From Sphingopyxis sp. LC81 (GTDB lineage: Bacteria > Pseudomonadota > Alphaproteobacteria > Sphingomonadales > Sphingomonadaceae), in NCBI RefSeq assembly GCF_000756375.1, contig NZ_JNFD01000009.1, positions 62,001 through 126,000 of the forward strand: DNA of 64,000 nt, written 5' to 3'. The position numbers and the translations under genes are program-made. Of the stretch, positions 1-64,000 are shown piece by piece. The stretch's first letter is position 1; each line of letters begins with the position of its first letter. Below the pieces are notes generated by a model. The model did not search any database, had not been told where the DNA came from, and saw only the letters and a program-made list of their open reading frames with translations.

Positions 1-796
1 GACCCCGCAGACGCAAAGCCCGGCCTATCGGCTGGCCTTCCAGGACACCGAGTTCCTGCTGCGCGAAGACCTGCGCCCCGTGCGCTTCCAGCTCGAATTG
101 CTCAAACCCGAACTGATGCTCGACGAGGCGAAGATCGAGTCGATGCTCGTCGTCTATGGCTCGGCGCGCATCCCGTCGCCCGAAAGTGCGCAGGCGGTGC
201 TCGACGCGGCGCGTACGCCCGAGGAGCAGCGGATCGCCGAGCGGCTCGCGGCCAAGGCCAAATATTATGAGGAGGCGCGGGGGCTCGCCCGGATCGCGAG
301 CCAGGTGCCGCCCGACGAGAATGGCTGCCGCAACTTCGTCGTCTGTTCGGGCGGCGGGCCGTCGATCATGGAGGCCGCGAATCGCGGCGCCGACGACGTG
401 GGCAAGGAATCGGTCGGGCTCAACATCGTGCTGCCGCACGAGCAGGCGCCGAACCGCTATGTCACCCCCGACCTCAGCTTCCAGTTCCACTATTTCGCGC
501 TGCGCAAGATGCACTTCCTGCTCCGCGCGCGCGCCGTATGTGTGTTCCCGGGCGGGTTCGGGACGTTCGACGAGACGTTCGAGCTGCTCACGCTGATCCA
601 GACCGGCAAGATCAAGCCGATCCCGATCGTGCTGTTCAGCGAGGAATTCTGGACGCGCGTCGTCAATTTCGACGCGCTGGTCGAGGAGGGCGTGATCAGC
701 CAGCGCGACCTGTCGCTGTTCCACTTCGTCGAAACCGCCGAAGAGGCGTGGAAGATCATCCAGGATTTCTACGGCAACGTGCAGGATCCGAATTAG
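1..796 (+). CDS. LOG-family (TIGR00730-like) Rossmann-fold nucleotide hydrolase, 5' truncated
   Basis: The frame is open from base 2 with no stop, so the true start lies left of the window; a GTG at 80 is only an internal candidate. Residues GGGPSIMEAANRGA and PGGFGTFDE are the two signatures of the LOG/lysine-decarboxylase-like family (PGGxGTxxE carries the catalytic Arg/Glu environment). Family members cleave the ribose-phosphate bond of nucleoside monophosphates; some make free cytokinins. The length and the N-terminal extension before the Rossmann core fit the longer bacterial form of about 290 residues, whose substrate is generally unassigned. It is followed by a stem-loop at 803-823. 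Family assignment is firm; substrate is unknown. Confidence 0.88.
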   Translation, partial: TPQTQSPAYRLAFQDTEFLLREDLRPVRFQLELLKPELMLDEAKIESMLVVYGSARIPSPESAQAVLDAARTPEEQRIAERLAAKAKYYEEARGLARIASQVPPDENGCRNFVVCSGGGPSIMEAANRGADDVGKESVGLNIVLPHEQAPNRYVTPDLSFQFHYFALRKMHFLLRARAVCVFPGGFGTFDETFELLTLIQTGKIKPIPIVLFSEEFWTRVVNFDALVEEGVISQRDLSLFHFVETAEEAWKIIQDFYGNVQDPN

Positions 797-802
797 GCTG
801 TT

Positions 803-823
803 CCTCCCCCTTTATGGGGGAGG
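803..823 (+). terminator. Stem-loop after the LOG gene
   Basis: CCTCCCCC (803-810) pairs perfectly with GGGGGAGG (816-823) around the loop TTTAT, seven bases after the stop codon. There is no T-run after the stem, so it is either an imperfect terminator or part of the repeat-like element that continues to 976. Confidence 0.45.
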
Positions 824-928
824 CAGCGAGACTTACGAACTTGTTTGTTGGTCGTAGCGGTGGGGGTGCGCCCTCGGCCTGAAACGACGGCGCAAAGACG
901 CGCCATCACCCTCATCCAACTTCGCCTA

Positions 929-976
929 GCCGCTTTGCGGCAAGGCTGCGTATCCTTCTCCCATCAAGGGAGAAGG
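929..976. repeat. REP-like intergenic palindrome cluster
   Basis: GCCG/CGGC arms around CTTTG (929-941) are followed by CCTTCTCCC (954-962) and GGGAGAAGG (968-976) around ATCAA. The wording (ctcatcc... ccttctccc... gggagaagg) resembles the repeated intergenic palindromes seen in sphingomonads and xanthomonads. Only one copy is present here, so its repeat status rests on recall, not on this window. Confidence 0.4.
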
Positions 977-980
977 GGGC

Positions 981-1415
981 TTATTTCGACTGTTCTTCGA
1001 GGTACAGGATCAGCGCCTTGCGGTCCGCGGCGTCGATCACGCCGGCGAACGCCATGCGCGTGCCCGGAACATCCTTCATCGGGGCCGTGAGATAGGCGTC
1101 GAGCGCGGCTTCGTCCCAGACGCCGCCCTTCGCCTTCATCGCGCCCGAATAGGAAAAATCGGGCTTCGACGCGACCGCGGCGCCGACGACGCCGTGCAGG
1201 TTGGGGCCGATGCCGTTGTTGCCGCCCTTGTCGACCGTATGGCAGGCGACGCAGCGCCGGAAGACCTGCTCGCCCATCGCGGCGGTCGGGGCGACCGCGG
1301 GTGCCGGCGCTTCGACACCGGGCTCGCCCGTCGCCGGCGCTTCGGCCGGCGTCTCGCTCTTGCCGCAACCGGCGAGCGCCAGCGCGCCCGCCAGCAGGAC
1401 GGGCGCGAGCCGCAT
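981..1415 (-). CDS. Lipoprotein class I cytochrome c
   Basis: The 144-residue protein starts with a lipoprotein signal (hydrophobic stretch ending LAGC, Cys16), then a Pro/Ala/Glu linker, then a cytochrome c domain with the haem site CVACH near residue 57 and a C-terminal Met ligand candidate in PGTRMAF. It should be tethered to a membrane facing the periplasm and carry electrons to or from respiratory complexes. Its ATG overlaps the stop of the upstream cytochrome gene by one base (TAATG), so the two are probably translationally coupled. The two domains are close paralogues. Family call firm; redox partner unknown. Confidence 0.9.
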   Translation of the reverse strand: MRLAPVLLAGALALAGCGKSETPAEAPATGEPGVEAPAPAVAPTAAMGEQVFRRCVACHTVDKGGNNGIGPNLHGVVGAAVASKPDFSYSGAMKAKGGVWDEAALDAYLTAPMKDVPGTRMAFAGVIDAADRKALILYLEEQSK

Positions 1416-2074
1416 TATTTCTTGGCTTCGGCCGGCGCGGGCGCGGCCGCGGCGTCAGCGGCCGGAGCGGCGGCGGCGCCTTCGGCTGCCGGGGCAGCGG
1501 CAGCGGCAGCGGTCTCGGCCGGCGCGGCGCCTTCCGCGGCTGCGGGTGCTGCTTCGGCAGCGGGCAGCGGCAGGTTCGAACCCTGGCTGTTCATATAGAC
1601 GATCAGGTTCGCGCGATCTTCGGCGCTGCCGAGGCCGGCGAACGACATCTTCGTGCCGGGGGCATATTTACGCGGGCTGGTCAGCCATGCGTTCATGCCC
1701 TCGAAATCCCAATTGCCCGCAACGCCCTTCAGTGCCGCCGAATAGGCGAAGCCCGGGACATGGCCGTGCGCCTTGCCGAGCGCACCGAAGAGATTCGGGC
1801 CGATGCCGTTGGCGCCGCCCGAGTTGATCGTGTGGCATGCGGCGCATTTCGCGAACACCGCTTCGCCCTTCGCCGGATCGGCGGCGGCGAGCAGGGTGGC
1901 GAGCGGCACGGCCGATTCGCCGCCACCGGCGCCGGCTTCGGCGTCTTCGATCGGATAACCGGGCTTTTCGGGATTGTGGCTGGCGAACAACATGCTCGAC
2001 CCGATCGTCAGGCCCAGCGCGCAAATGCCGGCAAACAGCACCCAGCCGGCAATAGTATTGTTGCGATTGTCCAT
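1415..2074 (-). CDS. Membrane-anchored cytochrome c (CycM-like) with Ala/Pro-rich tail
   Basis: ATG at 2074 is chosen because it gives the usual cytosolic stub plus one transmembrane helix (about residues 9-31), as in the membrane-bound cytochrome c-552/CycM family; the longer open frame upstream has no such logic. The haem motif CAACH is at about residue 80 and the Met ligand is in PGTKMSF. CycM-type proteins shuttle electrons from the bc1 complex to cytochrome oxidase. The last 50 or so residues are almost only Ala, Pro and Glu ending in Lys-Lys, an unusual low-complexity tail not needed for the haem fold. Operon with the downstream lipoprotein cytochrome. Confidence 0.9.
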   Translation of the reverse strand: MDNRNNTIAGWVLFAGICALGLTIGSSMLFASHNPEKPGYPIEDAEAGAGGGESAVPLATLLAAADPAKGEAVFAKCAACHTINSGGANGIGPNLFGALGKAHGHVPGFAYSAALKGVAGNWDFEGMNAWLTSPRKYAPGTKMSFAGLGSAEDRANLIVYMNSQGSNLPLPAAEAAPAAAEGAAPAETAAAAAAPAAEGAAAAPAADAAAAPAPAEAKK

Positions 2075-2259
2075 GCGTAGCAGCCCCGTTAGCTGACGCC
2101 CGCTTGCCGGGCGCATATTTGATTTGGACGCTCCCTTACTGGTGCGGCGACGGCGGCGCAAGGGGATGAAATCGGCCGACGACGCGAAGGATGCGAGCGC
2201 CGGTTGCACGGGTGCGGCCGGGCGGCTATGCGCCGCGGCTCCAGCTTGGGAAGGCAATC

Positions 2260-3153
2260 ATGGGCAGTTATTCGGCTTCGGCACAGCATTTGGTCGACGA
2301 AATGCGTGCAGCGGCGCTCGCCGAGCCCGCGCGTGGGCTGGCGTTTCAGGGCGCGCCGGGCGCGAATAGCGATCTTGCGGCGCGCGAATATGACCCGAAC
2401 TCGCTGCCGATGCCCTGCTACGCGTTTCAGGACGCGATCGACGCGGTGCGCGACGGCCGCGTCGACCGCGCGATCATCCCGATCGAAAACAGCCTGCACG
2501 GCCGCGTCGCCGACATCCATTTCCTGCTCCCCGAATCCGGCCTGTCGATCGTCGGCGAGCATTTTCTGCCGATCCGTTATGGCCTGATGAGCCGCGACCT
2601 GGGTCCGGTGACGCGCGCGATGAGCCATGAGCAGGCGCTTGGCCAGTGCCGCCACTGGCTGCGCGCGAACAATATCGCGCCGGTCGCGCATAGCGACACC
2701 GCAGGCGCCGCGGCATGGGTCGCCGACAGCGACGAGGTCGGGCTTGCCGCGCTCGCGCCGCCGCACGCCGCCGAACTTTACGGGCTGACGCTCCACGGTA
2801 CGGGGATGGAGGACGCCGATCACAACACGACACGCTTCGTCATCCTTGCGCGCGAACCGCTGGCCGACGTGGCGGCGATCACCGGCCCGGTGATGACGAC
2901 CTTCATGTTCGAGGTGAAGAATATCCCCGCCGCGCTCTACAAGGCGCTCGGCGGCTTTGCGACCAATGGCGTCAACATGACCAAGCTCGAAAGCTATCAG
3001 ACCGGCGACAGCTTCGCGGCGACGCAATTTTATTGCGATATCGTCGGCGCGCCGGGTGATGAGCGGATCGATCGCGCGCTCGAGGAACTCGATTTCCAGA
3101 CCAAGTCGTTGCGGTTGCTCGGCACCTATCCGCAGGCGCGGGCGCGCCGCTAA
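2260..3153 (+). CDS. pheA: Prephenate dehydratase
   Basis: Converts prephenate to phenylpyruvate, the committing step to phenylalanine. The 297-residue protein has the catalytic dehydratase domain (LAFQGAPGANSDLAA to HNTTRFVIL, with the conserved TRF) followed by an ACT domain (about 200-285) for phenylalanine feedback control. The ACT signature is KLESYQTG rather than the enteric ESRP, typical for alphaproteobacterial monofunctional PheA. No chorismate mutase domain is present. ATG at 2260 is preferred over upstream in-frame starts because the conserved protein begins here and AAGG lies just before it. It is divergent from the cytochrome pair. Confidence 0.93.
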   Translation: MGSYSASAQHLVDEMRAAALAEPARGLAFQGAPGANSDLAAREYDPNSLPMPCYAFQDAIDAVRDGRVDRAIIPIENSLHGRVADIHFLLPESGLSIVGEHFLPIRYGLMSRDLGPVTRAMSHEQALGQCRHWLRANNIAPVAHSDTAGAAAWVADSDEVGLAALAPPHAAELYGLTLHGTGMEDADHNTTRFVILAREPLADVAAITGPVMTTFMFEVKNIPAALYKALGGFATNGVNMTKLESYQTGDSFAATQFYCDIVGAPGDERIDRALEELDFQTKSLRLLGTYPQARARR

Positions 3154-3162
3154 ACCTTGCCG

Positions 3163-3837
3163 CTAGCCGCCGCGGCGGCGCAGCATCCGTGCCGTGGCCG
3201 ACGTCTGGACGATGAACAGCGTCACGAGGATGCTCGAGACGACTAGTGCGAACAGGTCGAAGGCCGAGAAATTGGTGCCGTGGATGTCGCCGCCGCCGAT
3301 GATCGGCATCGAAATCGTCATCGCCATCAGCATCAGCCGCAATTCGGTCGGGCCGCCCGCCATATAGGACAAGCGGAATTCGCCGAGGATCTTGGCGGCG
3401 ATGAAGGTGTGGATCGACAGCAGGAAATAGCCGATCACCGCCATCAGCGCGACGTCGAGCCGCATATAGGGGCTCATCCCGATCGCGCTGATCATCAGCA
3501 AGGTCGCGAGCGCATCGACACTATGGTCGACGAAATAGCCATAGTTCGGCCGCTCAATACCGCGCCAGCGCGCGAGGCTGCCGTCGAGCGAGTCGCCGAA
3601 CCAGTTGACGATATAGCCGGCGAGCGACAGCCCGAGCCATTCGCTGTCGAACCAGCTGAGCACATAACCCGCCGCGACCAGCACCGCGCCGGCAAAGCCG
3701 AGCGTGGTGAGCTGGTCGGGGGTGACCCAGCCCGGAAGGCGCGCGCATAACCAGTTGAGAAGACGGCGTTCGCTGCGCGCGAGGATATTCTGCTGGATGC
3801 GGACCGGCGCCTTGGCGACGGGTTCGAACTTGCTCAT
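3163..3837 (-). CDS. CDP-alcohol phosphatidyltransferase family membrane protein
   Basis: Residues around 80-105 carry the family motif: D-x2-D-G-x2-A-R, a 9-residue gap, then G-x3-D-x3-D (DSLDGSLAR ... GYFVDHSVD), which binds the metal and CDP. Five to six hydrophobic helices place it in the inner membrane. These enzymes move a phosphatidyl or similar group from a CDP-alcohol to an acceptor alcohol. ATG at 3837 is chosen over an upstream in-frame start because MSKFEPV opens the conserved part. It converges on pheA with 9 bases between stops. The acceptor substrate cannot be read from sequence. Confidence 0.85.
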   Translation of the reverse strand: MSKFEPVAKAPVRIQQNILARSERRLLNWLCARLPGWVTPDQLTTLGFAGAVLVAAGYVLSWFDSEWLGLSLAGYIVNWFGDSLDGSLARWRGIERPNYGYFVDHSVDALATLLMISAIGMSPYMRLDVALMAVIGYFLLSIHTFIAAKILGEFRLSYMAGGPTELRLMLMAMTISMPIIGGGDIHGTNFSAFDLFALVVSSILVTLFIVQTSATARMLRRRGG

Positions 3838-3956
3838 GGGAACCCTTTGTTGCCGGCTGTCACAAAAGTGCCGGCCGGATGTCATCGCGGCGTCATAGAG
3901 GCAAAGTCGGGTTTGCGAAAGGGCGGGGCGGTCAGTGCGCCGCGTGCGTGCGACGA

Positions 3957-4475
3957 TCAGTCCTGCCAGGGGCCGATTTCACCGACATCGCCGACGGCGC
4001 GATAGCGTACCGCGTCGTCGATCCACGCAACCTCCCACATCGGCGCTGGGCGTGCCCATTCGCCGATCACGAACAGCGGCAGCTTGTTTGCGGCGACGAA
4101 GGCAAGGTCATCGGGGGTCGGGCCGGGGATGGTCGTTTCGTACCGCTGGTGAATGCGGATGACCGCCAGCGTCGTCGCGGGCGGCGCCGGAAGCGACTGG
4201 CGCACGGGAAAGCCCATGCTCGCGGTGACGGCGGGATAGCCTTTGTCGTCGCGCGCGATCAAGAGCACCTTGTCGGCGTTCGCATAGGGTCCGCCGACCG
4301 CACGGCCGACGACCTTGCGCCCCGCAATCGCGGCAAATTCGCGCAGGTCGGTGTCGGCGACGGGCGATGGGCGCTTGGGCGTCGAAGCGGTGGCGGCTTC
4401 GGGAGGCACGGGGGCGGGATCGGCGGCGAGCGCCGCGACGAACAGCAGCGCGGCGATCAATGCGCTTCGCCCCAA
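3957..4475 (-). CDS. Small exported protein, possible degenerate JAB/DUF4329-like fold
   Basis: A 172-residue protein with a Sec signal peptide (MGRSALIAALLFVAALAA) and a globular C-terminal part. The segment RIHQRYETTIPGPTPDDLAFV followed by LPLFVIG looks like the metal-site strand and following S-x2-D helix of JAB/DUF4329 domains, but the second His is Arg, so a metal-dependent function would be lost; this likeness is weak. Its start lies 19 bases inside the end of polA, so it is co-transcribed with, and probably translationally coupled to, polA. The product's role is unknown. Confidence 0.6.
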   Translation of the reverse strand: MGRSALIAALLFVAALAADPAPVPPEAATASTPKRPSPVADTDLREFAAIAGRKVVGRAVGGPYANADKVLLIARDDKGYPAVTASMGFPVRQSLPAPPATTLAVIRIHQRYETTIPGPTPDDLAFVAANKLPLFVIGEWARPAPMWEVAWIDDAVRYRAVGDVGEIGPWQD

Positions 4476-7267
4476 CTCTTGCCGATGCCGACCTCGACTT
4501 CGAGCGGGACCGAGAGTTGGAGCGCCGGTTCGGCGGCGCCCGACATCACTGCGCGGATGACCGCGCCCGCGGCTTCGGCCTTGTCCTCGGGCGCCTCGAA
4601 CACGAGTTCGTCGTGGACCTGGAGCAGCATACGGACGTCGGACAGCCCCGCATCCTCAAGCGCTTTCGGCATCCGCGCCATCGCGCGCTTGATCAGGTCG
4701 GCGCTGGTGCCCTGGATCGGGGCGTTGATCGCGGCGCGTTCGCTGCCAGCGCGCTCATTCTGGTTCGCCGCCTTGATGCGCGGGAACCAGGTTTTCCGCC
4801 CGAACAGCGTCTCGGTATAGCCCTTGGCGCGGGCGTTCTCGAGCGTATCGGTGATATAGTCCGAAATGCCGGGGAAGCGTTCGAAATAGCGCGCAATCAG
4901 CGCCTGCGCCTCGTCGGGCGTGACTTCGAGGCGGCCGGCGAGGCCCCAGCGCGAAATGCCGTAAAGGATCGAGAAATTGACCGTCTTGGCCTTGCCGCGC
5001 GTGTCGCGGTTGACCTCGCCGAACAATTCGATCGCGGTCGCGCTGTGGATGTCGTCGCCGCGCGCGAAGGCTTCCTTGAGTTCGGGGACGTCGGCCATAT
5101 GCGCGGCAAGCCTGAGCTCGATCTGGCTATAGTCGGCCGCGATCAGCACATGGCCGGGTGCGGCGATAAAGGCGTCGCGAATCTGACGGCCGGTCTCGGT
5201 GCGGATCGGGATATTCTGCAGGTTCGGATCGGTCGACGACAGCCGCCCGGTCTGCGCCCCGACGAGGCTATAGCTGGTGTGGACGCGCCCGGTCGTCGCG
5301 TTGATCTGCTGCTGCAGCGCGTCGGTATAGGTCGACTTCAGCTTCGCGAGCTGCCGCCATTCCAATATCTTGCGCGCGATCGGTACGCCGTCGCGTTCGA
5401 GCCGTTCCAGCTCGCTCTGGTCGGTCGACCAGTCGCCCGACTTGCCCTTGCGCCCGCCCTTGAGGCCGAGCTTGTCGAACAATATTTCGCCAAGCTGCTT
5501 CGGGCTGCCGATCGCGAAGGGTTGGCCGGCAAGCCCATGGATCTCGCCCTCGATGCGTAGCATCTCGTTGGCGAACTCGCCCGACAGGCGCGCGAGATAT
5601 TCGCGGTCGACCATGATCCCGGCGCGTTCCATGCCCTCGACGACCGCGGCGAGCGGGCGGTCGACCATTTCGTAAACGCGCGTCCCGCCCTCGATGGGAA
5701 GACGGAGCTTGAGCATCTTCCAGAGCCGCAGCGCGACATCGGCGTCTTCGGCGGCATATTGCGTCGCGCGGTCGAGCGGCACTTCGGCAAAGCTGATCTG
5801 CGATTTGCCCGTCCCGCACATTTCCTTGAAGGTCAGGCAAATGTGATCGAGGTGGAGCTTCGCCAGTTCGTCGAGCCCGTGCTGATGCTTGCCCGCGTCG
5901 AGCGCGAAGCTCATCACCAGCGTGTCGTCGTACGGCGCGACGGTGACGCCATGCTGCGCGAGCACGCCGATATCATATTTGAGATTGTGCCCGACCTTCA
6001 GCACCGCATCGTCGGCGAACAGCGCGTGCAGGCGCCCGATCGCGACGTCCATCGCGATTTGCTCGGGTTTTTCGGCGAACATGTCGGTGCCGCCATGACC
6101 AAGCGGGATGTAACAGGCGCGGCCCGGCGCGGTCGCCATGCTGACGCCGACAAGGCGGCCGGTGACGCTGTCGAGGCTCGCGGTTTCAGTGTCGATCCCG
6201 ACGACATGCGCGGCGCGCGCTTCGGCGATCCAGCGATCGAGCGCCTCGACCGTCGTCACGCATTCATAGGCCGACCGGTCGATAGGCGGCATCGCGGGCA
6301 ACGTCGGCGTCGACGGCCCGGCGGGCGCGGCAACCGGCGCGGCGTTCGCGCGCGGGAAGGTCGGCGGGCCGCCCGGCGTCGCGCCGAGGTCGAGTTTCGC
6401 CGACAGCGAGCGGAAGCCATGCTCGTCGAGAAAGGTCTTGAGCGGCAGCGGCGGGATCGCGCCGAGCTTGAGCGTGTCGAGCGCGTCGGGCAGCGCGACG
6501 TCGCGCTTCAGGTCGACGAGGATGCGCGACAGTTCGGCCATGCCGCGATGCTCGATCAGATTGTCGCGCAGCTTCGACGCCTTCATGCCCTCGGCGCCGT
6601 CGAGCGCGGCGGTCAGATTGCCATATTCCTGGATCAGCTTGGTCGCGGTCTTCGGCCCGACCCCGCGCACGCCGGGAACATTGTCGACGCTGTCGCCCAT
6701 CAGCGCGAGCACGTCGCCGACGAGATCGGGCGTGACGCCGAACTTCTCGTTCACCGCTTCCAGCCCGAGCCGGACATTCTTCATCGTGTCGAGCATGTCG
6801 ACCTGCGGGCCTTCGACGGGCTCGCGGATCAGTTGCATCAGATCCTTGTCGGACGAGACGATCGTGACATCCCAGCCTTCGCGCACCGCCGCTTCGGCGT
6901 AGCTTGCGATCAGGTCGTCGGCCTCGAAGCCCTGCATCTCGATGCACGGCAGCGAAAAGGCGCGCGTCGCATCGCGGATCAGCGGAAATTGCGGGCGCAG
7001 ATCCTCGGGCGGCTCGGGCCGGTTCGCCTTATACTGGTCGTAAATCTCGTTGCGGAACGACTGGCTCGAATGATCGAGGATCACCGCAAGGTGCGTCGGC
7101 CCGTCGGCGTCGTGCAGATCCTTCGCGAGCTTCCACAGCATCGTCGTGTAGCCATAGACCGCACCCACGGGCACCCCCTTGGGGTTCGTCAGCGGCGGCA
7201 GGCGGTGATAGGCGCGGAAGATGTAGCTGGAGCCATCGACCAGATAGAGATGATTCTTCTCGGACAT
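4457..7267 (-). CDS. polA: DNA polymerase I
   Basis: Fills gaps and removes RNA primers in lagging-strand synthesis and repair. All three domains are present in 936 residues: 5'-3' exonuclease (about 5-290), 3'-5' exonuclease (about 335-530, with intact DTETASLD, NLKYD and YAAEDAD motifs, so proofreading should work), and family A polymerase with DYSQIELR (Asp712) and QVHDELVFE (His885-Asp886). MSEKNHLYLVDGSSYIFRAYH is the normal N-terminus. The gene following on the same strand overlaps its end. Confidence 0.98.
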   Translation of the reverse strand: MSEKNHLYLVDGSSYIFRAYHRLPPLTNPKGVPVGAVYGYTTMLWKLAKDLHDADGPTHLAVILDHSSQSFRNEIYDQYKANRPEPPEDLRPQFPLIRDATRAFSLPCIEMQGFEADDLIASYAEAAVREGWDVTIVSSDKDLMQLIREPVEGPQVDMLDTMKNVRLGLEAVNEKFGVTPDLVGDVLALMGDSVDNVPGVRGVGPKTATKLIQEYGNLTAALDGAEGMKASKLRDNLIEHRGMAELSRILVDLKRDVALPDALDTLKLGAIPPLPLKTFLDEHGFRSLSAKLDLGATPGGPPTFPRANAAPVAAPAGPSTPTLPAMPPIDRSAYECVTTVEALDRWIAEARAAHVVGIDTETASLDSVTGRLVGVSMATAPGRACYIPLGHGGTDMFAEKPEQIAMDVAIGRLHALFADDAVLKVGHNLKYDIGVLAQHGVTVAPYDDTLVMSFALDAGKHQHGLDELAKLHLDHICLTFKEMCGTGKSQISFAEVPLDRATQYAAEDADVALRLWKMLKLRLPIEGGTRVYEMVDRPLAAVVEGMERAGIMVDREYLARLSGEFANEMLRIEGEIHGLAGQPFAIGSPKQLGEILFDKLGLKGGRKGKSGDWSTDQSELERLERDGVPIARKILEWRQLAKLKSTYTDALQQQINATTGRVHTSYSLVGAQTGRLSSTDPNLQNIPIRTETGRQIRDAFIAAPGHVLIAADYSQIELRLAAHMADVPELKEAFARGDDIHSATAIELFGEVNRDTRGKAKTVNFSILYGISRWGLAGRLEVTPDEAQALIARYFERFPGISDYITDTLENARAKGYTETLFGRKTWFPRIKAANQNERAGSERAAINAPIQGTSADLIKRAMARMPKALEDAGLSDVRMLLQVHDELVFEAPEDKAEAAGAVIRAVMSGAAEPALQLSVPLEVEVGIGKSWGEAH

Positions 7268-7342
7268 GGCGCGGATGTAGCAGGGGAGGTGCGGGCGGCC
7301 TAGGGCCGCTCGTCGATTGCGGCGATACGCCGGGAAGCGGGC

Positions 7343-8209
7343 CTATTCGGCGGGAACTTCGACCCTGCAGTTGATATAATCGGCGAGCGCGACGCTCCCG
7401 CGCCACGCATCTTCGGGCATGTCGAAGCCCTCGTCGAGGCTCGCGGCGGTCATCCGCGCATAGGAGACGGCGGCAGCGTCCGAAAAACCGAATTCCCGAA
7501 ATGCCTCCTCCCAACGTTCGCGCGGAACGACGTCGAGCTCTACCGGCCGTCCCAAGGCCGCCGCGAAGGCCGTTGCAACCTCGGAAGACGTATAGCGGCG
7601 CGGGCCTTCGGCATATCGGATGCCGACGTCGTCGAGCGGAGACACGAGGCGTGCGGCCGCCAGTTCGCCAAGGTCCTGGGGCGCCACCATCGGGATTGCG
7701 AGATCGGCCGGGAACATCGTCGGCAATTTTCCTGTGTCGCGTGCCGATGCCAGAAAGCCGTCCCAATTGCTCATATAATAGCCCGCGCGGTTGATCGCTG
7801 CGGGGATCGGCTGTCGGTGCAGACCCTCCTCCAGTTCCCAGAGGACGTTGAGATCGCCGATGTACCGGCCGGGTTGAGCGCCGCCAGTCGATTCCGCAAC
7901 GATCTTTTCGAGCCCCGATCCGTCGAGCGCAGCAAGGATATTGGCGACGGTATGCCGTTCGACCCTGTCGGTATTCGTCGTGGTATCGGCTGGCGGGTTG
8001 AGCAGGAAGGCGCGCCGCCCGCGGCGAAGCGCCGCCCGCAACGATGCGACATCTTCGACATCGGCTTCGGCGATGTTCGCGCCGCTGGCTTCCCATTCGG
8101 GGGCATGGTCGGCATTGCGCGTGACTATGGTGACCTGTTCACCGCGCGCAAGCAGCGCTTTTGCAGTCGCCGAGCCGACATGGCCCGTTCCGCCCATAAT
8201 CACATACAT
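7343..8209 (-). CDS. NmrA-type NAD(P)-binding protein (atypical short-chain dehydrogenase)
   Basis: MYVIMGGTGHVGSATAKALL is a textbook NmrA/SDR-a5 Rossmann start with GGTGHVG. The 288-residue protein lacks the Tyr-x3-Lys catalytic pair of classical dehydrogenases and instead resembles NmrA/QOR2-like proteins that bind NAD(P) and act as redox sensors or quinone reductases. ATG at 8209 is chosen because the glycine-rich loop follows directly; longer upstream reading is not supported. It stands alone between polA and the VTT gene. Precise activity unknown. Confidence 0.8.
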   Translation of the reverse strand: MYVIMGGTGHVGSATAKALLARGEQVTIVTRNADHAPEWEASGANIAEADVEDVASLRAALRRGRRAFLLNPPADTTTNTDRVERHTVANILAALDGSGLEKIVAESTGGAQPGRYIGDLNVLWELEEGLHRQPIPAAINRAGYYMSNWDGFLASARDTGKLPTMFPADLAIPMVAPQDLGELAAARLVSPLDDVGIRYAEGPRRYTSSEVATAFAAALGRPVELDVVPRERWEEAFREFGFSDAAAVSYARMTAASLDEGFDMPEDAWRGSVALADYINCRVEVPAE

Positions 8210-8324
8210 GGCTCGTCTCCTGCCGGTCTGTCGGAATGACAATGAATCTGCGCCGCATGAGTTGCGGACCATGTCGGGTCTCGCCGCCTGAATCGGGCGG
8301 CCCGCCTGTTTTTTGATCATAAAG

Positions 8325-8981
8325 TCAGGCGCGCGTGCGCCACCGCTCGACGCCCTGCCAGCCGAGCCATGCCGCAAGCGGCAGCCCGACCGCGCCGAGC
8401 ATCAGCAGCTCGGACGAAGCCTGCTCGACCGCGGCCGCGCCGATCGCGGCGAACAGCGTCGCGACGCCGAGGTTGGCGAGTGCCATGACGAGCGCGAACC
8501 GTCCGAACGCCATTGCCGCGATGCCGCCGGCCATCGCCGTCACTTCGCAAAGGAACGGGACGGGGCGCGAGAGGATCAGCGCGATCGGACCGATGCGTTC
8601 GGCGAGTTGGTGCGCGCGGTCCAGATCGTCGGCGCCGAGGAATCGCTTGGCGAGCGGCCGTGCGGCCCAACGTCCGATCGCATAACCCGCAAGGCTTCCG
8701 CCCATCAGCCCGAGCCAGATGACGAATGTGCCGACCGCGAATCCGAAAGCCGCCCCCGCCAGCGTATTGGTCACGCCGTTGGGCACCGGCAGGAAGACGT
8801 CGAGCGTCAACGCGCCAACGATCAGCGCCGCCGCGGCGAAGGGCCGTTCGTCGGCCGCAGCGAGGACGCGGTCGCTCACCGCCATAAATTCCTCGCGGAA
8901 GATCAGCGGCACGCCGACGATGAGCAACAGCAATGTGGCGATGATCAGCCAGCGGATCAGCGGGGAAGGGCGCTCGGCCAT
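8325..8981 (-). CDS. VTT/DedA-superfamily membrane protein (TVP38/TMEM64-like)
   Basis: A 218-residue polytopic membrane protein. After a first helix (about 10-28) comes the VTT domain with LPVPNGVTNTLAGAAFG and a later GPIALILSRPVPFLCEVTAM segment, matching the re-entrant helix and conserved Arg/Pro features of the DedA/TVP38 group, thought to move lipids across membranes. ATG at 8981 gives the expected short cytosolic start. It lies 16 bases after purT on the same strand, so they probably share a transcript, with no evident functional link. Confidence 0.78.
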   Translation of the reverse strand: MAERPSPLIRWLIIATLLLLIVGVPLIFREEFMAVSDRVLAAADERPFAAAALIVGALTLDVFLPVPNGVTNTLAGAAFGFAVGTFVIWLGLMGGSLAGYAIGRWAARPLAKRFLGADDLDRAHQLAERIGPIALILSRPVPFLCEVTAMAGGIAAMAFGRFALVMALANLGVATLFAAIGAAAVEQASSELLMLGAVGLPLAAWLGWQGVERWRTRA

Positions 8982-8997
8982 GCCCCTGCTTAGCGCG

Positions 8998-10179
8998 TCA
9001 GCCCCGATAGTCGATATGCAGCTTTGCCGCCGCCGCAACCGCCGCCGCGCGTGCGTCGTCGGTGCTGCCGCCTGCGACCTTGGCGAGCGCGACGCCCATG
9101 CGGCGATACGGCCGCGTCACCGGCTTGCCGAAGATGCGCGCATCGACGGCGGTTTCGCCGTTCGGCGCGGTCAGCGCCTCGGCAAGTCCGGTGATTGCAA
9201 AATCGCTCGCGTCGCGGTTGGCAAGCAACACCGCGCTCGCGCTCGCATCGGGCACCGCGACGGCGGGGATCGGCAGGCCGAGGATCGCGCGCGCGTGCAG
9301 GTCGAATTCGGACAGCGACTGCGAGATCAGCGTCACCATGCCGGTGTCGTGCGGGCGCGGCGAGAGTTCGGAGAAGATCACCTCGTCGCCCTTCACGAAA
9401 TATTCGACGCCGAAAATACCGTGTCCGCCGAGCGCGTCGACGACCTTCGTCGCCATGTCCTGCGCCGCGGCGAGCGCGGCGTCCGACATCGCGGCGGGCT
9501 GCCAGCTTTCGCGATAGTCGCCGCGCTCCTGCCGGTGGCCGATCGGCGGGCAGAAGCCGACGCCATCCTTGTGGCGGATGGTGAGCAGGGTGATCTCGTA
9601 ATCGAAATCGATGAACGCCTCGGCGATGACGCGCAGCCGGTCGCCGCGCATGCCGGCGGCGGCATAATCCCACGCGGCGTCGATGCCGTTCGCATCCCTG
9701 ACCGTGCTCTGGCCCTTGCCCGACGACGACATCACGGGCTTCACGACGAGCGGAAAGCCGATGCGTTCGGCGGCCGCGACCAGTTCCTCGCGGCTCGTCG
9801 CATATTCGAAGGTCGAGGTCTTCAGCCCGAGTTCGCTCGCGGCGAGGTCGCGGATCGCGTCGCGGTTCATCGTCAGCTGCGCCGCGCGCGCCGAGGGAAC
9901 GACATGGAAACCCTCGGCTTCGACTTCGGCGAGGATTTCGGTGCGGATCGCCTCGACCTCGGGCACGATATGGTCGGGGCGATGCTTTTCGATCGTCGCG
10001 CGCAGCGCGTCGCCGTCGAGCATCGAAAATACTTCATAGCCGTCGGCGACCTGCATCGCGGGCGCGCCTTCATAACTGTCGCAGGCGATCACGCGGCACC
10101 CCAATCGCTTCGCCGAAATCACGAACTCGCGGCCGAGTTCGCCCGAACCGAGCAGGAGGATGGTGGCGGTGGGGGTCAT
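8998..10179 (-). CDS. purT: Formate-dependent phosphoribosylglycinamide formyltransferase
   Basis: Third step of purine synthesis: formylates GAR using formate and ATP instead of formyl-tetrahydrofolate. The 393 residues match the family length. [14 protein letters not shown] is the pre-ATP-grasp nucleotide fold; the ATP-grasp domain follows, with [16 protein letters not shown] as the phosphate-binding loop and [15 protein letters not shown] in the active site. ATG at 10179 matches the usual PurT start. The leader between it and ogt (116 bases) is a divergent promoter region. Confidence 0.96.
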
Positions 10180-10295
10180 GCAAAAACTTTCCATCGACGT
10201 TGGGCGCAAGATTCGGGACGCATCGCTGCGCGGCCTCCGCCATAGGAATTTCAGCATCAAAGTGCGACAGCGAATGACATCCAAAGGAAGATCCC

Positions 10296-10778
10296 GTGAC
10301 CTACCATTGCAAAACCATCTGGTCGCCGGTCGGCGAATTGACCCTCGTCGCCGACGACCGGGGCCTCGCTGCCATCCTGTGGGAGAATGACAAGCCCGAT
10401 CGCGTCCGGCTCGGCACGCTGAGCGAAAAGGCGGACCATCCCGTGCTGATCGAAACCGAACGGCAACTGGGCGAATATTTCGCCGGGACACGCCGCACCT
10501 TCGACGTGCCGCTATCCTTTGCGGGCACCGATTTCCAGAAGCGCGTCTGGGCCGCGCTGCTCGCCATCCCGTTCGGCGAGACCCGCAGCTATGGTGAGAT
10601 CGCGGACCAGCTCGGCGCCCCCGGGGCCTCGCGCGCGGTCGGCGCCGCCAACGGCCGCAATCCGATTTCGATCATCGCGCCATGCCACCGCGTCGTCGGA
10701 TCGACCGGTAAGCTGACCGGCTTCGCCGGCGGGCTTGAGGCGAAGGCGTTCCTGCTCGAACTCGAACGGGTGGATTAA
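10296..10778 (+). CDS. ogt: Methylated-DNA--[protein]-cysteine S-methyltransferase
   Basis: Suicide repair protein that takes the alkyl group from O6-alkylguanine onto Cys130 in the PCHRV motif. The 160-residue, single-domain form (no Ada N-terminus) has the DNA-binding helix-turn-helix ([11 protein letters not shown], then [11 protein letters not shown] with the Arg finger). It starts at GTG 10296, supported by AAGGAAG six bases upstream. Its last four bases overlap the end of the convergent MFS gene. Confidence 0.95.
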
Positions 10779-12010
10779 AGATCGAGCGTGCGGATTTCGG
10801 GGATGAGCTTCCACCAAAGCAATGCCCCGAGCACCGACAGCGCGGCCGCCGCCCCAAAGGCATAGCCATAACCGCCGAGATAATCGACGATCAGCCCGGT
10901 GACGATCGGGCCGACGATCCCCGAAATATTGCCGAGCGCATTCTGCACCCCCATCCAGCTGCCCGCCGCGCGCGGTCCCGCGAAAATCTGGCCGACGGCG
11001 AAGATATTCGTGGCGATCAGCCCGGCGCCGAAGCCCGCGACCGCCAGCCACAGTGCGAGCATCGCATAGCCATTCGCGACCGCGATGCCCGCGGTCGCCG
11101 TGCCGATGGCGAGCTGTCCGGCGATCATCAGCCAGCGGCGAACCTCGCCCTCATTGGCGCCCTTCGCGACCATGCGATCGGACAGCCAGCCGCCCGCGAG
11201 CGCGACGACACCTTGCGTCGTAAAGCTCAGTGTCGTCAGCGCGGTCATTTCGCCGATCGAATAACCGCGCGTATTGACGAGGTAGAGCGGCAGCCAGGCG
11301 AGCAGGAAATAAAAGCCGTAGTTCGACAGGAAATGGACGGCGCTCATCTTCCACAGCGCCGGCACGCGAAGCAGGCGGCGGATCGAAACCCGTTCGCTCG
11401 CCGGCGCCGCTCCTGCGCATGCCCGCATCGACGCTGCGGCAAATTGCCAGGGAATAAGCCAGAGCAAAGTCACCGCGCCGAAAATCCAGAAGACCGGCCG
11501 CCAGCCCCATTCGCCGAGAATCGCGCCGCCCGCGAGCACGCCAACCGCGGGGCCAAAAGCGATCGCGGCGGCCACCGCGGCATTGGCGATCCCGCGCCGC
11601 TCAGCGGGGACTTCGGCGGCGAAAATCTTGGTGCTGCCGGGAAAGGCGATGCTTTCGCCCAGCCCGAGGAACAGCCGCAGGATGATCAGCGATATCAGCC
11701 CGCCCGCGAAACCGGTGAGCGCGGTGCTGATCGCCCAGATCGCGACGCCGAGCGCAAAGACGCGGTAGACGCAGAAGCGGTCGCAGAGCCAGCCGACGAA
11801 CAGGCAGGCGGGGGCATAGACCCAGAAAAAGGCCGAAACCGCGAGGCCGAACCCCGTCGCTGACAGCCCCAGCTCCTCCTTCATCAGCGGCGCCGCGACT
11901 CCGATTGCGCCGCGATCGACATAGTTGAGCAGGACCGACAGCGCGATCAGGACGACGACCCACGTCACCCGTTTTCCGCCGGCCCGGCCCTCGATCGATT
12001 GTGTCGCCAT
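10775..12010 (-). CDS. MFS transporter, anion:cation symporter (ACS)-like
   Basis: A 411-residue, 12-helix major facilitator. LNYVDRGAIGVAAPLMKEELG in helix 1 and the loop 2-3 motif GWLCDRF are typical of the ACS family, which moves organic anions such as hexuronates, phthalates or tartrates with protons. ATG at 12010 is preferred over an in-frame TTG two codons upstream because GGGGAG is correctly spaced to the ATG. That ribosome site is part of a hairpin (12020-12038). Divergent from a small NTF2-like gene. Substrate unknown. Confidence 0.85.
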   Translation of the reverse strand: MATQSIEGRAGGKRVTWVVVLIALSVLLNYVDRGAIGVAAPLMKEELGLSATGFGLAVSAFFWVYAPACLFVGWLCDRFCVYRVFALGVAIWAISTALTGFAGGLISLIILRLFLGLGESIAFPGSTKIFAAEVPAERRGIANAAVAAAIAFGPAVGVLAGGAILGEWGWRPVFWIFGAVTLLWLIPWQFAAASMRACAGAAPASERVSIRRLLRVPALWKMSAVHFLSNYGFYFLLAWLPLYLVNTRGYSIGEMTALTTLSFTTQGVVALAGGWLSDRMVAKGANEGEVRRWLMIAGQLAIGTATAGIAVANGYAMLALWLAVAGFGAGLIATNIFAVGQIFAGPRAAGSWMGVQNALGNISGIVGPIVTGLIVDYLGGYGYAFGAAAALSVLGALLWWKLIPEIRTLDL

Positions 12011-12019
12011 ATTCAAACG

Positions 12020-12038
12020 CTCCCCTGCCCGGGGGGAG
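12020..12038 (-). promoter_or_regulatory. Hairpin that can mask the MFS ribosome-binding site
   Basis: On the MFS transcript, CTCCCC (12038-12033) pairs with the Shine-Dalgarno GGGGAG (12025-12020), a six-base G/C-rich stem with a seven-base loop, ending nine bases before the ATG. Such pairing could lower translation until opened. Seen directly; function inferred. Confidence 0.4.
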
Positions 12039-12145
12039 GGCTACCAGATGGATGGCCGCGCGCCAGCGAAAATTCGCCGCACGTTTGTTCAACGCGTTCG
12101 CTGATCGGCGCGCTATTCTTCCCGCAACATCATGGGAGAAAGCAG

Positions 12146-12577
12146 ATGGCCGTCACCGCGCAAATCGAACGCCCCCTGTCCGTTGCCACCCTGTTCGACC
12201 GCTATCATGTCGGCTGGGAAACGAAGGATCCCGACCTGATCGCCTCGCTCCATTCGGACGATACGGTCTTCGCGCTCCACGACGGCACCGAACCCGTGAC
12301 GGGGCGCGAGCGGCTCCGCGAGCATTGCCGGCAATTGTTTGCGACCTTCGATTTCACGCAGGAAATGGGGCGACGGCTCTATGGCGACGACCATTGGGTG
12401 TTTGAATGGACGATGCTGCTCGCGCTCACCGAACCGGGCGGCGCGCCTTTTGTCGCGCGCGTCGGGATGCTCGACGTCGTCACGCTGAACGATGCGGGCG
12501 AGGTGGTGCGCAAGGATGTCTATCCGAACGGGCGCGAGATGCACGGCGCCTTTGTGCGCGCCGGGATCGACCGTTAG
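12146..12577 (+). CDS. SnoaL/NTF2-like domain protein
   Basis: A 143-residue cone-barrel protein: FDRYHVGWETKDPDLIASLHSDDTVFALHDGTEPVTGRERLREHC is the classic SnoaL-like opening (a short helix, then strands around a pocket). Such proteins may be isomerases, hydratases or ligand binders; no catalytic dyad can be assigned with confidence. ATG at 12146 follows GGGAGAAAG. It sits between a divergent MFS transporter and an AraC-type regulator, 45 bases before the latter, so the three may form one small-molecule response unit (inference). Confidence 0.78.
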   Translation: MAVTAQIERPLSVATLFDRYHVGWETKDPDLIASLHSDDTVFALHDGTEPVTGRERLREHCRQLFATFDFTQEMGRRLYGDDHWVFEWTMLLALTEPGGAPFVARVGMLDVVTLNDAGEVVRKDVYPNGREMHGAFVRAGIDR

Positions 12578-12622
12578 CGGCGCCGCTTGCGCCCGGCGCC
12601 CGACCGGCAGATAGTTACCGCG

Positions 12623-13303
12623 ATGTCCGATCCGCTCTCCCCTTTCCGGAATGCGCTGCTGCCGGTCGACGCTCCGCTGGCGCCGCATGCCAATCCGGTC
12701 ACCGGGATATTGATGGGGCGCGGCGGACCACTGCGGCTGACGCTCGATGGTGCGGCGGTCGAGGGCGACATGCTGCTGATCCGCCCCGGCGTCGTGCATG
12801 ATATTGCCTTGCCCGCGCGCGGCGCCGACATCCTCTATCTCGATGGCCTCGTCTTCCCGTTCGACGTTCCGCTGGCGCGCGCGCTGGGCGGCAAGCTCGC
12901 CGAACTGGCGGGCACAGTGCTCGACGGCGCGGGCGATGCCGCCGACGAGTTGCGCGCGCGGTTGAGCGCCGCATCGGCGCCGCCATTGCCACGCGTCGCC
13001 GATGCCGTGCGCGCGATCTACGCCGACCCCATGCGGCGGATGCCGCAGGACGAGCTGGCACAGCGGCTCGGCATGGAACGCACGCGGGCGTTGCGCCTTT
13101 TCCGGGCGGCGACCGGGCAGGGCTTTCGCGAATTCAAGCGCTGGTCGGCGATGCAATTTGCCGCGCAGCAGATGAAGCAGGGCGCACTCGTCCGTACCGC
13201 GGCGATGGACGCCGGCTTTGCCGACACCGCGCATCTGTCGCGCGCCTTTCGCGAAACCTTCGGCCTGACGCCGAGCGCGGCGATAAGCGCGCTCCCGTCA
13301 TAG
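12623..13303 (+). CDS. AraC-family transcriptional regulator
   Basis: 226 residues: an N-terminal cupin-like sensing half (RGGPLRLTLDGAAVEGDMLLIRPGVVHDI, holding the usual cupin strands) and a C-terminal double helix-turn-helix (about 130-226) ending HLSRAFRETFGLTPSAA, the standard AraC signature. ATG at 12623 is chosen; the 45 bases before it hold no other gene. It may control the upstream SnoaL-like gene and the divergent MFS transporter, by position only. Converges on the GFA-like gene with 5 bases between stops. Confidence 0.88.
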   Translation: MSDPLSPFRNALLPVDAPLAPHANPVTGILMGRGGPLRLTLDGAAVEGDMLLIRPGVVHDIALPARGADILYLDGLVFPFDVPLARALGGKLAELAGTVLDGAGDAADELRARLSAASAPPLPRVADAVRAIYADPMRRMPQDELAQRLGMERTRALRLFRAATGQGFREFKRWSAMQFAAQQMKQGALVRTAAMDAGFADTAHLSRAFRETFGLTPSAAISALPS

Positions 13304-13308
13304 GAAGG

Positions 13309-13791
13309 TCAGGCGGGCCAGCGGTCGGTGTCGTGGTCGGGATGCTGGTGGTTGCTCGCCTTGATCGCGCCGACAAGGTTGCTCATCACCTCCTCGGTGG
13401 TGCCCTCGGCCTTAATCGGCAAATCCTCGAACAGCAATAGCTGGCCTTCGAGCCCGAACTGGACTTGCGGCGGGAATGCGGAGGGATCGTCGAACGACCC
13501 CGTCGTCAGGTTGATATGCTTGCTTTCGGCATAGTCATAAGTCAGCGGGGTCCCGCAATCGCGGCAGAAACCGCGCGCGGCCTTATCCGAACTGTTGAAG
13601 GTCGCTGGGCTGCCGCGCGTCCATGTGATCGCGTCACGCGGCACGCCGATCAGCGCGATGAAGAAATTGCCCGCCGCCTTCTGGCACATGCGGCAATGGC
13701 AGATGTGCGACGTGTCGAGCACCGCGGTGACATGATAGCGCACCGCGCCGCACTGGCAGCCGCCCGACGCTTCGGTTTCGATCCTGTCCAT
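13309..13791 (-). CDS. GFA-like (CENP-V/Mss4-like fold) zinc protein
   Basis: The zinc-binding cysteines of the glutathione-dependent-formaldehyde-activating-enzyme-like fold are all present in 160 residues: GGCQCGAVRYH near the start, CHCRMCQKAAG, and CRDCGTPL in the middle. Members bind two zincs; the Gfa name comes from one enzyme acting on S-hydroxymethylglutathione, and most relatives are uncharacterised. It follows the GST gene on the same strand (88 bases apart), which fits a glutathione-linked role but does not prove it. Confidence 0.87.
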   Translation of the reverse strand: MDRIETEASGGCQCGAVRYHVTAVLDTSHICHCRMCQKAAGNFFIALIGVPRDAITWTRGSPATFNSSDKAARGFCRDCGTPLTYDYAESKHINLTTGSFDDPSAFPPQVQFGLEGQLLLFEDLPIKAEGTTEEVMSNLVGAIKASNHQHPDHDTDRWPA

Positions 13792-13879
13792 GACGCCTTG
13801 CTATCAAAGCTGGCGGGCACTCACAATCGCGCACGCGGGGAAGCGGTGCGCGGCGACGACGCGCCGCGCACCCGCCCCA

Positions 13880-14584
13880 TCAGGCACCGTAACGCTCGAT
13901 CACCTCGGCGAGCGGGACATGGCCGAGGCAGAGGCCGCTCCCCGGCACCGTCTCGCCGCTTTCGAGCGCGGTGGCATAGGCGACGGCCGGATCCGCCTCC
14001 AGCCTTGCGCGCAGCGCCGCGAGCTTCGGCCAGCGAACGGGCTCGGCGACCTCGTGAAACTCCAGCCAGCGCGCGACCCCGATGAACAGCGCGTCGGCCA
14101 GCGTCGGCCGGTCGCCGATCAGATAGGGGCCGTCGCCGACCATTTCCTCCAGCCGGTCGTGGCGTTCGATCACCGCTTCCTTGCCCCATTCGCGGAGCGA
14201 GGCCTGCAGCGCGGGGCGCGGCGGGTCCATTTCGAGCGCGACCCAGAGCGGGGTGAAAGACCCCGTGAAGCCGGTGTTGATGAACGCCATGATCTGCCGC
14301 ATCCGGTCGCCTTCGGGCGATAGCGGATCAAGGCTGATCCGCCGTTCGTCGTCGCGCGCCGCGAGCCAGTGGGCGATCGCCATCGTCTCGGTCAGGACAT
14401 TGCCCTGATCGGTAATCAGCGCCGGCGTTTCGTGCCGGGCGTTGATGCGGGCATAAGCGGGCTCGCGCATTTCGCCGAGCATGTCGACGCGGCACAGGCG
14501 ATAGGGTTTGCCCAGCCATTCGAGAGCCGTGACAAGGCCCATGGAACTTCCCAGTGGGAAGCCATAGATAAGGATCGGTTCCAA
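13880..14584 (-). CDS. Glutathione S-transferase
   Basis: 234 residues with an N-terminal thioredoxin-fold GST domain (ILIYGFPLGSSMGLVTALEWLGKPYRL, then the cis-Pro and SNAIL-like glutathione site in HETPALITDQGNVLTETMAIAHWLA) and an all-helical C-terminal domain (about 90-215) with the N-capping motif PYLIGDRPTLADALF. Conjugates or reduces electrophiles with glutathione in the cytosol. Divergent from an HxlR regulator with a short dyad-bearing intergenic region, so GST is probably that regulator's target. Confidence 0.9.
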   Translation of the reverse strand: MEPILIYGFPLGSSMGLVTALEWLGKPYRLCRVDMLGEMREPAYARINARHETPALITDQGNVLTETMAIAHWLAARDDERRISLDPLSPEGDRMRQIMAFINTGFTGSFTPLWVALEMDPPRPALQASLREWGKEAVIERHDRLEEMVGDGPYLIGDRPTLADALFIGVARWLEFHEVAEPVRWPKLAALRARLEADPAVAYATALESGETVPGSGLCLGHVPLAEVIERYGA

Positions 14585-14651
14585 TGTATTGCTCCATCTT
14601 CTTGAGGGGGAGCTGCGCAGCGAAACCAGATATAGGGCGCGCTATCGCCAC

Positions 14652-14675
14652 GTAAATTACGCACCTTTTTGTAAC
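14652..14675. promoter_or_regulatory. Candidate HxlR operator between gst and hxlR
   Basis: GTAAATTAC (14652-14660) is a GTAA/TTAC dyad around one base, and TTAC at 14657 also faces GTAA at 14671 across ten bases. Overlapping TTAC/GTAA half-sites lie in the 103-base divergent promoter region, 13-36 bases before the regulator's ATG, where an autoregulatory HxlR site is expected. HxlR-type repressors bind such short dyads. Confidence 0.45.
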
Positions 14676-14687
14676 CATGAGGCTCCG

Positions 14688-15041
14688 ATGAAAGATCTGG
14701 TTTCGCGCTGTCCGATCGAGGAAGTGATGCAGGTGCTGAGCGGCCGCTGGCCGACCTTGCTCATCTATTATCTCAGCGACGGGACGAAGCGCTTCGGCGA
14801 CCTGCGCCGCGACAATCCGACGATTTCGCACAAGATGTTGACGCTCGAACTGCGCAAGCTCGAGGATGCGGGGATCGTCCAGCGTACCGAGTTCGAGGGC
14901 TATCCTCGTCGGGTCGAATATGACCTGACCCCCGACGGCGAACGGCTCGTCCCATTGATCGACGCGCTCGGCGACTGGTGGGATGCGTCGGCGGGCGGCG
15001 CTGATGCCGACGCAGCTGTCGTCACCGTGGGCGATAGTTGA
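14688..15041 (+). CDS. HxlR-family winged-helix regulator
   Basis: 117 residues: RCPIEEVMQVLSGRWPTLLIYYLSDGTKRFGDLRRDNPTISHKMLTLELRKLEDAGIVQR matches the HxlR fold, with the conserved Cys near the N-terminus that can sense electrophiles or oxidants in YodB/QorR-like members. ATG at 14688 is chosen since the Cys-containing conserved start follows directly. Divergent gst suggests an electrophile-response pair: the regulator senses, GST detoxifies. Convergent with the ydeI-like gene. Confidence 0.9.
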   Translation: MKDLVSRCPIEEVMQVLSGRWPTLLIYYLSDGTKRFGDLRRDNPTISHKMLTLELRKLEDAGIVQRTEFEGYPRRVEYDLTPDGERLVPLIDALGDWWDASAGGADADAAVVTVGDS

Positions 15042-15059
15042 GATCGCCCGGCGACGGGG

Positions 15060-15656
15060 TCACTTCGCTTTTTGCTGGTGAAAAGTCTCGCCGCGCTTCA
15101 GCATGGCGACAAGGTCGGCGATCTTCTTTTTCCGCCCGGCCTCGGTCTTGATCGTGCCGAGGCGGAAGATCAGCGCGAAGCGGTTCTGCGCGGTCAGCTT
15201 TTCCAGCATGGCCTTGGCCGCGGGTTCGGCGTCGATCGCCGCCTGCAAATCGCCCGGAATTTCCGATCCCTTGACGCGATAGGCGCGGTCCCAGCGGCCA
15301 TCGGCCTTGGCGGCGTCGACCTGTTTTAGCCCATGTTCGGTCATTCGGCCTTCGGCCGTCAGCCGCGCGACATTGTCGATGTTGATCTGGCTCCAGACGC
15401 TTTTCGCGCTGCGCGGGGTGTAGCGTTGCAGGAAGCTTTTTTCGTCGAAGGATTTGCGGATGGCGTCGATCCATCCCCAGCACAGCGCCGCGTGGATCGC
15501 CTGTTCGGGGGTGATCGACGCGAGGCCCGATTTGACCTTGTGGATCTTGATCCACACCTCGCGCTCGGTGGCGTGATGCGCGGCCAGCCAGTCACGGAAA
15601 CCGTCCATGTCGACGAATTCGTGAACCTTGTTGGGATCTACCTCGACGGCGGCCAT
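15060..15656 (-). CDS. YdeI/OmpD-associated family protein
   Basis: 198 residues matching the YdeI family: FRDWLAAHHATEREVWIKIHKVKSG, then CWGWIDAIRKSFDEKSFLQRYTPRSAKSVWSQINIDNVARL, which are its two signature blocks, and a C-terminal Lys-rich helix. Members protect some bacteria against peptide antibiotics, and the fold resembles a DUF1801-like domain; the biochemical activity is not known. It is preceded by an A/T-rich leader (15657-15720) that likely holds its promoter, including TATTTT/TACTTT-like hexamers on the minus strand. Confidence 0.85.
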   Translation of the reverse strand: MAAVEVDPNKVHEFVDMDGFRDWLAAHHATEREVWIKIHKVKSGLASITPEQAIHAALCWGWIDAIRKSFDEKSFLQRYTPRSAKSVWSQINIDNVARLTAEGRMTEHGLKQVDAAKADGRWDRAYRVKGSEIPGDLQAAIDAEPAAKAMLEKLTAQNRFALIFRLGTIKTEAGRKKKIADLVAMLKRGETFHQQKAK

Positions 15657-15779
15657 GACCTCATTCCATTCATAAATTCACTCCGCCATAAAGTATTGAA
15701 AATAAAAAAATAGCCGAAGGTGTTCGATTAGAGCGCGCGCCCACCATTCAACCTTGCTACGTCCGCTTCGCGCCTGGTC

Positions 15780-16175
15780 TCAGACACTCACCGCGACGAC
15801 GGCTTCGATCTCCACGAGAGCATTGAAGTGCAGCGGACCTGAGGGAACGATCGATCGTGCGGGGCGGTGCGCGCCAAAGAACGCCGCATAGGCCCGGTTG
15901 ACTTCGCCCCAATGCGCGACGTCGGTCACATAGACGGTGCACCGGACGATGTCGCCCGGCGAAGCGCCAACCACGCCGACAATCGCCGCAATGTTCCCGA
16001 GCGCAAAGTTGACCTGCTCGCCGACCGAACGGCTTTCGGGGTCGGGTGTTTCGCCGGTCACGCCGAGCTGGCCCGAAACATAAAGGGTGTCGCGGTGCAA
16101 CATGGCTTGGGCATAATGCCCGCCGGGGGGCGGCGCCGCTGCGCAGCGTATCTCTGTCATTTTCTGAACCTTCAT
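15780..16175 (-). CDS. RidA/YjgF-family imine deaminase
   Basis: 131 residues of the chorismate-mutase-like RidA fold. The catalytic region RPARSIVPSGPLHFNALVEIEAV carries the Arg that binds the carboxylate of 2-iminoacids, and VRCTVYVTDVAHWGEVNRAY is the usual middle block. RidA hydrolyses reactive enamine/imine products of PLP enzymes and amino acid oxidases to 2-oxoacids plus ammonia. It sits 18 bases after a D-serine-dehydratase-like PLP enzyme, exactly the kind of enzyme that makes its substrate. An internal ATG five codons later (MTEIRC) is an alternative start. Confidence 0.9.
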   Translation of the reverse strand: MKVQKMTEIRCAAAPPPGGHYAQAMLHRDTLYVSGQLGVTGETPDPESRSVGEQVNFALGNIAAIVGVVGASPGDIVRCTVYVTDVAHWGEVNRAYAAFFGAHRPARSIVPSGPLHFNALVEIEAVVAVSV

Positions 16176-16193
16176 CTCGATCTCCGAAACCCG

Positions 16194-17345
16194 TCACCAT
16201 CCGCCGGTCCGCGGCCATTCTTCGGCCAGCACCCCTTCGCGCAGCACGTCGTAGGAGGTGTAGGCCGCACAGGTCAGGCAGGCGTGATTGGGCAGGATGC
16301 GGACGACGCTGCCGATCGGCAGGCGTTCGAACCAGCTTTCGTCGGGCACGGGCACGCCGCCATGTTCCTGATGCACGGTCACGACCGTCAGCGTTTCCAG
16401 CGGTTCGAGCGTGGCTGCATCGCACACCAGGCCATATCCGGCGTTGGGCATGAAGCGGTTGGCCCCGACATCCTTCGACAGCGCGAGGGCGCCGGCGTCG
16501 AGGATCAGGCTGGGGCCGGCGCCGCGGCGCTGGTGGCCGATGACCGTCGCCAGCACCGAAACGGCAATATCCTCCCCGGCGCAGACGCCCCGCGACAATT
16601 GGGCAAGGTCGCAAAACAGGTAGATGCCCGCCCGCACTTCGGTCACGCCCCGCAATTGTTCGGCGAAAACCACCGTGGGGGTCGAGCCGACGCTGACGAT
16701 GGGGCAGGCGTAACCGCGCGCGCGGAGCAATTCGGCCGATGCGACCGCCGCATGCCGTTCGACTTCGGCAAGCGCCCGGATTGGTGCGGGATCGTCGAAC
16801 GCGTAGCTGTGGCCGGCGTGGGTCATCACGCCCATCAGTTCGAGTCGCGGTGAACAGGCCGCAATTACCCCCGCGATCGCGACAAGCTCTTCCGACGTCG
16901 GTTCGGTGCCGCTGCGGTGTTCGCCGCAATCGGCCTCGATGAGGACGCCGAAGCGCGCGCCGAGCGCCGCCGCGGCTTCGCCCATGGCGGCCGCCGCCTC
17001 CCGGTCGTCGACGACAAGCAGCAGCCGCGCGCCATGCTCGCGCTGGATGTGATGGACACGCGCCAGTTTCGCGGGCGCAATCGCGGTCGAGTAGAGGATA
17101 TCGCGCCAGCCCGCTGCGGCGAAATATTCGGCTTCGGCCAGCGTCGAGACGGTGATCGGCCCTTGTTCGCCGTTCGCCGCGATACGCGCGACGTCGGTCG
17201 ACTTGGCTGTCTTCAGATGCGGGCGCAACGTGACGCCCAGCGCGTCGCAGCGGGCGCGCATGCGCGCGGCGTTGCGCTCCAGCCGGTCGGCGTCGAGAAT
17301 CAGGCGCGGGGTGTTCAATCCCGCGAACATGGTGGCCGCGCTCAT
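16194..17345 (-). CDS. DSD1-family PLP enzyme (D-serine dehydratase / D-threonine aldolase-like)
   Basis: 383 residues: an alanine-racemase-like PLP barrel with the Schiff-base Lys45 in RPHLKTAKS, and a C-terminal beta domain ending with NHACLT, whose His354 and Cys356 form the H-x-C zinc site of DSD1-type D-serine and D-threo-3-hydroxyaspartate dehydratases. These use zinc and PLP to remove the beta hydroxyl from D-amino acids, giving an enamine and then a 2-oxoacid. Its start overlaps the HAD gene stop by four bases (ATGA), and RidA follows. Whether it is a dehydratase or an aldolase cannot be read from sequence. Confidence 0.87.
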   Translation of the reverse strand: MSAATMFAGLNTPRLILDADRLERNAARMRARCDALGVTLRPHLKTAKSTDVARIAANGEQGPITVSTLAEAEYFAAAGWRDILYSTAIAPAKLARVHHIQREHGARLLLVVDDREAAAAMGEAAAALGARFGVLIEADCGEHRSGTEPTSEELVAIAGVIAACSPRLELMGVMTHAGHSYAFDDPAPIRALAEVERHAAVASAELLRARGYACPIVSVGSTPTVVFAEQLRGVTEVRAGIYLFCDLAQLSRGVCAGEDIAVSVLATVIGHQRRGAGPSLILDAGALALSKDVGANRFMPNAGYGLVCDAATLEPLETLTVVTVHQEHGGVPVPDESWFERLPIGSVVRILPNHACLTCAAYTSYDVLREGVLAEEWPRTGGW

Positions 17346-17974
17346 TGTGCCAGCTCGCGCAGCGGATCGAGCGTATCGGCAATCAGGAACGGCCGCGCCG
17401 CGTCGGCGACAAAGGGCATGCCGGCGCGGTTGTGCCAGAAAACCGGCATGCCGACGCCGGCCGCCCCCGGAATGTCCGCAGGCGAGCCCGCCACGAAAAG
17501 CGTCCGCGTCGGATCGGTGCCGAGCCGGTCCAGCACGGCGCGGTAGGATTGCGGTTGCGGTTTGTAATAGCCCGTTTCTTCGGAGGTCAGGACAACCGAG
17601 AAGGGCACGCCGACCCGTTCCGCTGCCTGCCGCCCCAAAACTGTCGAACAGTTCGTTATGACGCCGAGCGCTATTTTGCGCGCGGTGAGATCGGCCAGTA
17701 GCTGTGGCGCCTCCGGCCAGGGCTGGAGCGAGTTCCAGTCCGCCGTCAGCGCATCGGGAGCCGATGCCGCCACGCCCGCCTTGGCGGCCGCCTCGCGGAC
17801 GAGATCCTCATAGGGGCGGTAAGCCCCGCAGCCATAGGTCAGCTCAAGATAGGCGCGGCGCCAGCGCAGCCCGTCGCTCGCCGACCCGGCGGCCCGGTTC
17901 CACACCGACCAGGAATCGAGAAGCGCGGTGAGGAGGTCGAAGACCACGGCTTCGACGGGGGCGAGCTGTTTCAT
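17342..17974 (-). CDS. HAD-superfamily hydrolase, haloacid-dehalogenase-like
   Basis: 210 residues with HAD motif I VVFDLLTALLDSW (nucleophile Asp in FD), motif II Thr/Asn in GVITNCSTVLG, the motif III Lys in ETGYYKPQPQSYRAVLD, and motif IV in LFVAGSPADIPGAAGVGM. The second Asp of the phosphatase DxDxT signature is missing (DLLTA), as in 2-haloacid dehalogenases, so C-halogen or C-O cleavage is as likely as phosphatase action. ATG at 17974 is preceded by A/T-rich TATTAT on the minus strand. First gene of the operon HAD, DSD1 enzyme, RidA. Confidence 0.83.
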   Translation of the reverse strand: MKQLAPVEAVVFDLLTALLDSWSVWNRAAGSASDGLRWRRAYLELTYGCGAYRPYEDLVREAAAKAGVAASAPDALTADWNSLQPWPEAPQLLADLTARKIALGVITNCSTVLGRQAAERVGVPFSVVLTSEETGYYKPQPQSYRAVLDRLGTDPTRTLFVAGSPADIPGAAGVGMPVFWHNRAGMPFVADAARPFLIADTLDPLRELAQ

Positions 17975-18061
17975 AGATCGGGATCCAAATATAATAATGG
18001 CGCCCAAGGCCTGCGGCTCCGCAGGCTTCGGGTCGGGGATGCCGCCGGATGGCCCCGAGCG

Positions 18062-18104
18062 ATTAGCAACGCCGCGGCCCGGCCGGCAAATGCCCGTTGC
18101 TAAT
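18062..18104. promoter_or_regulatory. Perfect 10-bp inverted repeat upstream of the HAD-DSD1-RidA operon
   Basis: ATTAGCAACG (18062-18071) is repeated inverted as CGTTGCTAAT (18095-18104) with a 23-base G/C-rich spacer. It lies between the lysR stop and the HAD start, about 90-130 bases before the operon. No T-run follows on either strand, so a terminator is unlikely; an operator for a looping or two-site regulator is more plausible. Confidence 0.45.
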
Positions 18105-18152
18105 GGTTTCATGCCGCCGCGTATGGACGTCGTTCGCATGCGCCATTCCCGT

Positions 18153-19052
18153 CTATGCCGTCGCCAGCTTCCAGAATGTTTCGGCCGACGGCGATTGCCG
18201 GCCGCGCGGCCGATACAGTCTGACGTCGACCGGAATATCCCAGCGCGCATCGCCCGCCCGCACCAGCGCGCCACGCTTCAGATCGTCCGCGACGATGCTC
18301 AGCGGCAGCCAGGCCAATCCCTTTCCATCCCTTGCCATGCGCGCGAGGATCAGCGTGTGCGACGTGAACACGGTCGTGAAATTCGCGCGCGTCGCAGTGG
18401 CATCGAGCGTCGCCGACACGATACGATCCATCCCCGATTCCGCGCCATAGGCCAGAAGATTGACCGGATGACCGGCGTCATCGGCGAGCGCGTGCAGCGG
18501 CGCCCCACCGGCTTCGCGCGGCGCGCTGACCGGCACCAGCGCATCGGATTCGAGCGATATCGACTGGAAACCCGCCCCATCGAGAACCGACGGTGCGCCG
18601 GGATGAAAATAGCACAGGCAAAAATGCGCCTTTCCGCTCAGCATCATCTGTTCGGATGTGCCCATATTGTCGGCGGTGAGCTGGATCGGGATCGCGGTAT
18701 CGGTCATCGCCTGAAGCGTCGCGAGCCATTGCGGGAAGAAGTTCAGCGCCAGGGCGTGCGTGACCAGAATCTTGACCATCGACGCCGATGTGCCGGCAAT
18801 TTCCTGCACCTCGCGCCGGCCATGTTCGATATCGCGCAGCACGGTCTCGGCGATGACGGCGAAGCGCTTGCCGGCGGGGGTCAGCACCATCTGGTGCGTG
18901 CTGCGGTCGACCAACTCCACGCCGAGCCATTCTTCGAGCGCGCGGATGCGGCGGCTGAACGCCGGCTGAGTCACGCAGCGCGTCGATGCCGCGCGCGAGA
19001 AATTGCCCGCGTGTATCAAGGCACCGAAATCCTCAAGCCATGCCAGTTCCAT
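18153..19052 (-). CDS. LysR-family transcriptional regulator (copy 1)
   Basis: 299 residues: winged helix-turn-helix (ELAWLEDFGALIHAGNFSRAAS, then TQPAFSRRIRALEEWLG) followed by a two-lobed effector-binding domain. It is clearly paralogous over its full length to the LysR protein at 31331-32248 (shared WLEDF, GNFSRAA, TQPAFSRRIRALE, ADNM, SGM, MARDG, AGDARW). ATG at 19052 is used; a GTG one codon upstream is equally readable. Divergent from the S9 peptidase gene and upstream, same strand, of the HAD-DSD1-RidA operon; either may be its target. Confidence 0.9.
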   Translation of the reverse strand: MELAWLEDFGALIHAGNFSRAASTRCVTQPAFSRRIRALEEWLGVELVDRSTHQMVLTPAGKRFAVIAETVLRDIEHGRREVQEIAGTSASMVKILVTHALALNFFPQWLATLQAMTDTAIPIQLTADNMGTSEQMMLSGKAHFCLCYFHPGAPSVLDGAGFQSISLESDALVPVSAPREAGGAPLHALADDAGHPVNLLAYGAESGMDRIVSATLDATATRANFTTVFTSHTLILARMARDGKGLAWLPLSIVADDLKRGALVRAGDARWDIPVDVRLYRPRGRQSPSAETFWKLATA

Positions 19053-19127
19053 CACTTATGCCCCTTCGGCCGATAGGGAAGTTGTAGTGCGGCGACGGCC
19101 TGTGCCTACCCCTCCTGATTGGCATGG

Positions 19128-19137
19128 ATTGATCAAT
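19128..19137. promoter_or_regulatory. Palindrome ATTGATCAAT in the lysR / S9 peptidase promoter region
   Basis: A perfect 10-base palindrome in the 160-base divergent region, followed by GCGCATTGG (19141-19149). The paralogous LysR locus at 32.27 kb has the related palindrome ATCAATTGAT followed by CGGCATTGG. LysR proteins bind short dyads in such positions. Confidence 0.4.
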
Positions 19138-19212
19138 TTTGCGCATTGGAGCTCGCGCCCGCCGGTCGGCAGATTGTGTGTGCAGACAAGCTTGATTCAG
19201 GGGGCTTCGGGG

Positions 19213-21282
19213 ATGGGTTTCGACATTTTGCGGCGCGAACTGCGTGGTCGCGCATCGGTGTGGACCGCTGCGCTGCTTGGCGCGGCGATCATGGTAGTGC
19301 CGGCGGGCGGCGCGGAGCTGGAGCAACGGGTATCGCTGGTGCCACGCGACGCGCTTTTTGTTTCGCCCGGCTATTCCGAACTTCAGATCAGTCCCGACGG
19401 CAAGCAACTGGCCTTTCTCCACCCGCTGAACGGCGTCCTCAACGTCTGGGTCGCGCCGCTCGACGATCCGAAGGCCGCCACCCCCGTCACCCGTTTCGAT
19501 ACGCGGCCGCCCGACAGTTTTCAGTGGAGCCCCGACGGGCGGTACATATTGGTGCTGAAGGATGTCGGCGGCGAGGAGCATAGCCAGCTCTGGGTCGCGA
19601 ACCTCGAAAAAAGCACGGTCGTCAATATGACCGCCGATCCCGCCGTGCAGACGAAGATCGTGAAGCTTTCGAAGCGCCGTCCCGGCGAAATCCTCGTCGG
19701 CATGAACATTCGCGACCGCCGCTATCGCGATATCTACCGGATCGACCTCGCGACGGGGCGGCGTACCGAAGTGCTCCGCAACGAGCGCAATTACATCGAT
19801 GTCGTTGCCGATCCCGATTTCAACATCCGGCTGGGCGTTCGCGGCAATGTCGACGGCTCGTCGACCTATTTCCGCCTCGACCCCGCGGGGCCGAGCGAGT
19901 TCATGACGATCCCGCTGGCCTCGCTGCGCAATTCGAAGATCCTCGGGCTCGACGGCGCGGGCAAGCTGTTGATGTTCGACAGCCGGACCAGCGACAAGGC
20001 GAACCTCGTCTCGGTCGATCTCGCCACGGGCAAGCAGACCCCGCTCGCGGCGTCCGGGCGGGCCGACATCGTCGATACGCTGTTCGACGAAGCCAGCGGT
20101 ACGCTGCTTGCGACGCGTGAGGACCCGCTCGTCAGCGAATGGACGGTGCGATCGGACGAGGTGCGCGCCGAGTTCGCCGCGCTGCAAGCGGCGGCCGCGG
20201 GGCCGTTCAAGATTGTCGACCAGACCCCCGACAATGCGCGCTGGCTGCTCCTCGAAACGGTCCCGAACCGCCCCGACCGTTATAGCTGGTGGAACCGCAA
20301 GGACCGGGTGCTCGTGCCGCTCCTCTCGACGCGGCCCGGGCTTGAGAAACAGGCGCTCGCGCGGCGGCTTCCCGTAACGATCGCGTCGCGCGACGGGCTC
20401 GGCCTGCCAAGTTACCTGACGTTGCCAGCAGGCGCGAAACTCGGCGCCGACGGGATGCCGGTGACGCCCGTTCCACTGGTGCTGCTCGTTCACGGCGGCC
20501 CCTGGCTTCGCGACGATCTGGCTTTCGATCCGCAGCACGCCTGGCTCGCTGACCGTGGCTATGCGGTGCTGTCGGTGAACTTCCGCGCGTCGGGGGGCTT
20601 CGGCAGCGACTTCATGGCGAAGGGCGACCGAAAATGGTCGGAAACGATGCACGACGACCTGCTCGACGGGGTGCAGTGGGCGATCGACAAAGGCGTGACC
20701 GCAAAGGACCGCGTCGCGGTGATGGGGCTGTCCTATGGCGGCTATTCGACGCTCGTGTCGCTGAGCTTCACGCCCGACACCTTCCAGTGCGGCGTCGACC
20801 TTGCGGGGCCGAGCAATCTGGTAAAGCAAGTCGCGGGGATGCCCGACTGGTGGACCTGGCAGCGCCCGCAGTTCGTCAACCGCGTGGGCGATCCGGCGAC
20901 AAAGGAGGGCGCGGCCGACCTGATGCGGCGCTCGCCGATCGCGCGTGTCGATGCGATTTCTAAGCCTTTGCTTGTGACGAACGGCGCCAACGACCCGCGC
21001 ATCTTTCCCAGCCAGTCGGAAGAGATCGTCGATGCGCTGAAGGCGCGGGGCAAGCCGGTGACTTATGCCTTTTACCCCGACGAGGGCCATGTCTATGCGA
21101 AGGATGCGACGAACATCTCCTTCGCGGCGATCGCCGAGCATTTCCTGTCGAAATGCCTCGGCGGGCCGGCCGAAGCTTATGGCGACGATCTTGCCGGGTC
21201 GCAGGTCGAACTGAAGACCGGCGCCGGGTTTGTGCCCGGTCTCGAGCAAGCACTCGAGGTCGGGCGAAGTAGCGGTCGCTAG
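19213..21282 (+). CDS. Exported S9-family serine peptidase (prolyl-oligopeptidase / acylaminoacyl-peptidase type)
   Basis: 689 residues: signal peptide (about 12-33, cleaved near GGAEL), beta-propeller (about 40-400) with WD-like repeats such as ISPDGKQLAFLHP and WSPDGRYILVL, then an alpha/beta-hydrolase domain with Ser507 in GLSYGGYS, Asp594 in NGANDPR and His626 in DEGHVY. These enzymes release dipeptides or acyl amino acids from short peptides; the propeller limits access to small substrates. Probably periplasmic. ATG at 19213 gives the signal peptide. Its stop overlaps that of the convergent acylase fusion in CTAG. Divergent from LysR copy 1. Confidence 0.9.
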   Translation: MGFDILRRELRGRASVWTAALLGAAIMVVPAGGAELEQRVSLVPRDALFVSPGYSELQISPDGKQLAFLHPLNGVLNVWVAPLDDPKAATPVTRFDTRPPDSFQWSPDGRYILVLKDVGGEEHSQLWVANLEKSTVVNMTADPAVQTKIVKLSKRRPGEILVGMNIRDRRYRDIYRIDLATGRRTEVLRNERNYIDVVADPDFNIRLGVRGNVDGSSTYFRLDPAGPSEFMTIPLASLRNSKILGLDGAGKLLMFDSRTSDKANLVSVDLATGKQTPLAASGRADIVDTLFDEASGTLLATREDPLVSEWTVRSDEVRAEFAALQAAAAGPFKIVDQTPDNARWLLLETVPNRPDRYSWWNRKDRVLVPLLSTRPGLEKQALARRLPVTIASRDGLGLPSYLTLPAGAKLGADGMPVTPVPLVLLVHGGPWLRDDLAFDPQHAWLADRGYAVLSVNFRASGGFGSDFMAKGDRKWSETMHDDLLDGVQWAIDKGVTAKDRVAVMGLSYGGYSTLVSLSFTPDTFQCGVDLAGPSNLVKQVAGMPDWWTWQRPQFVNRVGDPATKEGAADLMRRSPIARVDAISKPLLVTNGANDPRIFPSQSEEIVDALKARGKPVTYAFYPDEGHVYAKDATNISFAAIAEHFLSKCLGGPAEAYGDDLAGSQVELKTGAGFVPGLEQALEVGRSSGR

Positions 21283-24200
21283 GGCTCGCCGAGATATTTC
21301 GCCAAGCCCGCGTCGGGCGGCGGCGACCGTCCGGCCGCCTCTGCTACGTCGATCCGCAGGAAGGCGTTTTGGACATAGCGGATGCCCGCCCAGCGTAGCG
21401 GTTCGATCTCCCAATTCGGGGCTTGCTCGCGGACGTAGGGCGCGTGGGCATCGGGAACAGCGCCGGTGACCAGCCCCGCGAGTGCGCGGGCGCAAATTGC
21501 GCTGGTGATCACACCATGTCCCGTATAGCCGTAGCTGTACCCGATCCGGCGCACGGCATCGAAATGCACCGTGGGCAGCCAGTCGCGCGGAATGCCGAGA
21601 TAGCCCGCCCATTGATGCGTGAATTCGACGCCATCCAGCGATGGCCACCATTCGGTCAGCCGATCGCGGATCCAGCCGAAATTGGCGTTTTCGCTGAGCG
21701 CGGTCTCGCTCATGTCGGAACCATAGCGGTACGGCGCGCCGCGGCTGCCGAACAGGATGCGCCCGTCGGCGGTGCGAGTGAGATAATTGGTCGTATGCAC
21801 GTAAGAGCTGAGGCATTCGCCGCCGGCCCAGCCGACCGTCTCCCACTGTTCCGCGCTGAGCGGCGCGGTGAGCATGATCGTCGAGGCCATCGGGATGAGC
21901 CGGCGGCGATAGGCGGGCTGCGCGGTCATATAGGCTTCGCCTGCGAGCAGAACCGCGCGGCGAGCGCGCAGCGTGCCGCCTGAGGTAACGAGCGCCGGTT
22001 GCATGCCTGCGGTGGTTTGCAACACCTCGGTCCCCTCATGGATCCGCACGCCGCGCCGTTCGAGCGCACGCGCGAGCCCGCGCACAAGGCGGCCGGGGTG
22101 GATTGTGCCGCCCGCGCGCAGCCGCAGGGCACCCTTGACCTCGGTCGCATGGACGGCCGCTTGCGCCGCATCGGCGTCGAGCAATTCGCAGCCATCCTCC
22201 ATGCCGAGCCGGGCATAGGCTTCGAAGGATTGGCGCAGCGACGGCAATTGCTCGGCGCTGCGTGCGAGGGTGAGGACGCCCACGGGGTTGAAATGCGCGT
22301 CGATGCCTTCCTCTTCGCAGATGCGGCCGACTTCCCCCACCATCGCCTGCTGCGCGAGCAGCATCGCCCGGGCCGTCGCTGCACCGAAACGCCGGGTGAG
22401 GGCGGCGGGGTTGATGGGGAAGCGCGGCGAGCACCAGCCGCCATTGCGCCCCGACGCGCCAAAGCCGCAAAATTGCCGCTCGACGATCGCTATCGACAGA
22501 TCGGGGTCGTTTTGCAGCAGATACCAGGCGGTCCACAGACCCGTGAAGCCGCCCCCCATGATCGCGATATCGACGGTCGCGTCGCCCGGCAGCGCGGGGC
22601 GCGGCGTCAGATCGTCGTCGCAGCTTGCGAGCCAGTAGCTGCCGATGTCGGCGGGTGAGACGACGGCGGTCAATCGGGGCTCCGCCGCGCGCCAACGGGC
22701 CGGCGGTCGATATTCGAGCGTCATCGTCGACGCGGCGGTTTCGCGTATCCTGTCAGGCGAAAGCTCGATCTTCTTGAGCTCGTTGGTCTCGTGCATCATC
22801 GTCTGGTCGGCGAGGTGCGGGTTCCCCTTGCCGTCGGGACCGATGAACAGATTCTGGCCGCCCGCGTCGATCACCGAATAGAGCGCTCGCCGGTCGGCGC
22901 CGATTTCCATCAACCCGACCCAGCTTTCGCCGCCATTGTGCGGCGCCATCGTCGGGCCGAGGCGCAGGACCGCCGACAGGCGATGCTCGGGATAATCCTC
23001 GGCCATTTGCGGACGATCGGGCGTCTCGAGCGATGCGTCGAAATATTTCCAGTAAATCGGCTGCTTCCATTCCGACATGTCCTTGCCGGGGAAACGCGGT
23101 TTGACTTCGGCGATCGTCGCCTTGATCGTGTCGATCATCATCGCGGTGCGACCCTGCCCGTTGAAATAATCGACGCCCAGCGGCGCGCCCGCTTTATCGC
23201 CCTGAAAGGCGCGCAGCAGCAGGCTGGATTGATAGGTCAGGTAACGGTCGGTATCGATCGTTTTCCACCAATCGCCCATATCGTCGCCGAACAGCGTTTT
23301 CGGCGCGGTTTGGAGCCAGGTCCGGTAGAGGGTCAGTCCCGGATTGTCGTAGCGCTGATCACCGTTGCGGTCCTGATACAGGCCGTTGAAGCTCAGCATC
23401 AATTCGCCGGCGCGCTTCACCTCGGGGTCGCCGCTCGCCGCGATCGCGGCGCGGATATAGGGTGCGAAAAAGTCGGGCGCCGCCTGATTGCGATCGACCG
23501 CGCCGAGCGCGTTGAAGATTTTGCCGTTGAACTCGCGCATGTCGAGCAACGTCAGTGACTGGCCCGCCTTCGCGAGCCGGTCGCCGAGCCAGGTACGGAA
23601 GGTCGCGCCAATGCGGGCATTGTCGCCCTCCTGCGACCAGCCCGTCGCCTTGCTGTTCCACGACATGAAGTAACCCTGCTTCGGGTTGATCATGTGCGGC
23701 TTTTCCGCAGGGGTCAGGAAACCGGTCCACTCATATTCGCCGGTGCCGGGTGTCGGCAGCCGCGGATCGACGCCGGCGGCCTTCTTGGGGAGCGCCCCGG
23801 CCTCGAAATAGGCGATTGTGCCGTCCTCGCCGCCGTAGCACGCGCCGAGATTCCAGCCGAGGCGGTCGACGCCCTTTTCGCGGAATTCGGCGAGGCTCTT
23901 CGCGCGGCCCATTTCGGCAAAGGCGACCCATGTATCGAGTTCGCGGCCGTGGACGCCCATCTGCTGCGAATAAGCGGTGTCGTTTTCGACATCCCATGCG
24001 ATCACCGGGCCGTGGATCGTCCACGCGACCTCGTGCGTGAAGGGCGCGCCGTCCTTGACCTTGAAGGCTTCGGTCCGGTGCTCCATTTTCTTCCACGCAC
24101 CCTTGTACCAATATTCGTACCGGTTCCTGGGGTTGAGCTTTTCGGCGAAGGTGGTGCCGGCCTCGCTGCTGCCTGACACCAGCAGCCAGCCGTGCTGCGC

Positions 24201-25115
24201 GCCGCGGCCCATCGTCGGGACACCCCAGCCGGTCGAGCCGAAGCCCGTGTTGTCGAAACCGCCGCCCTTCAGGTGGATTTCGGGGCCGTCGGCTGTGGCC
24301 TCCAGCATCAACACCTTTCCGCTCGCCGATTTTTCGGGGCCGATGACCATGCAGCGGCTTGCGCCTTTCACCGGTTCGGTGGGCTTTGTCTGCGCCGCGG
24401 CCGACGACACATTGCGATAGGGGGCCAGTTGCGCCGAAGCGAGGACGGGGGCGGGTATCGGCCGGGCCGGGGCGAGATCGTCGCCCGCGGGGATGGTGGT
24501 CGGGGAGTCGGGGTCGGAAATCGGCACGACGTCGTTGAAAATCGTCCACGCCTTGTCCTGACCGTAGCGCGCCGTCATTGCCTTCAGAAATTCGAGGTTA
24601 CGGATTTCATATGTGTCGCGTCCCAGCGGCGCGGCGGTGATGAGCGCGAGATATTCGGTGAGGCTCCAGCGGGTCGGCTTGATCCCCCAGCGGATGAATT
24701 CGAGCGGGGTCAGCCGCGCAGGATCGGCGTTCACTTCGTCGATACGCTTGTTGATGCCGTCGACCATCGCCTGGATCATCTTCTGATGCTCGGGCGCCAG
24801 CGCCTCGTAGCGCTGCATCAGCACCGCGTCGGAAAGCCTCCGGCCGCGCATCATCTTGTCGCTTTTGATCGCCGATTTCCCGACAAGCTCGGCACGGCGG
24901 CCCTGCGTGTTGTGCCGCGCAAGCTCCATCGCCGCGAGGCGGTCGTGTGCAATCGCATAGCCCGCGCCGAACATCACCGCGTCGGACGTCTCCGCCTCCA
25001 CATGAGGCACGCCGAAATCGTCGCGGGTGATGCTGACCTTTTCGGCGGCGTTCGCCTGCGCCGCGAGCAACAGCGCGGCGGAACCATGGAGCAAGGCGGC
25101 AGTCGAACGGCGCAT
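21279..25115 (-). CDS. Penicillin-acylase-family N-acyl hydrolase fused to a DAO-type FAD oxidoreductase
   Basis: One uninterrupted 1278-residue frame. Residues 1-23 are a signal sequence with Arg-Arg at positions 2-3. Residues about 25-795 are an Ntn-hydrolase acylase (DFGVPHVEAETSDAVMFG, AIAHDRLAAMELARHNTQGRRAEL, then the beta-chain start at Ser253 in GASRCMVIG, and WNSKATGWSQEGDN, HNGGESWVGL). Residues about 815-1278 are a complete FAD protein: SYWLASCDDDLTPRPALPGD, GGGFTGLW dinucleotide fold, GRNGGWC and the C-terminal GYTGHGV. Each half has the length of a free-standing family member. The linker is only about 12-15 residues, and a TTG with GGAG six bases before it (22673) could start the second half independently. 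Last gene of the TBDR-AbgT-M20 operon. Fusion, lost stop, or dual start cannot be told apart here. Confidence 0.8.
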   Translation of the reverse strand: MRRSTAALLHGSAALLLAAQANAAEKVSITRDDFGVPHVEAETSDAVMFGAGYAIAHDRLAAMELARHNTQGRRAELVGKSAIKSDKMMRGRRLSDAVLMQRYEALAPEHQKMIQAMVDGINKRIDEVNADPARLTPLEFIRWGIKPTRWSLTEYLALITAAPLGRDTYEIRNLEFLKAMTARYGQDKAWTIFNDVVPISDPDSPTTIPAGDDLAPARPIPAPVLASAQLAPYRNVSSAAAQTKPTEPVKGASRCMVIGPEKSASGKVLMLEATADGPEIHLKGGGFDNTGFGSTGWGVPTMGRGAQHGWLLVSGSSEAGTTFAEKLNPRNRYEYWYKGAWKKMEHRTEAFKVKDGAPFTHEVAWTIHGPVIAWDVENDTAYSQQMGVHGRELDTWVAFAEMGRAKSLAEFREKGVDRLGWNLGACYGGEDGTIAYFEAGALPKKAAGVDPRLPTPGTGEYEWTGFLTPAEKPHMINPKQGYFMSWNSKATGWSQEGDNARIGATFRTWLGDRLAKAGQSLTLLDMREFNGKIFNALGAVDRNQAAPDFFAPYIRAAIAASGDPEVKRAGELMLSFNGLYQDRNGDQRYDNPGLTLYRTWLQTAPKTLFGDDMGDWWKTIDTDRYLTYQSSLLLRAFQGDKAGAPLGVDYFNGQGRTAMMIDTIKATIAEVKPRFPGKDMSEWKQPIYWKYFDASLETPDRPQMAEDYPEHRLSAVLRLGPTMAPHNGGESWVGLMEIGADRRALYSVIDAGGQNLFIGPDGKGNPHLADQTMMHETNELKKIELSPDRIRETAASTMTLEYRPPARWRAAEPRLTAVVSPADIGSYWLASCDDDLTPRPALPGDATVDIAIMGGGFTGLWTAWYLLQNDPDLSIAIVERQFCGFGASGRNGGWCSPRFPINPAALTRRFGAATARAMLLAQQAMVGEVGRICEEEGIDAHFNPVGVLTLARSAEQLPSLRQSFEAYARLGMEDGCELLDADAAQAAVHATEVKGALRLRAGGTIHPGRLVRGLARALERRGVRIHEGTEVLQTTAGMQPALVTSGGTLRARRAVLLAGEAYMTAQPAYRRRLIPMASTIMLTAPLSAEQWETVGWAGGECLSSYVHTTNYLTRTADGRILFGSRGAPYRYGSDMSETALSENANFGWIRDRLTEWWPSLDGVEFTHQWAGYLGIPRDWLPTVHFDAVRRIGYSYGYTGHGVITSAICARALAGLVTGAVPDAHAPYVREQAPNWEIEPLRWAGIRYVQNAFLRIDVAEAAGRSPPPDAGLAKYLGEP
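22673..22683 (-). promoter_or_regulatory. Possible internal ribosome site and TTG start for the FAD half
   Basis: On the minus strand GGAG (22683-22680) is followed after six bases by TTG (22675-22673), in frame with the FAD domain and giving a 464-residue product, the usual size for this oxidoreductase family. The FAD domain's conserved N-terminus (SYWLASC) begins 11 codons later. Confidence 0.4.
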
Positions 25116-25137
25116 CAAAAAAATCTCCCCGGATTGT

Positions 25138-26334
25138 CTATTTCGGCAGGAATGTCTCGGCCAAGGCGACCCACAGCGCGGCGCCGGTCGGCGAAATGCT
25201 GTCATCATAGGCATAGTGCGAATTGTGGAGCATCACCGACCCCGGCCCCTCGTCGCCGTTGCCGAGGAGCAGGAAGCAGCCGGGAACGACGTCGAGGTAG
25301 CGCGCGAAATCCTCGCCCCCCATGCCCGGTGCATCGAGATCGACGAAGCGGTCGGGGCCGACGATGCCGATCGCGATCTCGCGGACCTTGGCATAGAGGT
25401 CGGCCGGATTGTGCAGCGCGGGATAGCCGCGTTCGTAATGCAGCTCCGCCTTCGCGCCGAACGAGGCCGCGACACCCGTCACGATCTCGCGCAGCCGCCG
25501 TTCGGTCGCATCCTGGCTCGCGCGCGACAGGGTGCGCACCGTGCCGCCCATGCGCGCCTCGTCGGCGATGATGTTGAACGCGGTGCCCGCTTCGACCTTG
25601 CAGATCGAGACGACCGCGGCGTCCATCGGGTCGGTGCTGCGCGCGACGATGCTCTGCACCGCGACGATGATTTGCGCTGCGACGAGCACGGGATCGACCG
25701 TCAGGTGCGGGCGCGCGGCGTGGCCGCCCTTGCCGGTGATGACGATCTCGAACTTGTCGGCGGCGGCATAGAGCGCGCCCGCGCGCCCCGCGAGCTTGCC
25801 CGCCGCGATGCCCGGGCGGTTGTGGATGCCGAAGATGGCGTCCATCGGGAAACGGTCGAACAATCCGTCGCGGATCATCGCGCTGGCGCCGCCATCGGGG
25901 TCGCCGCCGGGCCCCTGATAGCCCAGCGATTCCTCGGCGGGCTGGAAGATCAGATGCACCGCGCCGTCGAAATTGCGCGTCGCGGCGAGATGCTTTGCGG
26001 CGCCGAGCAGCATCGTCGTATGTCCGTCGTGGCCGCAGGCGTGCATCACGCCGGGCGTGCAGGACTTGTGATCGGACTCGGCCAGTTCGGTCATCGGCAG
26101 CGCGTCGATGTCGGCGCGGATGCCGATCGCGCGGTCCGACGTTCCGGCGCGGATCGTCGCGACGATGCCCGTGCCGCCGATGCCGGTATGCACCTCGTCG
26201 ACCCCGAAGCTTTGGAGCAAGTCGAGGATGAAGCGGACCGTGCCCTGTTCGTGAAAGCCGAGTTCGGGATGCTGATGGATGTGCCGGCGCCAGGCGGTCA
26301 TGTCGGTTTCGAGCGATTTGAGGTCAACGGACAT
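25138..26334 (-). CDS. M20-family amidohydrolase (hippurate hydrolase / AbgAB-like)
   Basis: 398 residues with the M20D signature: HIHQHPELGFHE at the start, the first metal site MHACGHDGHTTMLLGAAK, and IFQPAEES with the catalytic Glu pair; a dimerisation domain (about 185-290) lies between the two catalytic halves, and GMGGEDFARYL plus LHNSHYAYDD close the site. Hydrolyses N-acyl or N-aroyl amino acids in the cytosol. ATG at 26334 is preceded by a strong AGGAGG. It follows an AbgT transporter, echoing the abgABT system for p-aminobenzoyl-glutamate, and precedes the acylase fusion by 22 bases. Confidence 0.92.
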   Translation of the reverse strand: MSVDLKSLETDMTAWRRHIHQHPELGFHEQGTVRFILDLLQSFGVDEVHTGIGGTGIVATIRAGTSDRAIGIRADIDALPMTELAESDHKSCTPGVMHACGHDGHTTMLLGAAKHLAATRNFDGAVHLIFQPAEESLGYQGPGGDPDGGASAMIRDGLFDRFPMDAIFGIHNRPGIAAGKLAGRAGALYAAADKFEIVITGKGGHAARPHLTVDPVLVAAQIIVAVQSIVARSTDPMDAAVVSICKVEAGTAFNIIADEARMGGTVRTLSRASQDATERRLREIVTGVAASFGAKAELHYERGYPALHNPADLYAKVREIAIGIVGPDRFVDLDAPGMGGEDFARYLDVVPGCFLLLGNGDEGPGSVMLHNSHYAYDDSISPTGAALWVALAETFLPK

Positions 26335-26440
26335 GGGAACGGACCTCCTGGCGCAGCGGCGAAGTCAGGCTAGCGGCGGCGCACGGCCGACCCCAATGCT
26401 GATTGAACATGGTTGCATGTTCGGCGGCGGATTTCATCAT
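26324..26440 (-). CDS. Candidate 38-residue small ORF between abgT and the M20 gene
   Basis: It opens with ATGATG just after the abgT stop, with GAGGGAG in the right place for a ribosome site, and ends 11 bases inside the M20 gene. The product begins MMKSAAEHATMFNQHW, with no signal, helix or known motif visible. It may only serve to carry ribosomes from abgT to the M20 gene, or may be chance. Confidence 0.3.
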   Translation of the reverse strand: MMKSAAEHATMFNQHWGRPCAAASLTSPLRQEVRSHVR

Positions 26441-26448
26441 GGGCTCCC

Positions 26449-28056
26449 TCACGGCACGGCGTGCGCCGCGACCTGATAAAATACCTGCGCGTGCGGGCCG
26501 AGGGGGAGGTCGAAGACGACCCATGCGACCACCATCGTGATCCCCGTCGCCATGAAGCACAGCGCATAAGGCAGCATCAGCGCGAGCAGCGATCCGACCC
26601 CCATCGATTTGTCCCACCGCTGGCAGAAGACGAGGACGAGCGGGAAATAGCTCATCAGCGGGGTCATGATGTTGGTGTAGCTGTCGCCCATGCGATAGGC
26701 GGCGGTCGTCATTTCGGGGCTGATGCCGAGCAGCATGAACATCGGCACGACGACCGAAGACAACACGCTCCATTTGGCGGTCGACGATCCGATGAACAGG
26801 TCCATCATCGAGGAGAGCAACAGGACGCAAACGAGCAGGAGCGCCGGGGGCAGGTTCATGCCCTGCAATTTCTCCGCGCCGCCGATCGCGATGATCGGGC
26901 CGATGCCCGACCAGTTGAACATCGCGACGAAATGCGCCGCGAAAAAGACGAAGACCAGATAGGGCGCGATCGTCTTCACACCCTCGCGCATCATCGCGAT
27001 CACGTCGTTCGAGTTCTTCACCGTCCCCGCCGCGCGCCCGAAGACCACGCCGGTCAGCAGGAACATCAAAAACAGCGCCGCGATCATCGAGGCGTAGAGC
27101 GGCTGCAGGCGGATCGGGCCCTCGGCGTCCTGATCGATGAAAGGGGTGTAGCCGGGCCACAGACAAAGCGCGGCGAACAGCGCGGTGACCAATAGCGCCG
27201 CAATGCCGGCGTGGCGAAGCCCCCGCCGCTCGGCGTCGCTGAGGTCGCCCTTTTCGAGATCGGCGCGAAGCTCTGCGTCGACCTCTTCGTTCCAGGTTCC
27301 GAGCCGCGGTTCGACCACCTTGTCGGTGATGAACCAGATGATTGGGGTGAAGAAAACGACAATGCCGAGGATGAAATACCAGTTGCCGAGCGGGTTCATC
27401 GTCCAGCCGGGCTCGACGATACGCGCGGCCTCCTGCGTGAAGCCGAAGAGCAGGACGTCGAGCTGGCCGGGCATGATGTTGCCCGCATAGCCCCCCGACA
27501 CGGCGGCGAGCGCGGCGGCGATACCGGCGAGCGGATGACGCCCGACCGATGCGAAGAGCACCGCCGCCATCGGGATGAGCACGACATAGGCGGCATCGGC
27601 GGCGTGGTGCGACACCATGCCCACCACCGCGATGATCGGCGTCATATAACGGCGCGGCGTGCTCCGCAGCGAACCGCGGATCAGCGCGAAGAACAGCCCC
27701 GACCGCTCGGCAACCGCGGCGCCCATCATGATCGTCAGGATGATGCCGAGCGGGGTGAAGCTGGCATAGGTGCGCGGCATCTCGGTAAACAGCCGCGCAA
27801 TATTCTCGGCCGAAAACAGGCTCGACGCGCGATAGGTCAGGACGCCGCCCGCGAGCTCGGCGCCGGCGGGCGCGTCCTTGCCCGAATAGGGTAGCGATGC
27901 GCTCCACCCGAGCCCCGCGCCGATCGCCGAAACGAGCATCAATATGATGATCAGATAGAGGAAGATGATCGTCGGGTCGGGCAGCAGATTGCCGACGCGC
28001 TCGACGAAACCGAGAAACCCCCTCTGACGGGCAGGGCGGATGGTTTCAGCACTCAT
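26449..28056 (-). CDS. AbgT-family transporter (p-aminobenzoyl-glutamate / aroyl amino acid type)
   Basis: 535 residues with the AbgT layout: short cytosolic start ending GNLLPDPTIIFLYLIIILML, two hairpin regions, and about nine to eleven membrane segments. Family marks include MVSHHAADAAYVVLIPMAA, GGYAGNIMPGQLD and the C-terminal MGDSYTNIMTPLMSYFPLVL. Members import p-aminobenzoyl-glutamate or export sulphonamides using the proton gradient. ATG at 28056 follows AGGAGG. Neighbouring M20 hydrolase supports import of an N-acyl amino acid followed by hydrolysis; the exact cargo is unknown. Confidence 0.9.
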   Translation of the reverse strand: MSAETIRPARQRGFLGFVERVGNLLPDPTIIFLYLIIILMLVSAIGAGLGWSASLPYSGKDAPAGAELAGGVLTYRASSLFSAENIARLFTEMPRTYASFTPLGIILTIMMGAAVAERSGLFFALIRGSLRSTPRRYMTPIIAVVGMVSHHAADAAYVVLIPMAAVLFASVGRHPLAGIAAALAAVSGGYAGNIMPGQLDVLLFGFTQEAARIVEPGWTMNPLGNWYFILGIVVFFTPIIWFITDKVVEPRLGTWNEEVDAELRADLEKGDLSDAERRGLRHAGIAALLVTALFAALCLWPGYTPFIDQDAEGPIRLQPLYASMIAALFLMFLLTGVVFGRAAGTVKNSNDVIAMMREGVKTIAPYLVFVFFAAHFVAMFNWSGIGPIIAIGGAEKLQGMNLPPALLLVCVLLLSSMMDLFIGSSTAKWSVLSSVVVPMFMLLGISPEMTTAAYRMGDSYTNIMTPLMSYFPLVLVFCQRWDKSMGVGSLLALMLPYALCFMATGITMVVAWVVFDLPLGPHAQVFYQVAAHAVP

Positions 28057-28150
28057 AATTGCGCCTCCTGCCAGGCTGGATTCGTATTGCCGTACAAAGA
28101 CAATATGAGGCCCGCGCACGCGGCGCGAGCCTCTCCTTGCCGGCCCGGAT

Positions 28151-31100
28151 TCAGAAGTTCACTTCGAGTCCGAGACGGATAACCGGTCCGAACTGATCGA
28201 AGCCGCCCCCCGACGGATCGATGACCTGAACCGATTCCATCACCGGCAGCTTTTCGTTGAGAAGATTGGTAACGCCGAATGAGAATTTGGCTTCCTGCTT
28301 CCCGTTCATCGGCAACGTATAGGATGCCGAAATATCGTTGTAGAAGCGCGAACCCGTCCGGTCGGGCGACAGCAGCTCGCGGCTGATCCCCGGCGAGATG
28401 TCGGTCAGCGCCTGGCTCGACTGATAACGGCCCTGCCAGCCGACCGTCAGGCCGCCGACCGAATAGTTGAGCCCGACGACGCCCTTATATTTGGGGTAGC
28501 CGTAAAAGCCTTCGAGCACGGTGTAGAGGTCCGGCCGCGCCTGGAAGGTGAAGGTCCGCAGGCGATGCAGATAGGTGAAGGCGAGGTTGGCCGAGATACG
28601 GCCGCCGCCCAGCGGGCGGGCATAAAATACCTGCGTGTCGAGACCCGAGGTCTGCAGCTTCGACGTGTTGACATAGGTGCTTCTACCGCCGGTGATGCTG
28701 AAGAAGTTCGCGCCGGGGGTCGTGTCGCGGGTGATCAGCGCACACAGGTCCGGATCGGGGCCGCCGGCGCGGTCGACGCAATTTTCGGCGATCGCTTGCG
28801 GGCTGAGGAAGCTGATCGCGTCCTCGATCTTGATGTCGAACCAGTCGGCCGAAATCTGGAGGCCGGGCAGGAAATTCGGCGTCAGGACGAAGCCGGCCGT
28901 CCAGCTGTCCGAAACTTCGGGACGAAGATCCTGATTGCCCGACACGATGAACGGCACGCCGATCCCGCCGCTGACGGGCACGAAGCCCGCCGGACGGCCC
29001 AGCGCGGCGCAGTTGGCGGCGCGATTGGGATTTTGACCGAGGTTGTTTTGCGAACAGGGGTCGTTGACGTTGGTCGTCTGACCCTCGCTCGGCCGGAAGG
29101 CTTCGAAGATGTTCGGCGCGCGAATGGCGCGGCTCAACGTCGCGCGCAGGCGGAACCCGTCGACCGGCTCCCAGATCGCACCCGCTTTCCACGAGGTCGC
29201 CTGTCCCGCGTGGCTGTAATCGGCGTGGCGCACCGCGCCTTCGACCGACAGCAGCTTGGCAAAGGGCATGTCGGTCAGAATGGGCACGCTCAATTCGCCG
29301 AACAGTTCGGTGACGTGATAGCCGCCCTCATAATCCTGCGACGACGCCTGGTTGGTCACGCCGGCCTTGATCAGCGGATCGGTGGTCCGGCCGTTGCGCT
29401 CCTTCCGATACTCCGCGCCGAGTGCGATGCCGATCGACCCGCCGCCGGGCATGGTCAGGAACTTGCTCGAATCCCCGGAGAGCGAGAAGCCCGCCGTGGT
29501 CTGGCGGACGAAGGCGTTGGACACCGTCGTCGTGCTGACGAAGTCGCGCGCTTCCTGCGAGCTGGCGGTCGAACCGAACGGATTGAAGGGCACGCAGGGG
29601 CCGCCGCCGACGATAGCGGGCCGGACATAGCCGACGGGTTGAAGCGAAGGGACGTCCATGCGGCAGCGGATCTGCCCCGAACCGGGATCGACGACGGCGT
29701 CGAGCGCCGCGCGCAGATTGGGCAGGAGCATGCGGTTGTAGCCGGTGAACTTCGCCTTGGTGCGGCCGTAGGTGCCATAGATATCGTAGCGGAGATCGGA
29801 GAAGCCGGTCTCGAACTCGCCCTTGAGACCGCCGACGAACGACAGGCTGTTGCGATCGACCTGGCTGAAGCGCAGCCCGACATCGGTATAGAGGCGATCG
29901 AGAGCCAGCGTCGTCGCGCCGGCCGCCAGCAATTGTTGGCGGAAGGGCTCGTTGAGGAACGCGTTCTGCGCGATGTTAATCGGCTGTGCCGCGCGGAGCA
30001 CGGGCTGCCCGCGTCCATAGCTCGACGTGTTGTTATAATCGGCGCCGAAATAGGCCCGCACAGTGTCGCTGAAGTCGAAATGGGTGCTGAGGTTGAGGTT
30101 GTAGCGCTCGATGTCGGGAACGATCGAAATCGAATCGTCGAAGCGGAAGCAGGCCGGTCCGCAATTGTCGAATTTCCCGAACAGGCTGCCGTCGGTGAAA
30201 AGCGGCGTCGGCGCACGGCGCGGGGTGCCGTCATCGTTGAAGACGAACGCACCGAGGCCGCCGGTGTCGCCGCGCAGACCCACGGCGCCGTAACCCGAAT
30301 ATTGAAAGGCTTCGCCGCCGGGAACGATGATCAGATCGGGAATGCCGTCGTTCGGCCCGGTATCGGCCGGATTGATCATCGCGACATTGTTTCGCATGTC
30401 GGCCTGGCGCGGGGTGATTTCCTTCACCTTCGTATAGTCGGCCGCGACGGTGATGTTGCCGCGGCCCTGGGCGAAATTCTTGCCCGCGACGATGCTTCCG
30501 CCGTAGGTGAAGCCCTCGGGACCGCGCGCCGGCTGCGATCCGCTGAACGACAGGCGAACGCCGTCGAAATCGTCCTTGGTGATGATGTTCACGACGCCCG
30601 AGACCGCGTCCGAGCCATAGATGGCCGATGCGCCGCCGGTGATGATTTCGACGCGTTCGATCAGATTGGGGTTGATCGAATTGAGGTCGAGCGCCGCGCT
30701 GTCGGTGGCGCCGGCGACGCGGCGCTTGCCGTTGACGAGGACGAGCGTGCGGTTCGACCCGAGGCTGCGCAGGTCGACGACGGCGAGGCCGCCGCTATTT
30801 TCGCCGCGCGAGCCCGAGGCACCGCTCTGCTGGCTCTGCTGCATGCTGCCCGAAAAGCCGATCGCGGGTTGCTGGGCAAGCGCGCGGCCGATGTCGAACT
30901 GCGCGTTGTTCGCGCCCAGCGTTTCGGAACTCACCACGCCGACCGGGGTCGGCAAGTCGAGGACCGGGCGGCCGATGCGCGACCCTGTCACGACGATGTC
31001 GCTGGCGCCATCTGTCGCCGCACCGTCGTCCGGCGCGGGTGCCTGCGCGTCCTGTGCGTGCGCGGTGCCCGCTACGCCGGTCAGCCCCGCAAAAAGGGAA

Positions 31101-31165
31101 ATCGCCAGAAGCGATGTCGAAATCTTGAACTTGTTGCTCTCCGCCGTTGCCGGTCCCTGGATCAT
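28151..31165 (-). CDS. TonB-dependent outer-membrane receptor (1004 aa)
   Basis: Signal peptide (about 14-37, ending AHAQD), TonB-box-like DIVVTGSRI, plug domain (about 60-200; QPAIGFSGSMQ, VLVNGKRRVAG, IERVEIITGGASAIYGSDAVSGVVNIITK) and a long 22-strand barrel closing with RLGLEVNF. The size over 900 residues and the VLVNGKR plug wording match the large sphingomonad receptors that take up peptides, glycans or other sizeable ligands, not the smaller siderophore type. First gene of an operon with abgT, M20 and the acylase fusion; upstream is a CCGGCATTGG box shared with the leuC-like promoter. Probably imports the acylated substrate. Confidence 0.95.
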   Translation of the reverse strand: MIQGPATAESNKFKISTSLLAISLFAGLTGVAGTAHAQDAQAPAPDDGAATDGASDIVVTGSRIGRPVLDLPTPVGVVSSETLGANNAQFDIGRALAQQPAIGFSGSMQQSQQSGASGSRGENSGGLAVVDLRSLGSNRTLVLVNGKRRVAGATDSAALDLNSINPNLIERVEIITGGASAIYGSDAVSGVVNIITKDDFDGVRLSFSGSQPARGPEGFTYGGSIVAGKNFAQGRGNITVAADYTKVKEITPRQADMRNNVAMINPADTGPNDGIPDLIIVPGGEAFQYSGYGAVGLRGDTGGLGAFVFNDDGTPRRAPTPLFTDGSLFGKFDNCGPACFRFDDSISIVPDIERYNLNLSTHFDFSDTVRAYFGADYNNTSSYGRGQPVLRAAQPINIAQNAFLNEPFRQQLLAAGATTLALDRLYTDVGLRFSQVDRNSLSFVGGLKGEFETGFSDLRYDIYGTYGRTKAKFTGYNRMLLPNLRAALDAVVDPGSGQIRCRMDVPSLQPVGYVRPAIVGGGPCVPFNPFGSTASSQEARDFVSTTTVSNAFVRQTTAGFSLSGDSSKFLTMPGGGSIGIALGAEYRKERNGRTTDPLIKAGVTNQASSQDYEGGYHVTELFGELSVPILTDMPFAKLLSVEGAVRHADYSHAGQATSWKAGAIWEPVDGFRLRATLSRAIRAPNIFEAFRPSEGQTTNVNDPCSQNNLGQNPNRAANCAALGRPAGFVPVSGGIGVPFIVSGNQDLRPEVSDSWTAGFVLTPNFLPGLQISADWFDIKIEDAISFLSPQAIAENCVDRAGGPDPDLCALITRDTTPGANFFSITGGRSTYVNTSKLQTSGLDTQVFYARPLGGGRISANLAFTYLHRLRTFTFQARPDLYTVLEGFYGYPKYKGVVGLNYSVGGLTVGWQGRYQSSQALTDISPGISRELLSPDRTGSRFYNDISASYTLPMNGKQEAKFSFGVTNLLNEKLPVMESVQVIDPSGGGFDQFGPVIRLGLEVNF

Positions 31166-31255
31166 TTTTTTTCTCCGCCCTGAACCCTGCCAAAGCCGTC
31201 CGTTCGTCGGTTAGTGCATGGGCCCATTCTGTCTATGGACATGCGGCCATCGATC

Positions 31256-31265
31256 CCAATGCCGG
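31256..31265 (-). promoter_or_regulatory. CCGGCATTGG box upstream of the TBDR operon
   Basis: Read on the minus strand, CCGGCATTGG lies about 90 bases before the TBDR start. The identical 10-mer lies on the plus strand before the leuC-like gene (32282-32291), on the other side of the lysR gene. Candidate binding site for that LysR or a shared promoter element. Confidence 0.4.
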
Positions 31266-31330
31266 TTCGACATAGAATCATTCGTGCGGTGTGAGGGGCG
31301 TCTGCGCAGCTTTATTGCGCCGTCGGAGGC

Positions 31331-32248
31331 CTAGCTGGCCTCGGCCTTCAAACGGTTTTTCAGCATCGTCCAGAAGGCCTCGACGCTCGGGCTTCGCCGC
31401 GCGATCGGTTTATAGATGCGGATCTCGATCGGGACGTGCCAGCGCGCATCGCCCGCGGCGACGAGGCGGCCGCTCTCGAGGTCGGCGGCGGCGACGCTGA
31501 GCGGCGCCCAGCACACGCCGCGCCCGTCGCGTGCCATCGACAGCAGCGCGGTCGCCATATGCGAACGGAACACGGTGCGGAGCGATGCCGAGCCCGCCGA
31601 AATCACCTGCGCCGCCTGCAGGATGCGGCCCATCCCCGACTTCTCCTCGAACTCCAGATAGGGGAGCGGCTGGTCGCCGCTGCCCGGCAGGACGTGCGTC
31701 GGTGCCCCATCGCCGAGCGGCGCGGTCACCGGCATCAGCACATCCTCGCCAAGCGCAAGCGAGGCAAAGCCCGCCGGGTCGAGGCGGTGCTGCGCGGCGG
31801 TATGGTGATGGCAGAGCAGGAAATCGGCTTTGCCCTCGAGCATGAAGCGTTCGCACGCGGCCATATTGTCGGCGATCAGCGTGATCGTCCCCGCTTCCTG
31901 TCCGCCGTGGAGGCTGCGGAGCCATGCGGGAAAAAAGGTTGTCGACAGCGCGTGCGTCGAGGCGAAACGGATTTCATTGCTCAGCGTGCCGCCGATTTCG
32001 CGGACATGGTCGCGGCCCAGCGTCAGGCGCCGCATGATCTCTTCGGCGAGGACGCGGAACGCCTGTCCGGCTTCGGTCAGCGCGATGCGGTGCGTGTCGC
32101 GATCGACCAGCGTCGCGCCGACCCAGTCCTCGAGCGCACGGATGCGGCGGCTGAACGCCGGCTGGGTCAGGTTGCGCGCTTCGGCTGCGCGGGAAAAATT
32201 GCCTTCATCAGCGAGCTTGATGAAGTCCTCGAGCCACATGATATCCAT
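31331..32248 (-). CDS. LysR-family transcriptional regulator (copy 2)
   Basis: 305 residues, helix-turn-helix WLEDFIKLADEGNFSRAAEARNLTQPAFSRRIRALEDWVG, then an effector domain with the same block order as copy 1 at 18153-19052. The two are paralogues and bracket the whole acylase/D-amino-acid-type block. It is divergent from the leuC-like gene and 165 bases upstream, on the same strand, of the large TBDR gene. Matching CCGGCATTGG boxes in front of both suggest it controls both (inference). An ATG three codons in is an alternative start. Confidence 0.9.
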   Translation of the reverse strand: MDIMWLEDFIKLADEGNFSRAAEARNLTQPAFSRRIRALEDWVGATLVDRDTHRIALTEAGQAFRVLAEEIMRRLTLGRDHVREIGGTLSNEIRFASTHALSTTFFPAWLRSLHGGQEAGTITLIADNMAACERFMLEGKADFLLCHHHTAAQHRLDPAGFASLALGEDVLMPVTAPLGDGAPTHVLPGSGDQPLPYLEFEEKSGMGRILQAAQVISAGSASLRTVFRSHMATALLSMARDGRGVCWAPLSVAAADLESGRLVAAGDARWHVPIEIRIYKPIARRSPSVEAFWTMLKNRLKAEAS

Positions 32249-32265
32249 TTGAATCCACTCGTCGC

Positions 32266-32275
32266 ATCAATTGAT
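32266..32275. promoter_or_regulatory. Palindrome ATCAATTGAT in the lysR / leuC-like promoter region
   Basis: A perfect 10-base palindrome 18 bases before the lysR start and 75 before the leuC-like start, made of the same ATCAAT/ATTGAT halves as the palindrome near LysR copy 1. Confidence 0.4.
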
Positions 32276-32281
32276 ACTGTC

Positions 32282-32291
32282 CCGGCATTGG
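32282..32291 (+). promoter_or_regulatory. CCGGCATTGG box upstream of the leuC-like gene
   Basis: Exact plus-strand copy of the box found before the TBDR operon at 31256-31265. It lies seven bases after the ATCAATTGAT palindrome and 58 bases before the leuC-like start. Confidence 0.4.
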
Positions 32292-32349
32292 CTTCGTCCG
32301 AACCGCTGACGGTAATCCCGGCCCGCGAAACCGCAGGAAGGGTAGAAGA

Positions 32350-33786
32350 ATGTCGGCGCCAAAAACGCTTTATGACAAGATCGTCGACGAACACCGCATA
32401 TTATCTTTCGACGAATCCGGCGCTGCTGGCGAACGATTATTGCTCTATATCGATAGAACGGTGCTCAATGAATATACAAGCCCCCAGGCGTTCAGCGGCC
32501 TTCGCGCCGCCGGACGGGCGCCCTGGCGCCCCGCGGCATCGCTGGGGGTCGTCGATCATGTCAATTCGACCAACCCCGACCGCGAGGCGGGCGAATTGGA
32601 CGACGGCGCGCGGCGGCAGATCGAATATCTGGGCGAGAATGGCCGCGATTTCGGGATCGAAATCTTCGATCTCTTCGATCCGCGGCAGGGGATCGAGCAT
32701 GTCGTGATGCCCGAGCTCGGTCTGGTGCTGCCGGGTATGGTCATCGCCGCGGGGGACAGCCATTCGACGACCTATGGCGCATTCGGTGTGGTTGGTTTCG
32801 GCATCGGCACGTCGGATATCGAGCATCTGCTGGCGACGCAGACGCTCGTCTATCGCCGCCTCCGGACGATGCGCATCACGATCGGCGGGACGCTGGCGCC
32901 CGGGATCACCGCGAAGGACCTGATCATGGAGGTGATCCGCCGGATCGGGGCCGATGGCGCCGCCGGGCACGCCGTCGAATTTGCGGGCGCGGCGATCGGT
33001 GCGCTCGGGGTCGAGGCCCGCATGACGATCTGCAACATGGCGGTCGAATGCGGCGCGCGCGTCGCGCTGATGGCGCCCGATGACAAGGTCGTCGAATATA
33101 TCGCGGGATGCCCGCGCGCCCCGTCGGCGGGGCTGCTCACCCAGGCGCGCGCCGAATGGCAGGCGCTGCGCAGCGACCCCGGCGCGCGGTTCGACAAGGA
33201 GATCGCACTCGATGCCGGCGACATTCCGCCGATGGTGAGCTGGGGCACCAGTCCCGACCAATCGCTCGCGATCACCGGCATCGTCCCCGATCCCGATGAC
33301 CTACCCGCCGAGCGCCGCGCCGATGCGGTCCGCGCGATGGCCTATATGGGCCTCGCGCCGCACACGCCGTTGCAGGATATCGCGATCGACCGCGCCTTCA
33401 TCGGCTCGTGCACCAATGCGCGCCTCACCGATCTGCGCGATGCCGCACGGATATTGAAAGGGCGCAAGGTCGCGCCGGGTGTGCGCGCGATGATCTCGCC
33501 GGGGAGCAGCGGCGTCCGCCGCGCCGCCGAAGAAGAGGGGATCGACCGCATCTTTATCGAAGCCGGGTTCGAGTGGCGCCGCTCGGGCTGCTCGCTCTGC
33601 CTCGCGATGAACGACGACAGCCTCGCGCCGGGCGAACGCTGCGCGTCGAGCACCAACCGGAATTTCGAGGGCCGGCAGGGGATTGGCGGCCGCACGCACC
33701 TGATGAGTCCGGCGATGGTAGCAGCCGCCGCAGTCACTGGAAGGCTAGCCGATGTGCGAGACCTCGCGGCGGAGGAGCGTGACTGA
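32350..33786 (+). CDS. LeuC-like aconitase-family hydro-lyase, large subunit
   Basis: 478 residues of the 3-isopropylmalate dehydratase large-subunit type: TLYDKIVDEH at the start, GDSHSTTYGAFG, and the three [4Fe-4S] cysteines in IGSCTN and CSLCLAMN. Such enzymes dehydrate and rehydrate 2- or 3-hydroxyacids (isopropylmalate, citramalate, dimethylmalate and others). leuA and leuB are absent; instead it is followed by the small subunit and an alpha/beta hydrolase resembling fluoroacetate dehalogenase, and a LysR gene faces it. That points to a catabolic hydro-lyase instead of leucine synthesis, but the true substrate is unknown. Confidence 0.85.
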   Translation: MSAPKTLYDKIVDEHRILSFDESGAAGERLLLYIDRTVLNEYTSPQAFSGLRAAGRAPWRPAASLGVVDHVNSTNPDREAGELDDGARRQIEYLGENGRDFGIEIFDLFDPRQGIEHVVMPELGLVLPGMVIAAGDSHSTTYGAFGVVGFGIGTSDIEHLLATQTLVYRRLRTMRITIGGTLAPGITAKDLIMEVIRRIGADGAAGHAVEFAGAAIGALGVEARMTICNMAVECGARVALMAPDDKVVEYIAGCPRAPSAGLLTQARAEWQALRSDPGARFDKEIALDAGDIPPMVSWGTSPDQSLAITGIVPDPDDLPAERRADAVRAMAYMGLAPHTPLQDIAIDRAFIGSCTNARLTDLRDAARILKGRKVAPGVRAMISPGSSGVRRAAEEEGIDRIFIEAGFEWRRSGCSLCLAMNDDSLAPGERCASSTNRNFEGRQGIGGRTHLMSPAMVAAAAVTGRLADVRDLAAEERD

Positions 33787-34400
33787 TGGAGCGTTTCATC
33801 CGCCTGTCGGGCCGGGCCGCCGCGATGCCCGCCGCCAATATCGACACCGACGTCATCATGCCCAAGGCATTCCTGAAAGGGATCGATCGTTCGGGACTCG
33901 CCCAGGGCCTCTTCCACGACCTGCGCTTCGATGAAAGCGGCGCGGTGCGCGACGATTTCATCCTCAATCGCGCGGATATGGCGGAGACCCGCTTCTTGCT
34001 CGTCGGACCCAATTTCGGTTGCGGTTCGTCGCGCGAACATGCGGTGTGGGGGATGCTCCAATATGGCATCCGCGGTATCATCGGCGCCTCCTATGGCGCG
34101 ATCTTTGCGGACAATGCCGCGAACAACGGCCTGTTGCTCCTGTCGCTGCCGCTCGAACAGGTCGCGGCGCTGATGGCGGAGCTGGGCGACGGGGCAGGGG
34201 ACATGACGGTCGACCTTGATGCGCAGCGCATCGCGATCGGCTCTTATGCCGCAGCCTTCGACATCGACCCCGCCACGCGGCGCGCGCTGATGTTAGGGCT
34301 CGACCGGATCGGTGAGACGCTGACCCACGCCGACCGCATCCGCGGGTTCGAGAAAGCCTATCTCGGCCGCAAGCCCTGGCTTATGGGTGCCGAGCGATGA
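33786..34400 (+). CDS. LeuD-like aconitase-family hydro-lyase, small subunit
   Basis: 204 residues with the swivel-domain signature ANIDTDVIMPKAFLKGIDRSG and GPNFGCGSSREHAVWGM. In authentic LeuD the first block usually reads PKQFL; here Gln is replaced by Ala beside the substrate pocket, a hint of altered specificity. The ATG overlaps the large-subunit stop by one base (TGATG). The pair forms the heterodimer that holds the iron-sulphur cluster between the subunits. Confidence 0.87.
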   Translation: MERFIRLSGRAAAMPAANIDTDVIMPKAFLKGIDRSGLAQGLFHDLRFDESGAVRDDFILNRADMAETRFLLVGPNFGCGSSREHAVWGMLQYGIRGIIGASYGAIFADNAANNGLLLLSLPLEQVAALMAELGDGAGDMTVDLDAQRIAIGSYAAAFDIDPATRRALMLGLDRIGETLTHADRIRGFEKAYLGRKPWLMGAER

Positions 34401-35293
34401 GCAATAGTCCCGAATATCCCGAACTCATGCGGGGGTTCCATTGGCAGGACGTCGATGCGGACGGCGTGCGCATCCGGGCCGCGGTTGGCGGTTCGGGGCC
34501 TCCGCTGCTGCTGCTTCACGGCCACCCGCAGACGCATCTGACCTGGCACAAGGTTGTGCCCGAGCTTGCGAAACGCTTCACGGTCGTCGCGACCGACCTG
34601 CGCGGTTATGGCGACAGCGAAAAACTGCCGGGCGATCCCACGCACGCGAATTATTCGAAGCGCGCGATGGCGGCCGATCAGGTCGCGGTGATGGCCGCGC
34701 TCGGTTTCGACCGTTTCGATGTGGTCGCGCACGATCGCGGCGCGCGCGTCGCGCATCGCATGGCGCTCGACCACCCGGACCGCGTCGCGCGGCTCGTGCT
34801 GCTCGACATCGCGCCGACCGCGACGATGTATGCGCAGACGAACCGCGAGTTCGCGACGCGCTATTTCTGGTGGTTCTTCCTGATCCAGCCTTTCGACCTG
34901 CCCGAACGGATGATCGCGGCCGATCCCGACCATTTTCTCGACCGCCATCTTGCCGGGCAGATCAAGGTCGAAGGCTCGCTCGATCCGCGCGTCGTCGCCG
35001 AATATCGCCGCTGCTACCGCGACCCCGCGACGCGCCACGCGATCTGCGAGGATTATCGCGCCGCGGCGAGCATCGATCTCGAACATGATGCCGCCGATGA
35101 TGACCGCCGGATCGAGGCGCCCTTGCTGCTGCTCTGGGGCGAATATGGCACGGTGGGCACGCTCTTCGACGTCATGGCAAGCTGGCTTTCGAAGGCCCGC
35201 GATATGCGCGGGCGCGCGCTGCCGTGCGGCCACAGTCCGCAGGAAGAAACGCCCGAACTATTGCTCGCCGAACTCGGCGCATTTCTGACCTGA
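34397..35293 (+). CDS. Alpha/beta hydrolase of the fluoroacetate-dehalogenase type
   Basis: 298 residues. HGHPQTHLTWHKV is the oxyanion strand; the nucleophile is Asp113 in AHDRGARVAHR, with Arg114 and Arg117 matching the carboxylate-binding pair of fluoroacetate dehalogenase, and LLDIAPT carries the acid. His279 (CGHSPQEE) completes the triad. The halide-binding His-Trp of true fluoroacetate dehalogenases (from memory, in YWHWYF) is Trp158-Trp159 here (YFWWFF), so defluorination is doubtful and another 2-substituted acid or ester may be the substrate. It overlaps leuD-like by four bases (ATGA) as the third gene of that operon. Confidence 0.85.
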   Translation: MSNSPEYPELMRGFHWQDVDADGVRIRAAVGGSGPPLLLLHGHPQTHLTWHKVVPELAKRFTVVATDLRGYGDSEKLPGDPTHANYSKRAMAADQVAVMAALGFDRFDVVAHDRGARVAHRMALDHPDRVARLVLLDIAPTATMYAQTNREFATRYFWWFFLIQPFDLPERMIAADPDHFLDRHLAGQIKVEGSLDPRVVAEYRRCYRDPATRHAICEDYRAAASIDLEHDAADDDRRIEAPLLLLWGEYGTVGTLFDVMASWLSKARDMRGRALPCGHSPQEETPELLLAELGAFLT

Positions 35294-35310
35294 GCGCGGG
35301 ACGGCGCTCA
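35291..35310. terminator. Stem-loop joining two convergent stop codons
   Basis: TGAGCGC (35291-35297) and GCGCTCA (35304-35310) form a perfect 7-base stem with a 6-base loop. Its two ends are the stop codons of the dehalogenase-like gene and of fahA, so the same short DNA serves both operons. No T-run follows, so termination strength is uncertain. Confidence 0.4.
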
Positions 35311-36609
35311 GCGCGCGGGAAGGATGACCGCGCGGCATTCGCCAAAGCCGATCGGTACGAAACCGTCCGCTGCGGCGCTCGCGCGCATGATGATCTCGTC
35401 GCCGTCCTCGAGGAAACCGCGCCGTTCGCCATTGGGCAGCTGGATGGGCTCCGACCCGCCTGTGGTCAGTTCGAGCAGGCTGCCGAACCCCTCGCGGTCG
35501 GGGGCCGAGATCGTCCCCGTGCCGAGCAGGTCGCCGGGGTTCAGGTTGCAGCCGTTCGAGGCGTGGTGCGCGACGATCTGCGCGATCGTCCAGTACATGC
35601 TCGTCGCGGGGCCGTGGCTCAGGCGAAAGGGCTCGGCGCCCGCCGCACGCATGCCGGCGGTGAGGAGAAAAACTTCGAGCGTGACGCCGAGCGCGCCATG
35701 CGCCTGATCGACGGTATCCCACAGATAGGGTAACGGCGCGGGATCGCCCTCGGGACGCGGTGGCTGCGCGATACGAAAGGGTGCAAGCGCCTCGGTCGTG
35801 ATCACCCAGGGCGCAATGGTCGAATGAAAGTTCTTGGCGAGGAAGGGGCCGAGCGGCTGATACTCCCACGCCTGGAAGTCGCGCGCCGACCAGTCGTTGA
35901 ACAGCGACAGCCCCGCGATATGGCGCGCCGCGTCGCCGATCGGGATCGGTGCGCCCAGCGCATTGCCCTCGCCGATCCACACGCCGAGTTCGAGTTCATA
36001 ATCAAGCCGCTGCGTCGGCTCGAAAATCGGGGCGTCGGCCTCGGGCGGCTTGCGCTGTCCGCGCGGGCGGACGACGGGCTCGCCCGAGGGGCGGACCGAC
36101 GAAGCGCGCCCATGATAGCCGATCGGCACATATTTATAATTGGGGAGCAGCGGATTGTCGGGGCGGAACTGCCGCCCGACATTGTTCGCATGATGGATGC
36201 CGACGTAGAAGTCGGTGTAGTCGCCGATCCGTGCGGGGAGGTGCATCGTGCAGCTTGCGGCCTCATGCAGCATCGGCGCCAGCTCGGCCTCCCGCGCGGG
36301 ATCCGACAGCATCGCGCTTAGCCGTTCGCGCAGCGCAAGCCGGTTGGCGGGTGCCAGCGCCATCAGCGCGTTGAGCGTGTCGCCGGCGCAGGGGATGGCG
36401 GCAGCGGCGGGCAACAGGCCGGCGGCTGCGGCTGCACGCAGGTCGAATACAGCGTCGCCGATCGCGACGCCGGGGCGCGGGTCGCCATGCTCGGGCGCAA
36501 AAATCCCGTAGGGCAGATTCTGGACCGGAAAGTCGCGATGGCCGTTCGCCGATTCGACCCAGCTCGTCCGCGCCGGATCGTGCGTCGCGTCGATGTGCGG
36601 GCGGGTCAC
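35308..36609 (-). CDS. fahA: Fumarylacetoacetase
   Basis: Last enzyme of tyrosine/homogentisate breakdown: hydrolyses 4-fumarylacetoacetate to fumarate and acetoacetate. 433 residues with an SH3-like N-terminal domain and the FAH beta-roll; DYTDFYVGIHHANNVGRQFRPDNPLLPNYKYVPIGYHGRASS contains the catalytic His and metal ligands, and LFNDWSARDFQAWEY, PFLAKNF, NLNPGDLLGTGTIS are the other signatures. Its ATG overlaps the aminotransferase stop by four bases. Homogentisate dioxygenase and 4-hydroxyphenylpyruvate dioxygenase are not in the window. Confidence 0.96.
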   Translation of the reverse strand: MTRPHIDATHDPARTSWVESANGHRDFPVQNLPYGIFAPEHGDPRPGVAIGDAVFDLRAAAAAGLLPAAAAIPCAGDTLNALMALAPANRLALRERLSAMLSDPAREAELAPMLHEAASCTMHLPARIGDYTDFYVGIHHANNVGRQFRPDNPLLPNYKYVPIGYHGRASSVRPSGEPVVRPRGQRKPPEADAPIFEPTQRLDYELELGVWIGEGNALGAPIPIGDAARHIAGLSLFNDWSARDFQAWEYQPLGPFLAKNFHSTIAPWVITTEALAPFRIAQPPRPEGDPAPLPYLWDTVDQAHGALGVTLEVFLLTAGMRAAGAEPFRLSHGPATSMYWTIAQIVAHHASNGCNLNPGDLLGTGTISAPDREGFGSLLELTTGGSEPIQLPNGERRGFLEDGDEIIMRASAAADGFVPIGFGECRAVILPAR

Positions 36610-37835
36610 GCGTTGCCGTTCAGGGCTTCGAGGTGCGGCCGGAGCGCCTGCGCAAAAACCGGCACCGTGTCGGCGCGCAGGCCCGCGATATTGATGCGTC
36701 CGTTCCCGGCCATGTAGATGCCATGCTCTTCGCGCAGCGCCGCGACGGCTTCGGGCGTCAGCGGCAGCATCGCGAACATGCCGCGCTGGTCGGCGATCGC
36801 CGACAGCCGAGGATGCGTTGCGGCGAGTGCCGCGCGTAGGCCGTTGAGGCGCGCGCGCATCGCGTCGAGTTCGTCCCGCCAGTCGGCGCGGAGCGCGTCA
36901 TTCTCGAGGATCGTCCGGACGATCGCCGCGCCATGATCGGGCGGCATCGACCAGAGGCTGCGCGCGAGCGAGAGCATGTTAGAGCGGACGCGTTCGGCGA
37001 TCGCGCTGTTCGCCGACAGGGCCCACAGCGCGCCGACGCGTTCGCGATAGAGGCCGAAATTCTTGTCGCAGCTATAGGCAAGGAGCGCGGTGGGCAGCGC
37101 ATCGAAGATCATCCGCGTCGCCGCCGCATCCTCAGCCAGCCCATCGCCCAGCCCCTGATAGGCGAGGTCGACGAAGGGAATCAGCCCGCGCGCCGCGCAC
37201 AGATCGGCGACGGCCTGCCACTGCTCCGGCGTGAAGTCGCTTCCGGTCGGGTTGTGGCAGCAGCCGTGCAGCAACAGGATGTCGCCCGCCCGCGCCGCGG
37301 CAAGGTCGTACAGCATTGCATCGAAATCGATGTGGCCCGATGCGGCGTCATGGAAACGGTGGCTCCGCGTCGACAGTCCCGCTTCGGCAAAGATGGGCGC
37401 ATGATTAGGCCATGTCGGGGTGCCGATCCAGACCTGTGCTTCGCGGTTTGCTCGCGCGAGAAGCTCGGCGCCAAGGCGAAGCGCGCCCGTGCCGCCGGGC
37501 GTCTGCACGCCGTTCAACCGTTCGCCCGCCGTCGGGTCGCCAAAAACGATCCCCTCGAGCAGCGCGGTATAGGCAGCGTCGCCTTCGGCCCCGAGATAGG
37601 ATTTGGTCACCTGCGTTTTGAGCAGCGCCGCCTCGGCCGCCTTCACCGCGTGCATCACGGGTGTGTCCCCCGCATCGTCGCGAAACACGCCGACCCCGAG
37701 GTCGATTTTCTGCGGCCGATCATCCGCGCGGTACAGCGCGATGAGGCTCAGCAACGCGTCGGCGGGCTGCGCAGCCAGCGTATCGAACGGCAGGCTGTTT
37801 GAGACGGAGCGAGCGGGCAGGGTATCGAGTGTCAT
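36606..37835 (-). CDS. tyrB: Aromatic amino acid / aspartate aminotransferase (class I)
   Basis: 409 residues of the aminotransferase class I subgroup that includes TyrB and AspC: IDLGVGVFRDDAGDTPVM, TPGGTGALRLGAELL, HGCCHNPTGSDFTPEQW, the PLP Lys in AYSCDKNFGLYRERVGAL, and the substrate carboxylate Arg in GRINIAGL. Placed directly before fahA with a four-base overlap, it most likely starts tyrosine/phenylalanine catabolism by transamination to (4-hydroxy)phenylpyruvate. Divergent from an Lrp/AsnC regulator. Confidence 0.93.
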   Translation of the reverse strand: MTLDTLPARSVSNSLPFDTLAAQPADALLSLIALYRADDRPQKIDLGVGVFRDDAGDTPVMHAVKAAEAALLKTQVTKSYLGAEGDAAYTALLEGIVFGDPTAGERLNGVQTPGGTGALRLGAELLARANREAQVWIGTPTWPNHAPIFAEAGLSTRSHRFHDAASGHIDFDAMLYDLAAARAGDILLLHGCCHNPTGSDFTPEQWQAVADLCAARGLIPFVDLAYQGLGDGLAEDAAATRMIFDALPTALLAYSCDKNFGLYRERVGALWALSANSAIAERVRSNMLSLARSLWSMPPDHGAAIVRTILENDALRADWRDELDAMRARLNGLRAALAATHPRLSAIADQRGMFAMLPLTPEAVAALREEHGIYMAGNGRINIAGLRADTVPVFAQALRPHLEALNGNA

Positions 37836-37926
37836 GCGCGAGATATCGCAATAAATCGGCGAAAAATCTTCTCAAACTGGACGGAATAGCGTGTTTGAAA
37901 GCGAGTCTATTTCATATTATGGCTAT

Positions 37927-38409
37927 ATGATGAAAGAAATTGTCAAACTCGACGCGCTCGACCGTCGCATCCTCGGCGAATTGCAGCGCGATGGCGCGCA
38001 GAGCAACGGCGACCTTGCCGAGCGGGTGGGCAGCACGGGCCCGTCGTGCTGGCGCCGCGTCAGAGCGCTCGAGGCGGCCGGCGTGCTGACGAAAAATGTG
38101 TGGCTCGTCGACGCGGCACGGGTCGGACAGAGCGTCAACGTCCTCTGCAATATCCGGCTCAAGAGCCATTCGGCCGAGCATACCGCGATGTTCGAAAATT
38201 TTGTCCGGGACCAGGATCGCATCATGGAATGCCTGTCGATGTCGGGCGAGTGGGATTATCAGGTGCGCGTCGTCGCAACCGATGTCGCCGACTACGAAGC
38301 GTTTCTGATGCAAAAGCTGCTCAGGAACGAAGCGGTCGCCGCAGCGGCGTCGCACTTCGCACTCAGGGCGGTCAAATATCAGACAGCCGTTCCGCTTCCG
38401 GGCGAGTAA
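37927..38409 (+). CDS. Lrp/AsnC-family regulator
   Basis: 160 residues: AsnC-type helix-turn-helix (LDALDRRILGELQRDGAQSNGDLAERVG, then SCWRRVRALEAAGVLT) and a C-terminal RAM ligand domain that binds amino acids. It starts at ATG 37927 or the adjacent 37930. The gene is divergent from tyrB-fahA, with a 91-base A/T-rich spacer, and is the obvious candidate to sense an aromatic amino acid and control that operon. Confidence 0.93.
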   Translation: MMKEIVKLDALDRRILGELQRDGAQSNGDLAERVGSTGPSCWRRVRALEAAGVLTKNVWLVDAARVGQSVNVLCNIRLKSHSAEHTAMFENFVRDQDRIMECLSMSGEWDYQVRVVATDVADYEAFLMQKLLRNEAVAAAASHFALRAVKYQTAVPLPGE

Positions 38410-38479
38410 CTGGTCCGAAATGGCCGAGCGGCGATCCGTCAAATAACTAAACTTTTGAAATTAAAAGAAAAAATTCCAG

Positions 38480-38522
38480 ATTCGACGAAATCTCAAATTC
38501 GAAGACATTCGGCTACATTCGA
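38480..38522. repeat. ATTCGA repeats at 10-bp phasing
   Basis: ATTCGA at 38480 and 38497, ATTCGG at 38507 and ATTCGA at 38517: the last three are exactly 10 bases apart (one helical turn) inside an A/T-rich gap between the convergent lrp and esterase genes. Phased short repeats usually mark cooperative protein binding. No promoter is needed here, so the purpose is unclear; chance cannot be excluded. Confidence 0.35.
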
Positions 38523-38610
38523 GCCTCGGCGCTTTCACGATCGGCACCTTAGCCTCAGGCCTTTCGCGGACAAATGCCGTAAGTCAATTTGAACGCGCAC
38601 CTTTGTCGAA

Positions 38611-40221
38611 TCATCGTTCCCGTGACGTTTCCACGAAGCTTTCGATGCCGAAGATTGAGCGTCCCGGGCCATTGGCGAATCCGCCAAGCATAAGGTGCAG
38701 CTTCTGCTCTTCGGTCCGGTATGGCGCAAAATGTGCGCCCAGTTCCATCACGCCGCCTGACCTGTTCGCGAACTGCGGCCATTGTGGCAAACCCGGGCCG
38801 TTGGGGTCGCCGCGTTTCACGAAATTTCCCCATAGTTGCGACATGGTCGCAGCAACCGAGCGGTCGTATTCCGTGAAGGGGCGGTCGGGTGAGGTGCTCA
38901 GCGAATTGAAAGTGTAGGGCATTTCGGCCGAGTGGAACGCGCCGAACATCTCCTGTCCCGGGCCCGGTTCGGGATGGGTGTAATAATAGGCAAAGGCGGG
39001 GGCGTGGTGCATGCGCGCCCAGTCGATAAGCGATGCAAGGCCATACAGGCGGGTCAGTTGCCGGCGCGCGGCGAGCGCCGTCATCTCGCTATCGAGCGGG
39101 GTGTCCGCCAGTAGTGCATCGGCGCCGGCGTCGCCCGCGATCCGGGCGGCGAGCGCACGCACGTCCGCAGGCGCCGCGCGGAAATAACCGGGGCTCAACA
39201 CGCCTTCGTCGGCGTTCAGTCCGACCATCACCGGCACGGCCCGCCGCTGGCCCGCCGCTTCCATCGCGGCGACCTGTCCGGGCAGGATCGATCCGTCGAC
39301 GACAGGGCCGAGCAGCGGCATGCCGCCGACATCTCCAGCGCCGGCGAGCGGGCCGGTATCGAGCAGCGCCATCACCCGATCCGCCGGCAGATTCCGCAGC
39401 GCTGCGATACCGGGGAGCCTCGCGCGGGCGAGCAGGTCGGCGCCGCGGCGGTCGGCTTCGGTGCGGTCGGGTAGCGGCACTTCGACGATACCGCTTTGCG
39501 CGATCGCGCGGACGAACAGTCCGTCGGACTTCGGCGAAAGCAACAACATATGGACGGCCATGGCGCCCGCCGACTGGCCGGCGATCGTCACCTGTCCCGG
39601 ATCGCCCCCAAAGCCGGCGACATTGCGCTGCGTCCAGCGCAGCGCCGCCAATATGTCCTGCAACCCGAAATTGGCGCCGCCGCCGGGATCGTCCGCGAGG
39701 TCGCGAAAGGCGGCAAAGCCGAAGACGCCCAGACGATAGTTGATCGACACGACAATGATGCCCTGCCGCGCCAGCGCCGCGCCGTTATAGATCGGAACCG
39801 CATTCGACCCCGACATGAAGGCGCCGCCGTGAATCCAGATCATCACCGGCAGCGGCCGGCCGTCACGCTCCGCCGGTGCCCAGATGTTGAGGGTGAGGCA
39901 ATCCTCCGAAACCGGCGACGGCGCGACATATTCGCGGGTCCACGGACCGAAGCCGCCGGGGGTGATCGTCTGGACGCAGCCGGGGCCATGCGCCTTGGCA
40001 TCGCGCCGCCCGGACCACGGCGGAGGCGCTTCGGGAGCGGCCCAGCGCCGTTCGCCGACGGGCGGCGCGGCATAGGGAACGCCGAGGAAGCGGACGACGC
40101 CGTCGTCGAGGGTTCCGCTAAGCTCGCCGCTTTCGATCTTCGCCACCGCGTCTTGCGCCGCCACGGGCGGTGCGAACATAAAGGAGCCGATCAGGGCGGC
40201 AACGGGAGAAAGGAGGCGCAT
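38611..40221 (-). CDS. Exported type-B carboxylesterase (copy 1)
   Basis: 536 residues: signal peptide (about 1-23, ending PVAAQD), then the type-B esterase fold with FLGVPYAAPPVGERRW, SEDCLTLNIW, the oxyanion MIWIHGGAF, nucleophile Ser217 in GQSAGA, the acid Glu in GLNADEG and His in GAFHSAEMPY. ATG at 40221 is favoured over a GTG five codons upstream because GAGAG is well placed before it. Last gene of the LacI-facing operon, 18 bases after copy 2. Probably deacylates an ester such as an acetylated or aromatic-esterified sugar in the periplasm; substrate unproven. Confidence 0.9.
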   Translation of the reverse strand: MRLLSPVAALIGSFMFAPPVAAQDAVAKIESGELSGTLDDGVVRFLGVPYAAPPVGERRWAAPEAPPPWSGRRDAKAHGPGCVQTITPGGFGPWTREYVAPSPVSEDCLTLNIWAPAERDGRPLPVMIWIHGGAFMSGSNAVPIYNGAALARQGIIVVSINYRLGVFGFAAFRDLADDPGGGANFGLQDILAALRWTQRNVAGFGGDPGQVTIAGQSAGAMAVHMLLLSPKSDGLFVRAIAQSGIVEVPLPDRTEADRRGADLLARARLPGIAALRNLPADRVMALLDTGPLAGAGDVGGMPLLGPVVDGSILPGQVAAMEAAGQRRAVPVMVGLNADEGVLSPGYFRAAPADVRALAARIAGDAGADALLADTPLDSEMTALAARRQLTRLYGLASLIDWARMHHAPAFAYYYTHPEPGPGQEMFGAFHSAEMPYTFNSLSTSPDRPFTEYDRSVAATMSQLWGNFVKRGDPNGPGLPQWPQFANRSGGVMELGAHFAPYRTEEQKLHLMLGGFANGPGRSIFGIESFVETSRER

Positions 40222-40239
40222 CGACGTTACTCTCACCGG

Positions 40240-41793
40240 TCAGGGCGCCTTGGCGGCCACGACGCGTTCGACGAAATCGAGCCGCGCGCGGATCGGATCG
40301 GGTTCTTCGTGCGCGCCGGCCGCGTCGAAGGTCATAATGGTATCGGCCGCCACGCCGCCCGGCGACCAGCGCCCACCACCCGTTGCCGACGGTACGCCGG
40401 TCTTTGCGAAATTGACCCAATAATCCTGCACCAGCCGCGCCGCCGCGCGATCGGCGGGCGATGTCGCAGCGCCGTGCCGGACGTCGACGGTGCCGAAGAA
40501 AAAGGGCAATTCGCTCGCATGAAAGGCGCCCGGCATCTTGGCGCGCAGATATTCGGGCACATAGCCGAAGCGGTAGGTGAAGACGGGCTGCCCGCGCCCC
40601 GCGATGATCCGGGCGACGTGCCGCGCGGGTTCGAGGAACATCGTGTCGGCCGAAACCGCGATGCCGATGCGCATCGCGTCCTTGCGCGCTTCGGGGTCAT
40701 AGACCGGCTCGGCCTGTGCGCGCACTGCCGCCAGCGGGGCATAGGCCTGATCGACACCCCCGCCGAAGAAGAAGCCGTCGGCATCGTTTGCGCCGATGAC
40801 CATTGGTATCTTTGCGCCGTCGCCGGCGGCATAGGCCGCATCGATCGACCGGCGCACAATCTGTCCGTCGGCATAGAGCGGCGTGAAATCCTTCGCGCCG
40901 AACAGGGTCATCAGGTTGAGCCCGCTCATCACGCTGTCGGCTGGCAGGGCGCGAAGCGCGGCGAGCGGGCCGGCCTCATCGCCCTCTATTCCCTTCGCCC
41001 GCGCAAAACCGGCGCCGATCGCTTCGGCCTCGGTCGCGGTGCGCAGCGGGCCCATTAGATCGCGCCCGCCGCCGGACATGGAGATCGCCTTGTGAAACAG
41101 TCCCTTCGCAAGCGGGGTCGTTGTCAGCGCGTGCACCGACATGCCGCCCGCCGATTCACCGAAAATGGTGACGTTGCCGGGATCGCCGCCGAAGGCCGCG
41201 ATATTTTCCTGCACCCATTTCAGCGCTGCGATCTGGTCGAGGATCGCATAATTGCCCGTCGGCGCGCCGGCGGCTTCGCGTTTTAGGGCCGGGTGGGCGA
41301 AAAAGCCGAAACGGCCGAGCCGGTAGTTGAAGCTGACGAAAACCACATCCGATTCGGCAAAAGACCGGCCCGTATAGACCGGCGGCGAGCTGCCGCCGTT
41401 GACGAAGCCGCCGCCATAAATCCAGATCATCACCGGCCGTTTCTTGCGCGACCGTTCGGCCGGGGTCCAGACGTTGAGATAGAGGCAGTCCTCGGACGGC
41501 TTCACCCCCAGCGGCGCGGCATCGGCCTTGAAGGGAATCTGCATGCAATCGGGGCCGTACTGGTCGGCGACGCGAACCTGGGTCCAGCGATCGGCGGGCT
41601 GCGGCGCGCGCCAGCGCAGATCGCCGACGGGGGGCAGGGCATAGGGAATCCCCCGATAGGCGATGCTCTGGCCTTCGGCGACGCCTTGCACGGCACCGCT
41701 ACGCGTGTCGACGACGGGCTGCGGCGCGGTGTCCGCCGCCATCGCGGGAGAAACGAGCGCCAGCGCGAGCGCGACGGTGGGGAATATCCGCAT
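40240..41793 (-). CDS. Exported type-B carboxylesterase (copy 2), Asp in place of catalytic Glu
   Basis: 517 residues with signal peptide (ending SPAMAADT), YRGIPYALPPVGDLRW, SEDCLYLNVW, MIWIYGGGF, nucleophile Ser214 in GESAGG and His in GAFHASELPFFFG. The acid block reads IGANDADGFF where family members have a Glu (GxNxDEG), so the triad would be Ser-Asp-His, a conservative change. Starts at ATG 41793, 16 bases after the phosphatase gene. The pseudogene at 49318-49934 is its closest relative in the window. Same operon as the GH3 glycosidase. Confidence 0.9.
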   Translation of the reverse strand: MRIFPTVALALALVSPAMAADTAPQPVVDTRSGAVQGVAEGQSIAYRGIPYALPPVGDLRWRAPQPADRWTQVRVADQYGPDCMQIPFKADAAPLGVKPSEDCLYLNVWTPAERSRKKRPVMIWIYGGGFVNGGSSPPVYTGRSFAESDVVFVSFNYRLGRFGFFAHPALKREAAGAPTGNYAILDQIAALKWVQENIAAFGGDPGNVTIFGESAGGMSVHALTTTPLAKGLFHKAISMSGGGRDLMGPLRTATEAEAIGAGFARAKGIEGDEAGPLAALRALPADSVMSGLNLMTLFGAKDFTPLYADGQIVRRSIDAAYAAGDGAKIPMVIGANDADGFFFGGGVDQAYAPLAAVRAQAEPVYDPEARKDAMRIGIAVSADTMFLEPARHVARIIAGRGQPVFTYRFGYVPEYLRAKMPGAFHASELPFFFGTVDVRHGAATSPADRAAARLVQDYWVNFAKTGVPSATGGGRWSPGGVAADTIMTFDAAGAHEEPDPIRARLDFVERVVAAKAP

Positions 41794-41809
41794 TGTCTGT
41801 CCTTTCACA

Positions 41810-43519
41810 TTATCGCCGCGATGCCGCCGGAACGGGACAGCCTGTCCCCGTTCCGCCGAGTTCGAGGCATTCTCCATCGACCGGACCGTCCGGTGCGACC
41901 CGCATGGCGGCGGCAAGCGTTGGCGCCACGTCGACCACCTGTACCGGCAGGGCGCGTTCCTGATGCGCCACACCGGGCCACCAGAAGAGGATGGGGACGC
42001 GCCGGTTGACGTCGCTGGGCCCCGAATGGCCCATCATGAACAGGCCGGGGAGCGACGGCGCGGCGATCTTCAGCGGATCGGTCGCGAGCAATATGTCGCC
42101 GCTGCGCGCAGGATAGAAGGACAGCGCCATACGGTCGGCGACCGGCAGCAGGTCAGGCGACTGGCGCGGATCGGGCTTACGTCCATGCAATTGAGCCGCC
42201 GTCCAGGCACCGGCGATGCCCGGCCGGGTGAGCGCGCGCGCCGCGGTCGCTTCGGCGATGCGGTTCTTGAGCGCGGTATCGGCGAGCGACTGCCCGCCGG
42301 CGTCGACGACAACAAGCTGCGTCGGGTCGAAGAACGCCGGGCGCAGCGGGTTCCAGTCGACGCCCGTCGCGGTGCGCGCCGCGGCGTTGAGATCGGCGAG
42401 CAGCGCGGCGGCATCGATCCGCCCGGCATCGCGATAGCCGCGCGCCGTCAGCCGTTCGGGAAGATCGCCGCCGCCATGGTCGGCGGTGAGCGCGACGAGT
42501 ACGGGAATCTTGAGCTCGCCGATCCGTTTGAGGAGGCGGCCAACCTCTTGGTCGACCCGGGCCATCTGGTCACACATCTCGGGCCCTTGCGTGCCATAGG
42601 CATGGCCGACCATATCGGTCGCCGACAGGCCGACCGCGAGCAGGTCGGTTCCGGGCGACCGGCCGAGCTTCTGGCCGTCGAGCAGGTCGATCGCCGCGTC
42701 GATTGTGATCTGGTCATAAAACCACGGCGGCGGTGTTGGGCCGCTCGCGGGTGGCTGGCCGGGGATCGCGGCCGGCGGATCGGGCGGCAGGTGCGCGTGG
42801 AAACTCTTGCCGCCTGGAAGGGGAATCACCGCCTCGCGCACCCGGCAGCTTTCGCGCCGGTAGGTCCAGGCGGGTGCGGCCTTCAGCCGCCGCGCAAACC
42901 CGGCATTGAGCTTTGCAAGCGGCGCGAGGCGGCGCTGGGCGTCCCCAGCATCGGCGCCCCAGGTGTCGAATCCCTGCTTGCCATCGAACCAGAAAGCCCC
43001 GTCGGGATGGCGGCCGCCCATCATGATTGCCGACCGATCCTTGCCCGCGACCGAAAAGACGCGATTGGCGGGCGAGGCGGCCTTGAGCCAATCGCCGAGC
43101 GTCGACACCTCGAGCATCGCCGGTCCGGTGCCGAGCTTGCGGCTGGCGCGTGCGGCGACATGGATGCCATCGTCGGTGCAATAGCGGTCGACCCCGGCGC
43201 GCTGGTCGTACCATTGGTTCGCGATGATCCCGGTCGCGGCAGGATGCCGCCCGCTCGCGATCACCGCATGGCCCGCGCAGGTTTCGGTCACGCCCTGCGC
43301 ATGAAAACCGTTCGAATAGACGATGCCCTGCGCCAGCCTGGCGAGCCCGTCCTGAAACTCGCCCCGGCTCGCGTTAAAAAGATCGGCCGAGAACTGGTCG
43401 ATCGAAATCAGGACGACCAGCTTCGGTGGGCCGGGCTTTTCCTCGGCGGCGACGGGCGTCGCCGATAATGCGGCCAGAGCGACGGCGCTGACCGCAGCCG
43501 CGATCGATTTCCTGGTCAT
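41810..43519 (-). CDS. Exported alkaline-phosphatase-superfamily enzyme (PafA/type I phosphodiesterase-like)
   Basis: 569 residues: signal peptide ending TPVAAEE, first metal Asp41 in LVVLISIDQFSADL, Thr80 nucleophile in TETCAGHAVIASG, then VGLSATDMVGHAYG, TADHGGGDLPERL and MMGHSGPSD for the other zinc ligands. A Thr nucleophile is the mark of PafA-like phosphate-irrepressible phosphatases and NPP-type phosphodiesterases, which act on phosphomonoesters or diesters in the periplasm. It lies between the TBDR and esterases of the LacI-facing operon, suggesting a phosphorylated or sulphated part in the imported substrate (inference). Confidence 0.88.
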   Translation of the reverse strand: MTRKSIAAAVSAVALAALSATPVAAEEKPGPPKLVVLISIDQFSADLFNASRGEFQDGLARLAQGIVYSNGFHAQGVTETCAGHAVIASGRHPAATGIIANQWYDQRAGVDRYCTDDGIHVAARASRKLGTGPAMLEVSTLGDWLKAASPANRVFSVAGKDRSAIMMGGRHPDGAFWFDGKQGFDTWGADAGDAQRRLAPLAKLNAGFARRLKAAPAWTYRRESCRVREAVIPLPGGKSFHAHLPPDPPAAIPGQPPASGPTPPPWFYDQITIDAAIDLLDGQKLGRSPGTDLLAVGLSATDMVGHAYGTQGPEMCDQMARVDQEVGRLLKRIGELKIPVLVALTADHGGGDLPERLTARGYRDAGRIDAAALLADLNAAARTATGVDWNPLRPAFFDPTQLVVVDAGGQSLADTALKNRIAEATAARALTRPGIAGAWTAAQLHGRKPDPRQSPDLLPVADRMALSFYPARSGDILLATDPLKIAAPSLPGLFMMGHSGPSDVNRRVPILFWWPGVAHQERALPVQVVDVAPTLAAAMRVAPDGPVDGECLELGGTGTGCPVPAASRR

Positions 43520-43577
43520 GCGAACCTCCCGGGCGTGACGCCGGGCCGTCCCAACCGACGGCCCGGCACCTCCCCTT

Positions 43578-45842
43578 TTAGAAACGACCCTCCAGCGACA
43601 CGCCGAGCGTCCGGAACGAGTTGAGACCGAACATGTGGTAATAGTCGCCGCGCGACTGCGAGTTGGAGTTGATGAAGGTCGGCTGGCGCTTGTCGAAGCA
43701 GTTGCGGCAGAAGAGCGTCAGCTTGTATCTGTCGTCGATCTGCTTGAGCCCGATGCTGGCGTCGAACAGCGAATAGCCGGGCAATTTCGTGTTCGGATCC
43801 TCGTTCGAGCTGAAGTTCGAACTGGTGCGGGCGTAGAGCGCACCCTGCAGAAATACCGCGAGGCTTTCGCTGACCGGTGTTTCATAGCGGCCGGTCAGGC
43901 TGACCGTCCATTTGGGCACGTTCGGCAACCGATTGCCCGACGAATCGATCGTCCCGTTGGGGCGGCAGTTCGGCTGGAAAGGATAGCAGCGGTCGCCTTG
44001 AAAGTCCGAGAAGAAGGCGTCGACATAGCTGACCCCCAGATTGAAGACGAGCCCTTCGGCGGGCAGGGCCGACGCCTCGATCTCGAATCCGCGCGACTTG
44101 AGTTCGCCCGCGTTCAGCAGGACATAGCCGTTGCTCGCCGTGTCGAACGCCTGCGCCTGGAAATTCTTGAAAGTCGAGCTGTAGCCCGAGATGTTGAAGA
44201 TCAGGTGGCGGTCGAGCAGCGTCGACTTGATCCCGGCTTCATAGGAGGTCGGGATTTCCGGCATGATGAGCGGCGCGCGCGGATCGATCGTCAGGTTGAA
44301 GCCCGGTCCCTTATAACCGCGCGCCACCGAGGCATAGGCCATGACATCGGCGGTCACGTCATATTGCGCGCCGACGCGCCACGAGAAATTCTCTTCGCTG
44401 ATCCGCTGGTTGCGCGACCCCACTGCGCCGAACGGGATGACGAACCCGGCCGCGTCGCTGACCGAGCGAAGCTTGAGCTTGTCATAGGTATAGCGGCCGC
44501 CGAAGGTGAAACGGAAGCGGTCGCTGATATTGAGCGTGCCCTGACCGAAGCCTGCGTAGCTTTTCGACGTCATCGAGCCGGTCGAGTGAATACCGAGCCA
44601 GGCATTGAACCCGGCGGGCGGCGGGGCTGTCACGCCGTTGGCACCCGCCGCGGTAATGTCGGAATCGCTCTTGGAATCATAGTAATAGAGGCCGAGCTGA
44701 TATTCGAAAAACTGTCCGACAGGCGATGCCAGCCGCAGTTCCTCGGTGAACTGGCTGATCGTCGAAAGCTGGTGGTTCGTATCGAGAAGATTGACGCGGT
44801 GCTTGTCCGAATCGAACAGATTGTCGGCGTCGAACTTCCGCCAGGCGGTGATGCTGGTCAGCGTGTGCCCGCTCTCGAACTCATAGTCGATATTGGCCTG
44901 AAGCCCGCCGACATCGAAATTGGCCCGCGTCGGCGCGCCATAGCTCGAAAAGAAATTGTCGGGATTGGCGACGATGCCGAGCGCGGCGTTTTCGGCGGCG
45001 AAGCGGCTGGTGGGCCGGACAATGCGATCGGCGCTGCCGCCCGATCCGACGCCCGAGGAATGCGCATAGTCGCCGGCGATGAAGATGCTGAGTTCGGATG
45101 TCGGCTCCCACAAGAGCTTCGCGCGCAGGCTGGTCTGGTTCTGACCATATTGGCTGCCGGGAACATCAACCAGATTTGTGATCACCGGGTCGGTATGCGT
45201 CTGCGCCGCGCTGACGCGCAGCGCGGCCTTGTCGCCCAGCGGCACGTTGACGATGCCTTGCAGGCGATAGAGCAATCCGTCGCCGGGCACCTTCATCTGC
45301 GCGATCTCGCCCATGACCTGTCCGTCGAAGCGGCCTATCTCGGGGCGGCGCGTCGTGATGTTCACGAGGCCGGCGGAGGCGTTCTTGCCGAACAACATGC
45401 CCTGCGGGCCGTTGAGCACCTCGATCTGCGCGAGGTCGAGATAGTTCATGAAGCCGAGCGACGGGTTGCCCATGACGACGCCGTCGATCACCGAGGTCAC
45501 GCTCGCTTCGATCGAGTTCGAGAAGCTCAATGTGCCGACGCCGCGGATCGAGAAATTGGAGGCGCCGAGCGCCGCATTGAAGCTTTTGACCTGCAGGCTG
45601 GGCGCGACGAGCTGGAGCTGCGACGGGTCGAAAATCTGGCGCGAGGCAAGCGCGTCGGCGCTGACGACGGTCGCCGAAATCGGCACGTCCTGCAGGTTTT
45701 CGGCGCGTTTCTGTGCGGTGACGATGATCTCGCCGAAGCCGCCGGTCTGTTCGTCGGTCGGCGCGGCGTCCTGTGCGAAGGCCGGTGTCGTGACCGCGAG
45801 CACGGCGCAAAGCGCGGTGGCGGAAGTCCAAATCCTCTTCAT
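43578..45842 (-). CDS. TonB-dependent outer-membrane receptor (754 aa)
   Basis: Signal peptide (TTPAFAQD), TonB box EIIVTAQKRAENLQDVPIS, plug (about 35-165; IRGVGTLSFSNSIEASVTSVIDGVVMGNPS, EVLNGPQGMLFGKNASAGLVNITT) and a barrel ending SLEGRF. This is the sphingomonad FecA/FyuA-like type used for small aromatics, glycosides and vitamins. It follows the GH3 gene by 24 bases. Within the LacI-facing operon it would import the glycoside or ester processed by the periplasmic enzymes around it. Confidence 0.95.
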   Translation of the reverse strand: MKRIWTSATALCAVLAVTTPAFAQDAAPTDEQTGGFGEIIVTAQKRAENLQDVPISATVVSADALASRQIFDPSQLQLVAPSLQVKSFNAALGASNFSIRGVGTLSFSNSIEASVTSVIDGVVMGNPSLGFMNYLDLAQIEVLNGPQGMLFGKNASAGLVNITTRRPEIGRFDGQVMGEIAQMKVPGDGLLYRLQGIVNVPLGDKAALRVSAAQTHTDPVITNLVDVPGSQYGQNQTSLRAKLLWEPTSELSIFIAGDYAHSSGVGSGGSADRIVRPTSRFAAENAALGIVANPDNFFSSYGAPTRANFDVGGLQANIDYEFESGHTLTSITAWRKFDADNLFDSDKHRVNLLDTNHQLSTISQFTEELRLASPVGQFFEYQLGLYYYDSKSDSDITAAGANGVTAPPPAGFNAWLGIHSTGSMTSKSYAGFGQGTLNISDRFRFTFGGRYTYDKLKLRSVSDAAGFVIPFGAVGSRNQRISEENFSWRVGAQYDVTADVMAYASVARGYKGPGFNLTIDPRAPLIMPEIPTSYEAGIKSTLLDRHLIFNISGYSSTFKNFQAQAFDTASNGYVLLNAGELKSRGFEIEASALPAEGLVFNLGVSYVDAFFSDFQGDRCYPFQPNCRPNGTIDSSGNRLPNVPKWTVSLTGRYETPVSESLAVFLQGALYARTSSNFSSNEDPNTKLPGYSLFDASIGLKQIDDRYKLTLFCRNCFDKRQPTFINSNSQSRGDYYHMFGLNSFRTLGVSLEGRF

Positions 45843-45866
45843 ATCATCCCCCTGTTCTGTGATGGT

Positions 45867-48077
45867 CTATTTGCGGTAGGTCCAAGTCCTTCCGGCGAGC
45901 GTGACGCCCGTTTCCTCGATCAAATCTTCGGCCGACGCGCCGAGCGCGAAGCGATAGGTGCCGGGCGCGATCGTCCAGCCCTTGGGTCCCCAGTCGGCGA
46001 GCAGGCGCGGGTCGATGGGCACGTCGACCCGGCGTGTTTCGCCGGGTTTCAGGTCGACGCGCGCGAAGGCGACGAGCCGGCGCGTCTTGCCGCGCGGCGT
46101 TTCGATCAGATAGACTTGTCCGACATCGGCGCCGCCGCGCGCGCCGCTGTTCCGCAGCGTGAAGGCGGCGGCGGGATTTGCCCCGCCCGCGACTGCAAGG
46201 CCCGAGCGGTCGAAGCGGGTGTAGCTGAGCCCGAAACCGAACGGATAGAGCGGCTTCGCCTGCTGGCGCGCGAACCAGCGGTAACCGACGTCGGCGCCTT
46301 CGACATTATAGTCGATGTCGAGCGTCTGACCGGGCTTGCCATGCCCGGCGAAGCTTGGCTCGACGGTCTCGGCGCCCGGCAGGGCAGGACGCGGAAGCTG
46401 CGCGATCGAAGCCGGAAAGGTCACGGGCAGGCGGCCCGACGGATTGACGTCACCGAACAGCACCCCGGCGATCGCCTCGCCGCCGCGCGCGCCGGGATAC
46501 CAGGCGGCGAGGATCGCGCCGACATCGTCCTTCCACGGCATCGCGACGGGGCCGCCGTTCTCCAGCACGACAACCGTCTTCGGATTGGCCTTCGCCACCG
46601 CCGCGATCATCGCATCCTGTCCTTGCGGCAGCGAGAGATCGGGGACGTCGAGCCCTTCGGTCATCCACTGCGTTCCAAAGACGATGACAAGGTCGGCGTT
46701 TTTCGCTGCGATCGCCGCCTCGGCCGGGTAACGGCCGTCGCGGAACACGACGTCCGCCTGCGGCGCGCGGGCGCGAATGGCGTCGAGCGGCGAGGACCGG
46801 TGATAATTTTGCGCCATCAGCGCGGTGAACGGCCCGTCCTTCACGGTCGGAAGCGACACCGCCGGGCCGCCCTGACCCTGCACCTGCGACGATCCCGCGC
46901 CCGAAAGCACGCCCGCGTCGGCATAGCCGCCGACCACCAGGATGCGCTTTGCCGAGGCGGCCAGCGGCAGGATATTGTCGCGGTTCTGGAGCAGGACCAT
47001 GCCCTTTTCGGCAATTTCCTGTGCGACCGCGGCGCCGGCGGCGACATCGATCGGCGCCTTGCGCGGCGGGTTGCGATCGACCCCGACGGCATAGATGGAG
47101 CGCAGCACGCGCCGGCTCATGTCGGCGATGCGGCGCTGATAGCGCTTGTCGCGATTGGCGGCGTCGAGCAGCGGCTGGCCGAAGAACACCGCCGCATCGA
47201 GCTGCGAGCCCGATTGCTGGTCGAGACCCTCAAGCGCGAAATCGGTCGCCCGGACCGATCCCCAGTCGGACATAACCCAGCCCTTGTAGCGCCAGTCGCC
47301 CTTGAGGATGCCGTTCAGCATCCGGTCGTTGCCGCACGCCTGCGCACCATTGACCTTGTTGTACGCGCACATGACCGACCCCGGCTGTCCCGTTTCGATC
47401 GCGATCTCGAAGGCGAGCAGGTCGCTCATGCGCAGCGCGCCTTCGTCGATGATGCCGTTGTGGAACTGCCGCCCGATCTCGGTCGGATTGAGTATGAAAT
47501 GCTTGATCGTCGAAATCACGCCCTGCGACTGGATGCCCGCAACCGCCGCGCCGCCGAGCAGCCCCGAATGCAGCGGGTCTTCGCCCAGATATTCGAAGGC
47601 GCGGCCGCCACGTGGATCGCGGACCAGGTTGATGCCGCCCGCGAGCAGGACATTGAACCCCTTGGCATGGGCTTCGCCGCCGATCAGCGCGCCGCCCTTG
47701 CGCATGAGGTCGGGGCTCCATGTCGAGCCCATCGCCATTCCCGACGGAAGCGCGGTCGCCCCGTCGCCGCGTAGGCCGCCAAGGTAGGACACACCAAGGC
47801 TGGCATCGGTTTCGGTGAGCGCAGGAACGTCGAGGCGAGGGATGCCGGGAATATATCCCGCGCCAAACGGGACACCTTCGGGGATTTTCACGTCGCCAAG
47901 GGGCATGGCCAGGATGCCGTTCAGCAGGGTCACCCGCTCGGCATTGGTCATCACGGCTTCGGCGGCGGCGGCGCGGCGATCGGCGTCGTCCACTGCATCC
48001 CGCGCCTGGACTCCCGGTGCAATAGCTGACATCGAACAGGCGGCGAGCAACGCCGCGCGGCAAAGCCACGATCCCAT
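45867..48077 (-). CDS. Exported glycoside hydrolase family 3 beta-glycosidase
   Basis: 736 residues: signal peptide (ending GVQARDAV), GH3 N-terminal barrel with the substrate-binding KHFILNPTEIGR and nucleophile Asp271 in VMSDWGSV, GH3 C-terminal domain with the acid/base region (LPQGQDAMIAAVAKANP, GEAIAGVLFGDVNPSGRLPVTFP) and a fibronectin-III-like C-terminal domain (YPFGFGLSYTRF onwards). Cleaves non-reducing beta-linked sugars, commonly beta-glucose or beta-xylose. ATG at 48077 is used (a TTG lies one codon upstream). First gene of the five-gene operon; its promoter overlaps a LacI-type operator. Confidence 0.93.
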   Translation of the reverse strand: MGSWLCRAALLAACSMSAIAPGVQARDAVDDADRRAAAAEAVMTNAERVTLLNGILAMPLGDVKIPEGVPFGAGYIPGIPRLDVPALTETDASLGVSYLGGLRGDGATALPSGMAMGSTWSPDLMRKGGALIGGEAHAKGFNVLLAGGINLVRDPRGGRAFEYLGEDPLHSGLLGGAAVAGIQSQGVISTIKHFILNPTEIGRQFHNGIIDEGALRMSDLLAFEIAIETGQPGSVMCAYNKVNGAQACGNDRMLNGILKGDWRYKGWVMSDWGSVRATDFALEGLDQQSGSQLDAAVFFGQPLLDAANRDKRYQRRIADMSRRVLRSIYAVGVDRNPPRKAPIDVAAGAAVAQEIAEKGMVLLQNRDNILPLAASAKRILVVGGYADAGVLSGAGSSQVQGQGGPAVSLPTVKDGPFTALMAQNYHRSSPLDAIRARAPQADVVFRDGRYPAEAAIAAKNADLVIVFGTQWMTEGLDVPDLSLPQGQDAMIAAVAKANPKTVVVLENGGPVAMPWKDDVGAILAAWYPGARGGEAIAGVLFGDVNPSGRLPVTFPASIAQLPRPALPGAETVEPSFAGHGKPGQTLDIDYNVEGADVGYRWFARQQAKPLYPFGFGLSYTRFDRSGLAVAGGANPAAAFTLRNSGARGGADVGQVYLIETPRGKTRRLVAFARVDLKPGETRRVDVPIDPRLLADWGPKGWTIAPGTYRFALGASAEDLIEETGVTLAGRTWTYRK

Positions 48078-48110
48078 CAAACTCTCCCTTTTGATCTGTT
48101 TTCGAATCGC

Positions 48111-48139
48111 TAGCTATCTAATCATGTCAGCGCTGACAA
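48111..48139 (-). promoter_or_regulatory. Putative promoter of the GH3 operon
   Basis: On the minus strand, TTGTCA (48139-48134) is followed after 17 bases by TAGCTA (48116-48111), a fair -35/-10 pair placed 34 bases before the GH3 ATG. The -35 hexamer is part of the first LacI-type palindrome, so a bound repressor would block RNA polymerase. Confidence 0.5.
48125..48138. promoter_or_regulatory. LacI-family operator 1
   Basis: TGTCAGCGCTGACA is a perfect 14-base palindrome with the central CG and flanking symmetric bases that LacI/GalR proteins recognise. It overlaps the putative -35 box of the GH3 promoter. Confidence 0.8.
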
Positions 48140-48146
48140 TGAAAAA

Positions 48147-48160
48147 TATCAGCGCTGACA
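48147..48160. promoter_or_regulatory. LacI-family operator 2
   Basis: TATCAGCGCTGACA differs from operator 1 by one base. The two centres are 22 bases apart, close to two helical turns, so two dimers could bind on the same DNA face. It lies 44 bases before the lacI-type start and so may also govern autoregulation. Confidence 0.78.
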
Positions 48161-48203
48161 TGAAGGGTGGACTGGATACGTATTCCGCGTCTAACTAGGC
48201 GCG

Positions 48204-49232
48204 ATGAATCCTATTGGTCCCGCCGTGAAAAAGCCTGCTACCCTGGACGATGTCGCCGCGATCGCCGGCGTATCGGCGAAGACCGTGTCGCGCGTCGTCA
48301 ACCGCAACGCCAATGTCAGCGCCGCGACGCGCGAACGCATCGAGGCGGCGATCCGCGAAACCGGCTATCGCGTCAATCAGGCGGCACGGTCGCTGGCGGC
48401 GTCACGCTCCTTCCTGATCGGCGCATTCATGCCGCACCTGTCCTCCTTCTATTTCGCGGAGATATTCCGGGGGGCGGCGAAGGCTTGCCGTCAGTACGGG
48501 TATCACCTCGTCCTCGAAGAGTTCGATCATGGCTCCGACAGCGTCGTCGATCGCTACGAGCAGGGGCTGCGCGGTGCCCATTGCGACGCATTGATCCTGA
48601 CCCCGCCGGTCTGCGACGACGAGAAGCTGCTCGACGCCCTCGATCGCGACGGCTTGCCTTATGTGCGCATCGCCCCCGGCAAGCAGCTTGGCCGCTCGGT
48701 CGCGGTCGGCGCCGACGAGCGTCGGGCGGTGGAGCAGCTGGTGAGGCATTTGTGGGACGCCGGACGCCGCCGTTTCGCGATCATTGCCGGCCCCGCCGAT
48801 CATGCAGCCGCGATGGTTCGCGAGCGGGCCTTCTGCGACGCGCTGGGCGCGCTGGGCGGCGACCCCGCGGGTGTCGCGCTCGCTCGCATCGAATTGAACG
48901 AATCGATCGCAGAGGCCGGGCGGATTGCAACGCTCGATCTTCTGCGGGACGTCGGGCAATTGCCCGATGCCATTTTTGCGTTCAACGACGAGGTCGCGAT
49001 CGGTGCGATGGCGGGCATTCGCGAGCTGGGCCGCTCGATCCCCGAAGACATAGCGGTCGCGGGGTTCGACGACAGCTATATCGCCCAGCTCGTCTGGCCG
49101 CCGCTCACGACCATTCATCAGCCGATAGCCGACTTGGCCTTTCAGGCTGTGCGTCTCGTCGCGGATCCCGAAGGTTTCAGCACAGGAAATATTCTGTTGC
49201 CGACGAGTCTTGTTGTGCGAGGCACCACCTAG
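48204..49232 (+). CDS. LacI/GalR-family transcriptional regulator
   Basis: 342 residues: helix-turn-helix and hinge at the start (TLDDVAAIAGVSAKTVSRVVN, then VSAATRERIEAAIRETGYRVNQAARSLAASRS) and a periplasmic-binding-protein-like sugar domain. ATG at 48204 follows shortly after two matching operators and faces the GH3 operon. It should repress that operon until a sugar inducer from the glycoside binds. No corepressor-type features seen. Downstream lies only the esterase pseudogene. Confidence 0.94.
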   Translation: MNPIGPAVKKPATLDDVAAIAGVSAKTVSRVVNRNANVSAATRERIEAAIRETGYRVNQAARSLAASRSFLIGAFMPHLSSFYFAEIFRGAAKACRQYGYHLVLEEFDHGSDSVVDRYEQGLRGAHCDALILTPPVCDDEKLLDALDRDGLPYVRIAPGKQLGRSVAVGADERRAVEQLVRHLWDAGRRRFAIIAGPADHAAAMVRERAFCDALGALGGDPAGVALARIELNESIAEAGRIATLDLLRDVGQLPDAIFAFNDEVAIGAMAGIRELGRSIPEDIAVAGFDDSYIAQLVWPPLTTIHQPIADLAFQAVRLVADPEGFSTGNILLPTSLVVRGTT

Positions 49233-49317
49233 GGTCAGGAAGAAGGAGGTATCGGCTCGGCAGTCGGGAGCGCGCTCTTCCCACCCAAGGCGCTCCTTAT
49301 TACGCGCCAGCCGGTTT

Positions 49318-49934
49318 CTTTTCGCCGCTCCCCCAGTGGGCGAGCTCCGCTGGCGTGCGCCGCAGCCAGTCATTCCCTGGGCAGGCGTTCGCGGTGCGAC
49401 CGCCTTCGGGCACGACTGCATGCAGCTGCCGTTCCCGAGCGATGCCGCGCCCTTCGGCACGCCGCCCTCGGAAGACTGTCTGACCGTCAATGTCTGGGCG
49501 ACGGCAGCTTTTTCGACGTGGCGCTCAAGGTTGGCGGCGACAGGTTCATGATCGAGCCGGCGCGCTATGTCGCCGGACGCGCCGCCGAGGCCGCGCAGCC
49601 CGCCTATCACTATCGCTTTTCCTATGTGGCCGAGTCGGTGCGCGCGGGGTCGAAGGGCGAGGCGCACGCGAGCGAGATCCCCTATTTTCTGGATACGGTC
49701 GCGACCAAATATGGTCCGGCGACGACCGCCGGGGACAGGGCGATCGCCCGAACCATCAGCGCTTATGTCGTCAACTTCGTGAAAACCGGTGATCCGAACG
49801 GGCCTGGCCTCACCGCCTGGCCCCGCTTTCGTGGCGGCGAGGTGATGGACTTCGCCCCCGATGGCGCGGCGCGGTCTGGAAACGATCCATGGTCGGACAG
49901 GCTCGATCTTGTCGGTCCCGATGGACCCGGCTGA
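49318..49934 (+). pseudogene. Type-B carboxylesterase remnant
   Basis: Begins mid-domain (FAAPPVGELRWRAPQPV), reads through DCMQLPFPSDAAPFGTPPSEDCLTVNVW, then jumps in another frame to DGSFFDVALK and runs to the C-terminus (EPARYVAG, AYHYRFSYVAE, KGEAHASEIPYF, NFVKTGDPNGPGLTAWP). Compared with the intact esterase at 40240-41793 it lacks the signal peptide and first 50 or so residues, and an internal deletion near 49500 removed about 270 residues with the catalytic Ser, changing frame. It is dead. It shows that a third esterase once lay on the lacI side of the locus. Confidence 0.85.
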
Positions 49935-49950
49935 CACCCCTATCCTTAGC

Positions 49951-50904
49951 TTAACATTCTCCGCTTGCGCGATGCCCGGTCGCCTGAATTTCGAATGAGC
50001 TGTTGCCCAGGGCAAGCTCGTCGCCGCAATGGCTGCACGCAACGACCATCTTGAGATCATTGCCGCATGGGGTGTGGGTCAATAGGACCGGCGGCCCGCG
50101 CTCGTCGGAAAACCAGCGGTCGCCCCATTGCAGGAGCGCGAGGATCACGGGGTAGAGGTCGCGGCCCTTCTCGGTGAGGCGGTAGTCAAAGCGATCCGCG
50201 TGCGCCGAATAGGGCACGGCGTGCAAAATACCCTGCTTGACGAGGCGGTCGAGGCGGCCGGTCAGGATGTTTGTGGCCATCAGCGTATCGCGCTGAATCT
50301 CGTCGAAACGGTTGATGCGGGTGAACATCGCGCGGACGACCAAGGTCGCCCAGCGGTCGCCGAACAATTCGATCATCGTGTCGACCAGCGGGCGCCCGCC
50401 CGGCCGGCGGCCGCCGACATCGCCGCAGAAGCGGCGACGTTCATAGGCGGGGGTAACCTGGACCAGGCCCGGCCCCTCGCGCCATGCGACGTCGCGTGGG
50501 TCGATTTCGGCGCGGCAGCAATGGCAGACCGGGACCGGTTCGGTCGCGCTGCCACAGGTGGCGTGATAGAGCCGGACCTGGAAATCGCGGCTCGCCGCTT
50601 CCCATTTGTGCTGCCAGCGCAGCATCATCAGCGCGTTGGGAAACTGGTCGCGCCCCTTTGACGTGAGCATATAATGGTAACCGCGTCCGCCCTTTTTGGG
50701 CCGCTTGGTCAGGCAATCTTCCTCGGCCAGTTTTTTGAGGCGGCCGTTGACCACCGAGCGGGCAAGCCCCGTGCGCGCGACGAATTCGTCAAAGCCATGC
50801 ACGCCCAGAAACGCCTGTTCCATGATAAGCAGGACGGGAACGTCGCCGACCACCTCCAGCGCGCGCCAGATCGAACAGGCCCTGATCGTGCGGTCGTGTT
50901 TCAA
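49951..50904 (-). CDS. Tandem HxlR regulator (two winged-helix domains in one chain)
   Basis: 317 residues made of two successive HxlR units. Unit 1 (about 8-115) has CSIWRALEVVGDVPVLLIMEQAF, GRLKKLAEEDCL, YMLTSKGRDQFP; unit 2 (about 172-272) has MIELFGDRWATLVVRAMF, GRLDRLVKQGIL, YRLTEKGRDLYPVI. Each is followed by a Cys-rich knuckle: HATCG with CHCC, then HTPCG with CSHCG, which could bind zinc or sense thiol-reactive ligands. Single HxlR proteins (about 110-150 residues) bind DNA as dimers; here one chain may do so alone. It lies next to a TBDR and the NMO/oxygenase operon and is the likely local regulator. Confidence 0.87.
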   Translation of the reverse strand: MKHDRTIRACSIWRALEVVGDVPVLLIMEQAFLGVHGFDEFVARTGLARSVVNGRLKKLAEEDCLTKRPKKGGRGYHYMLTSKGRDQFPNALMMLRWQHKWEAASRDFQVRLYHATCGSATEPVPVCHCCRAEIDPRDVAWREGPGLVQVTPAYERRRFCGDVGGRRPGGRPLVDTMIELFGDRWATLVVRAMFTRINRFDEIQRDTLMATNILTGRLDRLVKQGILHAVPYSAHADRFDYRLTEKGRDLYPVILALLQWGDRWFSDERGPPVLLTHTPCGNDLKMVVACSHCGDELALGNSSFEIQATGHRASGEC

Positions 50905-50976
50905 GCCAAAGCCATCCCTTGCGTCGCCATGCCCCTAAACCAGGACGGGTGCATCGACAAGGCGTGCGCCGGGAGG

Positions 50977-51001
50977 GGGAGGGCGGAGCCTCCGCCCTCC
51001 C
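50977..51001. terminator. Strong G/C stem-loop after the TBDR gene
   Basis: GGAGGGCGGA (50978-50987) pairs with TCCGCCCTCC (50991-51000) around GCC; one more G-C pair extends the stem. It lies just beyond the TBDR stop on the minus strand, separating it from the tandem HxlR gene. No T-run. Confidence 0.5.
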
Positions 51002-51009
51002 GCCCGCCA

Positions 51010-53310
51010 TCAGAAACGCCCGGTCAGCTGCACCGCGATCGTGCGCGGCCGGTCGACGATGCCATTATAGGCGTTGCCCGCGCCGCGCGTGATCGTCGTA
51101 GCGAGCGGCATCGCGCTTCCGGTCTGCAGGATGCGCTGGTTGGTGAGGTTGCGACCGATCAGCGCCACTTCCCAGCGATCGCCGACCTGCGCCAGCGCGA
51201 GCCGCGCACCGAGCTTCACATATCCATCCTGATGGGTGCGCGGGTCGAGGTTCGCCGCGGCGATATAGGAGGAGGAGAAGTCGGCGTTGACGTTGAACGC
51301 GACCTTCAAATCGCTCGTCACCGGCGTCGTATAGTCGAGATTGAGGTTGCCCGACCATTTGGGGCTGAGCGCGTTGCGCTTCCCCGAATAGTCGCAGAAG
51401 CCGTTCGGCCCCGGCACCTGCAAATAATAGCACTGGCCGTCGGTGAAGTTGGTGAATTTGAAGTCGAGATAGGCGACCGCGCCGCTGATCGTCAGCCCGT
51501 CGGCGATCGCGGCGCGAAAATCGGCCTCGACCCCCTGTGTCGTCGCGGCGGCAGCGTTGCGGACGTTGAAATTGAGCGTGCCGTCGAAGATGTTGACCTG
51601 CAGATCCTTGTACTTGGTGCGATAGAGCGACAGGTTGAACGCGATATTGCGTCCCTTGTATTTCAGCCCCGCTTCGAAATTGTCGGCGCTTTCATCCTCG
51701 AACATGAACGCGCCGGGCTTCGCCACCGTCGTCGATCCCGGCAACGAGTTCGAACGGATGTCAAAGCCGCCCGCCTTGGTGCCGCGGGCAAAGGACGCAT
51801 AGAGCATCAAATCGTCGGTGGCGTCATACTGGACGTTGACCATCGGGTTGAAGCTGTCCTCGCTCAATTTGCCAGAGACGCTGTGCGCCTCGATATTGAG
51901 CGCGCGGAACACGGCGGTGACGACCGGCAACGGCGCGGTGCTGAGCGGTCCCTTGACGATCGCGAGCGTGCGGCGCCCGCTCTTCTTCTCATGGTTGAAG
52001 CGCGCGCCAGCGGTGATGCGAAGCTGGTCGGTCACCGATAGTTCGCCCTGCGCAAAGGCCGAGATCAGGTCCGATTTCTGGGTATAGTCGCGGTCGTTGC
52101 GCGTGTCGCCGAGCGCGCTGAACGGCGCGCCGAGCGCGAGGAAGGTCGGGTTGAACCGCGTGAAGTCCTGCACGTCGAGCTTCGCATGCTGATAATAGAC
52201 GCCGCCGATATAGTTGAACGTTTCGCCGCCGGGTGAGGCGAGGCGGAGTTCCTGCGAATATTGGCGATAATCCTCGCGCAGGTTCGTGCCGTCGAGGAAG
52301 CTGATCCCCGAAAAATCGACGTCGACGATTTCGCGCGTCTTGTAGTCGAGCAGCGACGAGACCGAGGTCAGCGTATGCTCGCCGACTTCGAGGTCGGCGT
52401 TCAGGGTCGCGCCGAACACCTTGTTGCGGCTTTCATAGCCATTGTCCTCGCGGACATAATCGGGGTTCGTGCTGACGAAGAAAGGCCCCTGGAACACCGT
52501 GTTGTAATTGCCCACCGCGCCGAACACGTCGCGCGGCTGCCCCTTCGCCTCGAAATCGGCATATTCGAGCTTGAGCTCGGCGGCGAACGGCCCACCCTTG
52601 TCGAACTCGATCTTGCCGCGGACATATTTCTCGTCGACGCTCGGCTCGTCGCGGTCCAGCTTCTGGTTATAGAAATAGCCGTCCATCGTCCGGTAATAGC
52701 CAACGACACGCGCTTCGACGCCGTCGCTCAGCGGGCCCGACAGCACGCCGTTGAGCTGGAATTCCTTGTGATTGAATTCATAGAGGCCGGTCACCGAGCC
52801 CTCGAACTCGTCGGTCGGGCTGCGCGTCGTGATGTTCACCGCGCCGGCGATCGCATTCTTGCCGAACAGGGTCGGCTGCGGCCCGCGCAGCACCTCGACG
52901 CGCTCCATGTCGATCAACGGCAGGCGCGAGAGCTGGTCGCGGCCGTAATAGACGCCGTCGACGAACATCGCGACCGACTGTTCGAACCCCTTGTTGTCGC
53001 CCGAGGCGATGCCGCGGATCGCGATGCGGTTGGCGATCGCGGTCTGGGTGATCTTGAGGTTCGGGACCGACGAGCTGATCTGTTCGAGGTTGGTCTGGCC
53101 ATAGCTTTCGACCTGCTTTCCGCTGACCGCCGAGATCGAGATCGGCACGTCGGAAAGTCCCTCGGCGCGCTTTTGCGCGGTGACGATGATTTCCTCGAGC
53201 CCGCCCTGATCCTCGGTGGATTCGGGGGCAGGCGCTGTGTCCTGAGCGAAAGCGATGCCAGGGCTGGCGAGTGCAGATGCGGTAAGCAGCGCGACAAAAT
53301 AGCTCTTCAT
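51010..53310 (-). CDS. TonB-dependent outer-membrane receptor (766 aa)
   Basis: Signal peptide ending GIAFAQDT, TonB box EIIVTAQKRAEGLSDVPIS, plug with IRGIASGDNKGFEQSVAMFVDGVYYGRDQLSRLPL and EVLRGPQPTLFGKNAIAGAVNITT, and a barrel ending in VQLTGRF. Same FecA-like sphingomonad class as the receptor at 43578-45842. It is divergent from the NMO-oxygenase-ligase-thiolase operon, sharing a 113-base promoter region, so it is probably the uptake route for that pathway's hydrophobic or aromatic substrate. Confidence 0.95.
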   Translation of the reverse strand: MKSYFVALLTASALASPGIAFAQDTAPAPESTEDQGGLEEIIVTAQKRAEGLSDVPISISAVSGKQVESYGQTNLEQISSSVPNLKITQTAIANRIAIRGIASGDNKGFEQSVAMFVDGVYYGRDQLSRLPLIDMERVEVLRGPQPTLFGKNAIAGAVNITTRSPTDEFEGSVTGLYEFNHKEFQLNGVLSGPLSDGVEARVVGYYRTMDGYFYNQKLDRDEPSVDEKYVRGKIEFDKGGPFAAELKLEYADFEAKGQPRDVFGAVGNYNTVFQGPFFVSTNPDYVREDNGYESRNKVFGATLNADLEVGEHTLTSVSSLLDYKTREIVDVDFSGISFLDGTNLREDYRQYSQELRLASPGGETFNYIGGVYYQHAKLDVQDFTRFNPTFLALGAPFSALGDTRNDRDYTQKSDLISAFAQGELSVTDQLRITAGARFNHEKKSGRRTLAIVKGPLSTAPLPVVTAVFRALNIEAHSVSGKLSEDSFNPMVNVQYDATDDLMLYASFARGTKAGGFDIRSNSLPGSTTVAKPGAFMFEDESADNFEAGLKYKGRNIAFNLSLYRTKYKDLQVNIFDGTLNFNVRNAAAATTQGVEADFRAAIADGLTISGAVAYLDFKFTNFTDGQCYYLQVPGPNGFCDYSGKRNALSPKWSGNLNLDYTTPVTSDLKVAFNVNADFSSSYIAAANLDPRTHQDGYVKLGARLALAQVGDRWEVALIGRNLTNQRILQTGSAMPLATTITRGAGNAYNGIVDRPRTIAVQLTGRF

Positions 53311-53389
53311 AGGGTCCTCCCACGCACCATCGTCTTGGCGACCACCGCCGCGATGTTTTTCTTGCCTTGCGACTCATAAGGGCTTTAAG

Positions 53390-53410
53390 TATCACTATGC
53401 AAGTTAGATA
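53390..53410. promoter_or_regulatory. Candidate operator between TBDR and NMO-like gene
   Basis: TATC (53390-53393) and GATA (53407-53410) face each other over 13 bases, with inner ACT/AGT halves (53394-53396, 53402-53404), an arrangement like HxlR/YodB-type sites. It lies in the A/T-rich centre of the divergent promoter region. Weak by symmetry alone. Confidence 0.3.
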
Positions 53411-53415
53411 ATTTG

Positions 53416-53423
53416 AGAGAGGA
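53416..53423 (+). promoter_or_regulatory. Ribosome-binding site deciding the NMO start
   Basis: AGAGAGGA touches the first in-frame TTG (53424) but is spaced six bases from the second TTG at 53430, so the second is the likelier start. Confidence 0.6.
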
Positions 53424-53429
53424 TTGACC

Positions 53430-54398
53430 TTGCCGGGACACGGCCTTCCACCAGCGCTAACGCGCAATTTGCGCCTGCCCGCGATCGCGGCGCCGATGTT
53501 CCTCGTGTCGGGACCCGAGATGGTGATCGCATCATCGCGGGCCGGCGTGATCGGCAGCTTCCCTGCGCCCAATGCGCGCACCTCTGCCGACCTGGAGGAT
53601 TGGGTGAGCCGGATCGATGCGGCGCTGTCGAACGATCCCGAGGCGGCGCCGTGGGCGGTCAACCTGGTCGTCCATCCGTCGAACAGCCGCCTTCCCGACG
53701 ATCTCGCCTGCGTCGTGCGGCACAAGGTGCCGCTCGTCATCACCGCGCTGGGCAGCCCGGCGCGGGTGGTCGAGGAAATCCATTCATACGGCGGGCTCGT
53801 CTTCGCCGACGTCAATTCGGTCGGCTTCGCGCGCAAGGCCGCCGCCGCCGGGGTCGACGGGCTGGTGCTCGTCGCCGCGGGCGCCGGCGGACATACTGGT
53901 GCGACCGCGGGCTTCGCCTTTGTCGAGGAGGTCCGGCAGTTCTGGGATGGGCCGCTCGTGCTCGGCGGAGCGATTTCGACGGGGCATGCCGTCCGTGCCG
54001 CCGAAATATTGGGCGCCGATTTCGCCTATCTCGGCACGTCGCTGATCGCCTGCGCCGAGAGCATGGCGGTGCCGGGGTATAAGGATATGGTCGTCGCCGC
54101 GGGCGCCGAGGACATCGTGCCGTCGAAGGGGATCACCGGGGTCACCGCCAACTGGCTGAAATCGAGCCTGATCGCCGCGGGATACGACCCCGCGAACATG
54201 CCCGAGGACAAGCGCCCCAACTTCTCCGACGCGCAGGACGATGCCAAGGCGTGGAAGAATGTCTGGTCCGCGGGGCAAGGGGTCGGCGCGGTGCGCGGTG
54301 TCGAACCCGTCACGACTATCGTCGATCGCCTCGTTTCCGAATATGATGCCGCCGCCGCAAGGCCGCGATTTGCCCCCGCCGAAGGAGTCATCGCATGA
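53430..54398 (+). CDS. Nitronate-monooxygenase-like (2-nitropropane dioxygenase family) flavoprotein
   Basis: 322 residues of an FMN-binding TIM barrel: RLPAIAAPMFLVSGPEMVIASSRAGVIGSFP at the start, GVDGLVLVAAGAGGHTG with the conserved active-site His, and PLVLGGAISTGHAVRAAEILGADFAYLGTSLIA for the FMN phosphate. Members oxidise alkyl nitronates, but many genomic relatives are enoyl-CoA reductases or of unknown use. TTG at 53430 is chosen from ribosome-site spacing. It overlaps the next gene by four bases (ATGA) and leads an operon of oxygenase, acyl-CoA ligase and thiolases, so an FMN-dependent reduction or oxidation in that pathway is more likely than nitronate detoxification. Confidence 0.85.
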   Translation: MPGHGLPPALTRNLRLPAIAAPMFLVSGPEMVIASSRAGVIGSFPAPNARTSADLEDWVSRIDAALSNDPEAAPWAVNLVVHPSNSRLPDDLACVVRHKVPLVITALGSPARVVEEIHSYGGLVFADVNSVGFARKAAAAGVDGLVLVAAGAGGHTGATAGFAFVEEVRQFWDGPLVLGGAISTGHAVRAAEILGADFAYLGTSLIACAESMAVPGYKDMVVAAGAEDIVPSKGITGVTANWLKSSLIAAGYDPANMPEDKRPNFSDAQDDAKAWKNVWSAGQGVGAVRGVEPVTTIVDRLVSEYDAAAARPRFAPAEGVIA

Positions 54399-55891
54399 CC
54401 GCAGAGCTTGTCGAGACGATCGCATCGACGATCCAGCCGAACGACCACCCCTATATGAAGGGCGCGTGGCGCCCGACTTACAATGAATGGAACGCGATCT
54501 TCGCCAATGGCGATGCCGAGGTGATCGGCAATATCCCGACCGACATAGACGGCGTTTACGTGCGCACCGGCGAAAACCAGATTCACGAGCCTATCGGCCG
54601 CTATCATCCCTTCGACGGCGACGGCTTCATCCATTCGATCTCGTTCAAGGACGGGCGCGCCAGCTATCGCAGCCGCTTTGTACGCACCAAGGGGTTCGAG
54701 GCGGAGAAGGAAGCCGGCCGCTCGCTGTGGGCGGGGCTGATGGAGCCGCCGCACAAGTCGACGCGCCACGGCTGGGGCGCGCAGGAGTGGCTGAAGGATT
54801 CGTCGTCGACCGACGTCGCGATCCACGCGGGGAAGATCATCTCGACCTTCTATCAGTGCGGCGAAGCCTATCGGCTCGACCCCTTCACGCTCGAACAGTT
54901 CGGCACCGAAAGCTGGGTGCCGCTCGACGGCATTTCGGCGCATTGCAAGGTGGACCTCGCGACCGGCGAGCTGATGTTCTTCAACTATTCGAAGCACGCG
55001 CCCTACATGCATTATGGCGTCGTCGGGGCGGACAATAAGCTCAAGCATTATATCCCGATCCCGCTCGCCGGGCCGCGCCTGCCGCACGACATGGCGTTCA
55101 CCAAAAACTACACGATCCTCAACGACATGCCGCTCTATTGGAACGAGGAGTTGCTCGAACGAAATTTGCACGTCGTGCAATTCCACCCCGACGAAAAGAC
55201 GCGCTTTGCGATCATCCCGCGCCACGGCCAGCCCGAGGACATCCGCTGGTTCACGGCCGAGCCGACCTACACGCTCCACTGGCTGAACGCGTGGGAGGAA
55301 GGCGACGAAATCATCCTCGACGGCTATTATCAGGAAGAGCCGATGCCGAAATCCTATCCGAACGCGCCCGAAGGGCTCGAGCGGATGATGGCCTATCTCG
55401 ATCAGGGGCTGCTCAAGCCGCGCCTCCATCGCTGGCGCTTCAACCTCAAGACCGGCGAGACGGTCGAAGAGCGGCTCGACGACCGCGACCTTGAATTCGG
55501 CATGTTCAACCACCGCTATGCGGGCAAGCCCTATCGTTACGCGTATAGCGCGATCCCCGAGCCCGGCTGGTTCCTGTTCCGCGGACTGGTCAAGCATGAC
55601 CTGAATGCACGGACGAGCGAATCCTATGAATTCGGCCCCGGCCGCTTCGGCAGCGAGGCGCCCTTCGCGCCGCGCATCGATGCGAAGGATGAGGATGACG
55701 GCTACCTCGTTTCGTTCATAGCCGACCTCGAAACCGACAAATCCGAATGCGTGCTGATCGACGCCAAGAATGTCGCGGCGGGGCCGGTGTGCCGGATCAT
55801 CCTGCCCGAGCGCATCTGTTCGGGAACGCACACCGTCTGGGCGTCCGGCGACGATATCGGCATGGGCGACAACAGCGTGCTGGCCGCCTGA
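54395..55891 (+). CDS. Carotenoid-cleavage / lignostilbene dioxygenase family enzyme
   Basis: 498 residues of the retinal-pigment-epithelium-65-like seven-bladed propeller. The four iron-binding His are visible: His183 (SAHCKVD), His231 (LPHDMAFTKNY), His295 (TLHWLNAWEE) and His479 (SGTHTVWA). IDGVYVRTGENQIHEP and YHPFDGDGFIHSI are the N-terminal signatures. Members split a C=C bond with O2 to give two carbonyl products, using stilbenes, carotenoids or phenylpropenes. Sphingomonads use such enzymes on lignin-derived stilbenes. The downstream CoA ligase and thiolases suggest further breakdown of one product; no aldehyde dehydrogenase is nearby. Confidence 0.93.
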   Translation: MTAELVETIASTIQPNDHPYMKGAWRPTYNEWNAIFANGDAEVIGNIPTDIDGVYVRTGENQIHEPIGRYHPFDGDGFIHSISFKDGRASYRSRFVRTKGFEAEKEAGRSLWAGLMEPPHKSTRHGWGAQEWLKDSSSTDVAIHAGKIISTFYQCGEAYRLDPFTLEQFGTESWVPLDGISAHCKVDLATGELMFFNYSKHAPYMHYGVVGADNKLKHYIPIPLAGPRLPHDMAFTKNYTILNDMPLYWNEELLERNLHVVQFHPDEKTRFAIIPRHGQPEDIRWFTAEPTYTLHWLNAWEEGDEIILDGYYQEEPMPKSYPNAPEGLERMMAYLDQGLLKPRLHRWRFNLKTGETVEERLDDRDLEFGMFNHRYAGKPYRYAYSAIPEPGWFLFRGLVKHDLNARTSESYEFGPGRFGSEAPFAPRIDAKDEDDGYLVSFIADLETDKSECVLIDAKNVAAGPVCRIILPERICSGTHTVWASGDDIGMGDNSVLAA

Positions 55892-55892
55892 C

Positions 55893-57584
55893 ATGATCGC
55901 CGCGGGAGAGGACAAACGGCGACAGCATCGCGAAAGCGGCTGGTGGGGCGACAAGACCTTCGCCGACCTGTTTTTCGCCAACGCGGTGGCGCATCCCGAC
56001 CGGCTGGCGCTGGTCGATGCACCCAACCGCGCGGACTTTGCGTTCGGCGAGCCGCAGCGGCTGACCTACGCCGGGCTTGAGGCCGAGATCGACCGGATCG
56101 CGGGCGCGCTGGTCGTCGCAGGGGTCGGCAAGGACGATGTGCTGCTCGTCCAGCTTCCGAACATCAGCGAGTTCGTCGCGCTCTATTTCGCCGCCGCGCA
56201 GATCGGCGCGATCGTCAGCCCGGCGGCGGTGCAATATCGCAGCCACGAGGTGAAAGGCATGATCGGCATCGTTGCGCCCAAAGCGTTCGTCTGTGCGACG
56301 CAGGTCAAAGGCTGCGACCATGTCGGCGTCGCACAGCCCTTGCTGGACGGCATTCAGCTTATGACGTTTGGCCCGAATCCGCCCGCCGGTGCGTTGGACC
56401 TCTCGACCGTCAGGGGCAATGAAGCCGCGCTCGCGGCGCATGTCGCGGCGAACCCGGTCGACGCCGACGACATCTTCACTATCTGCTGGACCTCGGGCAC
56501 CACCGGCGTTCCGAAAGGCGTACCGCGCAGCCACAATCACTGGATCGCGGTTGCCGGCGCGGGGTACGAGGCGATGAAGGTCGGGCCGGGCGACGTGCTG
56601 CTCAACCCGTTTCCGCTCATCAATATGGCGAGCATCGGCGGCATCACCATGTGCTGGCTGACGAGCGCGGGAACGATGGTGCTCCATCATCCCTTCGACC
56701 CCGGCGTCTACCTCAAGCAGATCGCGACCGAGCGGCCGAGCCTGACGATCGCGCCGCCCGCAGTGCTCAACATGCTGCTCCAAAATGAGGCCCTGCTCGC
56801 ATCGGTCGACCTCTCCAGCCTGCGCGTCATCGCCTCGGGCTCGGCGCCGCTCGCGCCCGCGATGGTGCGCGGTTTTCAGGAAAAGCTCGGCATCATTATC
56901 GTCAACGTCTTCGGGTCGAACGAGGGGATGAGCTTTATCACCGGCGAGGGCGACATGCCAGATCCCGACAAGCGCGCGAGCCTGTTCCCGCGGCGCGGCA
57001 CCTATCCGCCGCCCTATGGCCAAGGGCGGGCGCATAATATCGAAAGCCGGTTGGTGCCTCCCGGCGGCGGCGATCCGATCGAGCAGGACGGCGCGGCGGG
57101 CGAACTCCAGATCCGCGGCCCGACCTTGTTCGAAGGTTATCACAATGCCCCTGAGCAGACGGCCGCCGCCTTCACCGGCGACGGCTGGTTCCGCACCGGC
57201 GACCTGTTCGAGATCGCCGAGGGTGGCGATTTCTATCGCTTCGTCGGGCGCTGCAAGGATCTGATCATCCGCGGTGGGGTCAACATCTCGCCCGAGGAGA
57301 TCGACCAGCTGCTCGGCGGTCATCCGTTGCTCGCCGAGGCCTGCACATTCTCGCTCCCTGACCCGACGATGGGTGAGCGCATCGGCCTTGCCTACGTCCC
57401 GCGCGGCGCCGACGATGTGGGGATCGGCGAGGTCGCCGACTATCTCCGCGGCCACGATCTCGCGGTGTTCAAACTGCCCGAGCGTCTGTTCCGCTTCGAC
57501 GCCCTGCCGCGCAACGTCACCAACAAGGTGATGCGCAGCGAAGTGCGCGACATGGCGCTCGCCACTCTCGAAAAGGAAGCCTGA
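55893..57584 (+). CDS. AMP-forming acyl-CoA synthetase
   Basis: 563 residues of the ANL superfamily: the P-loop-like TSGTTGVPKGVPRSHNH, a motif FGSNEGMSF region for adenylate binding, GDGWFRTGDLFEI, and the hinge and C-terminal domain GRCKDLIIRGGVNISPEEI with a C-terminal Lys in NVTNKVMRSEVR. Activates a carboxylic acid, aromatic or fatty, with ATP and CoA. ATG at 55893 leaves a one-base gap from the oxygenase stop, so the genes are translationally linked. It should feed CoA thioesters to the two thiolases that follow. Confidence 0.93.
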   Translation: MIAAGEDKRRQHRESGWWGDKTFADLFFANAVAHPDRLALVDAPNRADFAFGEPQRLTYAGLEAEIDRIAGALVVAGVGKDDVLLVQLPNISEFVALYFAAAQIGAIVSPAAVQYRSHEVKGMIGIVAPKAFVCATQVKGCDHVGVAQPLLDGIQLMTFGPNPPAGALDLSTVRGNEAALAAHVAANPVDADDIFTICWTSGTTGVPKGVPRSHNHWIAVAGAGYEAMKVGPGDVLLNPFPLINMASIGGITMCWLTSAGTMVLHHPFDPGVYLKQIATERPSLTIAPPAVLNMLLQNEALLASVDLSSLRVIASGSAPLAPAMVRGFQEKLGIIIVNVFGSNEGMSFITGEGDMPDPDKRASLFPRRGTYPPPYGQGRAHNIESRLVPPGGGDPIEQDGAAGELQIRGPTLFEGYHNAPEQTAAAFTGDGWFRTGDLFEIAEGGDFYRFVGRCKDLIIRGGVNISPEEIDQLLGGHPLLAEACTFSLPDPTMGERIGLAYVPRGADDVGIGEVADYLRGHDLAVFKLPERLFRFDALPRNVTNKVMRSEVRDMALATLEKEA

Positions 57585-57585
57585 C

Positions 57586-58815
57586 ATGGCGAAAGACGTC
57601 TTCATCCTCGGCGGCGCGCAGACCGACTTTGCGCGCAACCTCGAACGCGAGGGCGGCGGGCTGTTCGAGCTGTTCCGCGAAGTCGCCGAGGCGGCGTTCG
57701 TCGCGACGGGGATCGAATCCAAGGAAGTCGAGACCGCGCATGTCGGCAATTTCGTCGGCGAACTGTTTGCGGGACAGGGCCAGCTCGGCGGCTTCTTCGG
57801 CCATGTCCACCCCGACCTCGCGGGCATTCCTGCGGCGCGCCACGAAGCCGCGTGCGCGTCGGGCAGCATCGCGATCCTCGCCGCCGCCGCCGAGATCGAG
57901 GCCGAGCGTTACGGCCTCGCGCTCGTGCTCGGCATCGAGCTGATGCGCAACGTGCCGGGCCAGCGCGCCGCCGAATATCTGGGCGCCGCGGCGTGGGCGG
58001 GACGCGAAGCGCAGGAAGCGCGTTACCTCTGGCCATATATGTTCGCGCGCGTCGCCGAGGAATATGACGAACGCTTCGGGCTCGACCACGCGCATCTGCG
58101 CGGCATTTCGGCGAATAATTTCGCCAATGCGAAGAAGAACCCGAACTCGCAGACACGCGGCTGGGCGATCACCCACGATCATCTGGCCGAGAATGACGAG
58201 GTCAATCCGCTGATCGAGGGAAGTCTGCGCAAGTCTGATTGCGGCCAGGTCACCGACGGCGCTGCGGCGATCTTCCTCGCCTCGCGCGAAGTCGCCGAAG
58301 CCTATGCGAAACGGCGGGGCATTTCTGTCGACTCCATTCCGCGCATCAAGGGCTGGGGTCATTCGACCGCGCCTTTGCTCTACGCCACCAAGGTCGCGGA
58401 CAGCCGCGGCGCGCCTTATGTTTTCCCCAGCGTGCGCAAGGCGATGATGGATGCGCTGAAGCGCGCCGAGATGCCCGACGTTTATGCGTGCGACGGGGTC
58501 GAAGTGCATGATTGTTTCTCGATCACCGAATATATGGCGATCGACCATTTCGGCATCACGCCGCCGGGCGAAAGTTGGCGCGCGGTCGAGGATGGCACGA
58601 TTGCATTGGGCGGGAAGCTGCCCGTCAATCCGTCGGGCGGGCTGATCGGGCTCGGTCATCCGGTCGGCGCGACGGGAGTTCGGATGCTGCTCGACAGCTG
58701 GCGACAGGTGACCGGAAACGCGGGCGATTATCAGGTCGAGGGCGCGCGCAATTTCGCGACGTTCAATGTCGGTGGCAGCGCTACGACCGCGGTCAGCTTC
58801 GTCGTCGGCGTCTGA
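57586..58815 (+). CDS. SCP2/SCPx-type thiolase
   Basis: 409 residues with acyl-carrying Cys90 in HEAACASGS, the SCPx-type variant EVHDCFSITEYMA in place of the usual NEAFA, and GGLIGLGHPVGATGVRM with the catalytic His. SCPx-like thiolases cleave branched or bulky 3-oxoacyl-CoA (sterol and bile-acid side chains, aryl acids); related Ltp2 proteins act as retro-aldolases with a DUF35 partner, which is not encoded here. One base separates it from the ligase gene and two from the next thiolase. Confidence 0.9.
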   Translation: MAKDVFILGGAQTDFARNLEREGGGLFELFREVAEAAFVATGIESKEVETAHVGNFVGELFAGQGQLGGFFGHVHPDLAGIPAARHEAACASGSIAILAAAAEIEAERYGLALVLGIELMRNVPGQRAAEYLGAAAWAGREAQEARYLWPYMFARVAEEYDERFGLDHAHLRGISANNFANAKKNPNSQTRGWAITHDHLAENDEVNPLIEGSLRKSDCGQVTDGAAAIFLASREVAEAYAKRRGISVDSIPRIKGWGHSTAPLLYATKVADSRGAPYVFPSVRKAMMDALKRAEMPDVYACDGVEVHDCFSITEYMAIDHFGITPPGESWRAVEDGTIALGGKLPVNPSGGLIGLGHPVGATGVRMLLDSWRQVTGNAGDYQVEGARNFATFNVGGSATTAVSFVVGV

Positions 58816-58817
58816 TT

Positions 58818-59984
58818 TTGACCGACGTCTATCTCTATGACGCGGTTCGGACACCGCGCGGCAAGGCGCGGCCCGATGGCGGGCTCGCCGCGCTGAGCCC
58901 GCAGGAACTGGTGCGTCAGCAGGCGGCGGCGCTCGCGGCGCGCTGTGGCGATGTTGCGGCCAATCCCGATGCGCTGCTCCTCGGCTGCGTTACGCAAAGC
59001 GGCGCGCAGGGCGGGCATATCGCGCTGGTGTCGAAGCTCCATGCGGGCCTCCCCGACACCACCACGGCGCACAGCATCAACAATTATTGTGCATCAGGGC
59101 TGTCTGCGATCGGTCAGGCGGTCGCAAAGATCGCGAGCGGCGAAGTCACGAGCATCCTCGCGGGCGGGGTCGAATCGATGAGCCGGAGCCCATTTCTGGG
59201 CGACCGCGCGGCCTATTATGACGACGACAGCCTGCCGGCCCGCGCGCGCTTTGTCCCGCCGGTGCTCGCCGCCGACCGGCTCGCCAACGCCGAAGGCATC
59301 ACCCGCGCCGAGCTCGACGCGGTTGCTCTCGCCTCGCAGCAAAAGGCCGCGGCGGGCGACGCCGACCCGTTCTTGCAGCATTCGCGCATCGTGACCGGCG
59401 CGCTGACCGGCGAAGAATGCATCCGGCCGCAAACCACGGCCGAATCGCTAGCCGCCGCGCCGCCTGCCTTCGGCGACTTGCAGCAGCAATATGGCGGCGC
59501 GCTCGACGGCGCGACGTTCGAGCCGCTCCACAGCATCGCGCACGCGCCGCCGATCTGCGACGGCGCGGGTCTCGCGCTCGTTGGCGCCGATGGGCTCGGC
59601 ATCGCCCCGCGCGCCCGCGTGATCGCCTTTGCCGAAAGCGGCGGCGATCCGGCCGCCTCGCTGACCGCCGGCTTCGCGGCGATGGACAAGGTGCTCGTGC
59701 GCGCCGGCCTCACCCTTGCGGATCTCGACCGGATCGAATTCATGGAGGCCTTTGCCGTCACCATCGCCAAATTCCTCCGCGATCGCGACGCCGATCCGTC
59801 GTGCGTCAATGTCGGCGGCGGACATCTGGCGAAGGGTCATCCGATGGGCGCCAGCGGCGCGATTCTGACGTCGGCGCTGCTCGACGCCCTCGATGCCTGC
59901 AACGGGCGTTATGGAATGGTCGTCTTGACGGGGGCTATGGGTGTGGGGGCAGCCATGATCGTGCAACGGCTCAGTGGCGCCTAG
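58818..59984 (+). CDS. Thiolase-fold acyltransferase with altered active-site residues
   Basis: 388 residues, starting at TTG 58818 (MTDVYLYDAVRTPRGKARPDGG), as the preceding stop and the family's N-terminus both demand. Nucleophile Cys91 is in INNYCASGLSA, and GGHLAKGHPMGASG retains the catalytic His. The third block reads EFMEAFAV instead of NEAFA, and the C-terminal block is VLTGAMGVG where biosynthetic and degradative thiolases have a Cys in a CxGGG-type loop, so the acid/base Cys seems replaced by Thr. It may be a specialised or partner subunit. Last gene of the operon. Confidence 0.88.
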   Translation: MTDVYLYDAVRTPRGKARPDGGLAALSPQELVRQQAAALAARCGDVAANPDALLLGCVTQSGAQGGHIALVSKLHAGLPDTTTAHSINNYCASGLSAIGQAVAKIASGEVTSILAGGVESMSRSPFLGDRAAYYDDDSLPARARFVPPVLAADRLANAEGITRAELDAVALASQQKAAAGDADPFLQHSRIVTGALTGEECIRPQTTAESLAAAPPAFGDLQQQYGGALDGATFEPLHSIAHAPPICDGAGLALVGADGLGIAPRARVIAFAESGGDPAASLTAGFAAMDKVLVRAGLTLADLDRIEFMEAFAVTIAKFLRDRDADPSCVNVGGGHLAKGHPMGASGAILTSALLDALDACNGRYGMVVLTGAMGVGAAMIVQRLSGA

Positions 59985-60140
59985 GCTCGCTTGACAAGGA
60001 AAGAGCAAGTCTCGCCGTTGGTACAGTCAAAATAATTTGCGACCCTTCAATGTCCAAAGAAAAATCTATTAATTTCAATATTTTCTGTTCTTAAGCTGGC
60101 CGATCGCGCAATGCGTGAAGCGCCTTTTATAAGTGGTTGT

Positions 60141-60174
60141 AAAAACTGAGAAAATAGACCGATCTGGATCGGTC
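60141..60174 (-). terminator. Intrinsic terminator of guaA
   Basis: On the minus strand, GACCGATC (60174-60167) and GATCGGTC (60164-60157) form a perfect 8-base stem with a 2-base loop, followed by the T-rich TATTTTCTCAGTTTTT. The stem begins inside the guaA stop codon. The A/T-rich stretch beyond it (60025-60140) holds no gene I can support. Confidence 0.8.
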
Positions 60175-61759
60175 ATTCCCACTCGATCGTGCCCGGCGGT
60201 TTCGACGTATAGTCGTACACCACGCGGTTGATGCCCTGGACCTCGTTGATGATGCGCGTCGCGCAGCGGCTGAGGAAGCTCGCATCGAATGGATAGATGT
60301 CCGCCGTCATGCCGTCGGTCGAGGTTACGGCGCGCAGCGCGCAGACATGGTCGTAAGTGCGCCCATCGCCCATCACGCCGACCGTCTTGACGGGCAGCAG
60401 CACGGCGAACGCCTGCCAGATCGCGTCATAAAGGCCCGCATTGCGGATCTCGTCGAGATAGACCGCGTCGGCTTTGCGCAGGATGTCGCAACGGTCCTTC
60501 GACACTTCGCCGGGGATGCGGATCGCGAGGCCGGGGCCGGGGAAGGGATGGCGGCCGACGAAAATGTCGGGGAGGCCGAGTTCCTTGCCGAGCAGGCGGA
60601 CCTCGTCCTTGAACAGTTCGCGCAAGGGTTCGACGAGCTTCATGTTCATGCGCTCGGGAAGGCCGCCGACATTGTGGTGGCTCTTGATCGTGACGCTCGG
60701 GCCGCCGGTGAACGAAACCGATTCGATGACGTCGGGATAAAGCGTGCCCTGCGCGAGGAAATCGGCGCCGCCGATCTTCTTCGCTTCTTCCTCGAAGACG
60801 TTGATGAATTCGCCGCCGATGAACTTGCGCTTCTTTTCGGGGTCGGTGACCCCGGCGAGGCCTGCCATGAAGCGTTCCTCGGCGTCCACCACGACAAGCG
60901 GGATGTTGTAGTGGTCGCGGAACAGGCGCTCGACCTGCTCGCGCTCGTTCATGCGCAGCAGGCCGTGGTCGACGAAGACGCAGGTGAGCTGCTCGCCGAT
61001 CGCCTCGTGGATCAGCACCGCGGCGACCGCGCTGTCGACGCCGCCCGACAGGCCGCACAGCACGCGCTGGTCGCCGACCTGTGCGCGGATTTCGGCGATC
61101 TTGGTGGCGCGGAATTCGGCCATCGTCCATTCGCCGCTGCAGCCGCAGACGTGGCGGACGAAGTTCGCGATCAGCTTGGCGCCGTCGGGCGTGTGGACGA
61201 CCTCGGGGTGAAATTGCGTGCCATAATAGCGGCGCTCGTCGTCGGCGATCAGCGCGAAGGGGGCGCCGTCGCTGATCGCGACGATGCGGAAGCCCGGTGC
61301 GAATTTGGTGACGCGGTCGCCGTGGCTCATCCAAACCTGATGGCGCTCGCCGACTTCCCACAGGCCGTCGAACAACACGCAGGGCTCGGTGACGGTCAGG
61401 AAGGCGCGGCCGAATTCGCCGTCGCGTTCGCCATCGGCGCCGCCGGGTTCGACCTGTCCGCCAAGCTGCTGGCTCATCACCTGCTGACCGTAGCAGATAC
61501 CGAGGATGGGAAGGCCGCTGTCGAAGATCGATTGCGGCGCGCGCGGGCTGCCCGCCGCGGGGACCGATGCGGGCGAGCCCGACAGGATCACGCCCTTCGG
61601 CTTCATTCGTTCGAGCGCGGCTTCGGCGGCGCTGAACGGGACGATCTCGCTATACACGCCGGCCTCGCGGACGCGGCGGGCGATGAGCTGGGTTACCTGG
61701 CTGCCGAAATCGACGATCAGGATGGATTCGGGCGGAGTGGATGTGTCTGGAGTCGGCAT
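60173..61759 (-). CDS. guaA: GMP synthase (glutamine-hydrolysing)
   Basis: Aminates XMP to GMP using glutamine and ATP, the last step of guanine nucleotide synthesis. 528 residues: class I amidotransferase domain with Cys89 in GICYGQQ and the His/Glu pair in [12 protein letters not shown]-pyrophosphatase domain with the P-loop [12 protein letters not shown]; dimerisation domain ending GTIEWE. ATG at 61759 is the usual start; longer upstream reading is not conserved in style. It is divergent from a TBDR gene across 195 bases. Confidence 0.98.
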
Positions 61760-61842
61760 GGGTGGCCGATAAGGGCGAAGGCCCATGCTGTCCAGCGGTC
61801 GATATGGACCATCCGTCGAAGCCGCATGGCCCCGACACATTG

Positions 61843-61859
61843 TTGCGACAATTGCGACA
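61843..61859. repeat. Tandem TTGCGACA direct repeat
   Basis: TTGCGACA occurs at 61843-61850 and 61852-61859, a nine-base period, in the guaA/TBDR divergent region; ATTGT/ACAAT arms also face each other across TGCG (61839-61852). The second copy could provide a -35 element (TTGCGA). Possible regulatory site. Confidence 0.35.
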
Positions 61860-61862
61860 TAA

Positions 61863-61958
61863 ATGAACGCCGAACAAAGAACGGCGTCAGCGGGCGTTAA
61901 GCGCTGTCAGCCCAAGAAAAAACGAAGACAGAAAAGAAACAAAGGCTCTCCCCCATGA
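61863..61958 (+). CDS. Candidate 31-residue basic leader ORF overlapping the TBDR start
   Basis: ATG AAC GCC GAA opens a frame that runs to a TGA overlapping the TBDR start codon (ATGA). The product is very basic in its second half ([20 protein letters not shown]). The TBDR itself has no good ribosome site (GGCTCTCCCCC before the ATG), so ribosomes arriving through this leader may be needed to start it. No strong ribosome site is seen for the leader either. Confidence 0.35.
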
Positions 61959-64000
61959 ATAACATCCGCCTGACCATTTCCGCACGCGCCGCCCTGCTCG
62001 CCGCAGGCGCCTCGTTCGCGCTGCCCGCGATGGCGGAGGCGCCGATCGGCCCGCCTGCCGCCGCCGCGATTGCCGAGCAGCCGGCCGAGGCCGCGCCCGC
62101 CGCGCCCGAAACGGTCGAGGATGCCTATGACGATTACAGCGAGGACGAGATCGTCGTCACCGCGCCGCGCCTCGCGGGGCAACTCGACACCGACATCAAG
62201 GCCGAGACCGAACTCGATGAAGCGGCGATCGCGAGCTATGGCGTGTCGAACGTCTCCGAACTGCTCGACGCGCTCGCGCCGCAGACGCGCTCGGGCCGCG
62301 GTCGCGGCAGCGGGCGGCCGATCATCCTTATCAACGGCCGCCGCATCGGCGGTTTCGGCGAAGTGCGCAACCTGCCCCCCGAAGCGATCGCGAAGGTCGA
62401 AGTGTTCCCTGAGGAAGTCGCGCTGCAATATGGCTATTCGGCCGACGAGCGCGTCGTCAACATGGTGCTCAAGCCCAATTTTCGCCAGATTGCGGTCGAG
62501 GGCGAAGGCGGCATCCCGACGCAGGGCGGCCGTTTCCAGAGCGAGATCCAGCCGAGCTTCCTCGCGATCGGCGAAAATGGCCGCCTCAATGTCAACGCCG
62601 GCTGGGAACATAAGTCGATGCTGCTCGAAAGCGAGCGGGATCTCGATTATGACGATCCGGCGCAAGCCGCGGAGGCCCCCGCGCGCAGCCTGCTCGGTGC
62701 GTCGGACGAATATTCGATCGACGCGACGATCCAGCGCAGTCTCAACAAGACGACCGACGCGTCGGTCAATGTGCGGTTCGACCAGACCGATAGCCTGTCG
62801 CTGCTCGGCCCCGGCGTCGGCGGCATCGACGACCCGCTCGAACGCGATAGCCGCGCACGCAACCTCACCACCACCGCCAGCGTCAACGGCATGCTCGGCG
62901 ACTGGCGCTGGTCGCTGTCGAGCAATTATGCCGACGCCGATCAACTGACCTTTACCGACCGCATCAGCGGAACCCGCGATCGGTTCGAAAGCAGCCAGCA
63001 GACGTTCGGCGGCAACGCCAATCTGTCGGGCACGGTGACCGACGGCTGGGCGGGGCCGATCCGCCTGTCGATGACGGGCAGCTATTCGGGGCTGCGGTTC
63101 GACAGCCGCTCGGACAATGCGGGTGGCATCACGACGACCGACCTCGCGCGCGACCTGCCGGGCGTGTTCGGCTCGCTGACCGTGCCGCTGCTCGATCCCG
63201 AATATGAGGTCGGCAATATCGGCCGCGTCTCGCTGACGCTGAGCGGGCAGGTTCAGAATCCGAGCGACTTCGACGCGCTCAAGAGCTGGGGCGCGAACGT
63301 CAACTGGGGCGTCACCGACAATCTCTCGCTGATCGCTAGCTTCAACCAGGACGAGGCCGCGCCCGGCATCCAGCAACTCGGCGCCGCGCCGCTGGTGACC
63401 CCCGCGGTCACCTATTACGACTTTGCGACCGGCCAGACGGTGCAGATCACGACGACGACGGGCGGCAATCCGTTCCTGCTCGCCGAACAGCGCCGCGATT
63501 TGAAGCTCGGGCTCAACTGGTCGCCGCCGATGCTCGAAGGGCTGAACGTCTCCGTCAATTACAACAGCAACAAAAGCTATGACACCACGAACAGCTTTCC
63601 GTTGCTGACGCCCGAGATCGAAGCGGCTTTCCCAGACCGCGTGACGCGCGACGCGAACGGCGTTTTGCTCGCGCTCGATCAGCGCCCGGTCAATTTCGAC
63701 CGGTCCGAAAATTCGCAAATCCGCTGGGGACTCAATTTCGGCAAGAGCTTTGGCCAGCAGCAACAGCGCGGTCCCGGTGCGGGCGGCCCTGGTGGCGCAC
63801 GTCCCGAAGGTGCGGGCGCTCGCGAGGGCGGCGGATCCGGCGCCGGAGAGGGGCGTCGGCGTGGCGGCGGGGGCGGCGGTGGCCCGCGGATGGGCATGCG
63901 CGGTCCGGGCGGCCCCGGCGGCATGTTCGGCGGGCCGCAGGGCGGGCGCTGGCAGGTTTCGCTCTACCACACGATCAAGCTGACCGACAAAGTGCTGATC
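61955..64000 (+). CDS. TonB-dependent outer-membrane receptor, 3' truncated, with Gly/Arg-rich insert
   Basis: 682 codons are open to the right edge with no stop. Signal peptide ends LPAMAEAP; an acidic Ala/Pro/Glu spacer leads to EIVVTAPRLAGQL, then a plug-like domain (PIILINGRRIGGFGEVRNLPPEAIAKVEVFPEEVALQYGYSADERVVNMVLKPNF) and barrel strands. The plug wording with INGRR and VVNMVLKPNF belongs to a distinct sphingomonad receptor class. From about residue 600 to 668 the barrel is interrupted by a low-complexity stretch rich in Gly, Arg, Pro and Met, after which strand-like sequence resumes (GRWQVSLYHTIKL). Ligand unknown. Confidence 0.93.
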   Translation, partial: MNNIRLTISARAALLAAGASFALPAMAEAPIGPPAAAAIAEQPAEAAPAAPETVEDAYDDYSEDEIVVTAPRLAGQLDTDIKAETELDEAAIASYGVSNVSELLDALAPQTRSGRGRGSGRPIILINGRRIGGFGEVRNLPPEAIAKVEVFPEEVALQYGYSADERVVNMVLKPNFRQIAVEGEGGIPTQGGRFQSEIQPSFLAIGENGRLNVNAGWEHKSMLLESERDLDYDDPAQAAEAPARSLLGASDEYSIDATIQRSLNKTTDASVNVRFDQTDSLSLLGPGVGGIDDPLERDSRARNLTTTASVNGMLGDWRWSLSSNYADADQLTFTDRISGTRDRFESSQQTFGGNANLSGTVTDGWAGPIRLSMTGSYSGLRFDSRSDNAGGITTTDLARDLPGVFGSLTVPLLDPEYEVGNIGRVSLTLSGQVQNPSDFDALKSWGANVNWGVTDNLSLIASFNQDEAAPGIQQLGAAPLVTPAVTYYDFATGQTVQITTTTGGNPFLLAEQRRDLKLGLNWSPPMLEGLNVSVNYNSNKSYDTTNSFPLLTPEIEAAFPDRVTRDANGVLLALDQRPVNFDRSENSQIRWGLNFGKSFGQQQQRGPGAGGPGGARPEGAGAREGGGSGAGEGRRRGGGGGGGPRMGMRGPGGPGGMFGGPQGGRWQVSLYHTIKLTDKVLI

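Follow-up and report, generated by a model that had tools for sequence, protein, structure and literature searches.

The closest described counterparts of the two proteins encoded at this locus are the penicillin G acylases (PF01804; PDB 7reo, 6nvx, 1gk9 and others) and the amine and amino acid oxidases of the DAO family, and the closest operon is that of Sphingopyxis sp. H053 (genome G323, locus L015). The H053 operon encodes, in order, a TonB-dependent receptor, an AbgT-family transporter, an M20 amidohydrolase, an acylase and an oxidase, followed by convergent S9 peptidase, LysR, HAD and D-serine-dehydratase-like genes, and has a TAG stop codon between the acylase and the oxidase. The window analysed here, a 64,000-nucleotide stretch of the genome of Sphingopyxis sp. 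LC81, has the same gene order on both sides of the oxidase and 82-99% protein identity across the operon, but in its assembly the acylase bears an attached oxidase. The assembly from which the window was taken comprises 4.4 Mb in 48 contigs.

On the minus strand of the window, one uninterrupted frame of 1278 residues extends from an ATG at 25115 to a TAG at 21279. The mechanical open reading frame opens further upstream, at 25214; relatives share the ATG at 25115 as their start. In Pfam, residues 26-791 match Penicil_amidase (PF01804; E 3.8e-95, 320.8 bits with the cut-off at 21.3, covering positions 1-674 of the 675 in the profile) and residues 849-1214 match nearly the entire DAO profile (PF01266; E 6.1e-58, 197.5 bits against a cut-off of 27.9), so the two full-length domains in a single frame that the original prediction described are indeed there, both near-complete. 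We are confident that this frame consists of two adjacent genes of a catabolic operon, encoding a probably secreted acylase and a probably cytosolic oxidase, which have been joined in one genome by a TAG to TGG base change. The event seems to be either a fresh mutation or an error in sequencing, not a two-in-one enzyme that has become established.

The first 807 residues (22695..25115, minus strand) form a penicillin-acylase-type N-acyl hydrolase, and this is where the protein ends in relatives. Both the alpha and the beta parts of penicillin G acylase structures are matched at low identity, and the predicted nucleophilic serine and oxyanion asparagine are in the expected places. In the alignment with penicillin G acylases these are Ser253 (codon 24357..24359), which we take to be the N-terminal nucleophile of the beta chain, and Asn487 (codon 23655..23657), presumably the oxyanion-hole asparagine. 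Each of the two positions is kept in 21 of 21 aligned acylases, and Ser253 is followed by Arg in 20 of the 21 rows and by Asn in the most distant one. A structure model of the acylase had a mean pLDDT of 58.0 and was discarded. Residues 1-23 (MRRSTAALLHGSAALLLAAQANA, 25047..25115) appear by eye to be a probable signal peptide, with similar N-termini in relatives, and the acylase is probably periplasmic. In Tat signals, hydrophobic residues occupy positions +2 and +3 after the twin arginine. The N-terminus MRRSTAALL contains the Arg-Arg at residues 2-3 from which Tat export had been proposed, and most of the genus shares its MRRS. Read by eye, its +2 and +3 residues are Thr and Ala; the arginine pair is present, and the motif lends the proposed Tat route no clear support.

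The oxidase half, counted from a TTG at 22673-22671, comprises 464 codons and a stop (21279..22673, minus strand) and is a DAO-type FAD oxidoreductase. Its structure model (pLDDT 82.8) has a fold like those of known oxidases, with TM-scores by query length of 0.65-0.68 to the sarcosine oxidase beta subunit (1vrq), glycine oxidase (4ysh) and L-proline dehydrogenase (1y56). It thus shares its modelled fold with the DAO-family amine and amino acid oxidases at 16-21% identity in the top rows, and an amine or amino acid would be the likely class of substrate. None of the NCBIfam models scored above its cut-off against the oxidase, the best being TIGR03329 (228.6 against 632.8 bits). The separately encoded oxidases of relatives have an N-terminus without a visible signal peptide, from which the enzyme is probably cytosolic.

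The oxidase also has what appears to be its own start. Six bases ahead of the TTG lies a Shine-Dalgarno-like GGCGGAG (22680..22686, minus strand), with the same letters in two close relatives (L034, L038). Oxidase starts aligned to the TTG are TTG in L034, L035 and L038, GTG in L040 and L041, and ATG in L014, L048 and L052, and five further loci (L007, L036, L037, L045, L047) have an ATG one to eight codons upstream of this position. These aligned starts bear out the suggestion, made from the window alone, that translation of the oxidase could begin separately at 22673. In the sister genomes the gap from the acylase stop to the oxidase start is 18 bases. Reinitiation in E. coli reportedly drops strongly as the distance grows (PMC10666635), and on that account the oxidase probably uses mainly its own ribosome-binding site, which is kept in the window.

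The two halves meet at codon 808, a TGG (Trp) at 22692..22694 (minus strand). In all three of the nearest genomes, G323 (L034/L015), G363 (L035) and G336 (L038/L018), which share about 94% DNA identity with the window (92-96% in most aligned blocks), this codon is TAG, the stop of the acylase. The differing base, 22693, is the sole difference between the window and the three sisters among the 12 positions 22688-22699, and the relatives therefore have a stop exactly where the window has a substitution, the pattern of a merger by stop loss. The linker proposed in the original prediction exists as a stretch of sequence, but it is made up of the end of the acylase, the former stop at 808, a spacer of six codons (809-814) and the start of the oxidase (815 onwards). 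The spacer codons and the TTG behind codon 808 are identical in the window and L038, so no adaptation to fusion is visible. The frames join in phase because in this clade the oxidase start sits 18 bases behind the stop, in phase and with no intervening stop.

A stop at or near the position of window residue 807 was found in all 33 other acylase ends read. At 22 distinct loci (L007-L013, L024, L034-L045, L047, L048) the junction was read base by base, and the stop (TAG in 14, TGA in 5, TAA in 3) lies within about 5 codons of this residue in each; L014, which has only the oxidase, and L046, which ends before the junction, are not part of this count, nor are second loci of the same genome. The other 11 are more distant acylases (L073, L074, L077-L083, L085, L092), in which the stop falls 0 to 35 codons past the aligned part; they come from 26 loci tried, the remaining 15 of which, mostly oxidase loci, gave no match reaching the acylase end. 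That the acylase lost its stop codon, offered as one option in the original prediction, is what the TGG in the window against TAG in three sisters supports.

Gene arrangement in relatives shows that the acylase and the oxidase are separable units, as the two genes occur apart or with other genes between them. Four genes separate them in L025 (G328), encoding a solute-binding protein of family 3, an ABC permease, an ABC ATPase and a Cupin_3 protein, and in G150 (L008, L014) the acylase and oxidase are 2.5 kb apart with, by eye, the same four genes in the gap. Genome G339 has no acylase match and a related oxidase (L049) that is preceded by genes for an ABC ATPase and a Cupin_3 protein; G344 and G320 likewise have a related oxidase without the acylase, and in the genus members G313, G343 and G365 the acylase occurs without a close oxidase at E 1e-60, with up to eight candidates scored per genome. 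Separate genes with an oxidase start at the FAD domain, which the original prediction had named as evidence against a fused enzyme, are thus what the relatives read contain. The arrangements suggest that the oxidase locus once consisted of importer, cupin and oxidase, and that loss of the importer and cupin genes brought acylase and oxidase together in the clade of the window, in an order of events reconstructed from these loci.

In 11 genomes the oxidase gene is the immediate downstream neighbour of the acylase. A programmed readthrough of the TAG, by which relatives too would produce the merged chain, could draw on the fact that the pair is in phase in 6 of these (L007, L034, L035, L036, L037, L038) and that their gaps contain no additional stop. 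These 6 are not independent cases, as L034, L035 and L038 form one close group, and the other 5 are out of phase, by a shift of one in L040, L041 and L047 and of two in L045 and L048, even though the gap of L045 resembles those of the in-phase L036 and L037. The stop is TAA in 2 of the 11, and the gap varies in length and sequence. Readthrough was rejected on the frame, as the downstream gene is not kept in phase, and we consider it extremely improbable.

A base change in one genome could also be an artefact, in which case base 22693 would stem from an error in sequencing or in the consensus, and the strain would really have the TAG and two ordinary proteins. Such an error would fit a difference of one base in one genome with neighbouring bases, spacer and TTG start apparently unchanged. 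To set against this, the window was compared with its sisters over the 64 kb, using 45 open frames picked by size and constraint, of which 37 were comparable in G323, 36 in G363 and 45 in two G336 pieces combined. The stop of the acylase is the only in-frame stop common to the sisters that the window lacks among the 45 frames, in some of which the stop codon could not be aligned. Three other frames have a stop in a single sister, at codon 2, 24 or 52, close to the starts of frames that are possibly overlong. Most frame differences form compensated pairs, fall close to gene ends or occur against one sister only, the exception being 11999-12577, near whose start all three sisters differ. Over 36199 sites shared by the four genomes the window has the fewest private differences (650, against 815 in G323, 750 in G363 and 712 in G336), and with no other stop lost among the 45 genes, general assembly noise was rejected as the cause. 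At four-fold sites of the acylase and oxidase 43 of 492 (8.7%) carry changes private to the window, and changes this common mean that a real mutation is readily supplied. By our judgement, and not by calculation, a real mutation is clearly favoured over a base-call error, and we regard the error as unlikely though worth keeping in mind.

Decay of either half was also considered and rejected. Among the window, L034, L035 and L038, the acylase has pairwise dN/dS values of 0.09-0.12 and the oxidase of 0.10-0.16, a range (0.09-0.16) that averages over the time preceding the stop loss, and pairs including the window are no higher. As both halves are strongly constrained in this way, the stop loss is either young relative to these divergences or tolerated.

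With the whole frame as query, 8 of 298 genomes of the family matched at E 1e-60 and 19 of 80 genomes of the genus matched, and a further contig collection gave 19 loci. At E 1e-40, 35 of 396 genomes of the order and 41 of 385 of the class matched. Each genome count includes the window's own genome. In the family, order and class, which were sampled, the two best candidates per genome were scored, and in the genus up to eight; the sets overlap, and a rare second fusion may have escaped them. Among the matches listed for these four sets of genomes there was no second open frame with both halves, and the other matches that cover both halves (L007, L034-L038) all carry a stop. An open frame of 1209 amino acids in G957 (L107) was rejected as a second fusion, since in this GC-rich DNA another long frame runs opposite the part ahead of its oxidase, a part that by eye does not resemble an acylase; it looks like a chance frame. 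A limited literature search found nothing linking penicillin acylase and FAD-dependent oxidoreductase in Sphingopyxis.

These searches bear on the reading that the frame is a real and functional bifunctional enzyme, in which acylase and then oxidase act on one substrate within the merged chain. Both domains are full length and constrained, 11 other genomes have the two genes side by side in the operon, and the acylase C-terminus may tolerate an extension, to judge from 7reo, where the order read from the alignment places the alpha part directly behind the beta part. Against it, the same domain pair in one chain was found only in the window among the matches listed, the nearest relatives retain the stop, the separate start signals are still present, and export would part the flavoenzyme from cytosolic FAD. 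A bifunctional enzyme, a possibility raised in the original prediction, is accordingly hard to credit as an established arrangement. There is similarly little chance that the mutation is real and that the strain exports an acylase whose beta chain bears a flavin oxidase, with removal of the acyl group from an N-acyl amine and oxidation of the product both taking place outside the cytosol; if it were so, this would be a newborn bifunctional enzyme, one base away from its separate ancestors.

The joining of two adjacent genes by the loss of a stop, which we prefer, would have the following consequences. Two proteins are the ancestral and normal state. If the base is right, ribosomes would run through the acylase into the oxidase, placing the oxidase on the beta chain, and after the predicted self-cleavage of the acylase at Ser253 the products would be an alpha chain and, at about 1026 residues, a beta chain with the oxidase attached, in place of a single chain of 1278 residues. 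Sec export would present the oxidase unfolded and free of flavin, and much of its activity would likely be lost. The TTG at 22673 and its Shine-Dalgarno-like sequence remain, and some separately made 464-residue oxidase could offset this loss.

Upstream of the acylase, all on the minus strand, lie the genes for the M20 amidohydrolase (25138..26334; PF01546, PF07687), the AbgT-family transporter (26449..28119; PF03806) and the TonB-dependent receptor (28151..31165; PF00593, PF07715), in an order kept in the relatives whose loci extend that far. In the simplest pathway that these genes suggest, the TonB receptor would take up the substrate, the acylase would deacylate it in the periplasm, and the freed amine or amino acid would be imported and then oxidised in the cytosol. 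Transfer of an amine or amino acid from one compartment to the other would be in keeping with the importer of amino-acid type that L025 and G150 encode between the two genes. A match below its cut-off also names AbgT proteins as efflux pumps, so the AbgT step could run in either direction.

A striking two-domain frame may therefore sit one base from an ordinary operon, which counsels care in assigning a function to domains that are seen fused in one genome alone. Should the base be real, the strain and its TAG-bearing sisters would make a natural matched set for the effects of a fresh fusion on export, flavin loading and expression of the downstream gene. The cluster of TonB receptor, AbgT transporter, M20 amidohydrolase, acylase and oxidase is a reasonable candidate for the catabolism of N-acylated amines or amino acids.

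The acylase and oxidase genes are parted in two genomes by a Cupin_3 gene and an ABC importer of the polar-amino-acid type, the latter comprising a binding protein, a permease and an ATPase. This interval spans 8435-10952 of locus L025 in one genome (G328), and 3947-5451 of L008 and 1-1507 of L014 in the other (G150), where the gene contents were read by eye.

The acylase was also found in G313 (L020/L039), G343 (L043) and G365 (L044), and a genome-wide search of each at E 1e-60, with at most eight candidates scored, returned no close oxidase match. At L020 an S9 peptidase gene lies directly behind the acylase.

The acylase of a close relative (L035, G363) has a one-base frame difference near codon 135, either a real change or an error, and the oxidase of a metagenome-assembled relative (L016/L036) has an in-frame TAA at codon 212, counting from L016:8488. 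In the window, the oxidase gene converges with that of the S9 peptidase, and their 3' ends overlap in a CTAG (21279-21282), a palindrome that supplies both TAG stops.
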